Counted from the first letter of the stretch, positions 1-64,000 are shown. The stretch is 64,000 bases of DNA from Terriglobia bacterium (GCA_020073015.1 JAIQFZ010000012.1:1-64000); one strand, 5' to 3'. The notes: generated by a model not told the origin, from the sequence alone. Made by a program: numbers and translations.

Positions 1-327
1 TGGCTGGCGGCGATGAAGAACGTGTACATGGATTCTTCGCTGATGGACGTCTGGATGTATCCGGCAGCTTTCAAGGAAACGCTGCGCCAGTGGCTGGAAA
101 CGTTCCCCGACAAAATCACGTTCGGCACCGACTGCTTCCCGTATAACGATGTGCTCGGCGCCGAGGAAAGCTACTGGCTCGGAACGCAGTCGACGCGCAT
201 GGCCCTGGCGGCTGCGTTGGCCGAGATGGTGTCGTCGGGCGAAATTACCGACGCCAAGGCGGTCGAGATGGCCCACGCTTTTCTGCACGACACCGCGGTT
301 AGCCTGTATCCTTCATTGGGCCACTGA
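1..327 (+). CDS. Amidohydrolase family protein, C-terminal fragment (5' end outside window)
   Basis: Frame open from base 1; translation contains ...DKITFGTDCFPYNDVLGAEESYW... typical of a TIM-barrel amidohydrolase C-terminus with FGTD. Confidence 0.6.
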   Translation, partial: WLAAMKNVYMDSSLMDVWMYPAAFKETLRQWLETFPDKITFGTDCFPYNDVLGAEESYWLGTQSTRMALAAALAEMVSSGEITDAKAVEMAHAFLHDTAVSLYPSLGH

Positions 328-328
328 A

Positions 329-772
329 ATGAAGAAGAAAAAAGCAGTCAGGAAAAAGCAAGTTCGCAGACCCGCCGGCAAAGTAGCACTGAAAGGGACG
401 GTTTCCGCGAAGCCGCGCAAAGCCGAACTCCGCCACATCGCGTGGAACAGCGTTCCGGTCGAAGAGCTGAACTCACTCCTCGGCCGCCAACTCGTGGTCG
501 GACAAAACGTGATGCTCGCGCGCGTCCTGCTGAAGAAAGGCTGTATCGTACCCGAGCATAGCCACCCGAACGAGCAGGTTACCTACATCCTCGCAGGCGC
601 GCTGAAGTTTTGGATCGACGGAAAAATCATCGTGGTCAATGCGGGCGAGGTCCTGACGATTCCACCGAACATGCCCCACAAAGCCGAAGCGCTGGAAGAT
701 ACCGTCGATCTCGACATCTTCCACCCGCCGCGTGCTGATTGGATGAATAAGACCGACGCGTATTTGCGGTAG
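329..772 (+). CDS. Cupin domain protein
   Basis: Translation PEHSHPNEQVTYILAGALKFWIDGK...VLTIPPNMPHKAEAL has cupin motif 1 and 2; ATG at 329 just after the upstream stop. Confidence 0.75.
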   Translation: MKKKKAVRKKQVRRPAGKVALKGTVSAKPRKAELRHIAWNSVPVEELNSLLGRQLVVGQNVMLARVLLKKGCIVPEHSHPNEQVTYILAGALKFWIDGKIIVVNAGEVLTIPPNMPHKAEALEDTVDLDIFHPPRADWMNKTDAYLR

Positions 773-952
773 CCTCAGCGCGTAGCTGACATACAGCTGC
801 GATTCGCACCCTGTACTATGGTCATTCCGAACCGGCTTCAGCCGGTGAGGAACCCCTACCTTCACGACGCTTTGGGCTGGTAGGGGTCCCTCACTTCGTT
901 CGGGATGACAAGACGTCTAACATGTTAGGAAAGCGAATTCAGAATTAACTCG

Positions 953-2290
953 ATGACCGTGCCCACCTCCACCGCCCGTCTCCGTTGCATCGCCTGCGGG
1001 TCCACGCCCGATTCCGCTGCCCAGGACTTCCGCTGCGTCCGTTGTGGCGATCTGCTGGAGTTCTTCTTCCCAGAGTGGGTCTTCGATCCCGCCACCCTGA
1101 AATCGCTGTGGCTCAACCGCAAAACATCGCGCAACCCCCTTGACCAGAGCGGCGTCTGGCGCTTCCGCGAACTCCTGCCGCACATTCCGGAGGAGCACGC
1201 CATCACGCTGCGCGAGGGCAACACGCCGCTCTATCAATTGCCGCGCTGCGCCCGGATCGTCGGCCTCGACATGCTCCAAGCCAAGCACCAGGGCATGAAC
1301 CCGACCGCGTCCTTCAAAGACACCGGAATGACCTTCGCCGCCTCTTCCGCGCATCAGGGAGGATTCCGCTGGGTCGCTTGCGCCTCCACCGGCAACACTT
1401 CAGCCTCGATGGCCGCCTATGCCGCTCGCGGTAACATGCACAGCCTGGTGCTCATCCCCGAAGGCAAAATTTCCTGGGGCAAGCTCTCGCAATCGCTCGA
1501 CTATGGAGCCCTCACCTGCCAACTCCGCACTGATTTCGACGGCTGCGTGCGCATCCTGAACGAACTCGTCCGCCAGAAGCCCGTCTGTCTTCTGAACTCG
1601 GTCAACCCGTATCGCATCGAAGGCCAGAAGACGGCCGCCATCGAACTGCTGGAACAACTCGGCTGGGAGCCGCCCGACCACATCATTGTCCCCGGAGGCA
1701 ATCTCGGTAACAGTTCGGCCATCGGCAAATCGCTGCTCGAAATGCGCGAGCTGAAACTCATCTCGCGCCTGCCGAAGCTCTCGATCATCCAGGCGCAGGG
1801 CGCAAATCCTTTTTACCGCAGCGTGCGCGAGTTCGGCGGCACAAAACTTGAGCCCATGACCGCGGACACCATGGCGACCGCCATCCGCATCGGCAATCCG
1901 GCATCCTGGAAGAAGGCGCTGCGCGTGCTGCAGGTGACCGGAGGCGAGGTCGAGCAGGTCACCGAAGTCGAGATTGCCGCCGCCAAAGCCGAAATCGGGT
2001 CCGATGGCGTTGGCTGCGAGCCCGCCTCGGCGGTGACGCTGGCCGGCCTGAAAATACTGACCCAGCGCGGATTCGTCAAACCCGGCGAATCCGTGGTTCT
2101 GATCCTGACCGGCCACCTGCTGAAAGATCCTGACTTCACCATCAAGTTCCATCGCGGGGACCTGTTCGCTGGAACCCCAGGCGAGAACGCGGCCCGGCAG
2201 ACACGGCCCCTGCAACGTGCTCCGGTGGTGCTGGAGGCCGATTTAGGGGCTGTTATTGCCGCTCTCGACACGGCCGAGAGAAATTCGTAG
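953..2290 (+). CDS. thrC: Threonine synthase
   Basis: N-terminal zinc-ribbon-like CIACGSTP...CVRCG, PLP-lysine motif NPTASFKDTGMTFAAS, GNLGNSSAIGK; followed by thrB. Confidence 0.9.
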   Translation: MTVPTSTARLRCIACGSTPDSAAQDFRCVRCGDLLEFFFPEWVFDPATLKSLWLNRKTSRNPLDQSGVWRFRELLPHIPEEHAITLREGNTPLYQLPRCARIVGLDMLQAKHQGMNPTASFKDTGMTFAASSAHQGGFRWVACASTGNTSASMAAYAARGNMHSLVLIPEGKISWGKLSQSLDYGALTCQLRTDFDGCVRILNELVRQKPVCLLNSVNPYRIEGQKTAAIELLEQLGWEPPDHIIVPGGNLGNSSAIGKSLLEMRELKLISRLPKLSIIQAQGANPFYRSVREFGGTKLEPMTADTMATAIRIGNPASWKKALRVLQVTGGEVEQVTEVEIAAAKAEIGSDGVGCEPASAVTLAGLKILTQRGFVKPGESVVLILTGHLLKDPDFTIKFHRGDLFAGTPGENAARQTRPLQRAPVVLEADLGAVIAALDTAERNS

Positions 2291-2485
2291 CGGTTCGCCT
2301 CGAACTCGTGTATAACACTCAGCTTTGATCATTCGGGTCTGCGCCGTAGGCCTAACGCGGCCGCACAGGGTTTCGCTTTTGTTTCGAGCGGGGCTCGGAG
2401 TCGCCGTGAGCCTGCTTTGAACTCTGTGGCCGATGGCCCGGAGCTTGGTTTCTGGCAGGCTGCTGAAAAACTCGATCGCGCACCT

Positions 2486-2580
2486 GATTTTGGGTGGCGC
2501 AGTGCTTCAGCGCTGCGATAATTCGCTGTTTTCAGCACCGGCTTTAGCCGCCGCGGTCAGACTGCTGCGCAAAAAGCACT
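2486..2580. repeat. Interspersed palindromic repeat 'gattttgggtggcgcagcgcttcagcgctgcg' type, copy
   Basis: gattttgggtggcgcagtgcttcagcgctgcgataattcgctgttttcagcaccggctttagccgccgcggtcagactgctgcgc, between thrC and thrB. Confidence 0.85.
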
Positions 2581-2587
2581 GCTAAAG

Positions 2588-3553
2588 ATGCCTTCGCGTC
2601 CTACATCTTCGGATCGTTCCTTGCGCCTGGCCCTGCCGGCGACCTCGGCGAATCTTGGGCCGGCGTTTGACGCCGCCGCGCTGGCCATGGATTTCTGTCT
2701 CCGCATACGTGTCGACCGCGCCCCCGACTTCTTCATCACCGCCGAAGGCCGCGACGCCCAGATCTGCAGCCGGATGGAGAACCATCTCATCGTCACCACC
2801 TACTGCGAGGTGCTCGAGTCGGAGAACCGCAAGATCGCCCCCCTGCGCATCCACATCGAAAACGAAATCCCCATCGGCAAAGGTTGTGGCTCATCCGCCG
2901 CGGCGCGCCTCGCGGGGATCGCCCTCGCCGTCCACTTCGGGCACCTGCGCTGGAAGGACGACCGCATCGTCGGCGAAGCCTCCATGCGCGAGCATCACCC
3001 TGACAACGCGTCCGCCTGCTGGATGGGCGCGCTCACCGTGGCTCGCATGGCCAACCAAGTCCAGGCCCAAGTCGTCGAAGTCAAACCGAAAGGGAACTGG
3101 CCGCTGCTGCTCGCCATCCCCGACGCGCCGCTTTCCACCGAGCAGGCCCGACGCGTCTTGCCCTTTCAGTACTCACGCGCCGATGCGGTCACCAACATCC
3201 AGAACTCCATGCTTCTGCTGTCGGCGTTCACGCAGAACCGTCCCGACCTGCTCTCCTCGGCGCTGGAGGACCGCATCCACCAACCCTATCGCGCGCCCCT
3301 GTGCCCGCTGCTTCCCGCACTCAAGGAACTCACGGGCGATTCCGGCATTCTCGGCGCGGCGCTGAGCGGCGCGGGCCCGTCAGTGCTCGTTTTCCTCGAC
3401 CCCAAGGTGCAGCCGAAAAAAGCGAAGCAAAGAATCGCAGCTCATCTGACGAAACGCCGCCTGCCCGCTGAACTGCTCCTCACCCAGATCGCGATGCACG
3501 GCGGACGCGACGGTGCCGACTGGCGCAAACATCACCCTCCCGCCAAAAAATAA
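2588..3553 (+). CDS. thrB: Homoserine kinase (GHMP kinase family)
   Basis: LALPATSANLGPAFDAAALAMDF, IPIGKGCGSSAAARLAG (GHMP ATP-binding), GAALSGAGPSVLVF. Confidence 0.9.
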   Translation: MPSRPTSSDRSLRLALPATSANLGPAFDAAALAMDFCLRIRVDRAPDFFITAEGRDAQICSRMENHLIVTTYCEVLESENRKIAPLRIHIENEIPIGKGCGSSAAARLAGIALAVHFGHLRWKDDRIVGEASMREHHPDNASACWMGALTVARMANQVQAQVVEVKPKGNWPLLLAIPDAPLSTEQARRVLPFQYSRADAVTNIQNSMLLLSAFTQNRPDLLSSALEDRIHQPYRAPLCPLLPALKELTGDSGILGAALSGAGPSVLVFLDPKVQPKKAKQRIAAHLTKRRLPAELLLTQIAMHGGRDGADWRKHHPPAKK

Positions 3554-3635
3554 GACCGGCATGCGCCGGTCCTGATTTGTTCATCTGATTTTCTCGGAAA
3601 ACCGCAGTCTTCCACACCACGCCAGAATCCACCCT

Positions 3636-4193
3636 CTAATTTCTCCTGCTCGCGGGCGGTACGATTCCGTTCATGCGCAGATACTCCACCATCTGCCCGT
3701 AGTGATCGAACCCGTGCCAGGCAAACACCGTGCCCATCCCAAGGGGCGTAGCGGTGCCTTCTCCAAATGGGTTCTTGATGGGCGCGACCGCGTTGCCCTC
3801 GTTGATCGTCGCCACTGCCTTGTGCGCATACGCGTACGAGTCCTTTAAGAACTTGACGATGTCGGCCTTCGTCTTCACGCTATCCGGCCCGCTCTCCCCA
3901 CCGATGTCGACCGGAGGCTTCTCGCCCAGGATCGCCGCGCCCACAATGTAATTTACTGCCGCAACGTGCTTTGCCTGCTGCGCGAACGTCCGCACGCCTT
4001 TGAACTCGCCATTGGTGGGCGCAAAGCTGAACTTGTCTTCGGGCATCGCCTCGACCGCCGGAACAAGTTCGCTTTCGATGATTTTCAGCGTCCCATCGAT
4101 CACACTGGTGACGGTTTTCTTCTGATCGGCCTGCGCCCTCCCCAAACTACAGAGAGCCAGTACCACGGCCAGCATCCACGCACTCTTCTTCAT
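3636..4193 (-). CDS. DinB-like domain secreted protein
   Basis: MKKSAWMLAVVLALCSLGRAQA signal peptide; DinB-like body with ...AKHVAAVNYIVGAAIL...AWHGFDHYGQMVEYLRMNGIVPPAS. Confidence 0.65.
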   Translation of the reverse strand: MKKSAWMLAVVLALCSLGRAQADQKKTVTSVIDGTLKIIESELVPAVEAMPEDKFSFAPTNGEFKGVRTFAQQAKHVAAVNYIVGAAILGEKPPVDIGGESGPDSVKTKADIVKFLKDSYAYAHKAVATINEGNAVAPIKNPFGEGTATPLGMGTVFAWHGFDHYGQMVEYLRMNGIVPPASRRN

Positions 4194-4239
4194 GTCGCCT
4201 CCAGGCAATGTTTGACAGCCCACTACATTACTTGAAAAC

Positions 4240-5511
4240 TTAATCCCGGACCACCGCGGGCGATAGTTCCAATTCACTCGCGGTAATCCGATGCCCGCGC
4301 AGCGCCAGCACTCCGACAGCCAATACCACCGCCGCCACTGCCAGCGCGTCCGGAACGCCGATTCTCTTTGCCAGTGCGCCCCACATTGTCGCTCCCAGCG
4401 CCATGCCCCCCTGCAGCACCAGCAAGTAAAAGGAGAGCGCCCGCGCCCGCAGATACGTCGGACACATCGTCTGCGCTGCCACATTCAAGCAAGCCAGAAT
4501 TCCAATCCACGCCCCGCCCGCTAGCAGCATCACCGCGCACAGTGGGAGAAACGTCCCAGTCCTTCCGGCCGCAAACGTCATCCCCGCAAACACCAAAATG
4601 GCGGCCGCTACCAGTCCATCCACCGAGAGCCGTTCGCGCACCTTGGGCATGGCAGCCGCACCCATCAAGGCTCCCATGCCGAAACATCCCAGCATCGCTC
4701 CGTAGCCGCGCGCCCCAAACGGCCGCGCGATGATCGGCAGCAGCGCCAGCATCGCCACCGCCGCCACGCTGAACGTTCCCGTGCGAAGTAGCACCGACTT
4801 GGCCAGGCCGCTCTCGCGTACATACGCAAATCCATCCCCAACCGCCGACCACACGCGCTGACTCCTGGGCTGAGCCTCAATCGGCCGTTTCCAGCGATAA
4901 AGAAACAAGATCACGCCCAGGAACGACAACGCATTCAGCAGAAACGTGGTGCCGCAACCGACGGCCGCCACGATGACGCCACCCAAAGCTGGACCTACCG
5001 CGCGCGCCACATTGAATCCCGCCGAATTCAGCGCCACCGCCGACGCGTGTTGTTCCCCGGGAACCAGTTCCGGCGTGATCGCCTGCCACGCGGGGTCATT
5101 CATCACCGCGCCCAGACCGAGCAGAAATGTAAACAGCAGCAGCACCCACGGCTGTACACAACTCGTCAGCGTCAAGACGCCGAGCGTTGCCGAAGCCAGC
5201 ACCATCCACCCCTGTGTCAGCAACAGAAACCGGCGCCGGTCCACCATGTCGGCCAGCGCGCCGGCGGGCAGAATGACCAGAAACACCGGCAGCGCACCCG
5301 CCGCCTGCACCAGTCCGATCATCAGCGGATTCAGGGTCATTTGCGTCATCAGCCAACCCGCGCCCACGTTCTGCATCCACGTGCCGGTGTAAGAGATCAC
5401 CGAAGCAATCCAGAGCGACCGGAACAGCGGCTCGCCGAGCGGCGCCCAGGGTGAGATCGAGCGCCTTCCCACGATCGCTTCCGCCACCGGTATTTTGATC
5501 ATTTCCGCCAT
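4240..5511 (-). CDS. MFS transporter (EntS/DUF894-like)
   Basis: 423 aa, multiple hydrophobic segments; LFRSLWIASVISYTGTWMQNVGAGWLMTQM...PAGALADMVDRRRFLL. Confidence 0.8.
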   Translation of the reverse strand: MAEMIKIPVAEAIVGRRSISPWAPLGEPLFRSLWIASVISYTGTWMQNVGAGWLMTQMTLNPLMIGLVQAAGALPVFLVILPAGALADMVDRRRFLLLTQGWMVLASATLGVLTLTSCVQPWVLLLFTFLLGLGAVMNDPAWQAITPELVPGEQHASAVALNSAGFNVARAVGPALGGVIVAAVGCGTTFLLNALSFLGVILFLYRWKRPIEAQPRSQRVWSAVGDGFAYVRESGLAKSVLLRTGTFSVAAVAMLALLPIIARPFGARGYGAMLGCFGMGALMGAAAMPKVRERLSVDGLVAAAILVFAGMTFAAGRTGTFLPLCAVMLLAGGAWIGILACLNVAAQTMCPTYLRARALSFYLLVLQGGMALGATMWGALAKRIGVPDALAVAAVVLAVGVLALRGHRITASELELSPAVVRD

Positions 5512-5521
5512 TTTTCGAGCA

Positions 5522-5610
5522 CGAGCCCCGGAGGGGCGAACTAGCTTAGCCCAGCGCTTCAGCGCTGGGTGAGCTGCAAAATGAGATCAAGTCCCGGAGG
5601 GACGACCCAC
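5522..5610. repeat. Interspersed palindromic repeat, 'gtcccggagggac' type, copy 1
   Basis: cgagccccggaggggcgaactagcttagcccagcgcttcagcgctgggt...aagtcccggagggacgacccac; same layout as 7234-7320. Confidence 0.8.
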
Positions 5611-5636
5611 CTCAATGGGGAAGCACGAGCCAACGT

Positions 5637-7137
5637 CTATCGACCGAGGGCCAGCCCCGAATCCCCAAACGGCCATTCTTTTCGTCTCCACGCGCGCGCG
5701 CAATAGACGACGATCCCCACCACCAGAATCACCGCCGCGTACCGGATCTCCCGCTGGAATCCATTCCTTGAAACCAGAATAAACACAAAACTCCCCGCCG
5801 CCACCAGCGCCGGTACCGGATAAAGCCACATCCGGAATGGTCGCGCCATGTCGGGCCGCCGCACCCGCAGCACAATCACGCCCACGCTCTGCACCAGGAA
5901 TTGCAGAAGGATGCGGATCACCACCAGTGCGGCAATCAGATCCGCCAGCCGCAGAAAGCAGAACAGCGCCGCTACCCCCGCCAGCGCCAGCAGGGAAACA
6001 TAAGGAAACTGGTGCACGGGATGTACCCGGGCAAACGTCCGGAAGTAGTTGCCGTCGAGCGCGGCGGCATAAGGCACCCGCGAGTACCCCAGCATCAGCG
6101 AAAAGACCGACGCAAACGCCGTCCACATCACCAGCACCGACACAACCGCGCCCGCTCCATGCCCATACACCCGCTGCCCCATACACCCGCTGCATGAAGG
6201 TCGAAACCACATACAATTTGCTGTTCGACGCCCCCGACTGCGCTAGTTCGCGCCAAGGCACCACGCCCAGGATACTGACGTTCATTACTACATATAGACA
6301 CGCCACCGCCAGAATGGATAGCAACAACGCGCGCGGAATATTTTTCCCCGGTTCCTTGATCTCATCGCCCAGAAAGCAGACGTTGTAGTAGCCCCAATAA
6401 TCATAGGCGGCAATCAGCATCGCCCCGCCTAACCCATGAAAAAAGTCGCCCGATAGCTTGAATGCTCCAGGAGGAAAATCGAATGCCATGCGAGCATTGA
6501 AATGAGTCAGGCCGGCGAAGATGATCCATCCGATCGTCCCCATCACCCCGATCCAGAGCAGCTTCGCAAGCCGCGAAATCACCGTGATTCGCCGGTAGAG
6601 CAAGAAGGCCGTAAACAGGCACATTCCGATCGCAACAAATGTTGCAGGCATTGCCACCCAGCTCAATTGCAGCTGACCCAGCAGCGGAAGGTTCAGCGTC
6701 AAAGTGCGGGCTGCCCAAACCCGCTCCAGCCTGGGGAAGAAGTAGGCCGCGTACTGCGAGAGCCCGACGCAGCCCGAAGCAATCGAGAGCGGAGCGCTGA
6801 AGGAAAGTTGCCAGATGAACAGAAAAGAAACCAGCCGCCCCAGCTTCTGCGGCCCGTAAATCTCCTTCAGGTAGCGATACGATCCGCCCGACCCCGGCAT
6901 GGCCGCGCCCAGTTCCGCCCAAACCAGCCCGTCGCAGATCGCCAGCACCGCGCCCAGCACCCACCCCAGCATCGCCTGCGGACCGCCCATCGCCGTCACA
7001 ATCAGCGGGATCGTAATGAACGGCCCCACGCCGATCATGTCAATCATGTTCAGCGCAGTGGCCGAGCCCAGGCTAATGCCGCGGACGAGCGGGGTCTCCG
7101 GAGCTGACGTCTTATCCGCCGATTGGACTGCGTGCAT
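5637..7137 (-). pseudogene. APC family amino acid permease interrupted by +1 frameshift at a 16-bp tandem duplication (possible pseudogene, phase-variable gene or sequence error)
   Basis: N-terminal half in ORF 5587..7137 (APC signature SLGSATALNMIDMIGVGPFITIPLI), C-terminal half in ORF 5637..6212 (VYGHGAGAVVSVLVMWTAFASVFSLMLGYSRVPYAAALDGNYF); frame switches exactly at a duplicated 16-mer. Confidence 0.85.
6162..6193. repeat. Perfect 16-bp tandem duplication (cccatacacccgctgc x2)
   Basis: Positions 6162-6177 and 6178-6193 are identical; removing one copy restores the permease frame. Confidence 0.97.
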
Positions 7138-7233
7138 GGATGATTAGCGTCGTTCGGTATTCGTCGTTCGTTCCCTGCCGTTATTCCCTAGGTCTGGTCC
7201 TCGTGCCAGGCGCGCTGCCAGCGTTCTAACCCG

Positions 7234-7320
7234 CGTCCCGGAGGGACGAGCCAGCTTAGCCCGCCGCATCAGCGGTGGGAAAAGTTCATAAAGAAGTGAA
7301 GTCCCGGAGGGACGGCCCAC
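7234..7320. repeat. Interspersed palindromic repeat, 'gtcccggagggac' type, copy 2
   Basis: gtcccggagggacgagccagcttagcccgccgcatcagcggtggga...aagtcccggagggacggcccac; direct orientation relative to copy 1. Confidence 0.8.
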
Positions 7321-7389
7321 GTTTCCCGGCCCGCGAAAGACGAATGGCGGATTCAACCGACCAAGCAGCGACTCGCCACTCGCCTCTCG

Positions 7390-10197
7390 CTACTCGCGAC
7401 TGAGCAGATTCACAAACAACCGCACCGCCCCCGGCACGCCTGCAGGCAACTGCCGGAAGAACGCATATCCCGTGTAGATATAGGTCCCCTTGCCGTAGTG
7501 TGCTACCAGTAGTCCGCCCTTCTGTTCGCCTTCGCCCGGATCATGCGATTCCAGCAGCGGCGTGAAGTTCGCATCCCACTGCGACATGAAATACAATCCA
7601 CGCTCCTGCACCCAACCGTCAAAATCTTTTTGCGTGATCTCGTTCGGAGAATGAAAAATCGCGTTCGCCGGTTCCAGAATCTTCACCGGCGCATCCTCCA
7701 CCGAAACCCGTGCCCGGCTCAGCGTGGCCGGATACGGTGTGAACTTCCCGGCATTAAAGTCTCCGGCCGAGGCCGTGTACCCGAGTGTGTTGTACTGCAC
7801 GACCAGGCGGCCGCCTGCCTGCACGTACTCAAGCAGCCGCTTGTTGTTCGCGATCACATCCTTCTGAGTGTCGTAGGCGCGAATCCCCAATACGAGTGTC
7901 TGATACTTGCTAAGATCCTCGGTCGTTAGCTTCTCCGCCGGAATCAGCGTTGCATCTATCCCGATCTGCTGCAGAACCGTGGGTATCTCATCGCCAGCAC
8001 CCATGATGTAGCCAACCTTCAGGTCTTTGGGAACCTTCACGTCGACGATCGAGACACGCTGTTCGGCTGGTTGGTAGTAGTAGAAGGTCCCCAAATCCTC
8101 GCGCGTAACGACCGAATAACCTTCGGCATAATTCGTGTGTCCGCTCTTCAGCGTAGCGCGGATGCTCTGCCGACCTTCGGTTCTTTCAGCGGCAGTCACT
8201 TTAAACTCGGAGTCTTGCTTCTCGCCGCGGGCATGGAATTGCATGAGCACCGCCGGCGGCTCTGCCCGCCAGTTCGCCGGAACTTCCGCTCGCACGATTC
8301 CTTCATCCTTCCCGGGGTCACCTTCCCGGTGTGTGGCTTGCAAATCCGCCGGGTCCAGATTGCTCGACACCGCCACTTTCACCGCAGGAGTCGGACCATC
8401 CACCATGGGAATCACCTGCTCGCTGGGATCCAGCATGACGGAAAAAGCGGTCGCCACCGCCAGGGGTCGTTCTGAAAGCTCCCCAGACGCATTCTTATTA
8501 CGTACCATGCAAATGGCATGCACCCGTACTTCGCTCAAGTCGCCAATGGCCGCGACCGGAGGCGGCGGAAAGGGGAATCCCTGATCATTCGCCTCGTCGA
8601 CAATATTCAGTGCATCGCGTTCAGGATCGTCTCGGTGCCAGTAGGGCCGCGTGATCTGCGCCTTCGCGGGAACCTGAACCCGGAAACGTACTGTCAGTTC
8701 TTTGCGTGATTGTTCTCTCTTCAATTCCTCGGACTTCCATCCCTTCGGCAGCTGAAGATGGATGTTGGCGTGTTTGTAGAACACTCGTCCCACCGAGAGT
8801 GTTGCCGTCACTTCGAACGATTGTCCTGGGACGGCCATAAATGCCTCGTCAGGAGCTGCACCTACAGGAGTATCGACCACAGCACTAAGTTTTGCTCCCG
8901 CCACCAGCACACGCGCCTGTTCGATCTCAGACAGCAGGCTGTTTAGTCTAAAAATCATCTCCCACTGCCCCGGCGAGGGATGTCCAGCCACGAGTGTCAA
9001 ATTGCCGACCAGGCCCTGCGCGGCAGCCAGAGCTGCATCCGCCGCCGCGGCATCTGTTCCCGCCCGCTCCGCTGCGTTAATCTTCCCCTGAATCTCCTCC
9101 AGCTTCCCTCGCAGCCACGGAGCATCCGGCACCAGGGCCGCCAGTCCTGGCACCGTCGTGTCCATCCCGTCAAAGAAGTCCCTCTCGTGTCCATCCTTAT
9201 CCTTCGGCGAGTCCAGCACCGAATCCACAAGTTTGTAGTGGGTGAAGCGGTCGCCCGGTTCCACCGTCCAACTGCCCGATCCCTGCGAGAGTTGGTGGCG
9301 CAGTCCCTTCATCGCAAACTGGATGTACGACGTTCCCAGCACCGCGTCATTCACACCCGTGTTCAGCCGAATCGTGTAGTTCGCAGCATCACAAGTGTTC
9401 GAGAAGAAGCCACATACATTTCCGACGTACAGTTTTTTTGGCTGCCACGGCTGCAATCCTTCCGCAATCTGCTCAGGAAACCGCTTCGGATCGCCCGCCG
9501 CGCGAAACGCTTCCTTCGTCAGCATCGCCGACGCCTGATGATGCCCGTGCCCGTCGCGCTCCGTCCCGGAGAAACGCGCTATCAGCACGTCCGGGTGAAA
9601 TGTCCGAATCACTCGCACCATATCCGCCAGTGCGATGTCGTGCCCGTGCCACTTCTGAAACGTTTCTTCGGAAGTCTTCGAGTATCCAAAATCCGCCACC
9701 CGCGAAAACCGCTGCTCAACCCCGTAATACCGATCCGACGCCAGCAGCTCCAAGGTCCGCAACACGCCGAGCACGTCAAACAAGTTGCTGCCCAGCTTGT
9801 TCTGCCCGCCCTCGCCGCGCGTCAGCGTCATCAGCACGGTCGAGACGCCCTTCCCGCGCGATTCGAGGGTCAGCATGCCGCCGTCCTCGTCATCCGGATG
9901 CGCGGTGACCTGCATCAGCCGCCCCGTCGTTTGCAACCGCCGGAGCATCAGCTTCAGCCCCGCGGCGCCCGTCTCCTGCGGAAGGGGCGCATAGTAAGGA
10001 TCGCCCGCCGGTGTCTGGGCCGTTTCGGCCGCCGCAACACTTGCAGTCGAAACTGCGAGCGCCCATGCCAGAGCTATGGCCGTAGCGCCACGCAGCGCTC
10101 CGGCCGCGGCTTGTCTGCTGGTCACAGAATGACTCTTAAACATTGTGAGAATCGCGGACATGAACATGTGATGGAGTTTGCCTGGGGAAAGGAGCAA
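7390..10197 (-). CDS. PIG-L family deacetylase (LmbE-like) with large C-terminal extension
   Basis: QVTAHPDDEDGGMLTLESRGKGVSTVLMTLTRGEGGQN near N-terminus (PIG-L HPDDE motif), HGHHQASAMLT; 935 aa. Confidence 0.85.
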   Translation of the reverse strand: MLLSPGKLHHMFMSAILTMFKSHSVTSRQAAAGALRGATAIALAWALAVSTASVAAAETAQTPAGDPYYAPLPQETGAAGLKLMLRRLQTTGRLMQVTAHPDDEDGGMLTLESRGKGVSTVLMTLTRGEGGQNKLGSNLFDVLGVLRTLELLASDRYYGVEQRFSRVADFGYSKTSEETFQKWHGHDIALADMVRVIRTFHPDVLIARFSGTERDGHGHHQASAMLTKEAFRAAGDPKRFPEQIAEGLQPWQPKKLYVGNVCGFFSNTCDAANYTIRLNTGVNDAVLGTSYIQFAMKGLRHQLSQGSGSWTVEPGDRFTHYKLVDSVLDSPKDKDGHERDFFDGMDTTVPGLAALVPDAPWLRGKLEEIQGKINAAERAGTDAAAADAALAAAQGLVGNLTLVAGHPSPGQWEMIFRLNSLLSEIEQARVLVAGAKLSAVVDTPVGAAPDEAFMAVPGQSFEVTATLSVGRVFYKHANIHLQLPKGWKSEELKREQSRKELTVRFRVQVPAKAQITRPYWHRDDPERDALNIVDEANDQGFPFPPPPVAAIGDLSEVRVHAICMVRNKNASGELSERPLAVATAFSVMLDPSEQVIPMVDGPTPAVKVAVSSNLDPADLQATHREGDPGKDEGIVRAEVPANWRAEPPAVLMQFHARGEKQDSEFKVTAAERTEGRQSIRATLKSGHTNYAEGYSVVTREDLGTFYYYQPAEQRVSIVDVKVPKDLKVGYIMGAGDEIPTVLQQIGIDATLIPAEKLTTEDLSKYQTLVLGIRAYDTQKDVIANNKRLLEYVQAGGRLVVQYNTLGYTASAGDFNAGKFTPYPATLSRARVSVEDAPVKILEPANAIFHSPNEITQKDFDGWVQERGLYFMSQWDANFTPLLESHDPGEGEQKGGLLVAHYGKGTYIYTGYAFFRQLPAGVPGAVRLFVNLLSRE

Positions 10198-10299
10198 GTA
10201 TATTCCCTTACGCGCAATGGTGTGAGCGCCACTATCTTCAACTGAATTCCCGTCTCTTTCGTGAGCAACAAATCAAGTCCCGGCCAATGAATCCAGCCC

Positions 10300-12717
10300 T
10301 CAGTGATCAGCCGCCGCCAAGAACTTCTTCTGGCACGCTTCCGCTGCCGTCAGTATTTTCCGGAACTCCGGATCCGTTTGCACCCCCGAAAGCAGCGGAT
10401 CCGCCTGCAGCGCCTGGTACGCGCAATATTTCTCGTCCACCGCCTTTGCCAGGAATTTGTAGGCAAGCTCCTTCTCGCCGCAGGCCGCCAGCAATGCTCC
10501 CTGATAGTACTTCAGCTCCGAATCCGTTTCCGGCAATAAATCGATCTGCGCCAACTCCGCCAGCCGGTGAACTTCCGTCGCCGGGGCCTTGTTCAGGCAC
10601 GCCTGCAGGAAATCTCGCATCCAGATTAGATTCGCGGTCATTCTCAGGGTGGCCTGCCGCGCCTCTCCCATCCTGCCCTCGCGCATCAGCACCGACACCA
10701 TGACCGAGTTCGACCACTCCGACCCCGCATCCTTATTCAGATACTGCTTGGCCCACGACATTTTGCCTGCTTCAAAAAATGCGAACGAACACGAGCGCCA
10801 GTTGTAGTTCCCCGGATCAATGGCCGCCGCGGCATCGCATTCCTTTTGCGCTTCCTGCAGCAACCCCGCGTACCGCAGCACGTAGGCCAGCGAGTAGTGT
10901 GCGAACGCATTGTCCGGACGCCGTTTTACCAGCTCCCGCGCGTCGGCATACGCCTTGTCGAGGTTGCCGGCCTCCACCTCGTTGGCGGCCAGGAAGCCGG
11001 CGGCGCTCGCCCGGCCCGGTTCCAGGCTCAGCGCGCGCTGGTAGGCCGCATTCGAGTGTTGGTAGCCCGACGCACCCCCTCCCGAATAGATCGCGTCGAA
11101 GTAATACCGCCGCCCCAGCGCCTCCCAGGCCGGCGCATAATTCGGGTCGAGCCCCACCGACCGTTCCAACATGGCGATCGCTTCCTTGTTCGCGGCGCCA
11201 TCGTGCGGAATCGAAGCTGTGCGCAGGTACAGGTCATAGCCAGTGCTGTTGGCGGGCGCGCTGCAAGCTTCCAGCGCCCTGCTCTCCACGCCCAGCGCCG
11301 GCAGCAGTTCCTCACGAACTTTCTTGGCCATCTGGTTCTGCAGGGCGATCAGATTTTCCGCGGGCGCAGTCAGCGTTCCCGTCCACATCAGCCGGTTATC
11401 CTTCACCTGCACCGCTTCCAGTGTGACCGTCACCATTTTGTCTTGCCGCAAGAAGTGCCCCGCCACCACCGTGCCCACGCGCAATTCGCGCCCGATCTTC
11501 CCCGGGTCGGCCTCGCCATTGCTGTACTTCCGGGTCGATGCCGAGGGCCGGATCTCCAGCGTTCGCGCATAGGTCAGCGCATTGGCAATTTCGTCGGCCA
11601 GCGCAAAGCGCAGAAACTCGTTCTCCGAATCGTTCTTGATGTTCTCGAGCGGCAACACCGCGATCGTGTGGTTGCTCGCCTGCACCGTCCCGCCCGGAAT
11701 CCGGTGCTTGAACCACCACGCCCCAACCGACACCAGCACCGTCACCAGCACCGCCGCTAATCCGAGGATGACCCAATTCAGCTTCGGGTTCGCGGTCTGA
11801 AACGTGCGCGTGCCCACGCGCAGCGGCATCGCCGAATGCATCCCGGTCCGCACATGTCCCGACTCCGCTTCCTTCTTCAGCCGCTGCAGATCCTCTTTCA
11901 TTTCGGAAGCGTTCTGGTAGCGCTGGTCGCGGTCCTTCTCCATCGCCCTCCCGATGATGTCGCCGAGTGCGGTCGGAAGCTCCCGGTTCAGGGAGAGGGG
12001 TGAAGGGGGCTTGGTATGGATCACCGCATGCAGCGTCGTCACCACATTCGATCCGGTGAAGGGCTTCTTGCCCGTGCCCATTTCGTACAGCACTACGCCG
12101 AACGAAAAGATATCGCTGCGCACATCCAGGTCTTCCGAGCGCGCCTGTTCCGGCGACATGTACACCGCGGTTCCCGGAATCACTCCCACCTGCGTGAGCG
12201 ACTCCTCGAGCGACGAATCCGTGCTGGTGCCGGCTTTGTCTTTCGCCAGCTTCGCCAGCCCGAAATCAAGAATCTTCACCTGCCCGCCCGGCGTCAGAAA
12301 AATATTGGCCGGCTTGATGTCGCGATGCACGATCCCCTTGGCATGCGAAGCCGAGAGCGCGTCCGCGACCTGCACCGCGATATCCAGCAGTTGCTCGATG
12401 TCCATCGCCTGGCCGTGGATGCGCTGTTTCAGGCTCTCGCCTTCCAGCTTCTCCATGACGATGAAGGGCTGCCCGTTGTTGTCCTGGATGTCGTGAATCG
12501 TGCAGATGTTGGGATGGTTGAGCAGCGACGCGGCCCGTGCCTCGCGCGAAAAACGCTCCAGCGATTTTGCATCGCCCGCGAGATGTTCCGGGATGAACTT
12601 CAGGGCAACGTGCCGGCCCAGCCGCGTGTCCTCGGCCTCATAAACCACGCCCATCCCACCCCCACCCAGCTTCGACAGGATGTGGTAATGCAATACCGTC
12701 TGCCCAATCAAGTCCAT
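10300..12717 (-). CDS. Serine/threonine protein kinase with C-terminal TolB/FlgO-like and TPR region
   Basis: [65 protein letters not shown]; one TM then [13 protein letters not shown]..., TPR-like C-terminus. Confidence 0.93.
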
Positions 12718-12855
12718 GGTGTGTGGCGGCCGCCCTCGCCCGCGTAGCAAGAAGACCCGTGCGGGGGAAGCGTAAATGTTAGGCTGTCAGCACTTTCGGG
12801 TCAAATGCAGCCATTCGCAGCAACATGCGGGCGCCTCCGCGCGCATTGTGAGAAG

Positions 12856-12871
12856 TGTTCCACGTGGAACA
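12856..12871. promoter_or_regulatory. Perfect 16-bp palindrome TGTTCCACGTGGAACA, candidate ParB-binding parS site
   Basis: Exact match to the parS type known from Pseudomonas; lies in the intergenic region between two kinase genes. Confidence 0.65.
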
Positions 12872-12997
12872 TTATACTAACCATAATGTACGTATGTCAC
12901 TATACCTACAGGGAGTTCTACGTAGAAGACGCACAACGAGTTATGGCCTCCCGGCGAGTACTTCCCTTTGCGATGTGCAGTTGTGACGCTGACCGTA

Positions 12998-13017
12998 CGC
13001 GGGCAGGAATGCCCGCG
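12998..13017. repeat. Short hairpin repeat CGCGGGCA-ggaa-TGCCCGCG
   Basis: 8-bp perfect arms; same type as 23568-23589; abuts 3' end of the second kinase gene. Confidence 0.6.
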
Positions 13018-13026
13018 CCACACTTG

Positions 13027-15441
13027 CTACGGGGTGGTGGAGGCCGCCGAGAGCATGGCCGCCTGGCATGCACTGGCCGCCGTCAGCACCTCGCTGAAGG
13101 CCGGGCGGGCACGCAGTTTGGCGAGCAGTGGGTCGTTGAGCAGATTGGAGTGGGCGCAATAGTTCTGCTGGACGGCGCTGCGCAACATGTGGAGCGCCGC
13201 CTGATCTTTGCCCGCATAGCCCAGCAACGCTCCCTGGTAGTACCAGAGCTCCGGGTCGGGATCGCTGGGCTGCGTGGTCTCGGCCTCCTGCGCGATGTGG
13301 TCCAACTCCGAGGAGGGCCGCAGCTGGAGGATACCTTCCCACAGAGTGCGGTGATAGCGAGGGTTCGACGGCATGTGCTTCACCGCCTCGCGCGCTTCCG
13401 CAACTTTGCCCTCGCGCAGAAGAATCGAGGGCAGAACATAGGCCGCCCACTCCGAGCCTGCATCCAGCCGGACATAGTCGAGGGCCCGCTGGGTCTTGCC
13501 CTGTTCCATGAAGGCCCAGGCGCAGGAGCGGAAGGTGTAATTCTGCGGGTCCAGGGCCAGCGCGGTATCGCATTCGTTCGCCGAGCGCTCCAGCATCCCG
13601 GCATAGCGGAGCACATACCCCATGACGAAATGGGCCCGGGCACTTTCCGGACGCCGCTTCACAAGCTCTTGCGCCGCTTGATAGGCCTTGCCTAGTTCCC
13701 CGCGTTCGACGCGGTTGGTGATCAGTTGTCCGGCGGCGTCGATTCGGTTGGGATCGAGTGCCAGCGCCCGTTCGCAAGCCTTGTTGGAACGCTGGAACAT
13801 CGGTTCTCCGCCGTCCGAGTACTCCGCATCGTAGTGGGTTCGCACGCCCAGCTGCTCCCACGCGGGTGCGTAGTTCGGGTCCATTCCCACGACGTGCTCC
13901 AGCACTGCGATGGCGTCCTTGTTCGGCTGCGGATCATGCGGCAGGGCGAGGCTATGCAGGTAGAGATCGTAGGCCTCCGGGTCCTTAGGCCGCGTTCCGG
14001 TATCGAGGAACCCTCCGGCCGCGCCGAGGGCGGGGAGCAATTCCTGGCGCATTTTGGTCGCGATTTGGGTCTGCACGGCGATCAGATCCTGGGCGGGTGC
14101 GGTGACGTTGGCTTGCCACAACAGGCGATTGCTGTCCACCTGAATGGCTTCCAGGGTAATCAGCAAACCGTCTCCCTGCTTCAGGAAGTGCCCGGTCAAG
14201 ACGTTGGCGACGCGCACTTCCCGGCCCACGGCCTGCGGATCGACGTCGTTCCCAACATACTTCCGGGTAAGGGACGAGGGGCGGACGTCGAGCGTGCGGG
14301 TGTAGGTGAGCACGTTGGCAATTTCATCGGCGAGGGCGAAGCGCAGAAATTCCACGCTGATGTCGCCGTTCATGTTCTGCAGCGGCAGCACGGCCACGGT
14401 GTTCTTCGGCGCGCCTGCGCCCATCCCCGGACGGTGCTTGAACCACCAGGCTCCCACCGGTACCAGCAGCGTGACCAGCAACAAGATGATCCCCAACAGG
14501 ATGTAGGTCTGCTTTTTGCTCGCGGTCTGGAAGGTGGTCGTGGCGAGGCGGTAGGGCAGGACAGGGCGCTTCGCGCCGGTCTTGGTTAATCCCGACTCCG
14601 TTTCCTTTTTCAGCGACTGCAGATCGCCCCGGAGCGCGATGGCGTTGGGGTAGCGGTTGCCCCTGTTCTTCTCCATTGCGCGCCCGATGATGCCCTCCAG
14701 ATCCGGTGGAAGAGAGGGGTTCAGTTGGCGCGGCGACACCGGCTTCTGGTTCAGGACTGAATCGAGCGTGGTCACCACGTTGGCGCCCGAAAAAGGTTTC
14801 TTGCCGGTCGACATTTCGTAGAGCACCACGCCCAGCGAGAACAGGTCGCTGCGCGGATCGAGTTCTTCGCCGCGCGCCTGCTCGGGAGACATGTACACGG
14901 CCGTGCCCGGGATCACGCCAATGGCGGTCAGCGAGTCCTCCACCGGCGTCTCGTCGCTGGTGCCGAGCGCGCGCGACAGCTTGGCCAGTCCAAAGTCGAG
15001 GATCTTCGCCTGTCCGGTGGGAGTGATGAAAATGTTGGCTGGCTTGATGTCGCGATGAATGATTCCCTTGGCATGCGACGCGGCCAGCGCGTCCGCTACC
15101 TGGATCCCGATGTCGAGCAGTTCATCCACCGCGATCGCTTGCCCCCGGATGCGCTCCTTCAGGCTCGTCCCCTCCAGCTTTTCCATGACGATGAAGGGGT
15201 GCCCATCCATGTCCTGAATATCGTGGATGGTGCAGATGTTGGGATGGTTCAGCTGGGAGGCGGCGCGCGCCTCGCGGACAAAGCGGTCCAGGGACTTGGC
15301 GTCTTTCGCCAGGTTCTCGGGGATGAACTTCAGAGCGACGTGGCGGCCCAGGCGCGTGTCCTGCGCCTCGTACACTACCCCCATGCCACCCCCACCGAGC
15401 TTGCCCAGAATGTGATAGTGGGAAACTGTCTGGCCGATCAT
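13027..15441 (-). CDS. Serine/threonine protein kinase, paralog of the 10300-12717 gene
   Basis: [50 protein letters not shown], same architecture as neighbour throughout. Confidence 0.93.
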   Translation of the reverse strand: MIGQTVSHYHILGKLGGGGMGVVYEAQDTRLGRHVALKFIPENLAKDAKSLDRFVREARAASQLNHPNICTIHDIQDMDGHPFIVMEKLEGTSLKERIRGQAIAVDELLDIGIQVADALAASHAKGIIHRDIKPANIFITPTGQAKILDFGLAKLSRALGTSDETPVEDSLTAIGVIPGTAVYMSPEQARGEELDPRSDLFSLGVVLYEMSTGKKPFSGANVVTTLDSVLNQKPVSPRQLNPSLPPDLEGIIGRAMEKNRGNRYPNAIALRGDLQSLKKETESGLTKTGAKRPVLPYRLATTTFQTASKKQTYILLGIILLLVTLLVPVGAWWFKHRPGMGAGAPKNTVAVLPLQNMNGDISVEFLRFALADEIANVLTYTRTLDVRPSSLTRKYVGNDVDPQAVGREVRVANVLTGHFLKQGDGLLITLEAIQVDSNRLLWQANVTAPAQDLIAVQTQIATKMRQELLPALGAAGGFLDTGTRPKDPEAYDLYLHSLALPHDPQPNKDAIAVLEHVVGMDPNYAPAWEQLGVRTHYDAEYSDGGEPMFQRSNKACERALALDPNRIDAAGQLITNRVERGELGKAYQAAQELVKRRPESARAHFVMGYVLRYAGMLERSANECDTALALDPQNYTFRSCAWAFMEQGKTQRALDYVRLDAGSEWAAYVLPSILLREGKVAEAREAVKHMPSNPRYHRTLWEGILQLRPSSELDHIAQEAETTQPSDPDPELWYYQGALLGYAGKDQAALHMLRSAVQQNYCAHSNLLNDPLLAKLRARPAFSEVLTAASACQAAMLSAASTTP

Positions 15442-15651
15442 CCGTGGGGCCTCGGACCCTCGCGGCGCTAATGTTAGGCCGTGCGCGGAGGCTGGGTCAA
15501 CCGCAAAGGGGGGCGCGGCACAACAATGCATGTCATGGACTGGACACAAAGGAGTGGAGCAGACTCGGTTGGTTTGGGGCAGAGGTCAGCCAGCCCTCAG
15601 AAAAAAAAGGAGGGAGCAGATGCCCCCTCCCGAACAAAAGAATCAACCAAA

Positions 15652-18600
15652 CTAGAACGTCAGCCTTAATGCCATCTGAATGAACCGACGCTCGTTGGGA
15701 GTCACGCCGTTTGCAAGGACGCCCCGCTGTCCCAAAACTTCGAAGTTCGGTGTGGGCGAATTGGCGAAATTGCCAAAATCCTGGGTTCCGCCCGCCTCGA
15801 CATAGTAGTTGGAGTGGTTCAACAGATTGTAGAACTCCGTACTAAACTGCAGCTTAAAGCGCTCCGTCAGCGGGAACTGCTTTCTGATCGCCAGGTTGAT
15901 ATTGTAGACTCCCGGTGCCCGGAACGCGTTGCGGCGCGTCATGTTGGACGGCCACTTGCAGTTTGTGCCGGTCGAGACAGTATTCCCGGCTGCGTTGGTC
16001 GTCGTGTCGCAGGTCGGCAACTCGCCTGAGCCTGTCAGGGGTTCAAAGTAGGTGGTGTCAGCCAAGGTAGTGCCATCCGGCGCTACCGTCGGCAGACTGA
16101 GGTAGTTGTAGATATTCGGCCCGGAGAAATCGACAGGTCCTTCGACGCCGGCGGGCACGTTGCTGGCGTTACCTGTGTAGTGAATGGTTGTGCCGGGAAC
16201 AATTTGGAAACGAGCGAAAGCGGTGTCGCCACCGAAACCGTTGAAGCTGTCGAATACGGTGAACGGGTTACCCGTGCGGGCGGTGATGATCGGGTCGAAT
16301 TCCCAGCCATCGAGGATCTGCTTGGCAATGCCATGGGTACTCTTGGCATAGGGCAAGGCCCAGACGGCGCTGATCGCGATCCGGTGCCGCGCGTCGAAGT
16401 CCGCATTGCCATAATCGAGGCTGGGCTGGAAGGGATCCAGCAAGCCCAAATTTTCGGTTTGCGGAGTTTCGCTGAACGTGGAGCTGAGGTTGTCCAGAGC
16501 GTGCGAGTAAGTGTAATTGATCGTAAGGTCGAGACCCTGTTTGAAGAGGTTACTCGATTGGAAACGGGCGTTCAGCGCGTTGTAGTGCGAATAGCCACCG
16601 AAACCTCGCGAGTTAATGTTGCCGTACTGGCGGTTCAGACGATCCAGGAAGCATTGGTGCAAAACCAATGTCGGGTCCGTACACTCTGGTGCAGCTTGGT
16701 CGGTTCCCAGATAGACGACACCCATGCCCTGCTGGTTGAGGTTCTCGATGGAATAGTCGTGAACGGTGTGGGCACCGGTGTACTCGAGCGCGAGCACCGA
16801 GCCCCTCAGGACCTCGCGCTGCAGCGAGAGGTTCCAACTCTGCGAATAGGACGTCGGGATATCCTGACGCACATAGCGCAGGCTGGGTGGCGGAAGCGGT
16901 ACCGATATGCCACTTCCGGCAAAGGGTCCCAGGTTGGTAGCATACAGCGCCTGAGGGTCTGAGGTACCTGGTAGGCCTGGGGTACCTGGAGCTATGCTGG
17001 TGCTCGAGAAGACGCTGTTGAACTGCGCGGGCGGGTTCTGGATCACGTTGAAGGTGACGTTGCCGAAGTTCCGCTCGTAGGCGATGCCGTAGCCGCCGCG
17101 CAGGGAAGTCTTGCCATCGCCGAAGACGTCATAGGCGAAACCAACACGAGGAGCGAAGTTGTGCTTGCTGGGTTCCCACAATCCACCCACAGGGCTCGCG
17201 GGACTATTGGGAGTAGCCGCAACGGTGAAGACTGCTCCGGTCGCCAACTTCTCTTGCAAAGTGCTCCCGGGACCAAAAACAAAATTCGAATCCAGTCTCG
17301 GATCCTTGTTGTGTTGTACGCCGTAGTACTCCCAGCGTAAGCCCAGGTTCAGCGTAAGCCGCGAAGTGAACTTCCACGTATCCTGCGCGTACACGGAACC
17401 ATCGTGATAGCGGTTGCTGCGCGAGAACGACGGCTGGACCGTCGGCAGGTCGATTGAGCAATCCGCCGTGACGATCACATTGTGAGCTGGATCGCGGAAA
17501 CACGGAAACTTGCCCTGGGGACTGACCACCACCTGGAAATATCCCGAGTTGGCATTCATCATGGAGTCCATACCAAATGCCAGACCGCCGCCCGTGCCGC
17601 CCCTTTCGAGCCCTTGTACGGCTTCTTCGTAGGCACCGAAGGTGCGATTATCACGAGTGTAGAGGTATTGGCCGCCAAATCGCAGCTCGTGCTTGCCGTG
17701 GTTCCAAGCCAGTGCTTGCCCAAACTGGATCACGTTTTGCGGACCACCGAAGGGAATGGAATTTCCAGGCGTCAGGCAGGAGTAACCCGGCAGGCAAGCG
17801 AGTTGGCCGGCGACGGCGGCAGCGGCTTGAACGTTGAGGTAGAGGGTTGGCTGCACCGGTTGCGTGCCGAGTGGCTGTTCCAGGTGGAGCCGGTTCAGGT
17901 TGAGCTTGGTATCACTGATCAGGTTCGGACTAAAGACGTGCGTAACGGAGAACAGCAGGTTCTGGTTGAGCTGTGTTTGTCCGCTGTCGAACCCGGCGTA
18001 GGGGCTGTTCTGGACGATCCCGTTGAACTCGTTCTGTTTGAACGCGGCATAGCGACCGTACAACGTGGTCTTATTTGTCAAGTTGAAGTCGACGCGCTGT
18101 ACCATATTCAGCGCATTCTGCGGATTGCCCCCGCCCGAATCGGACGGCGTCTGGTAGTTGACGAGATCAAACACGGGATTGTCGCCGCCATTCGCGGTAG
18201 TGTAAGCCGTGTAGGCCGCCGAAGGCGTGTATTTACCGACCACCGCAACCGGCACAGCACCCGCCTGTTGCGCGTTCAACTGGCTCAAAACTGTCACGCC
18301 TGAACGGAGACTAAATTGACCGAAATAGGCCTGAGTCGCCGGGTCCGAGGCCGCAATGAAGGCTGGGTCCGGAACCGCCACTTCCACGTTGGCTGCGCTG
18401 CGGATCCGGGTCCATTCCGTGTTGCTAAAGAAGAACAGCTTGTCCTTCACGATCGGGCCGCCCAGTGAGTAACCAAACTGGTTGCGCGTGTATTTCGCCT
18501 TTGGGACACCGTTGGCATTGCTGTTGTAGTCGTTTGAAGTCAACGCCGATACGCGATTGAATTCATAGAGGCTGCCGTGAAACGCGTTGCTGCCGGACTT

Positions 18601-19350
18601 GGTAACGACATTAATCACGCCGCCGGAGGCGCGTCCGTATTCGGCTGAAAAGTTATTGCTGGTGACGCTGTACTCGGAAACCGAATCCAGGGGAACCGCC
18701 TGACCAACTTTGGTCGTGTACAGGTCGACGTTCTCTCCGCCATCCAACAGAGCGTCGGTGCTGGCGGAACGCTGGCCGTTAATCGATACCCCAGCGCCAC
18801 GAACAATCTGGTCCGACCCACCCGTGCCGGAAGCGGAATCCTGATTGACATTGCCCATCGTCTGGACGAAGTCATAGGGGTCACGCGTCAGGCTAGGCAG
18901 TCGTGAGACTTGCGCCTGGCTGACCGTTTGACTAATCGCGGACGTTTGAGTATCCACCTGGGTTGCGTTCTGGGCGACGACTTCGATCGTTTCGCCAGTC
19001 GCTTTTGGCTCGAGCTTCACGTCGAGTACGAGGCGTCCACCCGGGGTGACGGTCGCTCTCTGCTTGTAGGCTCCAAAGCCCTTTTGGGAAATAGCGACAT
19101 CGTAAGCGCCTGGCAGCAACGCCGAAACCACGTAGCCTCCTTGAGCGTCTGACGTTGCCGTTCGAACGGCCGCGGTGTCCACGGAGGTGACCGTGACCTC
19201 CGCTCCGACGACGACCGCTCCGCTTGCGTCTGTCACGGTGCCTGCAACGGTGCCCTTCTCGAACTGGGCAAAAGCCCAGGCGGAAAGAATCGCCAGAGTC
19301 GCTAGCAGGAGAATGCACTTTTCCAATCCTGCATGTAAGTTAATTCGCAT
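15652..19350 (-). CDS. TonB-dependent receptor with N-terminal carboxypeptidase-regulatory-like domain (Oar-like)
   Basis: FEKGTVAGTVTDASGAVVVGAEVTVTSVDTAAVRTATSDAQGGYVVSALLPGAYDV, plug SINGQRSASTDALLDGGENVD, C-terminal beta-barrel ending RRFIQMALRLTF. Confidence 0.9.
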   Translation of the reverse strand: MRINLHAGLEKCILLLATLAILSAWAFAQFEKGTVAGTVTDASGAVVVGAEVTVTSVDTAAVRTATSDAQGGYVVSALLPGAYDVAISQKGFGAYKQRATVTPGGRLVLDVKLEPKATGETIEVVAQNATQVDTQTSAISQTVSQAQVSRLPSLTRDPYDFVQTMGNVNQDSASGTGGSDQIVRGAGVSINGQRSASTDALLDGGENVDLYTTKVGQAVPLDSVSEYSVTSNNFSAEYGRASGGVINVVTKSGSNAFHGSLYEFNRVSALTSNDYNSNANGVPKAKYTRNQFGYSLGGPIVKDKLFFFSNTEWTRIRSAANVEVAVPDPAFIAASDPATQAYFGQFSLRSGVTVLSQLNAQQAGAVPVAVVGKYTPSAAYTAYTTANGGDNPVFDLVNYQTPSDSGGGNPQNALNMVQRVDFNLTNKTTLYGRYAAFKQNEFNGIVQNSPYAGFDSGQTQLNQNLLFSVTHVFSPNLISDTKLNLNRLHLEQPLGTQPVQPTLYLNVQAAAAVAGQLACLPGYSCLTPGNSIPFGGPQNVIQFGQALAWNHGKHELRFGGQYLYTRDNRTFGAYEEAVQGLERGGTGGGLAFGMDSMMNANSGYFQVVVSPQGKFPCFRDPAHNVIVTADCSIDLPTVQPSFSRSNRYHDGSVYAQDTWKFTSRLTLNLGLRWEYYGVQHNKDPRLDSNFVFGPGSTLQEKLATGAVFTVAATPNSPASPVGGLWEPSKHNFAPRVGFAYDVFGDGKTSLRGGYGIAYERNFGNVTFNVIQNPPAQFNSVFSSTSIAPGTPGLPGTSDPQALYATNLGPFAGSGISVPLPPPSLRYVRQDIPTSYSQSWNLSLQREVLRGSVLALEYTGAHTVHDYSIENLNQQGMGVVYLGTDQAAPECTDPTLVLHQCFLDRLNRQYGNINSRGFGGYSHYNALNARFQSSNLFKQGLDLTINYTYSHALDNLSSTFSETPQTENLGLLDPFQPSLDYGNADFDARHRIAISAVWALPYAKSTHGIAKQILDGWEFDPIITARTGNPFTVFDSFNGFGGDTAFARFQIVPGTTIHYTGNASNVPAGVEGPVDFSGPNIYNYLSLPTVAPDGTTLADTTYFEPLTGSGELPTCDTTTNAAGNTVSTGTNCKWPSNMTRRNAFRAPGVYNINLAIRKQFPLTERFKLQFSTEFYNLLNHSNYYVEAGGTQDFGNFANSPTPNFEVLGQRGVLANGVTPNERRFIQMALRLTF

Positions 19351-19694
19351 AGCAAAATGCCTCCAAATCGCGAAAGTGAAATTGACTTTGTCTCGTCAAC
19401 GCACAAGACACTTTGTGTGTGTTAGCGCCGAGTAAGTGAGAAGAGTCTGTGTTACGTACAAACACTTCGAGTTACGAAGTGTGCAATCTCCCGACCAACT
19501 GGGGATCAGGCGATGAGTACGCTAGTTGAATAGGTTGCGATGCGGGACGAAAGCGCGAATACCAATATTGAAATTCAGGCGGTCGATGGGATGTTGAATT
19601 TCATAGGTGAAGCACGCGCGCCTCAACACTAGACATGTGTTTCGAAGGGTCGAGGGGATCGGGTTCACAAAACAAAATGAAAATGTCTTCGAGG

Positions 19695-20888
19695 TCAGCC
19701 GGTACCGCTCACGAGCGCTGCCGACGATCCTACCCACTGCATGTTCTTGTTGTGATCTACGCCCATCATCAGGCCGCGGCCCATGCGGACCACGGTCAGC
19801 ACCGGGACTAGTTTATCGAGCCAGATATACATGATGCGCAGTTCGACTTTTGTCCAGCCGTACGGCGTCTCTACTACCGGGGTGAAATTTAGCCGCTCCT
19901 GAAGAATGTATTCGCTGCGCTTCGCCGGCGGAATCGCGTCTAGATCGTTGCGCTTCGGGGCAATGGCCACGCCTAACCCCGCGAACGAATAGAGCGGCTT
20001 CAGCACAAAGTGTTCGAGATCCGCCGGCACTTCCTTCAGTTGATCCAGAAACCACGTGCGCGGCACCGACTCATGCTTCAAATAAGGAATGGAATATTTG
20101 CTGATCCGGAAATACCAGTTGGGATGCCCCGCCCACTCGACATCCAGCTCATCGCGGAAATCAAACGGCAGCGCGATGCCCTTGCGCTCCAGTTCATCGA
20201 CGATCGTCCGGTTATAGATGCGCGCAATCGGGACCCGTTGGCCGCCCTCCTCATAAAACAGCCGGCGGCCTTCTTTGCGAATCTTCGTGATGCACACGGT
20301 GCGAATGCCGAGCAGTTTTTCGGTCAGCAGGAAATCCGGACGCGTTTTCTGCTCCTCTGGATGGATTTCCATCAGCACCACGTTCGCCGGATCGTGTCCC
20401 GCGACAATCGCATCCTGCAGAAGCCGCTTGTAGGAAGCCGCGTCTAGCCCGCTCAAGAAATAGCCAAGCTTCGGGTCCAGACCGAACACGTCCATGTAAG
20501 CCTGCGCCAATACCGGCTGATACGCGTAGAGAGAAGGGAAGGCCTGCAACTCAACCAGCTTCGGCTGCAGTTCGCCGGCAGCGTCGCGCACGAGACCAAA
20601 ATCCACTTGCACAAACATCGGATGCGCCGCTTCGTTTGGGACGCGGAACTGAACGGGAATCGAAGCCTGCGAGCGCGCGCGATAGTCGGGGTTCTCCACC
20701 AGCTGGCGGATCAGCGTCTTGCCGTCTTCGCCCATGCGCTCCACCAGCGCTGCTGGGAAAAAGCAAGGCGTCTCGCAGAGCGCGAAGGGAACCTCCATCC
20801 CGCAGCGCGTGGTCAGTTCGCGGCGTAGCTGCTGGTATTTTTCAGAGGTAAAGCCCGCGTTGAAGGCTTGTCGATAAGAAGGAATCAT
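19695..20888 (-). CDS. ATP-grasp-like protein of unknown function
   Basis: 397 aa; C-terminal HFVLKPLYSFAGLGVAIAP...YILQERLNFTPVVETPYGWTKVELRIMYIWLDKL resembles ATP-grasp nucleotide-binding segments; adjacent to GCS2 ligase and M29 peptidase genes. Confidence 0.6.
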   Translation of the reverse strand: MIPSYRQAFNAGFTSEKYQQLRRELTTRCGMEVPFALCETPCFFPAALVERMGEDGKTLIRQLVENPDYRARSQASIPVQFRVPNEAAHPMFVQVDFGLVRDAAGELQPKLVELQAFPSLYAYQPVLAQAYMDVFGLDPKLGYFLSGLDAASYKRLLQDAIVAGHDPANVVLMEIHPEEQKTRPDFLLTEKLLGIRTVCITKIRKEGRRLFYEEGGQRVPIARIYNRTIVDELERKGIALPFDFRDELDVEWAGHPNWYFRISKYSIPYLKHESVPRTWFLDQLKEVPADLEHFVLKPLYSFAGLGVAIAPKRNDLDAIPPAKRSEYILQERLNFTPVVETPYGWTKVELRIMYIWLDKLVPVLTVVRMGRGLMMGVDHNKNMQWVGSSAALVSGTG

Positions 20889-20932
20889 GGAATAGAGGGG
20901 CCAGGTCTCGGATGCGGCCAGTTTTACAATTT

Positions 20933-21052
20933 GTCATCCCGCCCCTGAGCATCGCGAAGTCAAATACATAGGTCCTTCGCTTCGCTCAGGATGACAGCTC
21001 AAATTTATGACAGTTCAAATGTATGCCCCGAACTTGCGGGACACCACGCTAG
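20933..21052. repeat. Interspersed repeat 'gtcatcctgagcgaagcgaaggacct' type, copy 1
   Basis: gtcatccc...ataggtccttcgcttcgctcaggatgaca, then gaacttgcgggacaccacgctag; both modules shared with 36182-36296. Confidence 0.75.
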
Positions 21053-21067
21053 TCCCGAGCGCTATGA

Positions 21068-22117
21068 TCACGCTTCGATCAAGAACTGCCCGCCGCGCAT
21101 GATCTGTTCGTTGTCGACCCAGATATCGAAATTCCGTCCGACCACATCGATATGGGTTGACGAGTACCACTCTGCCCCGGTGTGCGCCCCATACGGGTTT
21201 CCGAAGGCGATGTGTACGCCCGGGTACTTCTCATCCTGCAGAATCTGGCCGATTACGTCTTTCAACTCGATGTTCGTGCCAATGGCGAACTCGCCTACAC
21301 GATCGCTGTTCTCGTCGGTATGCGTGTACGCCCAGAAATCACTTTCCAGTTCCTTATTCTCGGAATGCACCTCGACCACGCGATTCCCCTTCACCCGAAT
21401 CGTCAGAGGATTCGCTTTCAGGTCGCCAAACTTTGCGCACAAATAATCCCCCACCACGCCGTCGATCACAAACGTGCCGTTGACTTCTCCCGGAGTCGTG
21501 AAGACCTCGCCACCCGGCAAATTTCCCCACTTCTCAGTGCTGATAATGCCGGAGGTTTTGATCCAGCGGTAATTCGGATTCAAATCCGCCACCAGATCGG
21601 TTCCCGAGGGCGTCTTCGCGCGGACTTGCTTGGCTACTCGCAAACGCTCGACAACCTTGGCGCTCAACCGGTCCACTTTCTGGAAATCGGCGCGCATGCC
21701 TTCGAGCATGATCTGCTTATTGATGTTGACCATGTGTGCGTGCCGGATCTTGCGCCGGTTCACAATGTCAGTCATCTGCATGCGCGATTTCAGTTCATTG
21801 GTCTGCGCCTGCACGGCAAAAATGCTGACCTGGCTGGTCTCCAGATCCTCCGCAATTACACGTGGCATGTCCGTGAGCGGGCGCGTCGCCACCTCCTCCA
21901 GCACCCAGGATTGATAGCGGCATCCTACGTTCTCCAGTTCGCGCACCAGCGCGGCGGCGATCTCCAGGCTCACTTCGTCGGTAATGACAGTGACTTTTTC
22001 CGTGGGCTGCACGCGCAAGCATACACGCACTGCATTCTGTGCACCGGGCGTGAGTTCCGGATCGAATGCCAGCTGATTCAGTTGTCGTTTGGATGGTTCT
22101 GCGGTCCTCAAACTCAT
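21068..22117 (-). CDS. M29 family aminopeptidase (AmpS/aminopeptidase T-like)
   Basis: NVGCRYQSWV..., DLVADLNPNYRW, GEVFTTPGEVNGTFVIDGVVGD, HIAFGNPYGAHTGAEWYSSTHIDVVGRN metal-ligand region. Confidence 0.85.
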   Translation of the reverse strand: MSLRTAEPSKRQLNQLAFDPELTPGAQNAVRVCLRVQPTEKVTVITDEVSLEIAAALVRELENVGCRYQSWVLEEVATRPLTDMPRVIAEDLETSQVSIFAVQAQTNELKSRMQMTDIVNRRKIRHAHMVNINKQIMLEGMRADFQKVDRLSAKVVERLRVAKQVRAKTPSGTDLVADLNPNYRWIKTSGIISTEKWGNLPGGEVFTTPGEVNGTFVIDGVVGDYLCAKFGDLKANPLTIRVKGNRVVEVHSENKELESDFWAYTHTDENSDRVGEFAIGTNIELKDVIGQILQDEKYPGVHIAFGNPYGAHTGAEWYSSTHIDVVGRNFDIWVDNEQIMRGGQFLIEA

Positions 22118-23268
22118 CAGACGGCCTTGGCGGTGGGCAAACTTTTGGCTTCGTCCACGCCCACCTCAGTCTCCTCGATAATGTAGTCCACCACGGCTTT
22201 CATGTCGCCCGTGTCGCGGAAGACGCGCAGTTGGCGGTCGGCGCCCGTGCCCATCTTCATGATCTCGCGGACGTACTCGACTTCCTCCCGGCTATTCAGT
22301 TCGTCGAGCACGTCATCGACGAATTCGAGATACTCTTCGATCAGCTGGCGCTCGGGAACCTCCATCTGCTTGCCGAAGTCGATGAGCTTGCCGTCGATCC
22401 CGTAACGCGCCGCCCGCCACTTGTTTTCCATCAGCAGGGAGCGGCGGTAGAGGCGGAATCCCTGATTGGCCGAGTAGAGCTTGTAGAGCTTGACCACCGT
22501 GGCCTGAATCAGCGCCGCCAGCGCAATCGTCTCCTCGACTCGCATCGGGATGTCGCAGACGCGGAATTCGAGGGTGTTGAAGAATGGATGGGGCCGGATG
22601 TCCCACCAGATCTTTTTCGCGTTATCGATCGAGTTGGTCTTGATCAGCAGCTTCACGTAATTGTCGTACTCGCCCCAGCTGGGGAAGTAGTCCGGCATGT
22701 TGGTGCGCGGGAACTTGTCGAACACTTTGCAGCGATACGATTTCAGTCCCGTGTCCATGCCCAGCCAGAAGGGAGAATTCGACGACAAGGCCAGCAGGTG
22801 CGGCACAAAATAGCGCGCGTGATTCATCAGGTGGATGGCCGTCTCGCGGTCTTCGATTCCCACATGCACGTGCAGTCCGAAGATCAGGTTCGCGCGCGCG
22901 ACCAGTTGCAGGTCCTCCACAATGTTCTTGTAGCGCTCGTCCGGGGTGACTTCCTGCACGCGCCAATCCGCAAAGGGATGCGTGGCCGCCGAAGCCAGCC
23001 GCAGCCCGTTCTCGCGCGACAGGCGAATCATGTCGCGGCGCAGCTTCTTCAACTCGTCCTTGGCCTCTTTGATATTGGCGCAGACGGATGTGCCGACTTC
23101 GACGACCGACTGGTGCATCTCCGCCTTCACGCGTTCCTGCAGCAGTAACCTGCCCTTCTCGATGATCTCGGCGTGTATGTGCGAGCGGAGGTCCCGGGTA
23201 TCCGGGTCGACCGTCTGGTACTCCTCTTCAATCCCGAGTGTGAAAGTTGGCCTCATCGCGACACCCAT
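22117..23268 (-). CDS. Carboxylate-amine ligase, GCS2/YbdK family (glutamate-cysteine ligase type 2-like)
   Basis: TFTLGIEEEYQTVDPDTRDL; LHVHVGIEDRETAIHLMNHARYFVPHLLALSSNSPFWLGMDTGLKSYR; TGA stop overlaps ATG of the downstream gene (TGATG). Confidence 0.9.
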   Translation of the reverse strand: MGVAMRPTFTLGIEEEYQTVDPDTRDLRSHIHAEIIEKGRLLLQERVKAEMHQSVVEVGTSVCANIKEAKDELKKLRRDMIRLSRENGLRLASAATHPFADWRVQEVTPDERYKNIVEDLQLVARANLIFGLHVHVGIEDRETAIHLMNHARYFVPHLLALSSNSPFWLGMDTGLKSYRCKVFDKFPRTNMPDYFPSWGEYDNYVKLLIKTNSIDNAKKIWWDIRPHPFFNTLEFRVCDIPMRVEETIALAALIQATVVKLYKLYSANQGFRLYRRSLLMENKWRAARYGIDGKLIDFGKQMEVPERQLIEEYLEFVDDVLDELNSREEVEYVREIMKMGTGADRQLRVFRDTGDMKAVVDYIIEETEVGVDEAKSLPTAKAV

Positions 23269-23567
23269 GCCAGACAGGACCGGCGCTGGCCGAAGTCCTA
23301 TTAGTATAGCGTTTCAGCGAGTCGGCGTCCCGCCTGTTCTGGGGGTGCCGGGCGGTCTCTTGGGCACTCTCTTTTGGCCATTGCATCCTTCATGTTAGGT
23401 TTCCGACCGCTCGGTCTGTGCCCGGCACTACCCCGCGTTGCCGCCCTCCAGTTGCACGCTATAATTCAAACAATAAGTCGATTCATTCCGGCGCCGTTTT
23501 CATCGGGCCGGGTCGTTCCCCCGCCGGGATTCGATCGTCCTGCGGCAATGGGTTCGACGTTGAGTTT

Positions 23568-23589
23568 GCGCGGACAAGAGTGTCCGCGC
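23568..23589. repeat. Short hairpin repeat GCGCGGACA-agag-TGTCCGCGC
   Basis: 9-bp perfect arms upstream of ilvE; same type as 12998-13017. Confidence 0.6.
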
Positions 23590-23615
23590 TACATCTTTCA
23601 ATCGAAGGAGCCTGC

Positions 23616-24563
23616 ATGGCGATTCAGAAGACCGAGAAAATCTGGCACAACGGCAAGTTCATTAACTGGGACGACGCCACTCTGCACGTCATGTCCCACG
23701 TGGTGCACTACGGATCTTCGGTGTTCGAGGGCATCCGCTGCTACGCGCTGCCCAGTGGCCCGGCCATTTTCCGCGCCAACGAGCACATGCAGCGCCTGAT
23801 TGATTCGGCGAAGATTTATCGCATCGATGTCGACTTCACCCGCGACCAACTCGTCCGCGGCATGGTCGAACTGGTCAAGGTAAACGGCGCCTGGCCCTGC
23901 TACATCCGCCCCATCATTCTCCGCGGGTACGGCGAGGTTGGCGTCAACCCGCTCAGTTCGCCGGTCGAGGTCTACATCTGCAATTACCCGTGGGGCAAGT
24001 ATCTGGGCACCGACGCGAGCGAGGGAGTGGACGTTTGCATTTCTTCCTGGACGCGTCTCGCGCCCAACACCCTGCCCGCGATGGCCAAGGCCGGCGCCAA
24101 TTACATGAACTCGCAGCTCATCAAGATGGAAGCCGTCCTTAACGGCTACGCCGAAGGAATCGCGCTCGACAAGAACGGCTACGTCAGCGAAGGTTCCGGC
24201 GAGAACCTGTTTGTGATTCGCAATGGCGTGCTGCAGACGGCGCCGCTCGGGAATTCCGTGCTGCCCGGCATCACGCGGGACTCGGTTCTCCAGATCGCCC
24301 GCGACCTCGGCATCCCGATTGTTGAGCAGGTCCTGCCGCGGGAACTGCTTTACATCGCCGACGAAGTTTTCTTCACGGGCACCGCCGCCGAAGTTACGCC
24401 CATCCGCTCGGTCGACAAAATCACGGTGGGCAAAGGCAAGATTGGAATGGTTACCAAGTCTATTCAGCAGGAGTTCTACGGCATCGTCCGCGGCGAAAAA
24501 CCCGACCGCTACAACTGGCTCACCCCGGTCCCGGTCGGATCAAAACAGCCAGTAACTGTGTAG
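23616..24563 (+). CDS. ilvE: Branched-chain amino acid aminotransferase
   Basis: KIWHNGKFINWDDATLHVMSHVVHYGSSVFEGIRCY, EGSGENLFVIRNGVLQT, LPGITRDSV. Confidence 0.93.
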   Translation: MAIQKTEKIWHNGKFINWDDATLHVMSHVVHYGSSVFEGIRCYALPSGPAIFRANEHMQRLIDSAKIYRIDVDFTRDQLVRGMVELVKVNGAWPCYIRPIILRGYGEVGVNPLSSPVEVYICNYPWGKYLGTDASEGVDVCISSWTRLAPNTLPAMAKAGANYMNSQLIKMEAVLNGYAEGIALDKNGYVSEGSGENLFVIRNGVLQTAPLGNSVLPGITRDSVLQIARDLGIPIVEQVLPRELLYIADEVFFTGTAAEVTPIRSVDKITVGKGKIGMVTKSIQQEFYGIVRGEKPDRYNWLTPVPVGSKQPVTV

Positions 24564-24711
24564 TTGTGTGGCGCGGGCGCCCTCGCCCGCGTCTTTTCCA
24601 AGCCGTGGCCCTCCTCAATTTGCGCTTCCCGTCCGCATGGGCTAAAGTAAGACCGCCTGATCGTGGGCGACCCTTTCTTGTTTCCTAATCCAGCTCAAAG
24701 GAGAAATTCGT

Positions 24712-25251
24712 ATGCCCGCTCCCACTCCTGAATTTGCCGCAACCTACTGCCAGATGATGCTCGAGGGCCTAGCCAATGAAGTCGAGATCACCAAGCGCGT
24801 CCTGGCTGCCGTCCCCGAAAGCACGTGCGACGGCTATCGTCCCGACCCGCACGCCCGCAACGGACGGGAACTTGCCTGGCACATCGCCAACAGCGATATC
24901 CAGTTTCTCGACGGCATCGCCGACTTGAAGTTCAACATGTCGACGCCGGAAAGCGCCGACAAGCCCAAAACGATTGCCGAGATCGTCACCTGGTACGACC
25001 GGAATTTCAAGCGGGCCGCCGATCGCGTGCGCGCGCTCTCGCCGGAGCAGTTGATGACGCCGATTGATTTCTTCGGTGTTTTTAACCTGCCGGCAGCGTT
25101 CTATCTCGGATTCCTCAACAATCACTGCATCCATCATCGCGGCGAGTTGGCTACCTATCTGCGCCCCATGGGATCAAAAGTACCCAACATTTACGGCGGA
25201 AGTTACGACGAACCCTGGCAGCCGGCAGACGCTGAAACCACCGCTGCCTGA
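24712..25251 (+). CDS. DinB family protein
   Basis: ELAWHIANSDIQFLDGIAD...FYLGFLNNHCIHHRGELATYLRPMGSKVPNIYGGSYDEP. Confidence 0.8.
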   Translation: MPAPTPEFAATYCQMMLEGLANEVEITKRVLAAVPESTCDGYRPDPHARNGRELAWHIANSDIQFLDGIADLKFNMSTPESADKPKTIAEIVTWYDRNFKRAADRVRALSPEQLMTPIDFFGVFNLPAAFYLGFLNNHCIHHRGELATYLRPMGSKVPNIYGGSYDEPWQPADAETTAA

Positions 25252-25417
25252 ACTTGTGATTTGGGCACTGCATCGCTTTGGTGCCGCCTCGGACCCGAAT
25301 ACAGGAACCTAGCCGCCCTACGCGGGGCGGCTTTTCTTGCTGGCGTCTCGCCCGTTCAGCCGGTCGGGGACGCTCGGCTCCGTTCCTCCATTTCCCAAAC
25401 GTGCTAATTTGGTTGCC

Positions 25418-26074
25418 ATGTTCATTGGGCACTTTGGGGTCGCATTCGCCGCGAAACGTCTAGCGCCGCGGACATCGCTGGCTACTCTGATCTTGGCCTC
25501 GCAGTTTCTCGACTTGCTCTGGCCGATATTGCTGCTGCTCGGGTTCGAGCATGTGCGGATCGTGCCGGGGATCACCAAGGTTCAGCCGTTTGATTTCTAT
25601 GACTATCCTTTCTCGCATAGTCTGACCATGGCGTTGCGGTGGGCGTTGGCGGTCGGGTTGTTCTACTATCTGGCGCGCCGCTATGTTCGGGGAGCCTGGG
25701 TGGCTGGCGCTCTGGTGCTGAGTCACTGGGTGCTGGACTGGCTGGTGCATCGCCCGGATCTGCCCTTGTGGCGCGGCGGACCGAAGTATGGATTAGGGTT
25801 GTGGAATTCCTGGCCGGCGTCCATTTCGGTGGAAGTGATCTTGTTCGGAGTGGGAATTTGGCTGTATCTCAGTTCCACTCGCGCACGGGACCGCGTGGGT
25901 GTGTATGCCTTGTGGAGTCTGATCACCCTGCTGTCATTGGGATGGCTGGCGGCGGTATTTGGCCCGCCGCCACCCGACACTCACCAACTCGCGCTGGGGG
26001 CCTTGGGCATGTGGATCGTGGTTCCCTGGGCGTGGTGGGCAGACGCGCACCGGGAGGACTCGAGTTCGGGGTAG
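25418..26074 (+). CDS. Multi-pass membrane protein, unknown function
   Basis: FIGHFGVAFAAKRLAPRTSLATLILASQFLDLLWPILLLLG...HSLTMALRWALAVGLFYYLARR; several hydrophobic segments. Confidence 0.7.
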   Translation: MFIGHFGVAFAAKRLAPRTSLATLILASQFLDLLWPILLLLGFEHVRIVPGITKVQPFDFYDYPFSHSLTMALRWALAVGLFYYLARRYVRGAWVAGALVLSHWVLDWLVHRPDLPLWRGGPKYGLGLWNSWPASISVEVILFGVGIWLYLSSTRARDRVGVYALWSLITLLSLGWLAAVFGPPPPDTHQLALGALGMWIVVPWAWWADAHREDSSSG

Positions 26075-26106
26075 AGAAGCGGGTTGCCGCGTTTTGGCCT
26101 TCCGCT

Positions 26107-26481
26107 TCAGTATGCGTTCTTCATCTTGTCTTGCACACTCTTGGCGAGCTTCTGTATTTCCTGCGCCTTCTTGATTACGTCCATGGAAAGGATGTTGACG
26201 CCGCTTTTGTCGACGTGTTCCTTGAGTTCGGCGGTAAGGGCCACCAACTTCTCGGTGTCGCGCCGCAATTGCGACTGCCGTTCCGCGATCATATGCGCGA
26301 TCTGGTCCCGTTCCATGCGCTCGCGCTGATTGTCGGTCGTCCGATCGTTGCTGGCCTCACGCTCGGCGGCCATCTTCTGGGCCTGAACCTGATCGACAGA
26401 TACTAACTTTGCCTGCTGCGATTGGACGTGCGGAACGAACAGGGTGAGCGACACGACAAAGGCCACACCATACTTCAACAT
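26107..26481 (-). CDS. Hypothetical secreted protein
   Basis: MLKYGVAFVVSLTLFVPHVQSQQ signal peptide then charged helical body. Confidence 0.55.
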   Translation of the reverse strand: MLKYGVAFVVSLTLFVPHVQSQQAKLVSVDQVQAQKMAAEREASNDRTTDNQRERMERDQIAHMIAERQSQLRRDTEKLVALTAELKEHVDKSGVNILSMDVIKKAQEIQKLAKSVQDKMKNAY

Positions 26482-26705
26482 AGCCGGCTCCTGCATGGTC
26501 ATCCGAATGGCTCGGACGCTAGGCTTGGTTTAGCACGGTTCACTTTTATGGCGAATACACAAAGAGGGTGGTTAGAAAACCAAGGTAATGGCAGATGAGA
26601 ATGAACCACCCAAAACTAAGGCGAGGACCGTAGTCCTCGCCTTCTCAACCTTTAACTCTTGTTTGCCGGGGACCAGCGGTGAACGGGACCAATCCCGGGC
26701 CCCTC

Positions 26706-27962
26706 TTACAAGGAGCTCATGTTCGAAAGGAATTCGCTGTTTGCGCGCGTCTTACTGAGCTTGTCGATCAGCAACTCCATGGCTTCGACCGGCGACAGCG
26801 GGTTCAGCACCTTGCGCAGCACCCAGATCCGTTGGAGATCTTCTTTGGGGATGAGCAACTCTTCCTTACGCGTGCCGGAACGCTGGATGTCGATGGCCGG
26901 GAAGGTACGCTTGTCAACCAGCTTGCGCTCCAGGATGATTTCTGAGTTGCCGGTACCCTTGAATTCTTCGAAGATCACGTCGTCCATGCGGGAACCCGTG
27001 TCGATCAGCGCGGTGGCGATGATGGTCAGCGAGCCGCCTTCCTCAATATTGCGGGCCGATCCAAAAAATCGCTTCGGACGCTGCAAGGCGTTCGAGTCCA
27101 CGCCGCCGGAGAGCACTTTGCCCGAGGGCGGAACGATCGTGTTGTAGGCGCGCGCCAGACGCGTGATCGAATCGAGCAGAATCACGACGTCGCGCTTGTG
27201 CTCGACTAATCTTTTAGCCTTTTCGATCACCATTTCCGCGACTTGCACGTGGCGGGCGGCGGGCTCGTCGAAGGTCGAGGAGATAACCTCGCCCTTCACC
27301 GAGCGCTGCATGTCGGTGACTTCTTCCGGGCGCTCGTCGATCAGCAGCACCATCAGAACCACTTCTGGATGGTTGGCCGTAATCGAGTTGGCGACGTTCT
27401 GCAGCAGCATGGTCTTGCCGGCGCGCGGCGGCGACACGATCAGGCCGCGCTGGCCTTTGCCGAGGGGTGTGAGCAGGTCCATGACGCGCGCGCTGATGTT
27501 CTCGCGGACGGTTTCAAGCTTCAACCGCTCCTGCGGATACAACGGCGTCAGGTTGTCGAACAGAATCTTGTTGCGCGCCTCGTCGGGCGATTCGAAATTG
27601 ACCGCCTCGATCTTGACGAGCGCGAAGTATTTCTCGCCCTCATGGGGCGGGCGCACCTGGCCGCTGATGGTATCGCCGGTTTTCAGGTCAAACTTGCGGA
27701 TCTGCGACGGCGACACGTAGATGTCGTCGGGCCCGGGCAGGTAGTTGTAGTCGGGCGAGCGCAGGAAGCCGTAGCCGTCAGGGAGGATCTCCAGCACACC
27801 TTCAGCGAAGATGTGCCCTTCTTTTTCACTTTGCGCCTGCAGGATCTTGAAGATGAGGTCCTGTTTGCGGAGTCCGCTGGCGCCGGGGAGCTCCAGAGAT
27901 CGGGCGATCTTGGTGAGCTCCGTAATGTTCTTTTCTTTCAGTTCTGCGATGGTCATATTCAC
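26706..27962 (-). CDS. rho: Transcription termination factor Rho
   Basis: [90 protein letters not shown]. Confidence 0.98.
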
Positions 27963-28042
27963 CTACGGAATTGCTTTTCTGGGGAGGGTTCTCTCAGGAA
28001 AGATTTATGTTTGCCGCCGTGTGGGCACACGGCGGGGCCGCC

Positions 28043-28258
28043 TCAGGCAGCCCGCCGTTGTGCTTCGGCAAAGTGTTCTGGTTCGCTTAGAATGTCGTGG
28101 CGTTCGGCATCGGCGATCTTGTCAAATACCTGGTTCATGGTTTCCTGAATCCGGGTGTTCGGCCGGTGGAACTTGCGCGTTGCCTTCGAGGCAAGCTGGC
28201 AGAGCATATACCGGTTTCGCAGAGTATGCAGTGCATCAAACACACGATCAGAGCGCAT
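28043..28258 (-). CDS. Small protein resembling RNA polymerase omega subunit
   Basis: 71 aa MRSDRVFDALHTLRNRYMLCQLASKATRKFHRPNTRIQETMNQVF; position upstream of rho on same strand; RBS-like aaggag upstream. Confidence 0.45.
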   Translation of the reverse strand: MRSDRVFDALHTLRNRYMLCQLASKATRKFHRPNTRIQETMNQVFDKIADAERHDILSEPEHFAEAQRRAA

Positions 28259-28503
28259 TGTTGGTCGTTCTCCTTCTAGGAATAATTTTGGCCACGAGTC
28301 CCATCTTCAGCCCATTGGGTTGATGGTCACCTGACAGAGCTGGCCAAACTGCAATTCGGGCTGGATTAAACGGGATTGCCAGATTTACCCAAATAGATGC
28401 TCCGCCCAACCCGAAAGTTGCTCAATTCTTTGGGGTTGTTGCAATGAGCGGACGGAGGTTCGTCCGGACGGCCCAAGAAACTCGCGTCTCAGAGGAACGG
28501 CCA

Positions 28504-28531
28504 AGTATAACAAACTGCTGGGCGAGGTCAA
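28504..28531 (-). promoter_or_regulatory. Sigma70-like promoter, TTGACC-16-TATACT (minus strand)
   Basis: Reverse complement of 28504-28531; upstream of a leader of about 240 nt before the 28258 start. Confidence 0.55.
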
Positions 28532-28568
28532 GCAGAATTTCTGCCCACGCCCCGGGGCTTCCCAGCGC

Positions 28569-28832
28569 CTACCTCAACGCGTTCAAACGGGCTGACAGAC
28601 GCGACTTGTAGCGCGAAGCGGTATTCTCGTGCAACACGCCTTTCTGGATCGCCTTGTCGAGCGCCGAAACGGTCTGCCGGTAGGTTTGCGCGGCCGCGGC
28701 CTTGTCGCCTTTTTCCAGGCTCTCGCGCATGATCCGCAGCGCGCTGCGCATCTGCGATGTGTTGGCCCGGTTGCGGGCGGTCCGCTTCTCTGTCTGACGG
28801 GCGCGCTTGAGCGCCGAAAAATGATTCGCCAT
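28569..28832 (-). CDS. rpsT: 30S ribosomal protein S20
   Basis: [33 protein letters not shown]...[23 protein letters not shown]. Confidence 0.95.
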
Positions 28833-28935
28833 GCTTCTCTGTTACCTTCGTTTGTCCTAGATTGCCCTAGGAAGATATTCCGGTAGGAACCGAAAGAGTA
28901 TTCTACGGGAGCAAGTCGCGCCCGGTCAAACAGAT

Positions 28936-30588
28936 ATGGATCCGCTGGAACGGCTCAAAGTTCTCATCAATTCCTCTACGCCCATCGTCGTCATGGAAAC
29001 CGTCGAGGAAGTCCAGGCGGTTTCGCTGGTGCGTTCGGCCTGTTCGCAACTGAACCTGGCCGTGTATGAGTGGACGATCGCCGACGGGCTGGTGCGTTCC
29101 GGAAGCGGTGCGCCAGTCTCCGCGCAGGCATATGCAGCGCGTCCGGATACGCGGCTGGGCGCACTTTCGCAAGGCAACCGTGAGGGAGATCGACTGGCGC
29201 GCGCAGTACTGTCTTCGATCGGTTCCGATGCCGCCGCTGCACCCAAAGCCGCAGTGTACAACTCGACTGACCCCGTGCAGGCGCTCGCCAACATGGAGTC
29301 GATGACGGTCGAGGCCGTCTTTGTGCTGAAAGACTTCCACCGCCATTTGGAGAGCCCCGTGGTCGTTCGCCGCTTGCGCGACGTGGGGCAGAAATTCCAG
29401 ACGAACCGCAGGACGCTGGTGATTACGGCGCCCTCGATCGATATGCCCCCGGAACTCGCCAGCCTGGTCGAGTTCTTCGACCTGCCCCTGCCCGACCTCG
29501 ACCGCCTGCGCGCCCTCATCAAGGAAACCTACACCCGCATGGTCGGCACGCACACGCTCAAGCTCCAACTCGATGCCAACGGCGTCGACGCCATGGCTGC
29601 CAATCTGCGCGGCCTGACTGAGGAAGAAGCCGAACGCGCCATCTCGCAGGCGATGGTCACCCGCTACGCTTTGTCGCCGGACTGCGTCACCGATGTGCTC
29701 GCCGCGAAGAAAGCTTTGCTCAAGCGCTCCCAAATGCTCGAATTCATCGACGCCAACGACACCATGGCGAGCGTCGGGGGCCTCGAGAATCTGAAGCAGT
29801 GGCTCGCGCAGCGGCGCGGTGCATGGGAGCCACAGGCCCGCCAGTTCGGCCTCGAACCTCCGAAGGGCGTCATCATCCTCGGCGTGCAAGGTTGCGGAAA
29901 GAGTCTCTGCGCCCGTTCGGTCGCCGGCGAATGGCAACTCCCGCTGGTGAAATTCGACACCGCCGCCATCTACGACAAGTACATCGGCGAAACAGAAAAG
30001 CGCATCCAGAGAGTTTTCAAAGTTGCCGAGGGCCTGGCGCCCTGCGTGTTGTGGATCGACGAACTGGAAAAGGTCTTCGCCGGAAGCGGTCCCGATTCCG
30101 CCTCGGCCGATGCCGGCGTGTCGTCGCGCCTGCTGGCGTCGTTTCTCTCCTGGATGCAGGACCGCAAAACCCCCGTCTTTGTCGCCGCCACCTGCAACAA
30201 CGTGACCGTGCTGCCCCCGGAGTTGATCCGCAAAGGCCGCTTCGACGAACTCTTCTTCGTCGACCTCCCCAACACGGCTGAGCGCAAACAGATCTTTTCG
30301 ATCCAGCTGACCAAGCGCAAACGCAATCCCTCCGACTACGATCTGGACAGGATTGCTGCAGCGGCCAAGGGCTTTTCCGGAGCCGAAATCGAATCCGCCG
30401 TGCAGGGAGCTATGTACGCTGCGTTTTCCCGCAAGCAGGAACTGAGCAGCGAAGATCTGCATGCCGCGCTGTTGTCCACCGTTCCGCTGTCGATCACGCG
30501 GGCGGAAGAGATCGCCACGCTGCGCGACTGGGCTAAGGACCGCGCGGTCTGGGCGTCGTCGCCGGAAGCCAAGCGTGAAAACGCGTGA
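28936..30588 (+). CDS. AAA+ ATPase (Ycf46-like)
   Basis: GVIILGVQGCGKSLCARSVAGEWQLPLVKFDTAAIYDKYIGETEKRIQRVFKVAEGLAPCVLWIDELEKVF; ...PPELIRKGRFDELFFVDLP. Confidence 0.9.
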   Translation: MDPLERLKVLINSSTPIVVMETVEEVQAVSLVRSACSQLNLAVYEWTIADGLVRSGSGAPVSAQAYAARPDTRLGALSQGNREGDRLARAVLSSIGSDAAAAPKAAVYNSTDPVQALANMESMTVEAVFVLKDFHRHLESPVVVRRLRDVGQKFQTNRRTLVITAPSIDMPPELASLVEFFDLPLPDLDRLRALIKETYTRMVGTHTLKLQLDANGVDAMAANLRGLTEEEAERAISQAMVTRYALSPDCVTDVLAAKKALLKRSQMLEFIDANDTMASVGGLENLKQWLAQRRGAWEPQARQFGLEPPKGVIILGVQGCGKSLCARSVAGEWQLPLVKFDTAAIYDKYIGETEKRIQRVFKVAEGLAPCVLWIDELEKVFAGSGPDSASADAGVSSRLLASFLSWMQDRKTPVFVAATCNNVTVLPPELIRKGRFDELFFVDLPNTAERKQIFSIQLTKRKRNPSDYDLDRIAAAAKGFSGAEIESAVQGAMYAAFSRKQELSSEDLHAALLSTVPLSITRAEEIATLRDWAKDRAVWASSPEAKRENA

Positions 30589-30734
30589 CCGGAAGCTAAC
30601 GCCTGAACCGAAGGATGTGGTCTAGCCAGGCCCGGTCGCGAGCGCAAACGCTGTTTTCGTCAATCATTTGGCATCTCGGTCCAGGTTTCGTTTGGTCGAG
30701 GCCAAGCTGCTCAACTCTGGTAAGCTGAACGGCC

Positions 30735-31328
30735 ATGAAAACATTGTCGGTATTTGTGTTGCTATGTGCCGTCACGCCTCTCGTCAGCTGCCAAGAACCC
30801 ACCAAGAAGAGCACCACTCTAAAGCCGGACAGCGGCAATTTTGCTCAGAACACGTACAGGAACGATTTCTTCGGCTTTTCGTACTCGCTGCCAAGGGAAT
30901 GGAATAAAAGCAGAGTTTCACCATCCCCACTTCCTTCCGGCGCATATTACCTATTCATAGGAGACCGTGATACGGGGCATTCTCTCTTGAACCGCGTCAC
31001 GGTCGTTGCTGATCCCGAAAGCTCTAACCGTGCTGGGCTTTCTGCGCAAGAATACTTGTCAGCGTTTATCCGGGCACAGGTCAGGCAGGCCCATGCCGAA
31101 GTGACCCGGGAACCATCCTCATTCGCTTCAGGAGGAAGCGATTTTTATAGAGCGGATTACAAATGGGTGGATAATGGCACTACGATATACAGCTCTATGG
31201 TGTGCATCAAACGTAACAATTACTGGCTGGATTGGAACTTTGTGACACCGTCACAACGAGACCTTGATGATGCTATGAATACGGTTCAACATATCTCCTT
31301 TGATACTCCCTCAGCACGCCCGCAATGA
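30735..31328 (+). CDS. Hypothetical lipoprotein
   Basis: MKTLSVFVLLCAVTPLVSCQEP lipobox-like LVSC; preserved ORF of 197 aa. Confidence 0.6.
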   Translation: MKTLSVFVLLCAVTPLVSCQEPTKKSTTLKPDSGNFAQNTYRNDFFGFSYSLPREWNKSRVSPSPLPSGAYYLFIGDRDTGHSLLNRVTVVADPESSNRAGLSAQEYLSAFIRAQVRQAHAEVTREPSSFASGGSDFYRADYKWVDNGTTIYSSMVCIKRNNYWLDWNFVTPSQRDLDDAMNTVQHISFDTPSARPQ

Positions 31329-31396
31329 CACTGTTCACATCGGAAAAGCCCTGACTCTTCGCCCGCCACGAAGCCGCCCACACTAGAGCTCTGACT

Positions 31397-31963
31397 TCAC
31401 TCCGAGATCCCTGCCACCCGCCGCGCGTCGTCCCACTCCTTCTGCAGATCTAACTCGTCGATCCACGTCGTCAAATAGGAGCGATCCAGCGCTCCCCAGC
31501 GCGCTCTCAGGATCGCGGCTGCGTCCTCAATCTGACGCCGTGACTGCGCGAGCTTGGCCCATTCGAGTTTCGAGAGGACTACGTCCTCGGCGCTCGCGAG
31601 GAAGAGGGGGACGTCATGCAGGCTGACCCGCTGGCGACGCCGGAACTCTTCCTGGCTGAAGGCGCGCGATTTGCGGATGATCAAATCAATCTTCCAGCCC
31701 GTTAACAAATCAATCACGTTGAACATAGACTGCCGGTTGTAAGCTTCCAGGGCCGCGTCCAAGTCAGCGTAGTATTGGTTGCTTGGCAACGCTTCGATGA
31801 ACTCTCGCAACTGCGCAGGAGTCGCTTCCATTACGAGATCAATGTCTTGTGTGGATCGCGGCGCGCCATAGTGGGCACTGGCAAAAGACCCCGAGAGCAT
31901 ATAACCAATGCCAGCTTGGTCAAGCGCAGAAGAGATTCTTTGGAAGACTTCCGAGACGCTCAT
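31397..31963 (-). CDS. Nucleotidyltransferase-fold protein
   Basis: GIGYMLSGSFASAHYGAPRSTQDIDLVMEATPAQL; ASAEDVVLSKLEWAKLAQSRRQIEDAAAILR. Confidence 0.75.
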   Translation of the reverse strand: MSVSEVFQRISSALDQAGIGYMLSGSFASAHYGAPRSTQDIDLVMEATPAQLREFIEALPSNQYYADLDAALEAYNRQSMFNVIDLLTGWKIDLIIRKSRAFSQEEFRRRQRVSLHDVPLFLASAEDVVLSKLEWAKLAQSRRQIEDAAAILRARWGALDRSYLTTWIDELDLQKEWDDARRVAGISE

Positions 31964-32190
31964 CTCAGTCCGGCAGGCAAGGGTGCCGGAAGAAATGCCA
32001 GCCGCAATAATTCCCGCGCAATCTGCGCTTCCGTCCACTCGGGATGATCGCGCCGAATTCCTTCTCGCGCCAAATCCCGAGCGAACATGCTCATCTCATA
32101 GGCAAGGGTTATACGCTGCTCTCCCGACATCGCGCGCAGAATCTCGTCTTGCTTAGCCCGCGCCTCCGGACTGGTGTCCGTCATCGTCAT
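31960..32190 (-). CDS. Small conserved-looking protein, possible antitoxin/partner of nucleotidyltransferase
   Basis: MTMTDTSPEARAKQDEILRAMSGEQRITLAYEMSMFARDLAREGIRRDHPEWTEAQIARELLRLAF; overlaps next gene by ATGA. Confidence 0.6.
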   Translation of the reverse strand: MTMTDTSPEARAKQDEILRAMSGEQRITLAYEMSMFARDLAREGIRRDHPEWTEAQIARELLRLAFLPAPLPAGLR

Positions 32191-32460
32191 GCCGAAAATG
32201 TTAGCACGGGGATCCAGTTGGCCGTGGTTTGCAAGAGCGCATGGTTGGGAGGCCACTTCCGACACCATTGACTCCCCCGTCCGCCCGCGCTACGCTTGAT
32301 TCAAATGATGGCTGTCCGCGCCACGCTGGCGCGCGTTGCGGAACCCTCCACCCTTAGAGACAATTCTTGCGTGCAAAAACCGGACGCCCCGATCCATCGG
32401 ACGGGGAACGACCATCCCAGCAGGGCCCCCAGGCTGCAGGAGGCAGCGCGATTACCCTGA

Positions 32461-33528
32461 ATGAAGAAAAGCATTGAAATCAGCCCTAACATCGAGACCC
32501 TGTTCGGCACCCGCGACGAAAATCTGCACGTGCTGGAAGATGGCCTGAACATCAATATTGATCTGCGCTCCGATCGCATCGAACTGGAAGGCGCGGCGCG
32601 CGACGTGGCGCGCGCCGAGCAACTGTTTGCCGATTACGACCACCTACAGCGCAACGGATTCCAATTCAACAATGGCGATCTGAATAGCATGCTGCGCGTG
32701 GTGGTCGGCGACCCCAACGTGACGCTGCGCGGACTGGCCGAAGCCGGGCGCCAGCGTGCTTTCGGACGCCGCACCGTCCAGCCCAAGAGTCCCAACCAGC
32801 GCCGCTACCTCGAAGCCATCGAGCAGTACGACATGGTATTCGGCGTCGGCCCGGCAGGCACGGGCAAAACGTATCTTGCCGTGGCGATGGCCATCTCGGC
32901 GCTCATCAACAAGCAGGTGAACCGCATCATCCTGGCGCGGCCCGCGGTAGAAGCGGGCGAACGCCTGGGCTTTTTGCCCGGCACGCTGCAGGAAAAGATC
33001 GATCCCTACCTGCGTCCGCTGTACGACGCGTTGTTCGACATGCTCGACCCGGAGCGCGTCGAGCGCTATCTCGAAAAGAACGTGATCGAGATCGCGCCCA
33101 TCGCCTTCATGCGCGGGCGCACGCTCAACGACTCGTTCGTGATTCTCGACGAAGCCCAGAACACGACGTCGGAGCAGATGAAAATGTTCGTCACGCGCCT
33201 CGGCTTTAATTCCAAAGCGGTCATCACCGGCGACATCACGCAGATCGATCTGCCCAACGCCCGCCGCAGCGGCCTGCTCGAGGCGATCGACATTCTGCAG
33301 GGCGTCAACGGGTTGGCGTTCGTGTACTTCGACGAAAGCGACGTGGTGCGCCATCACCTGGTGCAGCGCATCATCCGCGCCTACGACGAATATAAAGCGC
33401 GGCTGGCGGAGCAGCAGTTGTCGCTGCTCGAAGCCAAGGCGGGCGCAGAAACAAGAGCCACAAACGGAAAGAACGGCGCCGAGGCCAGTGCCGCGCCGCC
33501 GCTGGAAGAACCGCGCGTGCGCGATTAA
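32461..33528 (+). CDS. PhoH family protein
   Basis: [36 protein letters not shown]...[56 protein letters not shown]. Confidence 0.95.
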
Positions 33529-33672
33529 TCGGAATCCGAATCCGTCAAGGAGGGAGCCCCCAAGGTCCCTCCTTTCGCATTTGATATATGTTGTGAGATT
33601 GATCCGGGCGGATTGAGTTGCTGAAGTGATTTAGGGTGGCGCAGCAGCGCTTTGCAGACCGGAGCAAGATCT

Positions 33673-33743
33673 GGTTTTGGGTGGCGCAGCGCTTCAGCGC
33701 TGCGGTTCACGGCCTTTTTTGTACCGGGGCTTTAGCCCCCGAG
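33673..33743. repeat. Interspersed palindromic repeat 'gattttgggtggcgcagcgcttcagcgctgcg' type, copy
   Basis: tggttttgggtggcgcagcgcttcagcgctgcggttcacggc...ggggctttagcccccgagg; shares modules with 2486-2580 and 44583-44684. Confidence 0.8.
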
Positions 33744-33748
33744 GACAC

Positions 33749-34198
33749 ATGGTCATTCTTCACAAGCCCGTTGCCGGATTGACCAGACTGGTGCTCACTC
33801 GCTTCCTCGCGCGTGCCCGCCGCGCCGCCGGTCTGCGCGCCTCGGTCAACGTCCTCGTCACGACAAATGCCGAGATGAAATCGCTGAACCGGCGTTTCCG
33901 CGGAAAAGACAAGCCGACCGACGTGCTGTCATTTCCCGCCCCGCCCGATGCCAACAAGAACTTGGCCGGCGACATTGCCATCTCCGCCGAAATCGCCACC
34001 CAGAACGCGCGCTTCCTGGGCCACAACCCCGCCGTAGAGGTTAAGATTCTTATCTTGCACGGAATTCTCCATCTTCGCGGCTACGACCACGAGCGCGATC
34101 ACGGCCAAATGGCCCGGCGCGAGCAAGAACTGCGCCGCGAACTCCATCTGCCACTCGGATTGATCGAGCGGACCGAAACGAAGCGGAGGCACGCGTGA
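33749..34198 (+). CDS. ybeY: Endoribonuclease YbeY (rRNA maturation)
   Basis: SLNRRFRGKDKPTDVLSFPAPPD..., LILHGILHLRGYDHERDHGQMARREQEL zinc motif HxxxHxxGYDH. Confidence 0.93.
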   Translation: MVILHKPVAGLTRLVLTRFLARARRAAGLRASVNVLVTTNAEMKSLNRRFRGKDKPTDVLSFPAPPDANKNLAGDIAISAEIATQNARFLGHNPAVEVKILILHGILHLRGYDHERDHGQMARREQELRRELHLPLGLIERTETKRRHA

Positions 34199-35457
34199 TC
34201 GGCGCCGGCATCACCCTGACGCTTCTGCTCGGCCTGCTGACGCTGGTCTCCTACGTGGACCGCGTGTACCAGGAAATCGGCAAGTTCCTGTCGCGCGAAT
34301 TTCAGGACAATATCGACACCTTCGAGCAGATCGTAGAGCCACGGCTGGGCGTGGGCCGCACGCGCGCGTCCCTCTCGATGGCCATTCTCACCCAGTTGAC
34401 CACGGCCGCCATCGCCATGATCGTCGGCTTCACCGTGTTTCGCGATCGTGCCTGGAGCGTCTACGAAGTGCTCGAGGCAGTCCTCAGCCTGGTTCTCATC
34501 ATCATCATCTTCCACCGCCTGCTGCCGTTTGTGTTCTTCTCGCGCACCCAGGGACGCTGGCTGATGCGCTGGACGCTGCTTCTGCGGCTCCTGATTTATC
34601 TGGTCCTGCCGGTCACGCTGGTGCTGGGATTCTGCCAGTCCGTGGCGGCGCTCACCCGCGAGCATGCGGATGTGCAGCCGGAAACCTCGTCCGAAGCGGT
34701 CGATGCGTTGATCGAAGCGGGACAGGAAGAAGGCATCATTCAGGAAGGCGACCGCGATCTGATCCAGTCGGTGGTCGAGTTCGGCGGCAAAACGGTTCGC
34801 GAGGCGATGAAGCCCAGGCCGGAGATGCTGGCCATCCCGGCCGAGACCACCGTCGAGCGCTTGCTGGAACTGCTGCAGAGCAAGCATTTTTCCCGCATCC
34901 CCGTGTACGAGGGCTCGATCCACAACATTCGCGGCATTCTCTACGCGCAGGATCTGCTGCAGGTGCCCGACTCCGAAGCCCACACGCGCACCGTCGCCAG
35001 CCTGATGCGCAAAGAAGTTTACTTCGTCCCGGAAACGAAGCTCGGCAGCGACCTGCTGCGCGAGATGCAGCGCAGCAACATCCGCATGGCGATCGTGGTC
35101 GATGAATACGGAGGCGTAGCCGGCCTGGTGACGATTGAAGACCTGGTCGAAGAAATCGTCGGCGAAATCAGCGACGAACACGAGAAACCCCAGATCACGC
35201 GCGAGAGCGATCACTCCTACATCGTCCCCGGCAACATGGACGTGGACCGCCTCGACGAACTCTTTGGCGTCCGCCTGGAAGGGAAAGAGTCAGCCACGGT
35301 AGCGGGCCTGGTCAGCGAACTCGCCGGCCGGATTCCGAAAAAAGGCGAAGTCATCGAAGACGAAGGCCTGAAGTTCGAAGTGCTCGACTCGACCGATCGC
35401 CGGGTCGAGCGCGTGCGGATTACGACGGTAGAGCCGAAGCAGATGAAGTTGATCTAG
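34195..35457 (+). CDS. HlyC/CorC (CNNM) family transporter with CBS pair
   Basis: GTG start overlapping the ybeY stop; DUF21-like TM region, [60 protein letters not shown]. Confidence 0.93.
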
Positions 35458-35488
35458 TGAAGGGGCGGTTCTAAGAAAAGGCGGGTGC

Positions 35489-35521
35489 CCCACTCATTCG
35501 CGTTCTTTGCGAATGAGTGGG
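35489..35521. repeat. 13-bp perfect hairpin CCCACTCATTCGC-gttcttt-GCGAATGAGTGGG
   Basis: Inverted repeat 31 bp downstream of the corC stop. Confidence 0.85.
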
Positions 35522-35559
35522 TGGCTTCCAGACTAGAGGCCCGACAGCTGGCGGCAACT

Positions 35560-36132
35560 ATGGTCGTGACAATCTCGCCGCCGCGACGCAAGATCTTCGG
35601 CCGGCTTTCCATCACGGTCGGGAATGCGGTGCAACTCTCGGGGATGTTGGCTGCTTGTGCCTTGTTCGCTGCGGCTCGCTCCACAGATTCGAAATCGGCC
35701 GCCATGGTCGCCATGGTCTTAGGCTGGGTTCTGCTGTATTTCTTCTGCCACGCCATCGCTCACTGGGTGGTCGGGCGGATCCTTGGCATTGGCTTCGCTT
35801 TTTACACGGTTGGCGGAACCGGAAATCCAGAAGGCTATCCCGCTGGCCTGCGGTGGTTTTTCGAGCATCTCCCCTTCTTTGGTGTGCAGACGGAAAAGGC
35901 CTCGAGGGAGAAAGCCACCCCGGCGGCCAAAGCAATCATGTGGTCGGCGGGCGTGACGTCTTCCGCGGTTGTTCCAACCTGGGGCGCGCTCTGGGCTTGG
36001 ACCTCAGGCGTTCCCGGCAGCAAATTGTTTCTGATCTTTGCGGCGATCTGGGCAATCGCTACACTGGCCAGCAACTGGACCAGTCGCACGGGCGACTATT
36101 CGAAGGCTCGCCGCGCCCTCGGCCGTCCCTGA
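35560..36132 (+). CDS. Hypothetical membrane protein
   Basis: MVVTISPPRRKIFGRLSITVGNAVQLSGMLAACALFAAARS..., TM-like segments; start placed downstream of the hairpin repeat. Confidence 0.55.
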   Translation: MVVTISPPRRKIFGRLSITVGNAVQLSGMLAACALFAAARSTDSKSAAMVAMVLGWVLLYFFCHAIAHWVVGRILGIGFAFYTVGGTGNPEGYPAGLRWFFEHLPFFGVQTEKASREKATPAAKAIMWSAGVTSSAVVPTWGALWAWTSGVPGSKLFLIFAAIWAIATLASNWTSRTGDYSKARRALGRP

Positions 36133-36181
36133 CCGATATTTCTCTGGATGTCAGGTTGCATACGGAGTGACACTACAGGTT

Positions 36182-36296
36182 GTCATCTTGAGCGAAGCGA
36201 AAGACCTATGCATTGTGCAGTCCAGTACACAGGTCCTTCGCTCGCTCAGGATGACAGGGTGGTTTTCTGCTGCGAACTTGCGGGACACCACACTAG
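36182..36296. repeat. Interspersed repeat 'gtcatcctgagcgaagcgaaggacct' type, copy 2
   Basis: gtcatcttgagcgaagcgaaagacctatg...acaggtccttcgctcgctcaggatgaca then gaacttgcgggacaccacactag. Confidence 0.8.
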
Positions 36297-36353
36297 CAGC
36301 CGGTAGCTAGCAGCCAGTAGCTAGAAGCCAGTCGCTGCTAGTAGCCTGTACTC

Positions 36354-37292
36354 ATGTCCTTCCACTCCGGATTCGTCTGCATTCTCGGGCGTCCCAACGC
36401 GGGCAAGAGCACGCTGCTCAACGCGCTGGTGGGCGAGAAGCTCGCCATCATTTCTCCCAAGCCCCAGACCACGCGCAACCGCATTCTTGGCATCATCAAC
36501 ATTCCTCCGCAGAAAGGGCGGGAGGCCGGACAGATCGTCCTCATCGACACGCCCGGCGTGCACCGTTCCGGCTCCTCGCTGGGCCGCAAGATGATGGCCG
36601 AGGTGCGCGAAGCGCTCGAGGGCTGCGAACTTATTTTGCTGATCGTCGATGCCAAGAGGAAGTGGGATTCCGACGATGCCTTCGGCCTTGACCTCGCGAA
36701 AAAGGGGGGAACACCCGTGTTCCTTCTGCTCAACAAGATTGATCTGCTGGCCGACAAGCGCGACCTGCTGCCGCTGATTGCGCAGTTCCAGTCGCTGCAT
36801 GACTTCAAGGAGATTGTTCCGATCTCCGCCCTCAAGAAAAAAGGACTCGACGAATTGCTGCAATGCGTTGTGAAAGCCTTGCCGAATGGCCCACGCTATT
36901 TTCCTGAAGATCAGATTACCGACCAGCCGGTGCGCTTCATGGCGGCGGAGTTGATCCGCGAGCATGTTCTGATGCAGACGCATGAAGAGGTGCCGCACGC
37001 GGTCTCGGTCGTCGTCGAGCAGTTCGAAGAAGGTCCAAAGCTGGTCCGGATCGCCGCGGTCATTTATTGTGAGCGCGACGGCCAGAAAGCCATCTTGCTC
37101 GGGAAAGGTGGCCAGATGCTGAAGAAGATCGGCACTTCGGCGCGACTGGACATCGAGAAGATGGTTCGGACCAAAGTGTTTCTGGAACTCTTCGTCAAAG
37201 TGCAGCCGGGGTGGCGCGATTCACGGCAGTTTGTCGAGGAACTGGACTGGCGGCGCCAACTCGAGTCGATTGCGGGTCCGCCGCAGAAGTAG
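36354..37292 (+). CDS. era: GTPase Era
   Basis: SGFVCILGRPNAGKSTLLNALVGEKLAIISPKPQTTRNRILGI, IDTPGVH, NKIDL, KH domain AILLGKGGQMLKKIGTSARLDIEKM. Confidence 0.97.
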   Translation: MSFHSGFVCILGRPNAGKSTLLNALVGEKLAIISPKPQTTRNRILGIINIPPQKGREAGQIVLIDTPGVHRSGSSLGRKMMAEVREALEGCELILLIVDAKRKWDSDDAFGLDLAKKGGTPVFLLLNKIDLLADKRDLLPLIAQFQSLHDFKEIVPISALKKKGLDELLQCVVKALPNGPRYFPEDQITDQPVRFMAAELIREHVLMQTHEEVPHAVSVVVEQFEEGPKLVRIAAVIYCERDGQKAILLGKGGQMLKKIGTSARLDIEKMVRTKVFLELFVKVQPGWRDSRQFVEELDWRRQLESIAGPPQK

Positions 37293-37530
37293 ACCCGGCG
37301 TTCGGCTCTGGGCGCTGGGTTTCAGGGGGCATTCCTGCGCGCGTGCGCTCGAATGGCGTTGCTTTCTGCTCAACGTTTTGGGCGGCATTACCTTCGACCT
37401 GTTACTCCGGGTTCGTTCAAAAAACGCGACACGGCTATCAATCTCTAGACTTTCTCGACCCGTTCGTGCATCTTAAATAGCTGAGGGGCACAAAGCCAAA
37501 AGCCGGGAGCCTGGAGCCGGCACCCTGACC

Positions 37531-37992
37531 ATGCCAGATTCTTCCCCATCCTCGAAGCCGCTGCCATCCTGCAATTTCGACGCGCACCATCTCAATCTCA
37601 AGCTGAGCGTGACGCTCAGTGCGGACCGCAATACGGTCGATCCGGTGGTGCGCAGCATCATGAAAGTCGTCCGGGAGATGAAATGCGCCAACGGGCGCGA
37701 GGACGACATTGAATTGGCATTGTCAGAAGCGCTGGCGAACGCTGTGGTGCATGGAGCGGGTTTGGACCCGAAGAAGATTGTGGAGTGCGACGTGGCGTGC
37801 GACGAAGAACACGGCATGCTAATTGTGGTGCGCGACCCCGGTCCGGGCTTCGACCCCGAGCAGATCACCGATCCCTGTTGCGGCGAGAATATCTATTCCA
37901 GCCACGGCCGCGGCATCTACCTGATCAATCAGTTGATGGATGAAGTGCAGTTTCGGAAGAACGGAACTGAGATTCACATGATTAAGAGGTAG
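37531..37992 (+). CDS. RsbW/SpoIIAB-like ATP-binding protein (anti-sigma/switch kinase type)
   Basis: IELALSEALANAVVHGAGLDPKK...VRDPGPGFDPEQITDP...HGRGIYLINQLMDEVQFRKNGTEIHMIKR. Confidence 0.85.
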   Translation: MPDSSPSSKPLPSCNFDAHHLNLKLSVTLSADRNTVDPVVRSIMKVVREMKCANGREDDIELALSEALANAVVHGAGLDPKKIVECDVACDEEHGMLIVVRDPGPGFDPEQITDPCCGENIYSSHGRGIYLINQLMDEVQFRKNGTEIHMIKR

Positions 37993-38068
37993 GTCGCAGC
38001 TTGCAGTTGGTAGTTCGCAAAATCACTTCCCACCCGGAACGCCCCAACTACGAGCTACGAACTCCGAA

Positions 38069-39427
38069 CTACGAGTCTTTTGCGGCAATTCCCAGACTCT
38101 TCATCTTCCGGTACAGGTGGCTCCGCTCCAGCCCGAGCGTTTCCGCGGTGCGGCTGACGTTGCCGTGATTTTCATCCAGCTTCTTGAGAATGTAGTCGCG
38201 TTCATACGCGGCGCGAGCCTGGTGCAGGGTGGAGCCGTCGCCGCTTCCGGTTCGACGCGCACCTTCGCGGTGCACCAGTGGAGGAAGGTGCTTGCGTTCG
38301 AAGCGTGAGGTGGTTGGATTCATAATCACGATCCGTTCGATCACGTTGCGCAATTCGCGCACGTTCCCCGGCCAGGCATAACGCATCAGCACTTCGATCG
38401 CGTCATCCGTGATTTCGCGCGGACGACGGCCGTACGCCGATGCAAACTCCTTCAGAAAATACCGCGCGAACAGCGGAATGTCTTCTTTGCGTTCGCGCAG
38501 TGGCGGCACCACGAACGGAATCACGTTGAGCCGGTAAAACAAATCTTCGCGGAAGTTGCCCTTCGCGATTTCCTCCTCAAGGTCTTTATTCGTCGACGCA
38601 ATCACGCGCACATCGACCGTGATGGGGTCATCGCTTCCGACCGGAGTGAAACGCTGCTGTTCGAGCGTGCGCAGAACCTTCGACTGGGTCTTCAGGCTCA
38701 TGTCCCCGATCTCATCCAGAAACAGTGTTCCGCGATCGGCCTTCTGGAACTTGCCTTCCTTGTCTGCGGTAGCGCCCGGAAACGACGCTTTGCGATGTCC
38801 GAACAGTTCGCTTTCAATCAAGTCCTCCGGAATCGCGGCGCAATTGACCTCGACAAACATCTCGTCCCGGCGCAGGCTCTGCACGTGGATCGCGTGCGCC
38901 ACCAGTTCCTTCCCGGTGCCCGACTCGCCATAAATCAGCACGCGGCCGTTGGTCGGCGCCATCAGCGCGATCTGCTGGCGCAAGGCTTTCATTGGGATAC
39001 TGTCGCCCACGATCACGCTCTTCGTCTGCAACTGCTTTCGCAGATCGCGATTCTCATGCCGCAACCTGCGAGTCTCAATCGCGTTCTTGATCAGGATGAG
39101 TGTTTTTTCGAGCGATAGTGGCTTTTCCGCAAAATCGTAGGCGCCGAGTTTGGTGGCGCGCACTGCGGTTTCGATCGTGCCGTGCCCGGAGATCATGATG
39201 ACCTCGGGCGGATCGTCGAGGGCGCGGATCTTTTCGAGCGTTTCCAGGCCATCCATGCCGGGAAGCCAGACGTCGAGCACAACTACGTCGAAGCTGGTCT
39301 TGCGCAATAGTTCCAGGCAGTCTTCACCGCTGGGGCTGGTGGCGACTTGGTAGCCTTCGTCCTCGAGAATGCCCTGCAGCGACTCGCGGATACTGGCTTC
39401 GTCGTCAACGATCAGGAGATGTTCCAT
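38069..39427 (-). CDS. Sigma-54 dependent response regulator, NtrX-like
   Basis: LLIVDDEASIRESLQGILEDEGYQV, VLIYGESGTGKELVAHAIH, ELFGHRKASFPGATADKEGKFQKADRGTLFLDEIGD, C-terminal Fis HTH. Confidence 0.95.
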   Translation of the reverse strand: MEHLLIVDDEASIRESLQGILEDEGYQVATSPSGEDCLELLRKTSFDVVVLDVWLPGMDGLETLEKIRALDDPPEVIMISGHGTIETAVRATKLGAYDFAEKPLSLEKTLILIKNAIETRRLRHENRDLRKQLQTKSVIVGDSIPMKALRQQIALMAPTNGRVLIYGESGTGKELVAHAIHVQSLRRDEMFVEVNCAAIPEDLIESELFGHRKASFPGATADKEGKFQKADRGTLFLDEIGDMSLKTQSKVLRTLEQQRFTPVGSDDPITVDVRVIASTNKDLEEEIAKGNFREDLFYRLNVIPFVVPPLRERKEDIPLFARYFLKEFASAYGRRPREITDDAIEVLMRYAWPGNVRELRNVIERIVIMNPTTSRFERKHLPPLVHREGARRTGSGDGSTLHQARAAYERDYILKKLDENHGNVSRTAETLGLERSHLYRKMKSLGIAAKDS

Positions 39428-39429
39428 GG

Positions 39430-41697
39430 TTAGCTTGCCGCCGGGGCGCTCACCGCTTCGGGCGCGACCGGCAGTTCGACCACGAAGCGGGTGCCCATCG
39501 GCTTATTCTCTTCCACCCGGATGGAGCCCCGATGATCTTCCACGATGCGGCTCACAATGGCCAGCCCGAGTCCAGTGCCGCGCTGCTTAGTGGAAAAGTA
39601 GGGAAGAAACAGCCGCTCCTTCACGTCACGGGAAATACCGTGCCCGGTGTCGGCGACGACGAGTTCGACGGCATCGCGGCTGCCGACCAGCGAGGTCGAA
39701 ATCGTGATCTCTTTCAGGATTGCGTCCTGCAGGGCTTCGGCGGCATTGTCGACCAAGTTGGCGACCGCGCGCTTGATGGCTTCCGGATCCGCCATCACGT
39801 TCGGGAGGTCCGGCGCCAGTTCCGTGCGCACGCGAATGCCCTCCAGCCGCCCGTCGAACATGATGAGCGCGTTCTGGACCAGGCTGTTCAAGCCGGCGGG
39901 TTGCGGGCGGGAAGCGGGAAAGCGCGCCAGGACGGAGAATTCGTCGACCAGCGTGCGCACCGTTTCCGCCGCATTATGGATCGTTTCTGCGCAGGTTCGA
40001 ATGATCTCCAGCGAATTGGCATCGGGCGTCGTGCCGCGGGCCAGGTGGCGACGAATGCGTTCCGCGGAAAGCGCGATCGGGGTCAGCGGGTTCTTGATCT
40101 CATGCGCCACGCGCCGCGCCACCTCGCGCCAGGCCGCCTGTTTTTGTGCCCGGAGCAGGTCGGACAAGTCTTCGAACACCAGCACGTACCCCCAACGCTC
40201 GGCTGAGTGCGCGAGCGCGGCGACGGTAACCGCAACATTGAGCTGCGCGCGGGGCAGCGTGAGTTCCATATTCGCGGCCGTGATTCCCATGCGATCGGCA
40301 CGGCGCAGCAACAATTCCAGGTCGTCGAGGACATCGGCCGGCAAAATATCCCGCAGGGGAACGTTCACCAAAGCCGAGGGTGCCGCGTACTGCGCCTGAT
40401 CCAGCGAAAACATCCGGAACAGGGAAGCGTTGACCAGGGTAATGCGGCGGCTCGCATCGATCGAAATTACTCCGGTCGGAATGCTCTCCAGGATGGTTTC
40501 GATGTAGCGGCGCCGTCGTTCCAGGGCTTCGTTGACATGGCCCAATTCGTGGCTGGACGCCTCGATCTGGTGGCGGCTGGATTCGAGTTGCTCGGCCATG
40601 CTGTTGAATGACAGCACCAGTTCGGCCAACTCGTCGGTGGCGCGGATATCGACCCGATAATCGAGCTGACCTTTGGAGATGGCTTCGGTGCCCGCCGCCA
40701 GCGCTGCCACCGGCCGGTTCACCAGCTTCGAAAGAAACAGGGCGAGCCATGTCGACGCGAATAGCACTACGACGGTCAAGAGCAGAAGGAACCCGATATA
40801 GGTCCGGCGTACCAGCTTTCTTTGGCGCGCCAGTTCGATGTAGCGCTGCTGGCTGTCGAGGATTTGTTTTGCCGTTTCCGCAAACTTCGGCGGCAAGGGC
40901 ATGGCGACCAGCACGCCGCCGTCGCCAGCGGAGGCGGCCCCGACAATGTAGTCGGTCCGGCCCCACTGGAAGTGAGGATGTTCTCCGCGCAGTGCCGGCT
41001 GGAGGGGGAAGCGGTCTTTCATTTCTGTCCACCGGGCCGGGGCGTTTAAGCTGGCTGCCGCGTTGCCCTCCTCCAGGGCCAGTACGAATCCGCCCTGCAG
41101 CGTTGGGATGTGTTCCCGGAGTTCTTCATCGGCGGCAGAAAAATTCTTGCTGGCAAAGGCTCTTTGAAATTCTTCCGACTGCGCGATCGACTGCGCCTCC
41201 GAGGTTGCGTTCTGGCCAGCGTAGTCATAGAGCAGAGCCGACATGGCGGCCGTGTCCGCTCGCACTTCTTCGACTGGCTGCGAAAACCACTTGTCAATCG
41301 AGCGGTTCATCAGCCCATACGAGAACCAGAACATCGCGATCACCGGCAAAAACGACAGCAGCAAATTGACCACGACCAGGCGCGTGCGGAACTTCGAACC
41401 GGCCACACCCTGCTGGCGCTCGGCGTAGAGTTTGAGCAGGTTGCGTCCCAACACCACCGTCAGCGCGACAAACAGCAAGAAAATCAGCGCCGACAGTCCG
41501 GCAAACAGAAGCAGTTGCTGGTTGCTGTCCGGGCTGATGAATTTCAGGTTGAACGAGCCTTGCAGAACCAGGATCGCGAGCAGAAGAAAAGCCGTCACCG
41601 CCAGCCCGATCACGGCCTTCCGCCGCCCCGACGTTTTGGGCTCGACGTCGCGAATTGGATTCGGTGTGACCAAGGCCAAGCATCCCGGCAAGAACAC
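39430..41697 (-). CDS. Sensor histidine kinase, NtrY-like
   Basis: N-terminal TM segments, HAMP-like region, AWREVARRVAHEIKNPLTPIALSAERIRRHL, HATPase GTGLGLAIVSRIVEDHRGSIRVEEN; just upstream of the NtrX-like gene. Confidence 0.93.
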   Translation of the reverse strand: MFLPGCLALVTPNPIRDVEPKTSGRRKAVIGLAVTAFLLLAILVLQGSFNLKFISPDSNQQLLLFAGLSALIFLLFVALTVVLGRNLLKLYAERQQGVAGSKFRTRLVVVNLLLSFLPVIAMFWFSYGLMNRSIDKWFSQPVEEVRADTAAMSALLYDYAGQNATSEAQSIAQSEEFQRAFASKNFSAADEELREHIPTLQGGFVLALEEGNAAASLNAPARWTEMKDRFPLQPALRGEHPHFQWGRTDYIVGAASAGDGGVLVAMPLPPKFAETAKQILDSQQRYIELARQRKLVRRTYIGFLLLLTVVVLFASTWLALFLSKLVNRPVAALAAGTEAISKGQLDYRVDIRATDELAELVLSFNSMAEQLESSRHQIEASSHELGHVNEALERRRRYIETILESIPTGVISIDASRRITLVNASLFRMFSLDQAQYAAPSALVNVPLRDILPADVLDDLELLLRRADRMGITAANMELTLPRAQLNVAVTVAALAHSAERWGYVLVFEDLSDLLRAQKQAAWREVARRVAHEIKNPLTPIALSAERIRRHLARGTTPDANSLEIIRTCAETIHNAAETVRTLVDEFSVLARFPASRPQPAGLNSLVQNALIMFDGRLEGIRVRTELAPDLPNVMADPEAIKRAVANLVDNAAEALQDAILKEITISTSLVGSRDAVELVVADTGHGISRDVKERLFLPYFSTKQRGTGLGLAIVSRIVEDHRGSIRVEENKPMGTRFVVELPVAPEAVSAPAAS

Positions 41698-41832
41698 GCA
41701 ACCGGCGACAGGATTGGTCCATTATAGAACCGCCAGGCAGCGCCAGTGACGATGGGCAAAGGGACTTCGCAGGGTGGTAAAGTTCTTCGTGACCCGTCAA
41801 TTCTTCCGGCATCCGGACGGGACGACGAGATC

Positions 41833-42918
41833 ATGCACATTCCTGATGGTTACCTCAGCCCGTCGACTTGTGCGACCCTCTATTTGTTCGCCGCTTCGGG
41901 CTGGTATGCGGCGCTGAAGCGCATCAAGCAGCTTCTCGCCACGCGCGCCATCCCACTGATCTCAGTGTTTGCGGCCTTCTCCTTCGTCGTCATGATGTTC
42001 AACGTTCCCCTGCCCGGCGGAACCACCGGTCATGCCCTTGGCGTGGGCGTCGCCGTGATCGTGCTCGGCCCCTGGGGTTCGATGCTTGCTATTTCGATTG
42101 CTCTCGCCATCCAGGCGCTGTTCTTCGGCGACGGCGGGATCACCACGTTGGGAGCGAATTGCTTCAACATGGCAATCGTTGGATCGTTCACGGCCTACGC
42201 TGTGTACCGGATGATCGCAGCGAACTCGCAGTTGAACTCTCGCAGACGAGTCCTGGCGGGGGCGGTTGCCGGGTATGTGTCCATCAACGCCGCAGCCTTC
42301 GTTACAGCCATTGAGTTCGGAATTCAGCCCACGCTTTTTCATGACGCCAGCGGCACGCCGCTCTACGCGCCCTATCCGTTGCATGTGGCCATTCCCGCGA
42401 TGATGATCGGACATCTGACCTTCGCAGGGCTGGCGGAAGCGGCGATCTCGGCCGGCATGGTGTCCTATCTCCAGCAAGCGGACTTGGGTCTTCTGCGAGG
42501 GGTAGGCGGTCTGGCCCAGACGGCGGGGCCGACCATCGCTGACCCGCACGCCGAACGCTCCCAGAGACGACTGTGGTGGGCGGTGGCTCTCCTCATGTTG
42601 TGCACGCCGCTTGGCATCCTGGCGGCAGGCACGGCCTGGGGCGAATGGTCGTCTGCTGATTTAATGAATCCGCACACGCAGGAACAGATCGGAGCCGCCT
42701 CGGGCAACCATGCGCCTCCGTCTTCCGTTCCTGCCGGGATTCAAAAGCTGTCGACCCTGTGGACGGCGCCGTTCCCCGGCTATGCGCCGAGGTTCATCAA
42801 GAGTCCGGTGTTTGGGTATTTGCTCTCGGCAATGTTTGGGGTGGGGTTCTTTGTCTTGGCTTCGCTAGTCGGGGGAGTAATCGCCAGAAAATGGCCGAGG
42901 AGGACCCTTCGCTCGTGA
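41833..42918 (+). CDS. cbiM: Energy-coupling factor substrate component CbiM, C-terminal CbiN/PDGLE-like extension
   Basis: MHIPDGYLSPSTCATLYLFAASGWYAALKRIK; FNVPLPGGTTGHALGVGVAVIVLGPWGSMLAIS. Confidence 0.92.
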   Translation: MHIPDGYLSPSTCATLYLFAASGWYAALKRIKQLLATRAIPLISVFAAFSFVVMMFNVPLPGGTTGHALGVGVAVIVLGPWGSMLAISIALAIQALFFGDGGITTLGANCFNMAIVGSFTAYAVYRMIAANSQLNSRRRVLAGAVAGYVSINAAAFVTAIEFGIQPTLFHDASGTPLYAPYPLHVAIPAMMIGHLTFAGLAEAAISAGMVSYLQQADLGLLRGVGGLAQTAGPTIADPHAERSQRRLWWAVALLMLCTPLGILAAGTAWGEWSSADLMNPHTQEQIGAASGNHAPPSSVPAGIQKLSTLWTAPFPGYAPRFIKSPVFGYLLSAMFGVGFFVLASLVGGVIARKWPRRTLRS

Positions 42919-43733
42919 GCCGGCATTCTTTCCTCGAATCGACATTGCGAGGCTTTACCCGAGCCGTATCGAAAGCCCTCCTCTCGGAACACGCAGCAAC
43001 CCAAAGTGGCCTGCTGCAGCAACTGGATCCGCGCGTCCGGGTCATCGGAATCCTTGCTCTCGTTATTTCGGTGATCGTCTGTCGAAGGCTGGAAGCCATT
43101 GCAGCGCTGTTGCTCATCGCGATTGCCATCGCGGTCGCTTCCCGAGTGAGTCTCTCGTCACTCGCCAAACGCGTCTGGCTTGTGATTCTCGGTTTCTCGG
43201 GCATGATCGCACTGCCCGCCTTATTCCTTACTCCTGGAGAACCACTCTTCACGGCGCCGATATTGCACCTTTCAGCCTCCGTCCAAGGGATGCGAACGGC
43301 CGTGTTGCTGGTCCTGCGGGTGGAAACCGCGGCGACACTGACCACCGTGCTGGTGCTTTCGACCGCCTGGACACACATCTTGAAGGCGCTCCGTTCACTG
43401 CATCTCCCAGCCGAGGTCGTTACCATGCTGGCCATGACGCACCGTTACGTGTTCTTGCTGATCGAAACCGCCAACCAGATGTTCGAATCGAGGCAGAGCC
43501 GAACGGTTGGTATCTTGAGCGGTTCTGAGCAACGCAAAATGACGGCCCGAACCGCCGGAGTCCTGCTCAGCAAGAGCATCGAACTCAGCCACGAGGTGTA
43601 CCTGGCCATGTTGTCGCGGGGCTTCCGGGGAGAGGTTCGTCTGTTGACTGATTTTCACCTGCGATCCCGCGATTACGTCGGCCTGACGGCCTTCATCTTT
43701 ACCAGCTTCTTAGCAGTGTGGATCGGGAGGTAA
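42891..43733 (+). CDS. cbiQ: Energy-coupling factor transmembrane protein CbiQ
   Basis: LDPRVRVIGILALVISVIV...LPAEVVTMLAMTHRYVFLLIETANQMFESRQSRTVG; overlaps cbiM end. Confidence 0.9.
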   Translation: MAEEDPSLVSRHSFLESTLRGFTRAVSKALLSEHAATQSGLLQQLDPRVRVIGILALVISVIVCRRLEAIAALLLIAIAIAVASRVSLSSLAKRVWLVILGFSGMIALPALFLTPGEPLFTAPILHLSASVQGMRTAVLLVLRVETAATLTTVLVLSTAWTHILKALRSLHLPAEVVTMLAMTHRYVFLLIETANQMFESRQSRTVGILSGSEQRKMTARTAGVLLSKSIELSHEVYLAMLSRGFRGEVRLLTDFHLRSRDYVGLTAFIFTSFLAVWIGR

Positions 43734-43740
43734 GCGAGCA

Positions 43741-44553
43741 TTGGCGTCAACGTTCGAAGTGCAGAACATTAGCTTCTCGTACGAAGCGATCCCGGCGCTC
43801 TGTGGACTAACGCTCCACATCGGGGAAGGGGAGCGAGTTGCGTTGCTGGGCGCCAACGGCTCCGGCAAGTCCACGCTGCTGCGGATTCTGGACGCGCTCT
43901 ATTTTCCCTCGGCGGGTTCGGTCACCTTCAAGGGAGACACGCTAACCGAAAAGCGCCTTCAGGAGGAAGAATTCTCTCTGAAGTTCCGTCGTCGCGTCGC
44001 CCTTGTTTTTCAGAATCCCGATGTCCAGCTGTTCAACCCAACCGTCTTCGACGAGGTCGCCTACGGTCCATTGCAGATGCAATGGAGTAAGCAAGACGTG
44101 ATGCGGCGAGTGGAGGAGACGCTCCAGTTCATGTCCCTTGCGCACTTGCGGGACCGCCCGCCCTACCGGCTCTCGGGGGGCGAGAAAAAGCGGGTCGCCC
44201 TGGCCTCCGTCCTGGTCCTCGACCCCGAAGTCTTGCTGCTCGATGAGCCCACCGCGACCCTCGATCCGAAGAGCCAGAGCCAGGTCGTGGACCTCATGCA
44301 GCAGTGGAAGGGTACAGCGAAGTCCGTGATCACCGCGACCCATCAGCTGGAGATTGTGGAAGACATCGCGGATCGCGTGTACGTGCTGGAGGCAGGCACC
44401 GTGATTGCCGAAGGCACTCCCTCGGAGGTTCTCTCCAACACTGAATTGCTGCTGCGGGCAAACCTCATTCACGCCCATCGTCATTCCCACGACGGCGTCG
44501 TGCACTCCCATCCTCACTTGCACGGACATGCGCGCCATGAACACGAGCACTAG
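43741..44553 (+). CDS. cbiO: Energy-coupling factor ATPase CbiO with His-rich C-terminal tail
   Basis: VALLGANGSGKSTLLRIL, YRLSGGEKKRVALASVLVLDPEVLLLDEPTATLDPKS; tail HAHRHSHDGVVHSHPHLHGHARHEHEH; TTG start. Confidence 0.93.
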   Translation: MASTFEVQNISFSYEAIPALCGLTLHIGEGERVALLGANGSGKSTLLRILDALYFPSAGSVTFKGDTLTEKRLQEEEFSLKFRRRVALVFQNPDVQLFNPTVFDEVAYGPLQMQWSKQDVMRRVEETLQFMSLAHLRDRPPYRLSGGEKKRVALASVLVLDPEVLLLDEPTATLDPKSQSQVVDLMQQWKGTAKSVITATHQLEIVEDIADRVYVLEAGTVIAEGTPSEVLSNTELLLRANLIHAHRHSHDGVVHSHPHLHGHARHEHEH

Positions 44554-44582
44554 CGGGCTGCCGACAATCCCATCTCGCGCTT

Positions 44583-44684
44583 GATTTTGGGTGGCGCAGC
44601 GCTTCAGCGCTGCGATTATCGGCTTGTTTTCAGTGTCGGCTTCAGCCGCTGCGGTCAGACTACCGCGCAGAAAATACTCTTCCT
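44583..44684. repeat. Interspersed palindromic repeat 'gattttgggtggcgcagcgcttcagcgctgcg' type, copy
   Basis: gattttgggtggcgcagcgcttcagcgctgcgattatcggcttgttttcagtgtcggcttcagccgctgcggtcagactaccgcgcag. Confidence 0.85.
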
Positions 44685-44728
44685 GCGGCCTCTTAGAAAA
44701 AGCTCCCAGCGGACGAGTGCCAGTCGAG

Positions 44729-45802
44729 TCACCGGGCAGCGAGTGCCCCTCGCAACGCCCGATACGCAGGTTTCGGCAGATAGTTGCGATCAAACGGCAG
44801 GGCAGCGCCGCGGGCCTTTTTCGAGTGCGAACCGATCCATGAGTACTTGTCCGTGAATCCCCAGGTCTGGATGGCCGTGCAACCGGGATGAGCCAAGCAG
44901 GCTGCGGCGATCTGGCGATAAATATCGGCTTGCCGTTGCAGGTCTTCCGCGCTGGCGTTGCCGTGGGCGTCGACGGGCAGGGAGACGTCCATCTCGGTGA
45001 TCTGAACTTGCACTCCAAGCGCCGTGAAGCGCCTGATGTTGGCGGAAATTGAGGCGACATCGGGATGCAGGTTGCCGATGTGCATCTGGAAACCAACGCC
45101 ATCGATGGGCACTCCGCGTTTACCGAATTCCTGCACCATGGCATAGATCGCATCGGACTTGGGTCCCAGCGTCTCGGCTTCCGCTTCGTTGTAGAAAAAC
45201 AGCGCCTGCGGATCGGCCTCGTGTGCCCAGCGAAAGCAGCGCTCCAGATACGCGGTGCCGTCTCCGGACAAACCGATTCCGGGCTGGTCATACCAGATCG
45301 TGTCGCGAAGTTTTCCGAGGGCCTGTTCGTCGAAGGCCTCGTTGGCCACGTCCCAGGCGAAGACCTTGCCCCGATAGTGCCCGACCACGGTTTTGATGTG
45401 CGTCTCGAGTAGCTTGGCCAGTTGGTCAGGCGTGAATCGTCCTTGCGTGAGCCAGGGCGGGTTCTGTTGGTGCCAGACCAACGTGTGGCCGCGAACCTTC
45501 ATGTCGTGGCGGGCGGCAAAATCGACCAAGCGGTCCGCCTGCGAAAAGTCGAACGACTGCGGATCGGGTCGCAGCACCTCCCACTTCATGGCGTCTTCCG
45601 GCTCGAGCATGTTGAATTCGCGCGCCAGGGTCGCTGCATAAGCAGTCTCGGCAAGTTGCGCCGCGCGCACCGCCGTGCCGATCAACATTCCCGAAGGTTG
45701 CGCGGCTTCACGCAGGGATTCCGGAGGAGAGGCCGTTCCGAATCCCAAGCCGAAAACCGTCAACCCCAACGCCAGGATGCGTCCTTTGAAAGCGCGATGC
45801 AT
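44729..45802 (-). CDS. Endo-1,4-beta-xylanase, GH10
   Basis: FNMLEPEDAMKWEVLRPDPQSFDFSQADRLVDFAARHDMKVRGHTLVWHQQNPPWL; DVANEAFDE; VQITEMDVSLP. Confidence 0.93.
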   Translation of the reverse strand: MHRAFKGRILALGLTVFGLGFGTASPPESLREAAQPSGMLIGTAVRAAQLAETAYAATLAREFNMLEPEDAMKWEVLRPDPQSFDFSQADRLVDFAARHDMKVRGHTLVWHQQNPPWLTQGRFTPDQLAKLLETHIKTVVGHYRGKVFAWDVANEAFDEQALGKLRDTIWYDQPGIGLSGDGTAYLERCFRWAHEADPQALFFYNEAEAETLGPKSDAIYAMVQEFGKRGVPIDGVGFQMHIGNLHPDVASISANIRRFTALGVQVQITEMDVSLPVDAHGNASAEDLQRQADIYRQIAAACLAHPGCTAIQTWGFTDKYSWIGSHSKKARGAALPFDRNYLPKPAYRALRGALAAR

Positions 45803-45805
45803 GCC

Positions 45806-46708
45806 TCACTGTGCGCCGGGAAGGAACTTTTGCAAAGGACACTGCTCACAGCTCGGTTGTGACTTTTTGCAGTAATTCTTGCCCACACCCACAATCAGGC
45901 CGTGCATTTCGTTGAACACCTGAACTGCGGGCGTGCGAACTGCCGTGCTCATGGGAGACGGAGCATGACACGAGCCGCGTGGCCCCACGGCAACGGCCCG
46001 CGGTTTCGGTGATGCGAGATTGGGATCCAGAGACACCTCCGTCACCGGCGCAAGCGCCCGCTCGAATAGTTGCCGAATCTGGTCGTAGCCCGCCTTGGCC
46101 TGGATCAACTGGTGTCGCTCCAGAATCCGCCTGGTGTAGGCATCGACAACGAAGACGGGATGATTGCCCGCATAGAGCAGGATCGAGTCGGCAGTTTCCG
46201 GGCCCACGCCATTGAGCGCGAGCAGTTCCTCGCGAAGTTCTTCGGTCGGTTGGGCGAACATGCGTGTCAGCGAGCCGCCATAGCGTTCATCCAGGAACCG
46301 TACGAACGTCTTCAATCGTTGTGCTTTTTGCCGAAAGTAACCTGCCGAGCGGATCAGCCGCTCCAGTTTTGCCCGCGGTGTTCGCCGGAGTCCGCGGACG
46401 CTCAGAACTCGCGCGTTCCGCAGGCTGTCGAGCGCCCGCTCGACATTCGTCCAGGAGGTGTTCTGCGTCAGATAGGCGCCGACGATGACCTCGAGGCGCG
46501 ACTGGGCGGGCCACCAGTGTTGGTGCCCCCAGCCGTCATACAGCGTCTGGAAATAGCGGCGGATATGTTCTTCAGGCTCCACGGTTGCACGAACGGGGTC
46601 CTCAGCCGCGGGGTCTGCCGCTAGGGCCGGCGTCACATCATTTCTACACCGAAGAACATGGTCTGCCGCGTCCAGTTTATTCCCAATCTGGGGATTTTCT
46701 AGCCGCAA
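45806..46708 (-). CDS. Endonuclease III-like DNA glycosylase (HhH-GPD, Fe-S)
   Basis: IVGAYLTQNTSWTNVERALDSLR, LLALNGVGPETADSILLYAGNHPVFVVDAYTRRIL, C-terminal CKKSQPSCEQCPLQKFL. Confidence 0.88.
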   Translation of the reverse strand: MRLENPQIGNKLDAADHVLRCRNDVTPALAADPAAEDPVRATVEPEEHIRRYFQTLYDGWGHQHWWPAQSRLEVIVGAYLTQNTSWTNVERALDSLRNARVLSVRGLRRTPRAKLERLIRSAGYFRQKAQRLKTFVRFLDERYGGSLTRMFAQPTEELREELLALNGVGPETADSILLYAGNHPVFVVDAYTRRILERHQLIQAKAGYDQIRQLFERALAPVTEVSLDPNLASPKPRAVAVGPRGSCHAPSPMSTAVRTPAVQVFNEMHGLIVGVGKNYCKKSQPSCEQCPLQKFLPGAQ

Positions 46709-46880
46709 ATGCTGCTGTCCGAACTCCCCTTCTCATCCCTGCGTTGAGTACAGGTACCTAAGTTACTTTTTCAGAATTCCGGTTGGGTTGACAATTTGTG
46801 TCAGTGCGAAACGCTCCCGTTGAGTCCCCCCGGAAATCAGCGGTTTCGCAGACCCCGAGTGTGCGGGAAACAGGAGAGAT

Positions 46881-48599
46881 ATGTCTCAGCGGCTGGGCGA
46901 CCTGCTCGTAAAAGAAAAGGTCATCACCCCAGAGCAGTTGGAACAAGCGACCAAGCTTCAGAAGGAGTCCCATTGCCGATTGGCGTCGGCCCTGGTGAAG
47001 CTGGGCTTCCTCTCCGATGAGGACGTCACCAACTTCCTCTCGCGCCAGTATGGCGTACCCGCCATCAATCTCTCGTACTTTGAAATCGATCCTGCCGTCG
47101 TCAAGCTGATTCCGTACGAAACTGCGAAACGCTACCAGATTCTGCCGCTCAGCCGCGTGGGCGCTTCGCTCACCATCGCCATGGTCGATCCCACCAACGT
47201 CTTCGCCATGGACGATATCAAGTTCATGACCGGCTTCAACATTGAGCCGGTCGTCGCGTCCGAAAGTTCCATCGTTGAGGGCATCGACAAGGCCTACGGC
47301 ACTTCCAAGGAGGAAGAGCTTGAGCAGGTGATGCAGTCGATGAACGAATTCGGCGAAGGAAGCGACATCGAACTGCAGACCGACGAGCAGGAGATGGAGC
47401 TGAAGGAGCTTGAGAAAGCGGCCGACGAAGCTCCCATCGTCAAGCTCGTGAACCTGGTCCTCACCGATGCGGTGAAGCGCGGCGCCAGTGACATACACAT
47501 GGAGCCGTACGAAAAAGAGTTTCGCGTGCGCTTCCGGATTGACGGTGTTCTGCAGTCGATCATGAATCCACCGCTGAAGCTGAAAGACGCAATCACGTCA
47601 CGCCTCAAGATCATGGCGAAACTCGACATCAGCGAGAAGCGGCTGCCGCAGGACGGCCGCATCATGCTGAAGATGCAGATCGGCGGGAAGAAAAAGCAAC
47701 TCGATTTCCGCGTTTCTACCCTGCCCACGTTGTGGGGCGAGAAGATCGTGCTCCGGCTGCTCGACAAGGAAAACCTGCGGCTGGATATGACCAAGCTGGG
47801 CTTTGAGGCTGAGTCCCTGGTCAAATTCGAAAAGGCCATTCTCAAGCCCTACGGCATGGTTTTGGTCACGGGGCCCACGGGATCGGGCAAGACGAACACG
47901 TTGTATTCCTCGATTTCGCGGCTGAACCAGCCCGACACCAACATCATGACCGCCGAAGATCCGGTCGAGTTCCAGTTGGGCGGCGTCAACCAGGTGCAGA
48001 TGAAGGAGCAGATTGGCCTGAACTTTGCCGCTGCCCTGCGGGCCTTCCTGCGGCAGGATCCGAACATCATTCTGGTCGGCGAGATCCGGGACTTCGAAAC
48101 CGCGGAAATCGCGATCAAAGCCGCCCTCACCGGCCACCTCGTGTTGTCGACCCTGCATACCAACGGCGCGCCCGAAACTATCACGCGTCTCATGAACATG
48201 GGCATTGAGCCTTTCCTGGTGGCCACCTCCGTGCACCTGATCTGCGCCCAGCGTCTGGTGCGGCGGATCTGCAAGGACTGTGCCGAGCCCGTCGAAGTGC
48301 CGGTGCAGGCCCTCATCGAAGAGGGTTACACACCGGAAGAAGCCAAGACGGTGCAGATCATGAAGGGCAAAGGCTGCGCGACTTGCAACAAGACCGGCTA
48401 CAAGGGCCGCACCGGCTTGTACGAAGTGATGGAAGTCGATGACGAGATCAAGGAACTGGTTCTGGTGGGCGCGTCGGCGCTCGAACTGAAAAAGAAAGCC
48501 ATCGAACAAGGCATGATCACCCTGCGACGCAGCGGGCTGATCAAGGTCGCGCAAGGCTGGACCACGCTCGAAGAAGTGGCTCGCGAAACGATCCACTGA
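46881..48599 (+). CDS. pilB: Type IV pilus assembly ATPase PilB (GspE/PilB family)
   Basis: MSQRLGDLLVKEKVITPEQLEQATKLQ, VTGPTGSGKTNTLYSSISRLN, LRAFLRQDPNIILVGEIRDFETAEIAIKAALTGHLVLSTLHTNGAPETITRL. Confidence 0.96.
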   Translation: MSQRLGDLLVKEKVITPEQLEQATKLQKESHCRLASALVKLGFLSDEDVTNFLSRQYGVPAINLSYFEIDPAVVKLIPYETAKRYQILPLSRVGASLTIAMVDPTNVFAMDDIKFMTGFNIEPVVASESSIVEGIDKAYGTSKEEELEQVMQSMNEFGEGSDIELQTDEQEMELKELEKAADEAPIVKLVNLVLTDAVKRGASDIHMEPYEKEFRVRFRIDGVLQSIMNPPLKLKDAITSRLKIMAKLDISEKRLPQDGRIMLKMQIGGKKKQLDFRVSTLPTLWGEKIVLRLLDKENLRLDMTKLGFEAESLVKFEKAILKPYGMVLVTGPTGSGKTNTLYSSISRLNQPDTNIMTAEDPVEFQLGGVNQVQMKEQIGLNFAAALRAFLRQDPNIILVGEIRDFETAEIAIKAALTGHLVLSTLHTNGAPETITRLMNMGIEPFLVATSVHLICAQRLVRRICKDCAEPVEVPVQALIEEGYTPEEAKTVQIMKGKGCATCNKTGYKGRTGLYEVMEVDDEIKELVLVGASALELKKKAIEQGMITLRRSGLIKVAQGWTTLEEVARETIH

Positions 48600-48621
48600 A
48601 ACGGAAGAGGAAAAGAAAACT

Positions 48622-49752
48622 ATGGCGCTCTCATTAAGCGATCTGCTCCGGCGCATGCTGGAGATGGGGGGAAGCGATCTTCATATCACCACCAATTCTC
48701 CGCCGCAAATCCGCGTGCACGGGCATCTGGTGCCGCTCGACCTGCCGCAGTTGACGCCCGCCGAAACCAAGCAACTCGCCTACAGCGTCATGACCGACTC
48801 CCAGAAGCACCGGCTGGAAGAAAACCTCGAACTGGACTTTTCGTTTGGATTAAAAGGTCTGGCCCGCTTCCGCGCCAACGTCTTCAATCAGCGTGGCGCC
48901 TCGGCCGCGGTTTTCCGTCTGATTCCGTTCGAGATCAAGTCCTTCCACCAGTTAGGGCTGCCCCCGGTGGTCAGCAAGATGTGCGACAAGCCGCGCGGGC
49001 TGGTGCTGGTCACCGGACCGACGGGCTCGGGCAAGTCCACCACCCTGGCCGCCATGATCGACAAGATCAATACCGAGCGCCACGACCACATCCTCACCAT
49101 CGAGGACCCGATCGAATTCGTGCACATGAACAAGAACTGCGTGGTCAACCAGCGCGAATTGCACTCGGACACCAAGAGTTTTACCGACGCCTTGCGCGCC
49201 GCCCTTCGTGAAGACCCGGACGTGGTGCTGATCGGCGAAATGCGCGACCTCGAAACCATCGAGTCGGCGCTGCGCATCGCCGAAACCGGTCACTTGACCT
49301 TCGGGACGCTGCATACCAACTCCGCGTCGTCGACCATCAACCGCATCATCGACGTGTTCCCGGCGCACCAGCAGCCCCAGATCCGCGCCCAGTTGTCGCT
49401 CGTGCTCGAAGGCATCATGTGTCAAAGCCTGCTGCCTCGGGCCGACAACAAGGGACGCGCGATGTGCATGGAGATTCTGGTTCCCAACGCGGCCGTCCGC
49501 AACCTGATCCGCGAAGACAAGATTCACCAGATCTACTCGGCCATGCAGTCCGGCCAGGAGAAGTTCGGCATGCAGACCTTCAACCAGGCGCTGGCGACCG
49601 CGTATTTCCAGAAGCAGATCACCATGGAAACGGCGCTCTCCCGCTCCAGCAACCAGGACGAACTGCAGGAAATGATCGCGCGCGGCGCGAGTCTTTTGAA
49701 CCGGCCAACTTCCACTCCGATGGGGAAGGCCGCCGTGCCCGGCAAGAGGTGA
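48622..49752 (+). CDS. pilT: Type IV pilus retraction ATPase PilT
   Basis: LLRRMLEMGGSDLHITTNSPPQIRVHG, VTGPTGSGKSTTLAAMIDKIN, ALREDPDVVLIGEMRDLETIESALRIAETGHLTFGTLHTNSASSTINRIIDVFP. Confidence 0.97.
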   Translation: MALSLSDLLRRMLEMGGSDLHITTNSPPQIRVHGHLVPLDLPQLTPAETKQLAYSVMTDSQKHRLEENLELDFSFGLKGLARFRANVFNQRGASAAVFRLIPFEIKSFHQLGLPPVVSKMCDKPRGLVLVTGPTGSGKSTTLAAMIDKINTERHDHILTIEDPIEFVHMNKNCVVNQRELHSDTKSFTDALRAALREDPDVVLIGEMRDLETIESALRIAETGHLTFGTLHTNSASSTINRIIDVFPAHQQPQIRAQLSLVLEGIMCQSLLPRADNKGRAMCMEILVPNAAVRNLIREDKIHQIYSAMQSGQEKFGMQTFNQALATAYFQKQITMETALSRSSNQDELQEMIARGASLLNRPTSTPMGKAAVPGKR

Positions 49753-49832
49753 GTTGCGGAAACGGGTCCGCAAAGGAAACAGAAGTACAAGACACTCGAA
49801 CCGATTAGCAACGCATTAAGGAGAAACGAACC

Positions 49833-51041
49833 ATGCCGGTTTTCACATTTTCAGGAAAGACCGCCTCGGGCGAAAAGGTCCAGGGAGAACGGGTGGCTTC
49901 CACCAAAGAGATGCTGGCCACGCAGCTCCGACGGGAGCGCATTCAGCCGGCTTCCATTCGGGAGAAGGGCAAGGAATTCTCCCTGCCCACCTTCGGGAGT
50001 GGCAAAGTCAAAACCAAGGACATCGCCGTTTTCTTCCGGCAGTTCTCGGTCATGATCGATGCCGGCCTGCCGTTGGTTCAGTGTCTGGAAATTCTGGCCG
50101 CCAACCAGGAGAATCCGAGCTTTCAGAAGACGCTCACCGGGGTTCGGACCACGCTCGAAGGCGGTTCGACTCTGGCGAACGCCATGCGCCAGTACCCGAA
50201 AATCTTCGACGACCTGACCACCAACATGATCGAGGCCGGTGAGACCGGCGGTATTCTCGACATCATTCTCCAGCGCTTGGCGACCTACGTCGAAAAGGCC
50301 GTCAAACTGCGTTCGGCCATCAAGTCGGCGTTGATCTATCCGGTCGCGGTGGTCTCCATCGCCGTGCTCATTGTGGGCGCACTGCTCAAATGGGTAGTGC
50401 CGATCTTCGCCAATCTCTTTGTTGGACTGGGAGTGGCGCTCCCGCTGCCCACCCGCATCGTGGTCGGCCTGAGCGCTTTCGTGGGCCATTTCTGGTGGTT
50501 CTTCATCGTGGGCGTGGTCGGCGGAATCTTCGGGGTCAAGCAGATCCTCAAGCATCCGCGCGGCCGCTATTACTTCGACGCCATGCTGCTCAGGCTGCCG
50601 ATCGTGGGCGTTCTGCTGCGCAAGATCGCCGTGGCCCGCTTTACCCGAACCCTGGGAACGCTGATCACCTCCGGTGTGCCGATCCTGGAAGGCCTGGCCA
50701 TCACCGCCCGGACCTCCGGCAACGCCGTGCTGGAAGAAGCGCTGATGAAAGTTCGCAAGGCCATCGAAGAAGGCCGCACCATCGTCGATCCGCTGCGGGA
50801 ATGCGGGGTCTTCCCCAATATGGTCACGCAAATGATCGGCGTCGGCGAAGCTACCGGCGCGATGGACGCCATGTTGCAGAAGATCGCGGACTTCTACGAA
50901 GACGAGGTCGACTCGGCGACCAAGGACATGCTGGCCATGTTGGAGCCAGTCATCATCGGCATTCTCGGCCTTACCATCGGCGGCATCGTGATCTCGCTGT
51001 ACATGCCGCTGTTCTCGATGATTTCGAAACTGGCAGGATAA
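49833..51041 (+). CDS. pilC: Type IV pilus inner-membrane protein PilC (GspF family)
   Basis: KDIAVFFRQFSVMIDAGLPLVQCLEILAANQENPSF, GEATGAMDAMLQKIADFYEDEVDSATKDMLAMLEPVIIGILGLTIGGIVISLYMPLFSMISKL. Confidence 0.96.
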   Translation: MPVFTFSGKTASGEKVQGERVASTKEMLATQLRRERIQPASIREKGKEFSLPTFGSGKVKTKDIAVFFRQFSVMIDAGLPLVQCLEILAANQENPSFQKTLTGVRTTLEGGSTLANAMRQYPKIFDDLTTNMIEAGETGGILDIILQRLATYVEKAVKLRSAIKSALIYPVAVVSIAVLIVGALLKWVVPIFANLFVGLGVALPLPTRIVVGLSAFVGHFWWFFIVGVVGGIFGVKQILKHPRGRYYFDAMLLRLPIVGVLLRKIAVARFTRTLGTLITSGVPILEGLAITARTSGNAVLEEALMKVRKAIEEGRTIVDPLRECGVFPNMVTQMIGVGEATGAMDAMLQKIADFYEDEVDSATKDMLAMLEPVIIGILGLTIGGIVISLYMPLFSMISKLAG

Positions 51042-51221
51042 GAAAAACAGTTTCTGGTTGCTGGTTTCTTGTTGCGAGTTTCTTGCGGTACGGGCGCGTG
51101 AACGCGATGGGAGCGAAGACTCCTGTTTGGGATGTACGAGCCCGTACTGCCAGCGATCGCACATCAGCGGCGGCGGCGATTAGAGACCAGAAACTAGCAA
51201 CTAGAAACTAGCGACTTTCCC

Positions 51222-52922
51222 ATGCACTCCATCACTGATGAGCGGAACTGGCTGACTTGGCTGGTGAAGGTTCGTATCCTGATTCTGACCGTCCTGCTGG
51301 CCATTGAACTGGCCGTCATCCGTCTGACCCCCAGCCCGTTGTCCGTCACGCTCTTCCTGACCGCCATGGTGCTGTGGTTCGTGCTCTCGCTCTTTTTTCT
51401 CTTCCTGGTTTCGGTCTGGCAGGAACATCGTTTGCAGGCCATCTTGCAGGTGCTCAGCGACCTGGTCATGGTCACGCTGGTGGTGCATCTGACCGGGGGC
51501 ATCGACAGCTCGCTGAACTTCCTCTATCCGCTGGTCATCATCGTTGCCTGCATGCTGTTGCCGCGCGCCTGGGGCTACCTCAGCGCCGCTCTGGCCTTCA
51601 TCTTCTTTGGCACCATCCTCGAGTTGGACTACTACGGAGCCATTCCTTCGTATTCGAATTCGCATCCCAAGCTCAAGGCTCTGCAGGTCGTAATCTTCGT
51701 CAATCTGTTTGCCTATTTCGCCATCGCCTATTTGGCCGGGCTGCTGGTGGCGAAGCTCCGGCAAGTCGACGTCCAGCTGAAGGATGCCAGCGGAGCGCTC
51801 CAGAATCTGCAGGCCCTGCACGAGAACATTGTGCAGTCGATGAGTGAAGGCGTCATCACCACGGGTCTCGACGGGCGGATCACGCTCGTGAACCGCGCCG
51901 CCCAGCAGTTGCTGGAGATTTCCGAGGTGGAACTGTGCGGCCGCTCGGTGGCGGATCTTTTCCAGGACCCGCTTCCCCACTTCGGCTCGGGGCGCGGCGA
52001 TGCCGAAGTTCGCTATGTGGGCGCCGCCAATAGCTTTCGCAAGACTTTCCGCATTATGGTTTCTGCCCTCAGTGTGAATGTGCCGGGCGGCCTGGGCTTC
52101 GTGTACACCTTCGACGATCTGACCGAGATCCGCCGTTTGGAGCGCGAGGTCCGCATGCAGGACCGGCTGGCGGCGGTGGGCCGGCTGGCGGCCGCCATCG
52201 CGCATGAGATCCGCAATCCCCTGACCTCGATTGCCGGATCGGTCAGCATGCTGTCGGACGTGCCCGCCTTGAGCCAGGAGGAGCGCCACCTGCTGGAGAT
52301 CGTGACCCGCGAGTCGGAGCGCCTGAACGGCATCATCACCGATTTTCTGGCCTATTCCCGCGGCAAGCAGTATCGCTTCGAGCGCGTGAGCCTGGCGCCC
52401 CTGCTCGAAGATACGCTCACCCTGCTCGAACATCGGCTCCTGGCCGAGGGTGCAGCCATCCGCATCGAGCGCGACCTGCCGAAAACCGAAGCCCTGGTCC
52501 TGGCCGATGGCGACAAACTGAAACAGGTCTTCTGGAACTTCTCTGAAAACGCAGTGCGCGCCATGAAGAAGACCGGCGGCAAATTGACCGTGAGCCTCAC
52601 CCCACGCGGTCCCGACTGGGAAATGAGCTTTGCCGACACCGGCCCGGGCATCAGCCCCCAGCAGTCGGAAAAAATCTTCGAGCCCTTCCAGTCAAATTTC
52701 GAAGGTGGCACCGGACTCGGTCTGGCCATCGTGTACCAGATTGTCCAGGCGCACGAGGGCAAGGTCTGGGCGCGCTCGGAAGCTGGCAAAGGCACCAGTT
52801 TTGTGCTGCGCCTGCGGCGTCTGGACGAGCCGGCCACCGCTTCGCCTTCCGCCCCGTCGAAATCCTCGGCCTCAAAATCGGAAAAGGCGCTGGCTGCATC
52901 GGGAGGAGGAACGCGTGGGTAG
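51222..52922 (+). CDS. pilS: Sensor histidine kinase, PilS-like (multi-TM + PAS)
   Basis: N-terminal TM bundle, LAAAIAHEIRNPLTSIAGSVSMLSD, GTGLGLAIVYQIVQAHEGKVWARSE; follows pilC, overlaps pilR-like gene. Confidence 0.87.
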   Translation: MHSITDERNWLTWLVKVRILILTVLLAIELAVIRLTPSPLSVTLFLTAMVLWFVLSLFFLFLVSVWQEHRLQAILQVLSDLVMVTLVVHLTGGIDSSLNFLYPLVIIVACMLLPRAWGYLSAALAFIFFGTILELDYYGAIPSYSNSHPKLKALQVVIFVNLFAYFAIAYLAGLLVAKLRQVDVQLKDASGALQNLQALHENIVQSMSEGVITTGLDGRITLVNRAAQQLLEISEVELCGRSVADLFQDPLPHFGSGRGDAEVRYVGAANSFRKTFRIMVSALSVNVPGGLGFVYTFDDLTEIRRLEREVRMQDRLAAVGRLAAAIAHEIRNPLTSIAGSVSMLSDVPALSQEERHLLEIVTRESERLNGIITDFLAYSRGKQYRFERVSLAPLLEDTLTLLEHRLLAEGAAIRIERDLPKTEALVLADGDKLKQVFWNFSENAVRAMKKTGGKLTVSLTPRGPDWEMSFADTGPGISPQQSEKIFEPFQSNFEGGTGLGLAIVYQIVQAHEGKVWARSEAGKGTSFVLRLRRLDEPATASPSAPSKSSASKSEKALAASGGGTRG

Positions 52923-54303
52923 GATTCTCGTTACCGATGACGAGCGCTCGATCTGCGAACTGCTGGACATCGCCCTCCGGCGCGACGGTCACAAGGTGGA
53001 GACCGTCACCAGCGGGGAAGCGGCCAAGCGCAAAATTGAGAGCGCCCTGTTCGACGTGATTGTTACCGACATCAAGATGCCCGGGGTGGATGGGGTGGAA
53101 GTGTTGCGCCACGCCCACCAGGTCTCGCCGGAAACGGCGGTGATTCTGATGACCGCGGTGGACGACTATGAAGCGGCGGTCCAGGCCGTCAAAGCCGGCG
53201 GTGCGGCCGATTACATTCGCAAGAGCCCGGGCTTGGTGGACGATATCAAGCTGGGCATCGCGCGCGCCCTCGAACGAGTTTCGCTCAGCCGGCAGAATTT
53301 CGCCCTGCGCCGGGACGCAGCCGCTCGCAACTCGCTCGACAACATTATCGGTATCAGTCCCGCGCTCGAAAAACTCAAGCAAACCATTCGCACCGTGGCT
53401 TCGACCAACAGCACCATTCTGGTCTACGGCGAGAGCGGCACGGGCAAGGAACTGGTCGCTCGCGCGGTGCACACCTGCTCGCCGCGGGCTTCCGAAGCGT
53501 TTGTTTCGGTCAACTGCGGCGCCTTTCCCGAAACCTTGCTCGAAAGCGAGTTGTTCGGGTACGTCAAGGGCGCATTTACCGGAGCCAACCAGAACAAGCG
53601 CGGACTGTTTGAAGTCGCGGACCGCGGCACGATTTTTCTCGACGAGATCGGCGAGATGACCATGCCCATGCAGGTCAAGCTGCTGCGCGTGCTGCAGGAA
53701 CGGACGGTGCGTCCGGTCGGCGGCACGAGCGAAATCGCCGTCGATGTGCGCGTCATCGCCGCCACCAATCGCGATCTTGACAAGCAGGTGGCCGAGGGCA
53801 CCTTCCGCGAAGACCTCTACTATCGCCTGAGCGTGATTCCCATCCGCGTGCCCGCTCTGCGCGAGCGCAAGGGGGACATCCCGCTGCTGGCGAATCACTT
53901 TCTGAAAAAGTACGCGCCGGCGGCGGGGAAAAGCATCCACGCCGTGACCGCGCCGTCACTCGAAGCTCTCTCCGGCTATGACTGGCCCGGCAACGTCCGC
54001 CAGCTGGAGAACACGATCGAACGCGCCGTGGCCCTCGAACTCGGCAGCGAGTTGCACCTCGAACTGCCCGCCGAGCGTTCCAAGGCGCGCGCCGTAGCCG
54101 CTGGAGCGGAGACCGCGTTCGGCGTGCCCGCAGGCTCCGTGCTGCCGGAAGGCGTCAACATGGAACACTACGTCGCCCAGATCGAACGCTCACTGCTGCA
54201 GTCGGCCCTCGGACAAACCCACGGCGTCCAGATCAAAGCCGCCGAAGTCTTGGGTATCTCCTACCGTTCGTTCCGGCACTTGATGAAGAAGTACGAGCTG
54301 TAG
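52915..54303 (+). CDS. pilR: Sigma-54 dependent response regulator, PilR-like
   Basis: GTG start; RILVTDDERSICELLDIALRRDGHKVETV, LVYGESGTGKELVARAVH, ELFGYVKGAFTGANQNKRGLFEVADRGTIFLDEIGEM. Confidence 0.9.
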   Translation: MGRILVTDDERSICELLDIALRRDGHKVETVTSGEAAKRKIESALFDVIVTDIKMPGVDGVEVLRHAHQVSPETAVILMTAVDDYEAAVQAVKAGGAADYIRKSPGLVDDIKLGIARALERVSLSRQNFALRRDAAARNSLDNIIGISPALEKLKQTIRTVASTNSTILVYGESGTGKELVARAVHTCSPRASEAFVSVNCGAFPETLLESELFGYVKGAFTGANQNKRGLFEVADRGTIFLDEIGEMTMPMQVKLLRVLQERTVRPVGGTSEIAVDVRVIAATNRDLDKQVAEGTFREDLYYRLSVIPIRVPALRERKGDIPLLANHFLKKYAPAAGKSIHAVTAPSLEALSGYDWPGNVRQLENTIERAVALELGSELHLELPAERSKARAVAAGAETAFGVPAGSVLPEGVNMEHYVAQIERSLLQSALGQTHGVQIKAAEVLGISYRSFRHLMKKYEL

Positions 54304-54463
54304 ACAGGAAGTACGAAATACTCAGTCCTGCTCTCAGTTCTCAGCGCTTCGCGTGCGATGCATCCAAAAAGTGTGAACCTGCGGAGACACAACCCCTGCG
54401 CGCGGCGCCTTACTGAAAGCGGTTCCGGGGAACGGGTGCTGGCTCTGCACGCCATGAATTTCC

Positions 54464-54491
54464 TTGACTGACGGTCGGTTCCGGCTATACT
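54464..54491 (+). promoter_or_regulatory. Sigma70-like promoter TTGACT-16-TATACT
   Basis: ttgact at 54464-54469, tatact at 54486-54491; about 165 nt before the GTG start at 54658. Confidence 0.65.
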
Positions 54492-54657
54492 CGTGCGTCA
54501 AGTAAAGTTTGACCGCATCCCGGTACGAGGGGCCCGAAGATGCGGCGTTGGCGGAGTGTCGGCTCAGCAGCCGTGTGTACCTCGCCCCTTGCGCAGGTGT
54601 TTTCCCGGGTGATCTGATCGCCGGCTTTCTCTCCCAACTCACATCCTATTGTAGAGA

Positions 54658-56613
54658 GTGCTCGTGTCCAACTTTGTCAAGTTCGTGACAGCAGCCGTGT
54701 GCGCTGGAATGTGGGCTTGCGCCTGTACCCCCGCGCTCGGCGATGAACTCCGGTCCATCCCGCCCGATCAACTGACGATGACGAGTGAGCCCAAGGCCCC
54801 GGGGGCACAGGCTATCTACCTGTACCGGCAGGTGGATCGGGACGACGGGCATGCTCCCAGTGAATTCAACTTCGTGCGTTTGAAAGTCCTGACCGAAGAG
54901 GGGCGGAAGTACGCCAACGTCGAAATCCCCTTCTTGAAGCAACAGGGGAACATCCACGGGATCAAGGCGCGAACCATCCAGCCCGACGGCACGGTCGTCG
55001 ATTTCCGCGGCAAGGTCTATGAAAAGACCATCGTGAAGGCCAAGGGAGTGAAATACCTGGCGAAAACGTTTACCCTCCCCGACGTCCGCGTGGGCAGCAT
55101 CCTTGAATACTCCTACACTGTCGACTTGGATCAGAACTATGTCTTTAACTCGCACTGGATTCTGAGCGCTGAACTGTTCACCAAGCGCGCGAAGTTTTCT
55201 CTGAAACCCAGCCCGGATTTTGCGGTGCGCTGGAACTGGCCTGTCGGTTTTCCGGAAGGGACACAGCCGCCCAAAAACGCAAATAGCATCATAAGCATGG
55301 AGACACAGAATGTCCCGGCGTTCCAGGTCGAAGACTACATGCCTCCGGAAGACGAACTCAAATTTCGTGTCGAGTTCATCTATTCTCGGGAGCAGCCGGA
55401 GATGAATCCGGAGAAGTTCTGGAAGCAGCAGGATAAGCAGTGGTACGGAATGTTCGACGGCTTCGTGAACAAGCGTGGAGTCATGGAACAAGCCGTCTCC
55501 AGCATTGTTGCCCCCAGCGATCCGCCCGAAACCAAGCTACGCAAGATTTACGCCAGGGTGCAGCAGATCCGCAACCTGTCGTTTGAGCGTGAGAAAACCG
55601 AGCAAGAGGAAAAAAGAGAGAAGCAGAAGGATATTAATAACGTAGAAGACCTGTGGAAGCGGGGCTACGGATCTGCCCGCCAAATCAATTGGCTCTTTAT
55701 CGCTCTGGCGCGGGCGGCGGGTTTCGATGCTGCCTCCGTCTATGTTGCCGCGCGCAATGCAGCGTTTTTCCGTCCGCAGGTGGTGAATCCCTACCAACTG
55801 AATGCGGACCTGGTGGTGGTCAAGGTGGAGGGGAAGGACGTGTACCTCGACCCCTCTGTAAAATTCGCGCCATACGGAGTGCTTCCCTGGTATGAGACCC
55901 TGGCGGACGGCATCCGCCTCGACAAGGACGGCGGCCAGATGGTGACGACTTCCTCCCCCGATAGTTCCAGCGCAAAGGTTGAGCGCAAGGCCGATCTCCA
56001 ACTTTCGGCCGACGACGGCTCACTGGAGGGTAAGCTCACGGTTACCTATTCAGGTTTAGAGGCCCTCGATTTGCGCCTCAGCCAGCAGCACGAGGACGAA
56101 GCCAGCCAGAAGAAACTGCTGGAAGACATGGTCCGAGAGTCGATACCCGCTGGCATCGAGGTCGATCTTACTAACAAGCCGGATTGGACGAGTTCCTCGC
56201 CAACACTGGTCGCAGAATACCATCTTAAGGTGCCCGGCTGGGTTTCTGGAGCAGGCCGCCGTGCGCTGTTTCCCATGGGGCTTTTCAGTGCGAACGAAAA
56301 GCACGTGTTTGAGCACGCGAATCGTTCCTACCCCCTCTACTTCCAGAATGCCTACCTTCGATCCGACGACGTCACGGTCAACCTGCCCCTGGGATGGAAA
56401 GTCGGCTCCGTCCCGGCGCCGATCAACAGAGACGCGAAGGCGGTGGTGTACACGGTCAGCGCGGTGGACGAGAAAGGCACGCTGCACATCACCCGGTCCC
56501 TGCGCAACGAACTCGTGTGGCTGGACAAAGACAAGTACGGAATTCTGCGAAACTTCTTTCAACTCGTGAGGACTGGAGATGAGCAGCAGGTGGTCTTGCA
56601 GCCGAACATCTAG
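54658..56613 (+). CDS. DUF3857 domain protein with transglutaminase-like region
   Basis: FNFVRLKVLTEEGRKYANVEIPFLKQQGNIHGIKARTIQPDGTVVDFRGKVYEKTI...VGSILEYSYTVDL; later KRGYGSARQINWLFIALARAAGFDAASVYVAARN. Confidence 0.85.
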   Translation: MLVSNFVKFVTAAVCAGMWACACTPALGDELRSIPPDQLTMTSEPKAPGAQAIYLYRQVDRDDGHAPSEFNFVRLKVLTEEGRKYANVEIPFLKQQGNIHGIKARTIQPDGTVVDFRGKVYEKTIVKAKGVKYLAKTFTLPDVRVGSILEYSYTVDLDQNYVFNSHWILSAELFTKRAKFSLKPSPDFAVRWNWPVGFPEGTQPPKNANSIISMETQNVPAFQVEDYMPPEDELKFRVEFIYSREQPEMNPEKFWKQQDKQWYGMFDGFVNKRGVMEQAVSSIVAPSDPPETKLRKIYARVQQIRNLSFEREKTEQEEKREKQKDINNVEDLWKRGYGSARQINWLFIALARAAGFDAASVYVAARNAAFFRPQVVNPYQLNADLVVVKVEGKDVYLDPSVKFAPYGVLPWYETLADGIRLDKDGGQMVTTSSPDSSSAKVERKADLQLSADDGSLEGKLTVTYSGLEALDLRLSQQHEDEASQKKLLEDMVRESIPAGIEVDLTNKPDWTSSSPTLVAEYHLKVPGWVSGAGRRALFPMGLFSANEKHVFEHANRSYPLYFQNAYLRSDDVTVNLPLGWKVGSVPAPINRDAKAVVYTVSAVDEKGTLHITRSLRNELVWLDKDKYGILRNFFQLVRTGDEQQVVLQPNI

Positions 56614-58606
56614 CGTTCAGGGTTGCGGTTTTCTTGCCGCATTGGCGATGGGCACGATCTTGGGATTGTCGCCCAACGCGATCGCTGGCGATGCTCCGGG
56701 CTGGATGCACGGCGTCGCGAACGCCCCTCTTCCAGCCCATGACGAAAAGACAGATGCAGTATTGCTTTACTCCGAGCAGATCGTTACCGTGCAATCCGAA
56801 GACAAAGTGAAAACCGTGGTCCGGGAAGCCTACAAGATCCTCCGGCCGGATGGGCGCCGCTACGGTATAGTCCGCGTTCCTTTCGATTCGCGGCAAAAGA
56901 TTACCAAAATGCATGGCTGGTGCATTCCCGCCCAAGGCAAAGACTTTGAAGTGAAGGAAAAAGAGGCGATTGAGACCTCGCTGTTTGAGATTTCGGGCAG
57001 TGAACTCATCAACGATGTGAAAGACAAGGTTCTGCAGATCCCTGCGGCCGAGCCGGGCAACATTGTCGGGTACGAATACGAAGTGGAAGAGCAGCCCTAC
57101 GTTCTACAGGATGCCTGGTACTTCCAGGAGGCTGTGCCCGTTCGCGAAGCGCACTTCACGCTCCAGTTGCCTCCCGGATGGGAGTACAAATCGACCTTTC
57201 TCAACGCTGCGGAGGTGAAACCGACCCAGTCGGGCAGTCAGTGGCAGTGGTCAGTTAGCGATGTCAAGGCCCTAAAAAGAGAGCCGGATATGCCGCCGTG
57301 GAGGGGGGTCGTGGGACAGATGATTGTTGCGTACTTCCCGGCGGGAGGCTCCGTGCCGGGCAAGACCTTTGCCGACTGGCGGCAAATGGGCATCTGGTAC
57401 ACGGAATTGATCAGAGGACGAAAGGATCCATCACAGGAGATGCAGCAAAAGGTCACGGCTCTGACTGCCGGCTCCGCGACTCCGCTCGACAAGATGAGGT
57501 CGATTGCGGCTTTCGTCCAGAAAGACATTCGCTATGTCGCCATCGAACTGGGGATCGGAGGGTGGCAGCCTCATCCCGCAGCCGAGGTGTTCTCGCACCG
57601 CTACGGAGATTGCAAAGACAAAGCCACGCTGATGGCGACAATGCTTGGGCTGGTTGGGGTCGAATCGTATCCAGTTTCGATCAATAGCGAGCGCGGGTCA
57701 GTAACGCCGGGTGTGCAGGCGCATCTGGGCGCGTTCGACCATGTGGTTCTTGCGATCAAACTGCCTGACGGCGTGGATGATGGATCGCTTCACGCAATCA
57801 TGCAGCATCCGAAGCTGGGCAAGATGCTGTTTTTCGATCCGACCAACGACCTGACGCCCTTCGGTCAGATCGGCGGCTATCTGCAGGATAATTACGGCCT
57901 GCTGGATACTCCCGACGGTGGCGAACTGGTGAAGTTGCCTCGGCAGCCGGGAGAACTCAATAGTATTCGGCGGACGGCGAAGTTAACGCTCAGCCCACAG
58001 GGAGCGCTTGCCGGCGACGTCCTAGACATTCGTCTCGGGGACCGCGCCGCCGAACAGCGCGGGGCTTTGCGCGTTGTCACCAAGGACACCGACCGAATCA
58101 AGCCCATCGAGACGCTGCTGTCTCACTCCCTAACAAGTTTTAAGATCACGAAGGCCACCGTAGGGAATCTGCACGAGACGTTGCTTCCGCTCCAATATTC
58201 CTATTCGCTGGAGGCGCCGGACTACGCCAAGATGGTCGGGAACCTGCTCCTGGTGCGGCCCCGCGTGGTGGGCAACAAATCCAGTTCCGTGCTGGAGACA
58301 AAAGAGCCCCGCCAACTCCCCCTGGAATTCGACGGACCGTACCTCGATTCCGACAGCTTCGAAATCACGCTCCCACCCGGATACGAAGTCGACGATCTTC
58401 CCCCGCCTGTCTCAGAAGATCACAGCTTCGCCAGCTACCACAGCAAGACCGAGGTGAACGGTAACGTGCTCCATTACACCCGGACGATGGAGATCAAAGA
58501 ACTGAGCGTCCCAGTCAGCAAAATGGAGGAACTGAAAAAGTTCTACCGGGTCATCGCCTCGGACGAGCGCAATAACGCTGTCCTGAAGCCAGCCGCCGCC
58601 AAGTAG
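56579..58606 (+). CDS. DUF3857 and transglutaminase domain protein, paralog of the preceding gene
   Basis: EDKVKTVVREAYKILRPDGRRYGIVRVPFDSRQKITKMHGWCIPAQGKDFEVK; VQKDIRYVAIELGIGGWQPHPAAEVFSHRYGDCKDKATLMATML. Confidence 0.9.
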   Translation: MSSRWSCSRTSSVQGCGFLAALAMGTILGLSPNAIAGDAPGWMHGVANAPLPAHDEKTDAVLLYSEQIVTVQSEDKVKTVVREAYKILRPDGRRYGIVRVPFDSRQKITKMHGWCIPAQGKDFEVKEKEAIETSLFEISGSELINDVKDKVLQIPAAEPGNIVGYEYEVEEQPYVLQDAWYFQEAVPVREAHFTLQLPPGWEYKSTFLNAAEVKPTQSGSQWQWSVSDVKALKREPDMPPWRGVVGQMIVAYFPAGGSVPGKTFADWRQMGIWYTELIRGRKDPSQEMQQKVTALTAGSATPLDKMRSIAAFVQKDIRYVAIELGIGGWQPHPAAEVFSHRYGDCKDKATLMATMLGLVGVESYPVSINSERGSVTPGVQAHLGAFDHVVLAIKLPDGVDDGSLHAIMQHPKLGKMLFFDPTNDLTPFGQIGGYLQDNYGLLDTPDGGELVKLPRQPGELNSIRRTAKLTLSPQGALAGDVLDIRLGDRAAEQRGALRVVTKDTDRIKPIETLLSHSLTSFKITKATVGNLHETLLPLQYSYSLEAPDYAKMVGNLLLVRPRVVGNKSSSVLETKEPRQLPLEFDGPYLDSDSFEITLPPGYEVDDLPPPVSEDHSFASYHSKTEVNGNVLHYTRTMEIKELSVPVSKMEELKKFYRVIASDERNNAVLKPAAAK

Positions 58607-58684
58607 GGGGTGACTGGCAGGTTGCCCAGTCGTGGCGCCCGTTACTAAGTCATCGATAGGCGTGTCGAGAAACGATTTGCTGCC

Positions 58685-59872
58685 CTACCAGGCCTTCGGA
58701 ACATTCACGTAGGAACGATCCAGCGCCGCCACGGAAGGGCATCCGAGCAGTCTTAGGGTGCGCTCCAGATCGGTGCGCAGGATCTCGATGGCACGGTCGA
58801 CTCCGGCCTCGCCGGCGGCGGCGAGGCCATAGGCGTAGGCTCGGCCGCATAGAACGGCGCGCGCTCCCAGGCCGAGCGCTTTGGCGATGTCCGTCCCCCG
58901 GCGCACGCCTCCGTCCATCCACACTTCCACTTGTTCGCCGACGGCTTCGACGACCTCAGGCAGGGCGCTCAGAGAAGACGGAACACAGTCCAGCTGTCGG
59001 CCGCCGTGGTTCGATACCGAAATGGCCGCGGCGCCTGCGTCTACGGCGCGGCGGGCGTCGTCGCCGGTCAGAATGCCTTTGATGACGAGCGGCCCCTGCC
59101 AGAGATCACGGATCCATCGCAGATCGGCCCAGGTCACGGCCGACTCTGCCAGTGCGGCGGCGACGTCCACCGGCGGCATGGGTCCCTGGCCGGGAATGAC
59201 GACGTTGGGCAGGGCAGGCAGGCCGCCATCGCGCAGAAAATCAATCAGCCATCCTGGCCGTGACAGTACTTGAGGAACGAACGGAAGTTTTTCCAGCAGA
59301 CTACCGCTGATGAGTTCCTTCATCCCGTTGCGGTAGTCGCGCTCGCGCATGCCCGCTACCGGTGTGTCGATGGTGACCACCAGCGCGGCGAATCCCGTGG
59401 CCCGCGCTCGGGCGATCACGGCTTCGGCTGCCGCCCGGCCGCCCATCAAGTAAAGCTGGTAGAACACCGGCCCCGGGGAAGCTGCCCGGACGTCTTCCAG
59501 TTTGTGGCCCGAGATGGTCGAGAGGATGTAAGCGGTGCCGGCCTTGCCGGCGGCTCGGGCAGCGGCTACTTCTCCGCCGGGATGCATCAGCCGGCTGTAG
59601 CCGATGGGGGCGAGCAGGAAGGGAAGAGCGAGGTCGAAGCCGAGGACGCGGGTGTGCAGGTCGCAGTCTGCGAAGGCCACGGCGTGACGGGGCCGGAACG
59701 TGACCTCCTCAAAGACGCGGCAATTTTCGCGCAGCGTGACCTCGCCCTCGGCGCCGCCGTCGAGATAGTCGAACACGGCTTTCGGCACCCGGCGGCGGGC
59801 GATGGGCCGGAAGTCGGCGATGGAAACAACACGGGGAGAAGCGACGGTGCGGGAGGCTCTGGTCATTGGCAC
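58685..59872 (-). CDS. FMN-dependent alpha-hydroxy-acid oxidase (lactate/glycolate oxidase family)
   Basis: SIADFRPIARRRVPKAVFDYLDGGAEGEVTLRENCRVFEE; LVIKGILTGDDARRAVDAGAAAISVSNHGGRQLDCVPS; VWMDGGVRRGTDIAKALGLGARAVLCGRAYAYGLAAAGEAGV. Confidence 0.95.
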   Translation of the reverse strand: MPMTRASRTVASPRVVSIADFRPIARRRVPKAVFDYLDGGAEGEVTLRENCRVFEEVTFRPRHAVAFADCDLHTRVLGFDLALPFLLAPIGYSRLMHPGGEVAAARAAGKAGTAYILSTISGHKLEDVRAASPGPVFYQLYLMGGRAAAEAVIARARATGFAALVVTIDTPVAGMRERDYRNGMKELISGSLLEKLPFVPQVLSRPGWLIDFLRDGGLPALPNVVIPGQGPMPPVDVAAALAESAVTWADLRWIRDLWQGPLVIKGILTGDDARRAVDAGAAAISVSNHGGRQLDCVPSSLSALPEVVEAVGEQVEVWMDGGVRRGTDIAKALGLGARAVLCGRAYAYGLAAAGEAGVDRAIEILRTDLERTLRLLGCPSVAALDRSYVNVPKAW

Positions 59873-60087
59873 GAAAGCGCGCCCTCGAGAAGCGCGTGAG
59901 TCGAGCGGTACGTCGGAAGTTTAAACCGTGCTGGTCGGCGAGCGGAAGGACGACGGTCGCGGAGGGCGCGACGGGAAGGCTCAAGCAGAAGGGAAAAACC
60001 TCAGTGGATTGTTAAGATAGATCCTGTCCGACCGCATCGGACGTTGGTCGCGCCGCCTGGGGCATCCTGACATTTGAGGTCATCGTA

Positions 60088-60357
60088 ATGTGCCGGAATA
60101 TCAAGAACCTGTTCAACTTCGATCCGCCGGTAACCGACGAGGAGATTCGAGCGGCTTCGCTTCAGTTCGTGAGAAAGATCAGCGGCTTTAACAAACCGTC
60201 GAAGGCCAACGAAGATGCGTTCCTGGCGGCGATCGAGGAAATCGCGGGAATCTCGGCTCGTCTTCTGCGGGCGCTCGAGACGAACGCACCACCGAAGAAT
60301 CGGGAAGAAGAGGCCGCCAAAGCGAAAGCTCGGGCGGCAGAGAGATTCGGCGCTTAA
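60088..60357 (+). CDS. DUF2277 family protein
   Basis: MCRNIKNLFNFDPPVTDEEIRAASLQFVRKISGFNKPSKANEDAFLAAIEEIA. Confidence 0.85.
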   Translation: MCRNIKNLFNFDPPVTDEEIRAASLQFVRKISGFNKPSKANEDAFLAAIEEIAGISARLLRALETNAPPKNREEEAAKAKARAAERFGA

Positions 60358-60427
60358 GTCGAGGAAAGACCTCTGGCTCGGGATTGTGGAGGGATCCAGC
60401 CTGGCTGGTTGAGATTTGTCGCTGGTA

Positions 60428-60486
60428 GACGGTGATTCGCGTGCCGTCAAAAAAGAAGGTGTCGCGCGTGCCGATCACCAGCAGCC
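60428..60486 (-). pseudogene. Displaced fragment of multicopper oxidase gene
   Basis: Nearly identical to 62553-62608 (one mismatch plus a 3-nt insertion); translates to VIGTRDTFFFDGTRITV versus VIGTRDTFFDATRITV. Confidence 0.85.
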
Positions 60487-60492
60487 CGTGTA

Positions 60493-61479
60493 CTATTCGG
60501 TGAACAGGGGCGCGGGGTTTACCGGAAGCTCGACTTTTAGTGTTGTTCCTCGGTTGGGTTCACTGCGCAGCTCGACGGTACCTCTCACCAGCCTGACGCG
60601 TTCTTTCATACTGACCAGGCCAAGACCGCCAGACGCAGGGAGTTGATCGGAGCGGAAGCCCTTTCCGCGGTCTGACACCCTCAGCTGTAAGGTATTCTCG
60701 CAACGGTCCAAATGCACGGTCGCACAGGTTACACCAGCATGCTTGACAATGTTCTGCAATGCTTCCTGGGTTACCCGATAAATGCAGAGCGCGATCCCCA
60801 TGGGCATATCCTCAAATGTGCCGCTGGCCTCAAAACTGATCTCGACACCACTCAGGGAGGAGAACTCCTTGCAGTGACCGCGCAAAGCGGCTGCCAAATC
60901 GCCGTAATCGAGCACCGCAGGATGCAATTCGTGGGACATCTGGCGAATGGTTGTCGAGACACGAGAAAGCTGGTCGCAAACATCTTCCAGTTGCTGGCGA
61001 GCCTCTGGTTTGGTGTCCGCAAGTTTCCGCCGCACGCCGCCCACCGCCAGGCTGATTGCAGCAATCTGCTGATTCAGATCATCATGCAGCTCGCGCGCAA
61101 TTCTAGTGCGCTCCTGTTCCTGAGCATTGATCAGACGTTCCGCGAGCCTCTCTTCAGCCCTGAGGCGTTCTTCAAGACGGATGCACTCGTAGTCCGCTTT
61201 TTCGGCGCAGGGGCGGGTTGAAAGTCTGTGTGACATCCGATGGGCAATAGCATGAATTGATTTAAGACGTGCCGTTGCAGCCCCATCGGGTGTGATGATC
61301 CCGTCGAGCAGATCACATTCGCCAATGATGACGGCCAAATCGTTGTTCAGGTCGTGAGCTAGTGTGCAGCGCTGCGCCACGGCAGTGCTATCGGGCCGCT
61401 GATATTTGTTCAGAAGCATGAGATCACCTCCCATCGTGAACATGCATTCTTCCAACTGTTTGTCAGGAATCGGAGGCAT
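60493..61479 (-). CDS. Sensor histidine kinase, NarX/DegS type (HisKA_3)
   Basis: AQEQERTRIARELHDDLNQQIAAISLAVGGVRRKL; MSHELHPAVLDYGDLAAALRGHCKEF; RVSDRGKGFRSDQLPASGGLGLVSMKERVRLVRG. Confidence 0.9.
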   Translation of the reverse strand: MPPIPDKQLEECMFTMGGDLMLLNKYQRPDSTAVAQRCTLAHDLNNDLAVIIGECDLLDGIITPDGAATARLKSIHAIAHRMSHRLSTRPCAEKADYECIRLEERLRAEERLAERLINAQEQERTRIARELHDDLNQQIAAISLAVGGVRRKLADTKPEARQQLEDVCDQLSRVSTTIRQMSHELHPAVLDYGDLAAALRGHCKEFSSLSGVEISFEASGTFEDMPMGIALCIYRVTQEALQNIVKHAGVTCATVHLDRCENTLQLRVSDRGKGFRSDQLPASGGLGLVSMKERVRLVRGTVELRSEPNRGTTLKVELPVNPAPLFTE

Positions 61480-61881
61480 GCGATTGGTGCGCTTCCACTA
61501 GTCATTATATTATACGATGTATAAGTTAAAGTCAAACAAGACAAACGATAGTAACGACGATAGAACGCCAATTTATTGTATTGATTATAGATGCTTTATA
61601 CTGTCTACCAGAAAGCGTAAATCTCACTGGGTAGAAATATTGTTTTACACTGTATAGTTAACAATGTAAAAGTATAGCAGTTTTGGAGAGGCCCTCCCTC
61701 CGGCCGTTTCTCACCGCTTGGCGCGTGCTGACGTGGAAGGTTTGACCATAGACATTTCCGGAGCCGACGAAATCGGGGCATTCGGCGAGAGCATGAGAGC
61801 TGTTCATGCGGCTATTAAGGAGCTGTCAAGATTGGCAGCCTCCGCAGCCAGTTAACTCAAGAAGGCGAGGACCAGAAAACA

Positions 61882-62064
61882 ATGGCAGCAATTTTGACCA
61901 ACTTTTACAAACAAGCGGCAACAGAATTCGGAATCAGCGGCAGAGTGAAACTGGCCATGCTGACGAAGATTCCCTCGCAAGCAGCGGAGACAGTCGAGGA
62001 TTCGCCGGAAAACATCCGGGTATTCGAGCAGGCCCTGGTTCAATTGCGGCGAGACGCAAAATAA
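61882..62064 (+). CDS. Small hypothetical protein (60 aa)
   Basis: MAAILTNFYKQAATEFGISGRVKLAMLTKIPSQAAETVEDSPENIRVFEQALVQLRRDAK; gaggac purine-rich stretch upstream. Confidence 0.4.
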   Translation: MAAILTNFYKQAATEFGISGRVKLAMLTKIPSQAAETVEDSPENIRVFEQALVQLRRDAK

Positions 62065-62234
62065 CAACTCGTCAATTTTGCCAGCGAGGAGGTTCGTTCC
62101 TCCCTGAGATGCGAATGTTCCTGCTTACGACCGCCATCTCTAGGATCGCTCCTCAATGCCGTAGACACTCTCGGTCACATCAATAATCGCGTGGCCCAGA
62201 TGTTGTCTGCGGACGACCTCAGGGGGGGCTCGCT

Positions 62235-64000
62235 TTACTGCACGACGATCTTGCCGACTAGTTTCGATTTATTGAAGTTGTTCTCGACCTGCAACGGAAT
62301 CTCGCCAGGCGCATCCGGTTGGAATTCGAAATCGTAGGTTTCGCCGGACGCGATATGCAGTACGGCATCCCCCGGCTGCGCCAGTCGCGACGGGACCGTG
62401 GCCCCGTCCTTTGCGACGGCGCGCCAGCTCGCCGGGCGCTCCTTGCTGCCGAGCTGAACGTTAGCTCCGAGATTGGGCGCCATGTTGATCACCCGCAGGC
62501 GATACCTTGCGCCGCGGCTGAATACCATCGGGCTGAGCTCTTCCGATCCGTTGACGGTGATTCGCGTGGCGTCAAAGAAGGTGTCGCGCGTGCCGATCAC
62601 CAGCAGCCGGTCGTGCTCGGCGTCAAACGATTCGCCCGGCTCCAGCACGATCAGGCCGCCGTACACTCCGCCGGAGAGCTGGTTCGGATCGGCAGCGTGC
62701 GTGTGATAAATGAACGTCCCCGCGCGGTTGGGCGTGAAGCGGGCGACGAAGCTCGCGCCCGGCTTAATGACGGGCGTGACCTGATCGCCAGCGCCGCCTC
62801 CCACCACGCCATCGTAGTAGCTGTCGAGTTCCAAGCCATGCCAGTGGATCGTAGTCGGTGCATCGAGGTGGTTCACCACCGTGATCTCCGTCGGTTCTCC
62901 GCGCGTCACTACGATCGGTGGTCCTACAGATTTGTCCTCCGAGGCCACGATCTTCTTTCCCTCACGCACCGAGCAGGAAAAGGTGCGCGATTTCCCGTCA
63001 GTCGCGTTCGGCTCGATCACAAGGTCGATTTTCCGCGGCGTACCGGCCGAGGCGGGCACCGGCGCTGACGACGGTGCTTTCACGTTGATCATGAGTACCA
63101 GTCCGGCCATGTCATTCATGGCGCCCATCGGTTCGTGGTGTGCATGCCCTCCACCGGCGGCTTCGGATTCGCCGTACTGTTTCGCCATCGCCCGGCCGAA
63201 CACCGGCACGCGCTCATCGGCGGAGATGTGGAATTGGAAGTGGCAGTGGAACAACCAGCGCCCGACATGTTCGGGCGTCCATTCCAGCATCATCGTGTTC
63301 CCTGGCCGCAGGTTCTGTGTGACGACCGACTGCCGGTCGCTGCCCGCGTAGGCAGTGTCCGTCTCGAAACTCCCCAGACTAAGCACCTGGTAGAACGCGC
63401 CGTGGAGGTGCATCGGATGTTCCGAGACGCTTGGGTTGATGACGCGCCAGCGGATGTTATCGCCTGTCATATATTCCAGTGGTTCGGTGTAGGGGTAGGA
63501 CTTGCCGTTGATGGTGACAACTTCGAAGGCGGGGTGAACGACGTCAGCCGCCGCGAACATTGCATTGATGACGAATACGCGGTCCGCAGCGACGGGACCG
63601 GCAGGGTCCACAATGAAGGCGCCGTTCAGATGCGTGTCGGCCCGCAAGGGCTGCACGAGCGTCAGGGAGCCGACCTGGAAAGGCTCGGTCGTCCGCGCCC
63701 AGTAGTAATACGTCCCGGGTGCGCCGGCGGCAAAAGTGAATTCGCGGCTTTCGCCGGCGGGAATCTCAACGCCGGTCTTCGCATCGCTGGGACGCGTGGT
63801 CAGGCCGTACACCGTCGTTTTCATCTTCAGCTTGTTGGTGACGGTCACGTGGACGGTCGTGCCTTCCGGCATGCGCAGCATCGGCCCGGGAATCTGTGCC
63901 GCACGTCCGGCTTCACCGAATGCCTGCACGAAAAGTTGCGGGCCATCGTCCGCCTCGGGACGCCACGCGCCACTGCGCAGTTCGAGTTGGACGTTGAGCA
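62235..64000 (-). CDS. Multicopper oxidase (5' end beyond window)
   Basis: TIHWHGLELDSYYDGV, GTFIYHTHAADPNQLSGGVYGGLIV, HPMHLHGAFYQVLSLG, GRWLFHCHFQFHISADERV copper motifs; frame stays open to the window end. Confidence 0.92.
   Translation of the reverse strand, partial: LNVQLELRSGAWRPEADDGPQLFVQAFGEAGRAAQIPGPMLRMPEGTTVHVTVTNKLKMKTTVYGLTTRPSDAKTGVEIPAGESREFTFAAGAPGTYYYWARTTEPFQVGSLTLVQPLRADTHLNGAFIVDPAGPVAADRVFVINAMFAAADVVHPAFEVVTINGKSYPYTEPLEYMTGDNIRWRVINPSVSEHPMHLHGAFYQVLSLGSFETDTAYAGSDRQSVVTQNLRPGNTMMLEWTPEHVGRWLFHCHFQFHISADERVPVFGRAMAKQYGESEAAGGGHAHHEPMGAMNDMAGLVLMINVKAPSSAPVPASAGTPRKIDLVIEPNATDGKSRTFSCSVREGKKIVASEDKSVGPPIVVTRGEPTEITVVNHLDAPTTIHWHGLELDSYYDGVVGGGAGDQVTPVIKPGASFVARFTPNRAGTFIYHTHAADPNQLSGGVYGGLIVLEPGESFDAEHDRLLVIGTRDTFFDATRITVNGSEELSPMVFSRGARYRLRVINMAPNLGANVQLGSKERPASWRAVAKDGATVPSRLAQPGDAVLHIASGETYDFEFQPDAPGEIPLQVENNFNKSKLVGKIVVQ

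Follow-up and report, generated by a model that had tools for sequence, protein, structure and literature searches.

Three neighbouring genes in the genome of a Terriglobia bacterium raise the question of whether they belong to one pathway and, if so, what this pathway makes. They lie in the window, the whole stretch of 64,000 nucleotides that was analysed (GCA_020073015.1 JAIQFZ010000012.1:1-64000), and are transcribed in the order GCS2, M29 and ATPG (Table 1). A preliminary description had placed three same-strand genes at 19695-23268 and had taken them for a candidate uncharacterised peptide or amide pathway, in which a peptidase would process or recycle the product. The coordinates were confirmed, with all three genes on the minus strand, and such a pathway is still the reading that fits best, with reactions and a product that we infer.

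Table 1. Cluster features in the window, listed in the direction of transcription
Feature	Position	Strand	Remark
GCS2, YbdK-type carboxylate-amine ligase, 383 aa	22117..23268	minus	transcribed first of the three window genes
Overlap of GCS2 stop and M29 start, TGATG	22115..22119	minus	plus strand reads CATCA
M29-family metallo-aminopeptidase-like protein, 349 aa	21068..22117	minus	occupies the hydrolase slot
M29-ATPG spacer, 179 bp	20889..21067	minus	interspersed repeat copy at 20974-20996
ATPG, 397 aa, modelled as a circularly permuted ATP-grasp ligase with glutathione-synthetase / YgiC fold	19695..20888	minus	

The three genes of the window and the fold of the 397-residue protein

The overlap between GCS2 and M29, from which the preliminary description had concluded that the two genes are coupled, can be read directly in the sequence, and translational coupling is therefore likely. 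ATPG may be carried on a separate transcript, given the spacer and the repeat within it. This interspersed repeat, CCTTCGCTTCGCTCAGGATGACA, occurs in two copies in the window (20974-20996 and 36181-36203; pattern search, chance expectation 0). Upstream of the cluster, a gene for a DinB-family protein (24712-25251) adjoins ilvE, and its recurrence near the cluster was not seen elsewhere; DinB proteins include thiol S-transferases. Downstream (10300-15549 and 15652-19350) lie a tandem pair of Ser/Thr kinase-TPR genes and a large gene for an outer-membrane-receptor-like protein.

Profile searches bore out the family assignments made earlier for two of the three proteins. Over its full length, the GCS2 protein reached 220 bits with Pfam PF04107 (cut-off 21), 312 bits with TIGR02050 (cut-off 176) and 558 bits with the NCBIfam carboxylate-amine ligase model PRK13515, above the equivalog cut-off of 371, and its solved relatives are 1tt4 and 1r8g (YbdK; E about 1e-53). 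The M29 protein scored 65.9 bits with Pfam PF02073 (cut-off 27) and aligns with the aminopeptidase AmpS (1zjc). Six of its residues are invariant among eight homologues (E204, E276, H302, Y309, H322 and D324 in the numbering of that comparison), and the first four of these align with AmpS. In residue type, the six correspond to the metal ligands of AmpS (Glu, Glu, His, Tyr, His and Asp), and the metal-binding positions of the family are kept. Peptidase activity of the M29 protein is not certain, since proteins of the same fold include the dioxygenase NicX (7cn3).

The third protein reached no Pfam cut-off (best ATPgrasp_ST, 16.1 bits against 31.4), had no GSP_synth match in Pfam and no match among the NCBIfam models. 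Its earlier label as an ATP-grasp protein was thus a guess as far as sequence goes. A search of the PDB by sequence with the ATPG family gave chance-like best matches (a primase) and YgiC at E 0.6, and only the fold search was decisive. The AlphaFold2 model, calculated with 42 homologues from public genomes, has a pLDDT of 91.1 and a pTM of 0.91. Foldseek matched it to 20 PDB chains at E <= 1e-3, all of them permuted ATP-grasp ligases or their relatives, and ordinary ATP-grasps followed only at E > 0.04. The best matches were human GSS (E 5e-15), 3n6x (8.5e-14) and YgiC (8.5e-13); human, yeast and soybean glutathione or homoglutathione synthetases, nematode glutathione-synthetase-like proteins, YjfC, GspS, trypanothione synthetase and Cp1B were also found, 3n6x being annotated as a putative glutathionylspermidine synthase. 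TM-scores to these relatives were moderate (0.5-0.6), and ATPG is therefore regarded as a distant member of the permuted ATP-grasps. With this limit, the model confirmed the ATP-grasp fold predicted for the 397-residue protein and defined it as the circularly permuted type. The invariant residues of ATPG are K297, S301-F302-x-G304-x-G306, E113-x-Q115 and E349-x-R351. E113-x-Q115, a candidate metal-binding motif of the E-x-N type with Gln in place of Asn, lies ahead of K297 and does not vary among 43 sequences; by analogy with known members, this N-terminal motif, K297 and the S-F-x-G-x-G loop would be compatible with the permuted motif order.

A conserved five-gene set and its exchangeable positions

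The set to which the three genes belong is conserved and has five members, three ATP-driven ligases and two hydrolases. The preliminary description covered only three of the five, as the remaining two lie elsewhere in the genome. One is EST, an alpha/beta hydrolase with an invariant Ser122/Asp197/His228 set. The other, ATPG2, is a second ATP-grasp, the model of which (pLDDT 88) is closest in fold to Ddl, ArgX/LysX and RimK, with a weakly RimK-like sequence (TIGR00768, E 1.8e-7, under the cut-off). Among 43 loci with all five genes, from which some near-duplicates had been removed, 40 have the usual order EST-ATPG2-GCS2-hydrolase-ATPG, with all genes on the same strand. A recurrent transporter or tailoring enzyme, which might have pointed to a substrate or product, was not seen in the loci.

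In the genome of the window, each of the five genes is present in a single copy, and EST and ATPG2 are adjacent on another contig (C69). An assembly artefact was rejected as the cause of this split, since the contig with EST-ATPG2 is 212 kb long and holds the two genes in its middle, and GCS2-M29-ATPG lies inside one of 64 kb. EST and ATPG2 form one open frame of 606 aa there (L133 6736-8556, G000:C69), in which about 26 codons link the two. This fusion was discounted as functional evidence because a ribosome-binding-like AAGGAG precedes a GTG at the start of ATPG2, which may start on its own.

The set is also inherited together. In a scan of 199 Acidobacteriota genomes, the ATPG family was present in 24 (23 strong), accompanied by ATPG2 in 22 of 23 (Fisher test on presence and absence, 9e-14) and by GCS2 in 21 of 23 (4e-11); the corresponding values were 2e-21 for ATPG2 with GCS2 and 1e-12 for M29 with ATPG, and all of them overstate significance, because the genomes are related, a few species contributed two loci and the tests ignore shared ancestry. 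In the sole ATPG genome without ATPG2 (G151), GCS2 is broken and ATPG interrupted. Copies in decay were seen in this genome (L039, with a GCS2 fragment and ATPG split by a frame change) and at L076, where ATPG lies in two frames. In several genomes from the same family as that of the window, ATPG stands apart from the other genes, yet the full set is present. Another 12 genomes, many of them with an isolated ATPG, were picked from public loci, and ATPG2 was found in 11.

Two positions of the set can be occupied by different enzymes. The slot between GCS2 and ATPG contained M29 in 54 of 74 loci and a class-I GATase-like gene in 12, was empty in eight and never held any other gene. The GCS2 tree requires a minimum of four swaps between M29 and the GATase-like gene. 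The GATase-like protein matches PF00117 in Bacteroidota members, and Cys-His and His-Pro-Glu motifs are visible in one of them (P0007). As eight of the 74 slots are without any hydrolase, the hydrolase step would be dispensable or located elsewhere. In two loci (L028 13522-16196 and L242 8806-11517), the class-I GATase-like gene adjoins a PGM1/IQCH-type ATP-grasp (PF24923, PF18105), a further ligase attached to the five-gene system in some genomes.

The second exchange concerns ATPG itself. ATPG2 and GCS2 were found without ATPG in 23 genomes, and 22 of these encode CP2, a second permuted ATP-grasp family of 450 aa that matches PF14403/PF04174 and 3n6x and in several loci sits between ATPG2 and GCS2. 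Among 53 genomes with ATPG2, 20 had only ATPG, 26 only CP2, two both and five neither (p 4.5e-8), so that one or the other is present in 48. Profile comparison indicates that the two families are related (hhalign of ATPG family A1 against CP2, probability 93.5, E 2e-7, 184 columns), and E125-x-N127 of CP2 is assigned by analogy as the counterpart of E113-x-Q115. Paralogues of CP2, two or three per genome, occur in G051, G063, G096, G123, G149 and others. Unrelated or distant enzymes sharing one position suggest a shared step. M29 and the GATase-like protein would then be expected to cut one and the same bond, and ATPG and CP2 to form one and the same bond, so that fewer products come into question.

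A scan of the collection yielded more than 580 stretches encoding the ATPG family. Beyond the Acidobacteriota, ATPG was present in 92 of 297 genomes sampled from the phylum of an Ignavibacteriaceae genome, presumably Bacteroidota in the GTDB taxonomy; neighbouring genes with type IX secretion tails are consistent with this. In the Bacteroidota loci that were read, the gene order is unchanged and the hydrolase slot is mostly GATase-like. The neighbourhood is thus conserved outside the strain, across Acidobacteriota and Bacteroidota/Ignavibacteria; with this and the ATP-grasp fold of ATPG, both checks proposed in the preliminary description came out in its favour. Plasmid-borne spread was considered and rejected, as neither ATPG nor ATPG2 had a match in 72,556 plasmids, and so was an anti-phage or phage origin, with no PADLOC or PHROGs match.

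A proposed three-ligase relay and competing readings

GCS2 and ATP-grasp ligases activate a carboxylate as acyl phosphate and then join it to an amine. Characterised structural relatives of ATPG join the carboxylate of a peptide to glycine, beta-alanine or spermidine. Where operons link several peptide ligases, these often act in successive ligations (PMC4431377). On these three grounds, a three-step relay leading to a peptide amide is proposed: the five enzymes would assemble a small peptide-like amide, probably a gamma-glutamyl product, without the ribosome and then trim or recycle it. We consider this reading reasonably probable. GCS2 would activate a carboxylate, going by its family the glutamate gamma-carboxylate, and join it to an amine, ATPG2 as the RimK/Ddl-like ATP-grasp would add a second residue and ATPG would couple the carboxylate of the peptide to the final amino acid or amine. 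The slot hydrolase, M29 here and GATase-like elsewhere, would break an amide bond, either in the product or in an intermediate, and EST would act on an ester or acyl group. The order of these reactions and the nature of the product as a free metabolite are equally part of the proposal.

Other ways to read the set were weighed. The ligases might instead put a short peptide or poly-amino-acid tag on a protein, which M29 or the GATase-like hydrolase removes again. RimK attaches such a tag to S6, ATPG2 resembles RimK/LysX in fold and, weakly, in sequence, and an exchange of peptidases in one slot would suit tag removal. However, the loci show no recurrent gene for a small carrier or substrate protein, three ligases with different mechanisms are more in keeping with a defined small molecule than with a homopolymer, and the known relatives of the permuted ligase work on small peptides, which makes protein tagging unlikely. 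Transient gamma-glutamylation of the Puu or butirosin kind in amine or amino-acid metabolism, in which GCS2 or an ATP-grasp adds a Glu protecting group that the GATase-like protein or M29 takes off, is about as unlikely. The class-I GATase-like protein in the M29 slot of some loci is in line with it, as PuuD-type gamma-glutamyl hydrolases belong to the same class, but such a scheme needs fewer than three ligases, and no recurrent oxidase, dehydrogenase or aminotransferase to work on the protected amine was seen in the loci examined.

A glutathione-like thiol pathway, with gamma-Glu-Cys made by GCS2 and the last residue added by ATPG, would use the same pair of enzyme types, namely GCS2 and a ligase of the eukaryotic glutathione synthetase fold. 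It is nevertheless very improbable, as the GCS2 protein scored 68.5 bits with the cyanobacterial GshA equivalog gshA_cyano, far under the cut-off of 249, and ATPG2, EST and the hydrolase would be left unexplained. That the five genes are mere neighbours without shared function might be suspected from the split cluster in the window's genome and the 179 bp between M29 and ATPG; with an order conserved across phyla and genes that are inherited together even when apart, there is very little to be said for this, and it is the least probable reading of all.

The ligase relay with a peptide amide as its product is therefore preferred. ATPG was found in roughly one third of the sampled Bacteroidota and about one eighth of the Acidobacteriota genomes; from this spread, the compound, if made, would be a frequent one among bacteria of soil and water, although it has no name. 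More tentatively, and with rather less confidence than in the relay itself, the set might make an undescribed and widespread small metabolite or cofactor of the peptide type in Acidobacteriota and Bacteroidota, which three ligases of different structure would build and either of two unrelated hydrolases, interchangeable in one operon slot, would turn over. The context of the set likely gives a function to the 397-residue family, which is without a Pfam or NCBIfam model.

Comparison with known systems

Iyer et al. 2009 reportedly described operons in which amidoligases (ATP-grasp, COOH-NH2 ligase) are linked. Multi-ligase operons are a known class according to PMC4431377, which cites Iyer et al. 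2009. These operons likewise contain several peptide ligases of unrelated folds with peptidases nearby, and successive ligations are expected; the present set of EST, a Ddl/RimK-like ATP-grasp, GCS2, M29 or GATase and a permuted ATP-grasp is a specific combination. A full-text search of the literature returned no paper on this gene set, with Iyer et al. 2009 outside the comparison and an earlier mention there possible. No model for the NAGGN dipeptide osmolyte cluster was among the NCBIfam matches of the five proteins.

Glutathione and homoglutathione synthesis also proceeds through a GCS-type ligase followed by a permuted ATP-grasp of the glutathione-synthetase fold. However, the present set has a YbdK-type and not a GshA-type GCS2, a third ligase and two hydrolases, and sequence identity is only about 15%. 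YgiC/YjfC and the glutathionylspermidine and trypanothione synthetases have the permuted ATP-grasp fold in common with ATPG (7uk8, 7uk6, 2io7, 2vpm). YgiC and YjfC are cited in PMC12568646 as peptide-spermidine ligases of E. coli that join a peptide carboxylate to an amine, whereas ATPG is without a GSP_synth match and sits in a multi-ligase operon. In the E-64 pathway, the stand-alone ATP-grasp Cp1B takes part in NRPS-independent amide synthesis and has the fold of ATPG (9cjn; PMC12568646), but this pathway is fungal and has two ligases; it includes an amide bond synthetase together with a warhead oxygenase, neither of which is in the present set. RimK, LysX, ArgX and the D-Ala-D-Ala ligases, finally, share their fold with ATPG2, which differs from the RimK family in scoring under its cut-off and in having other partner genes.
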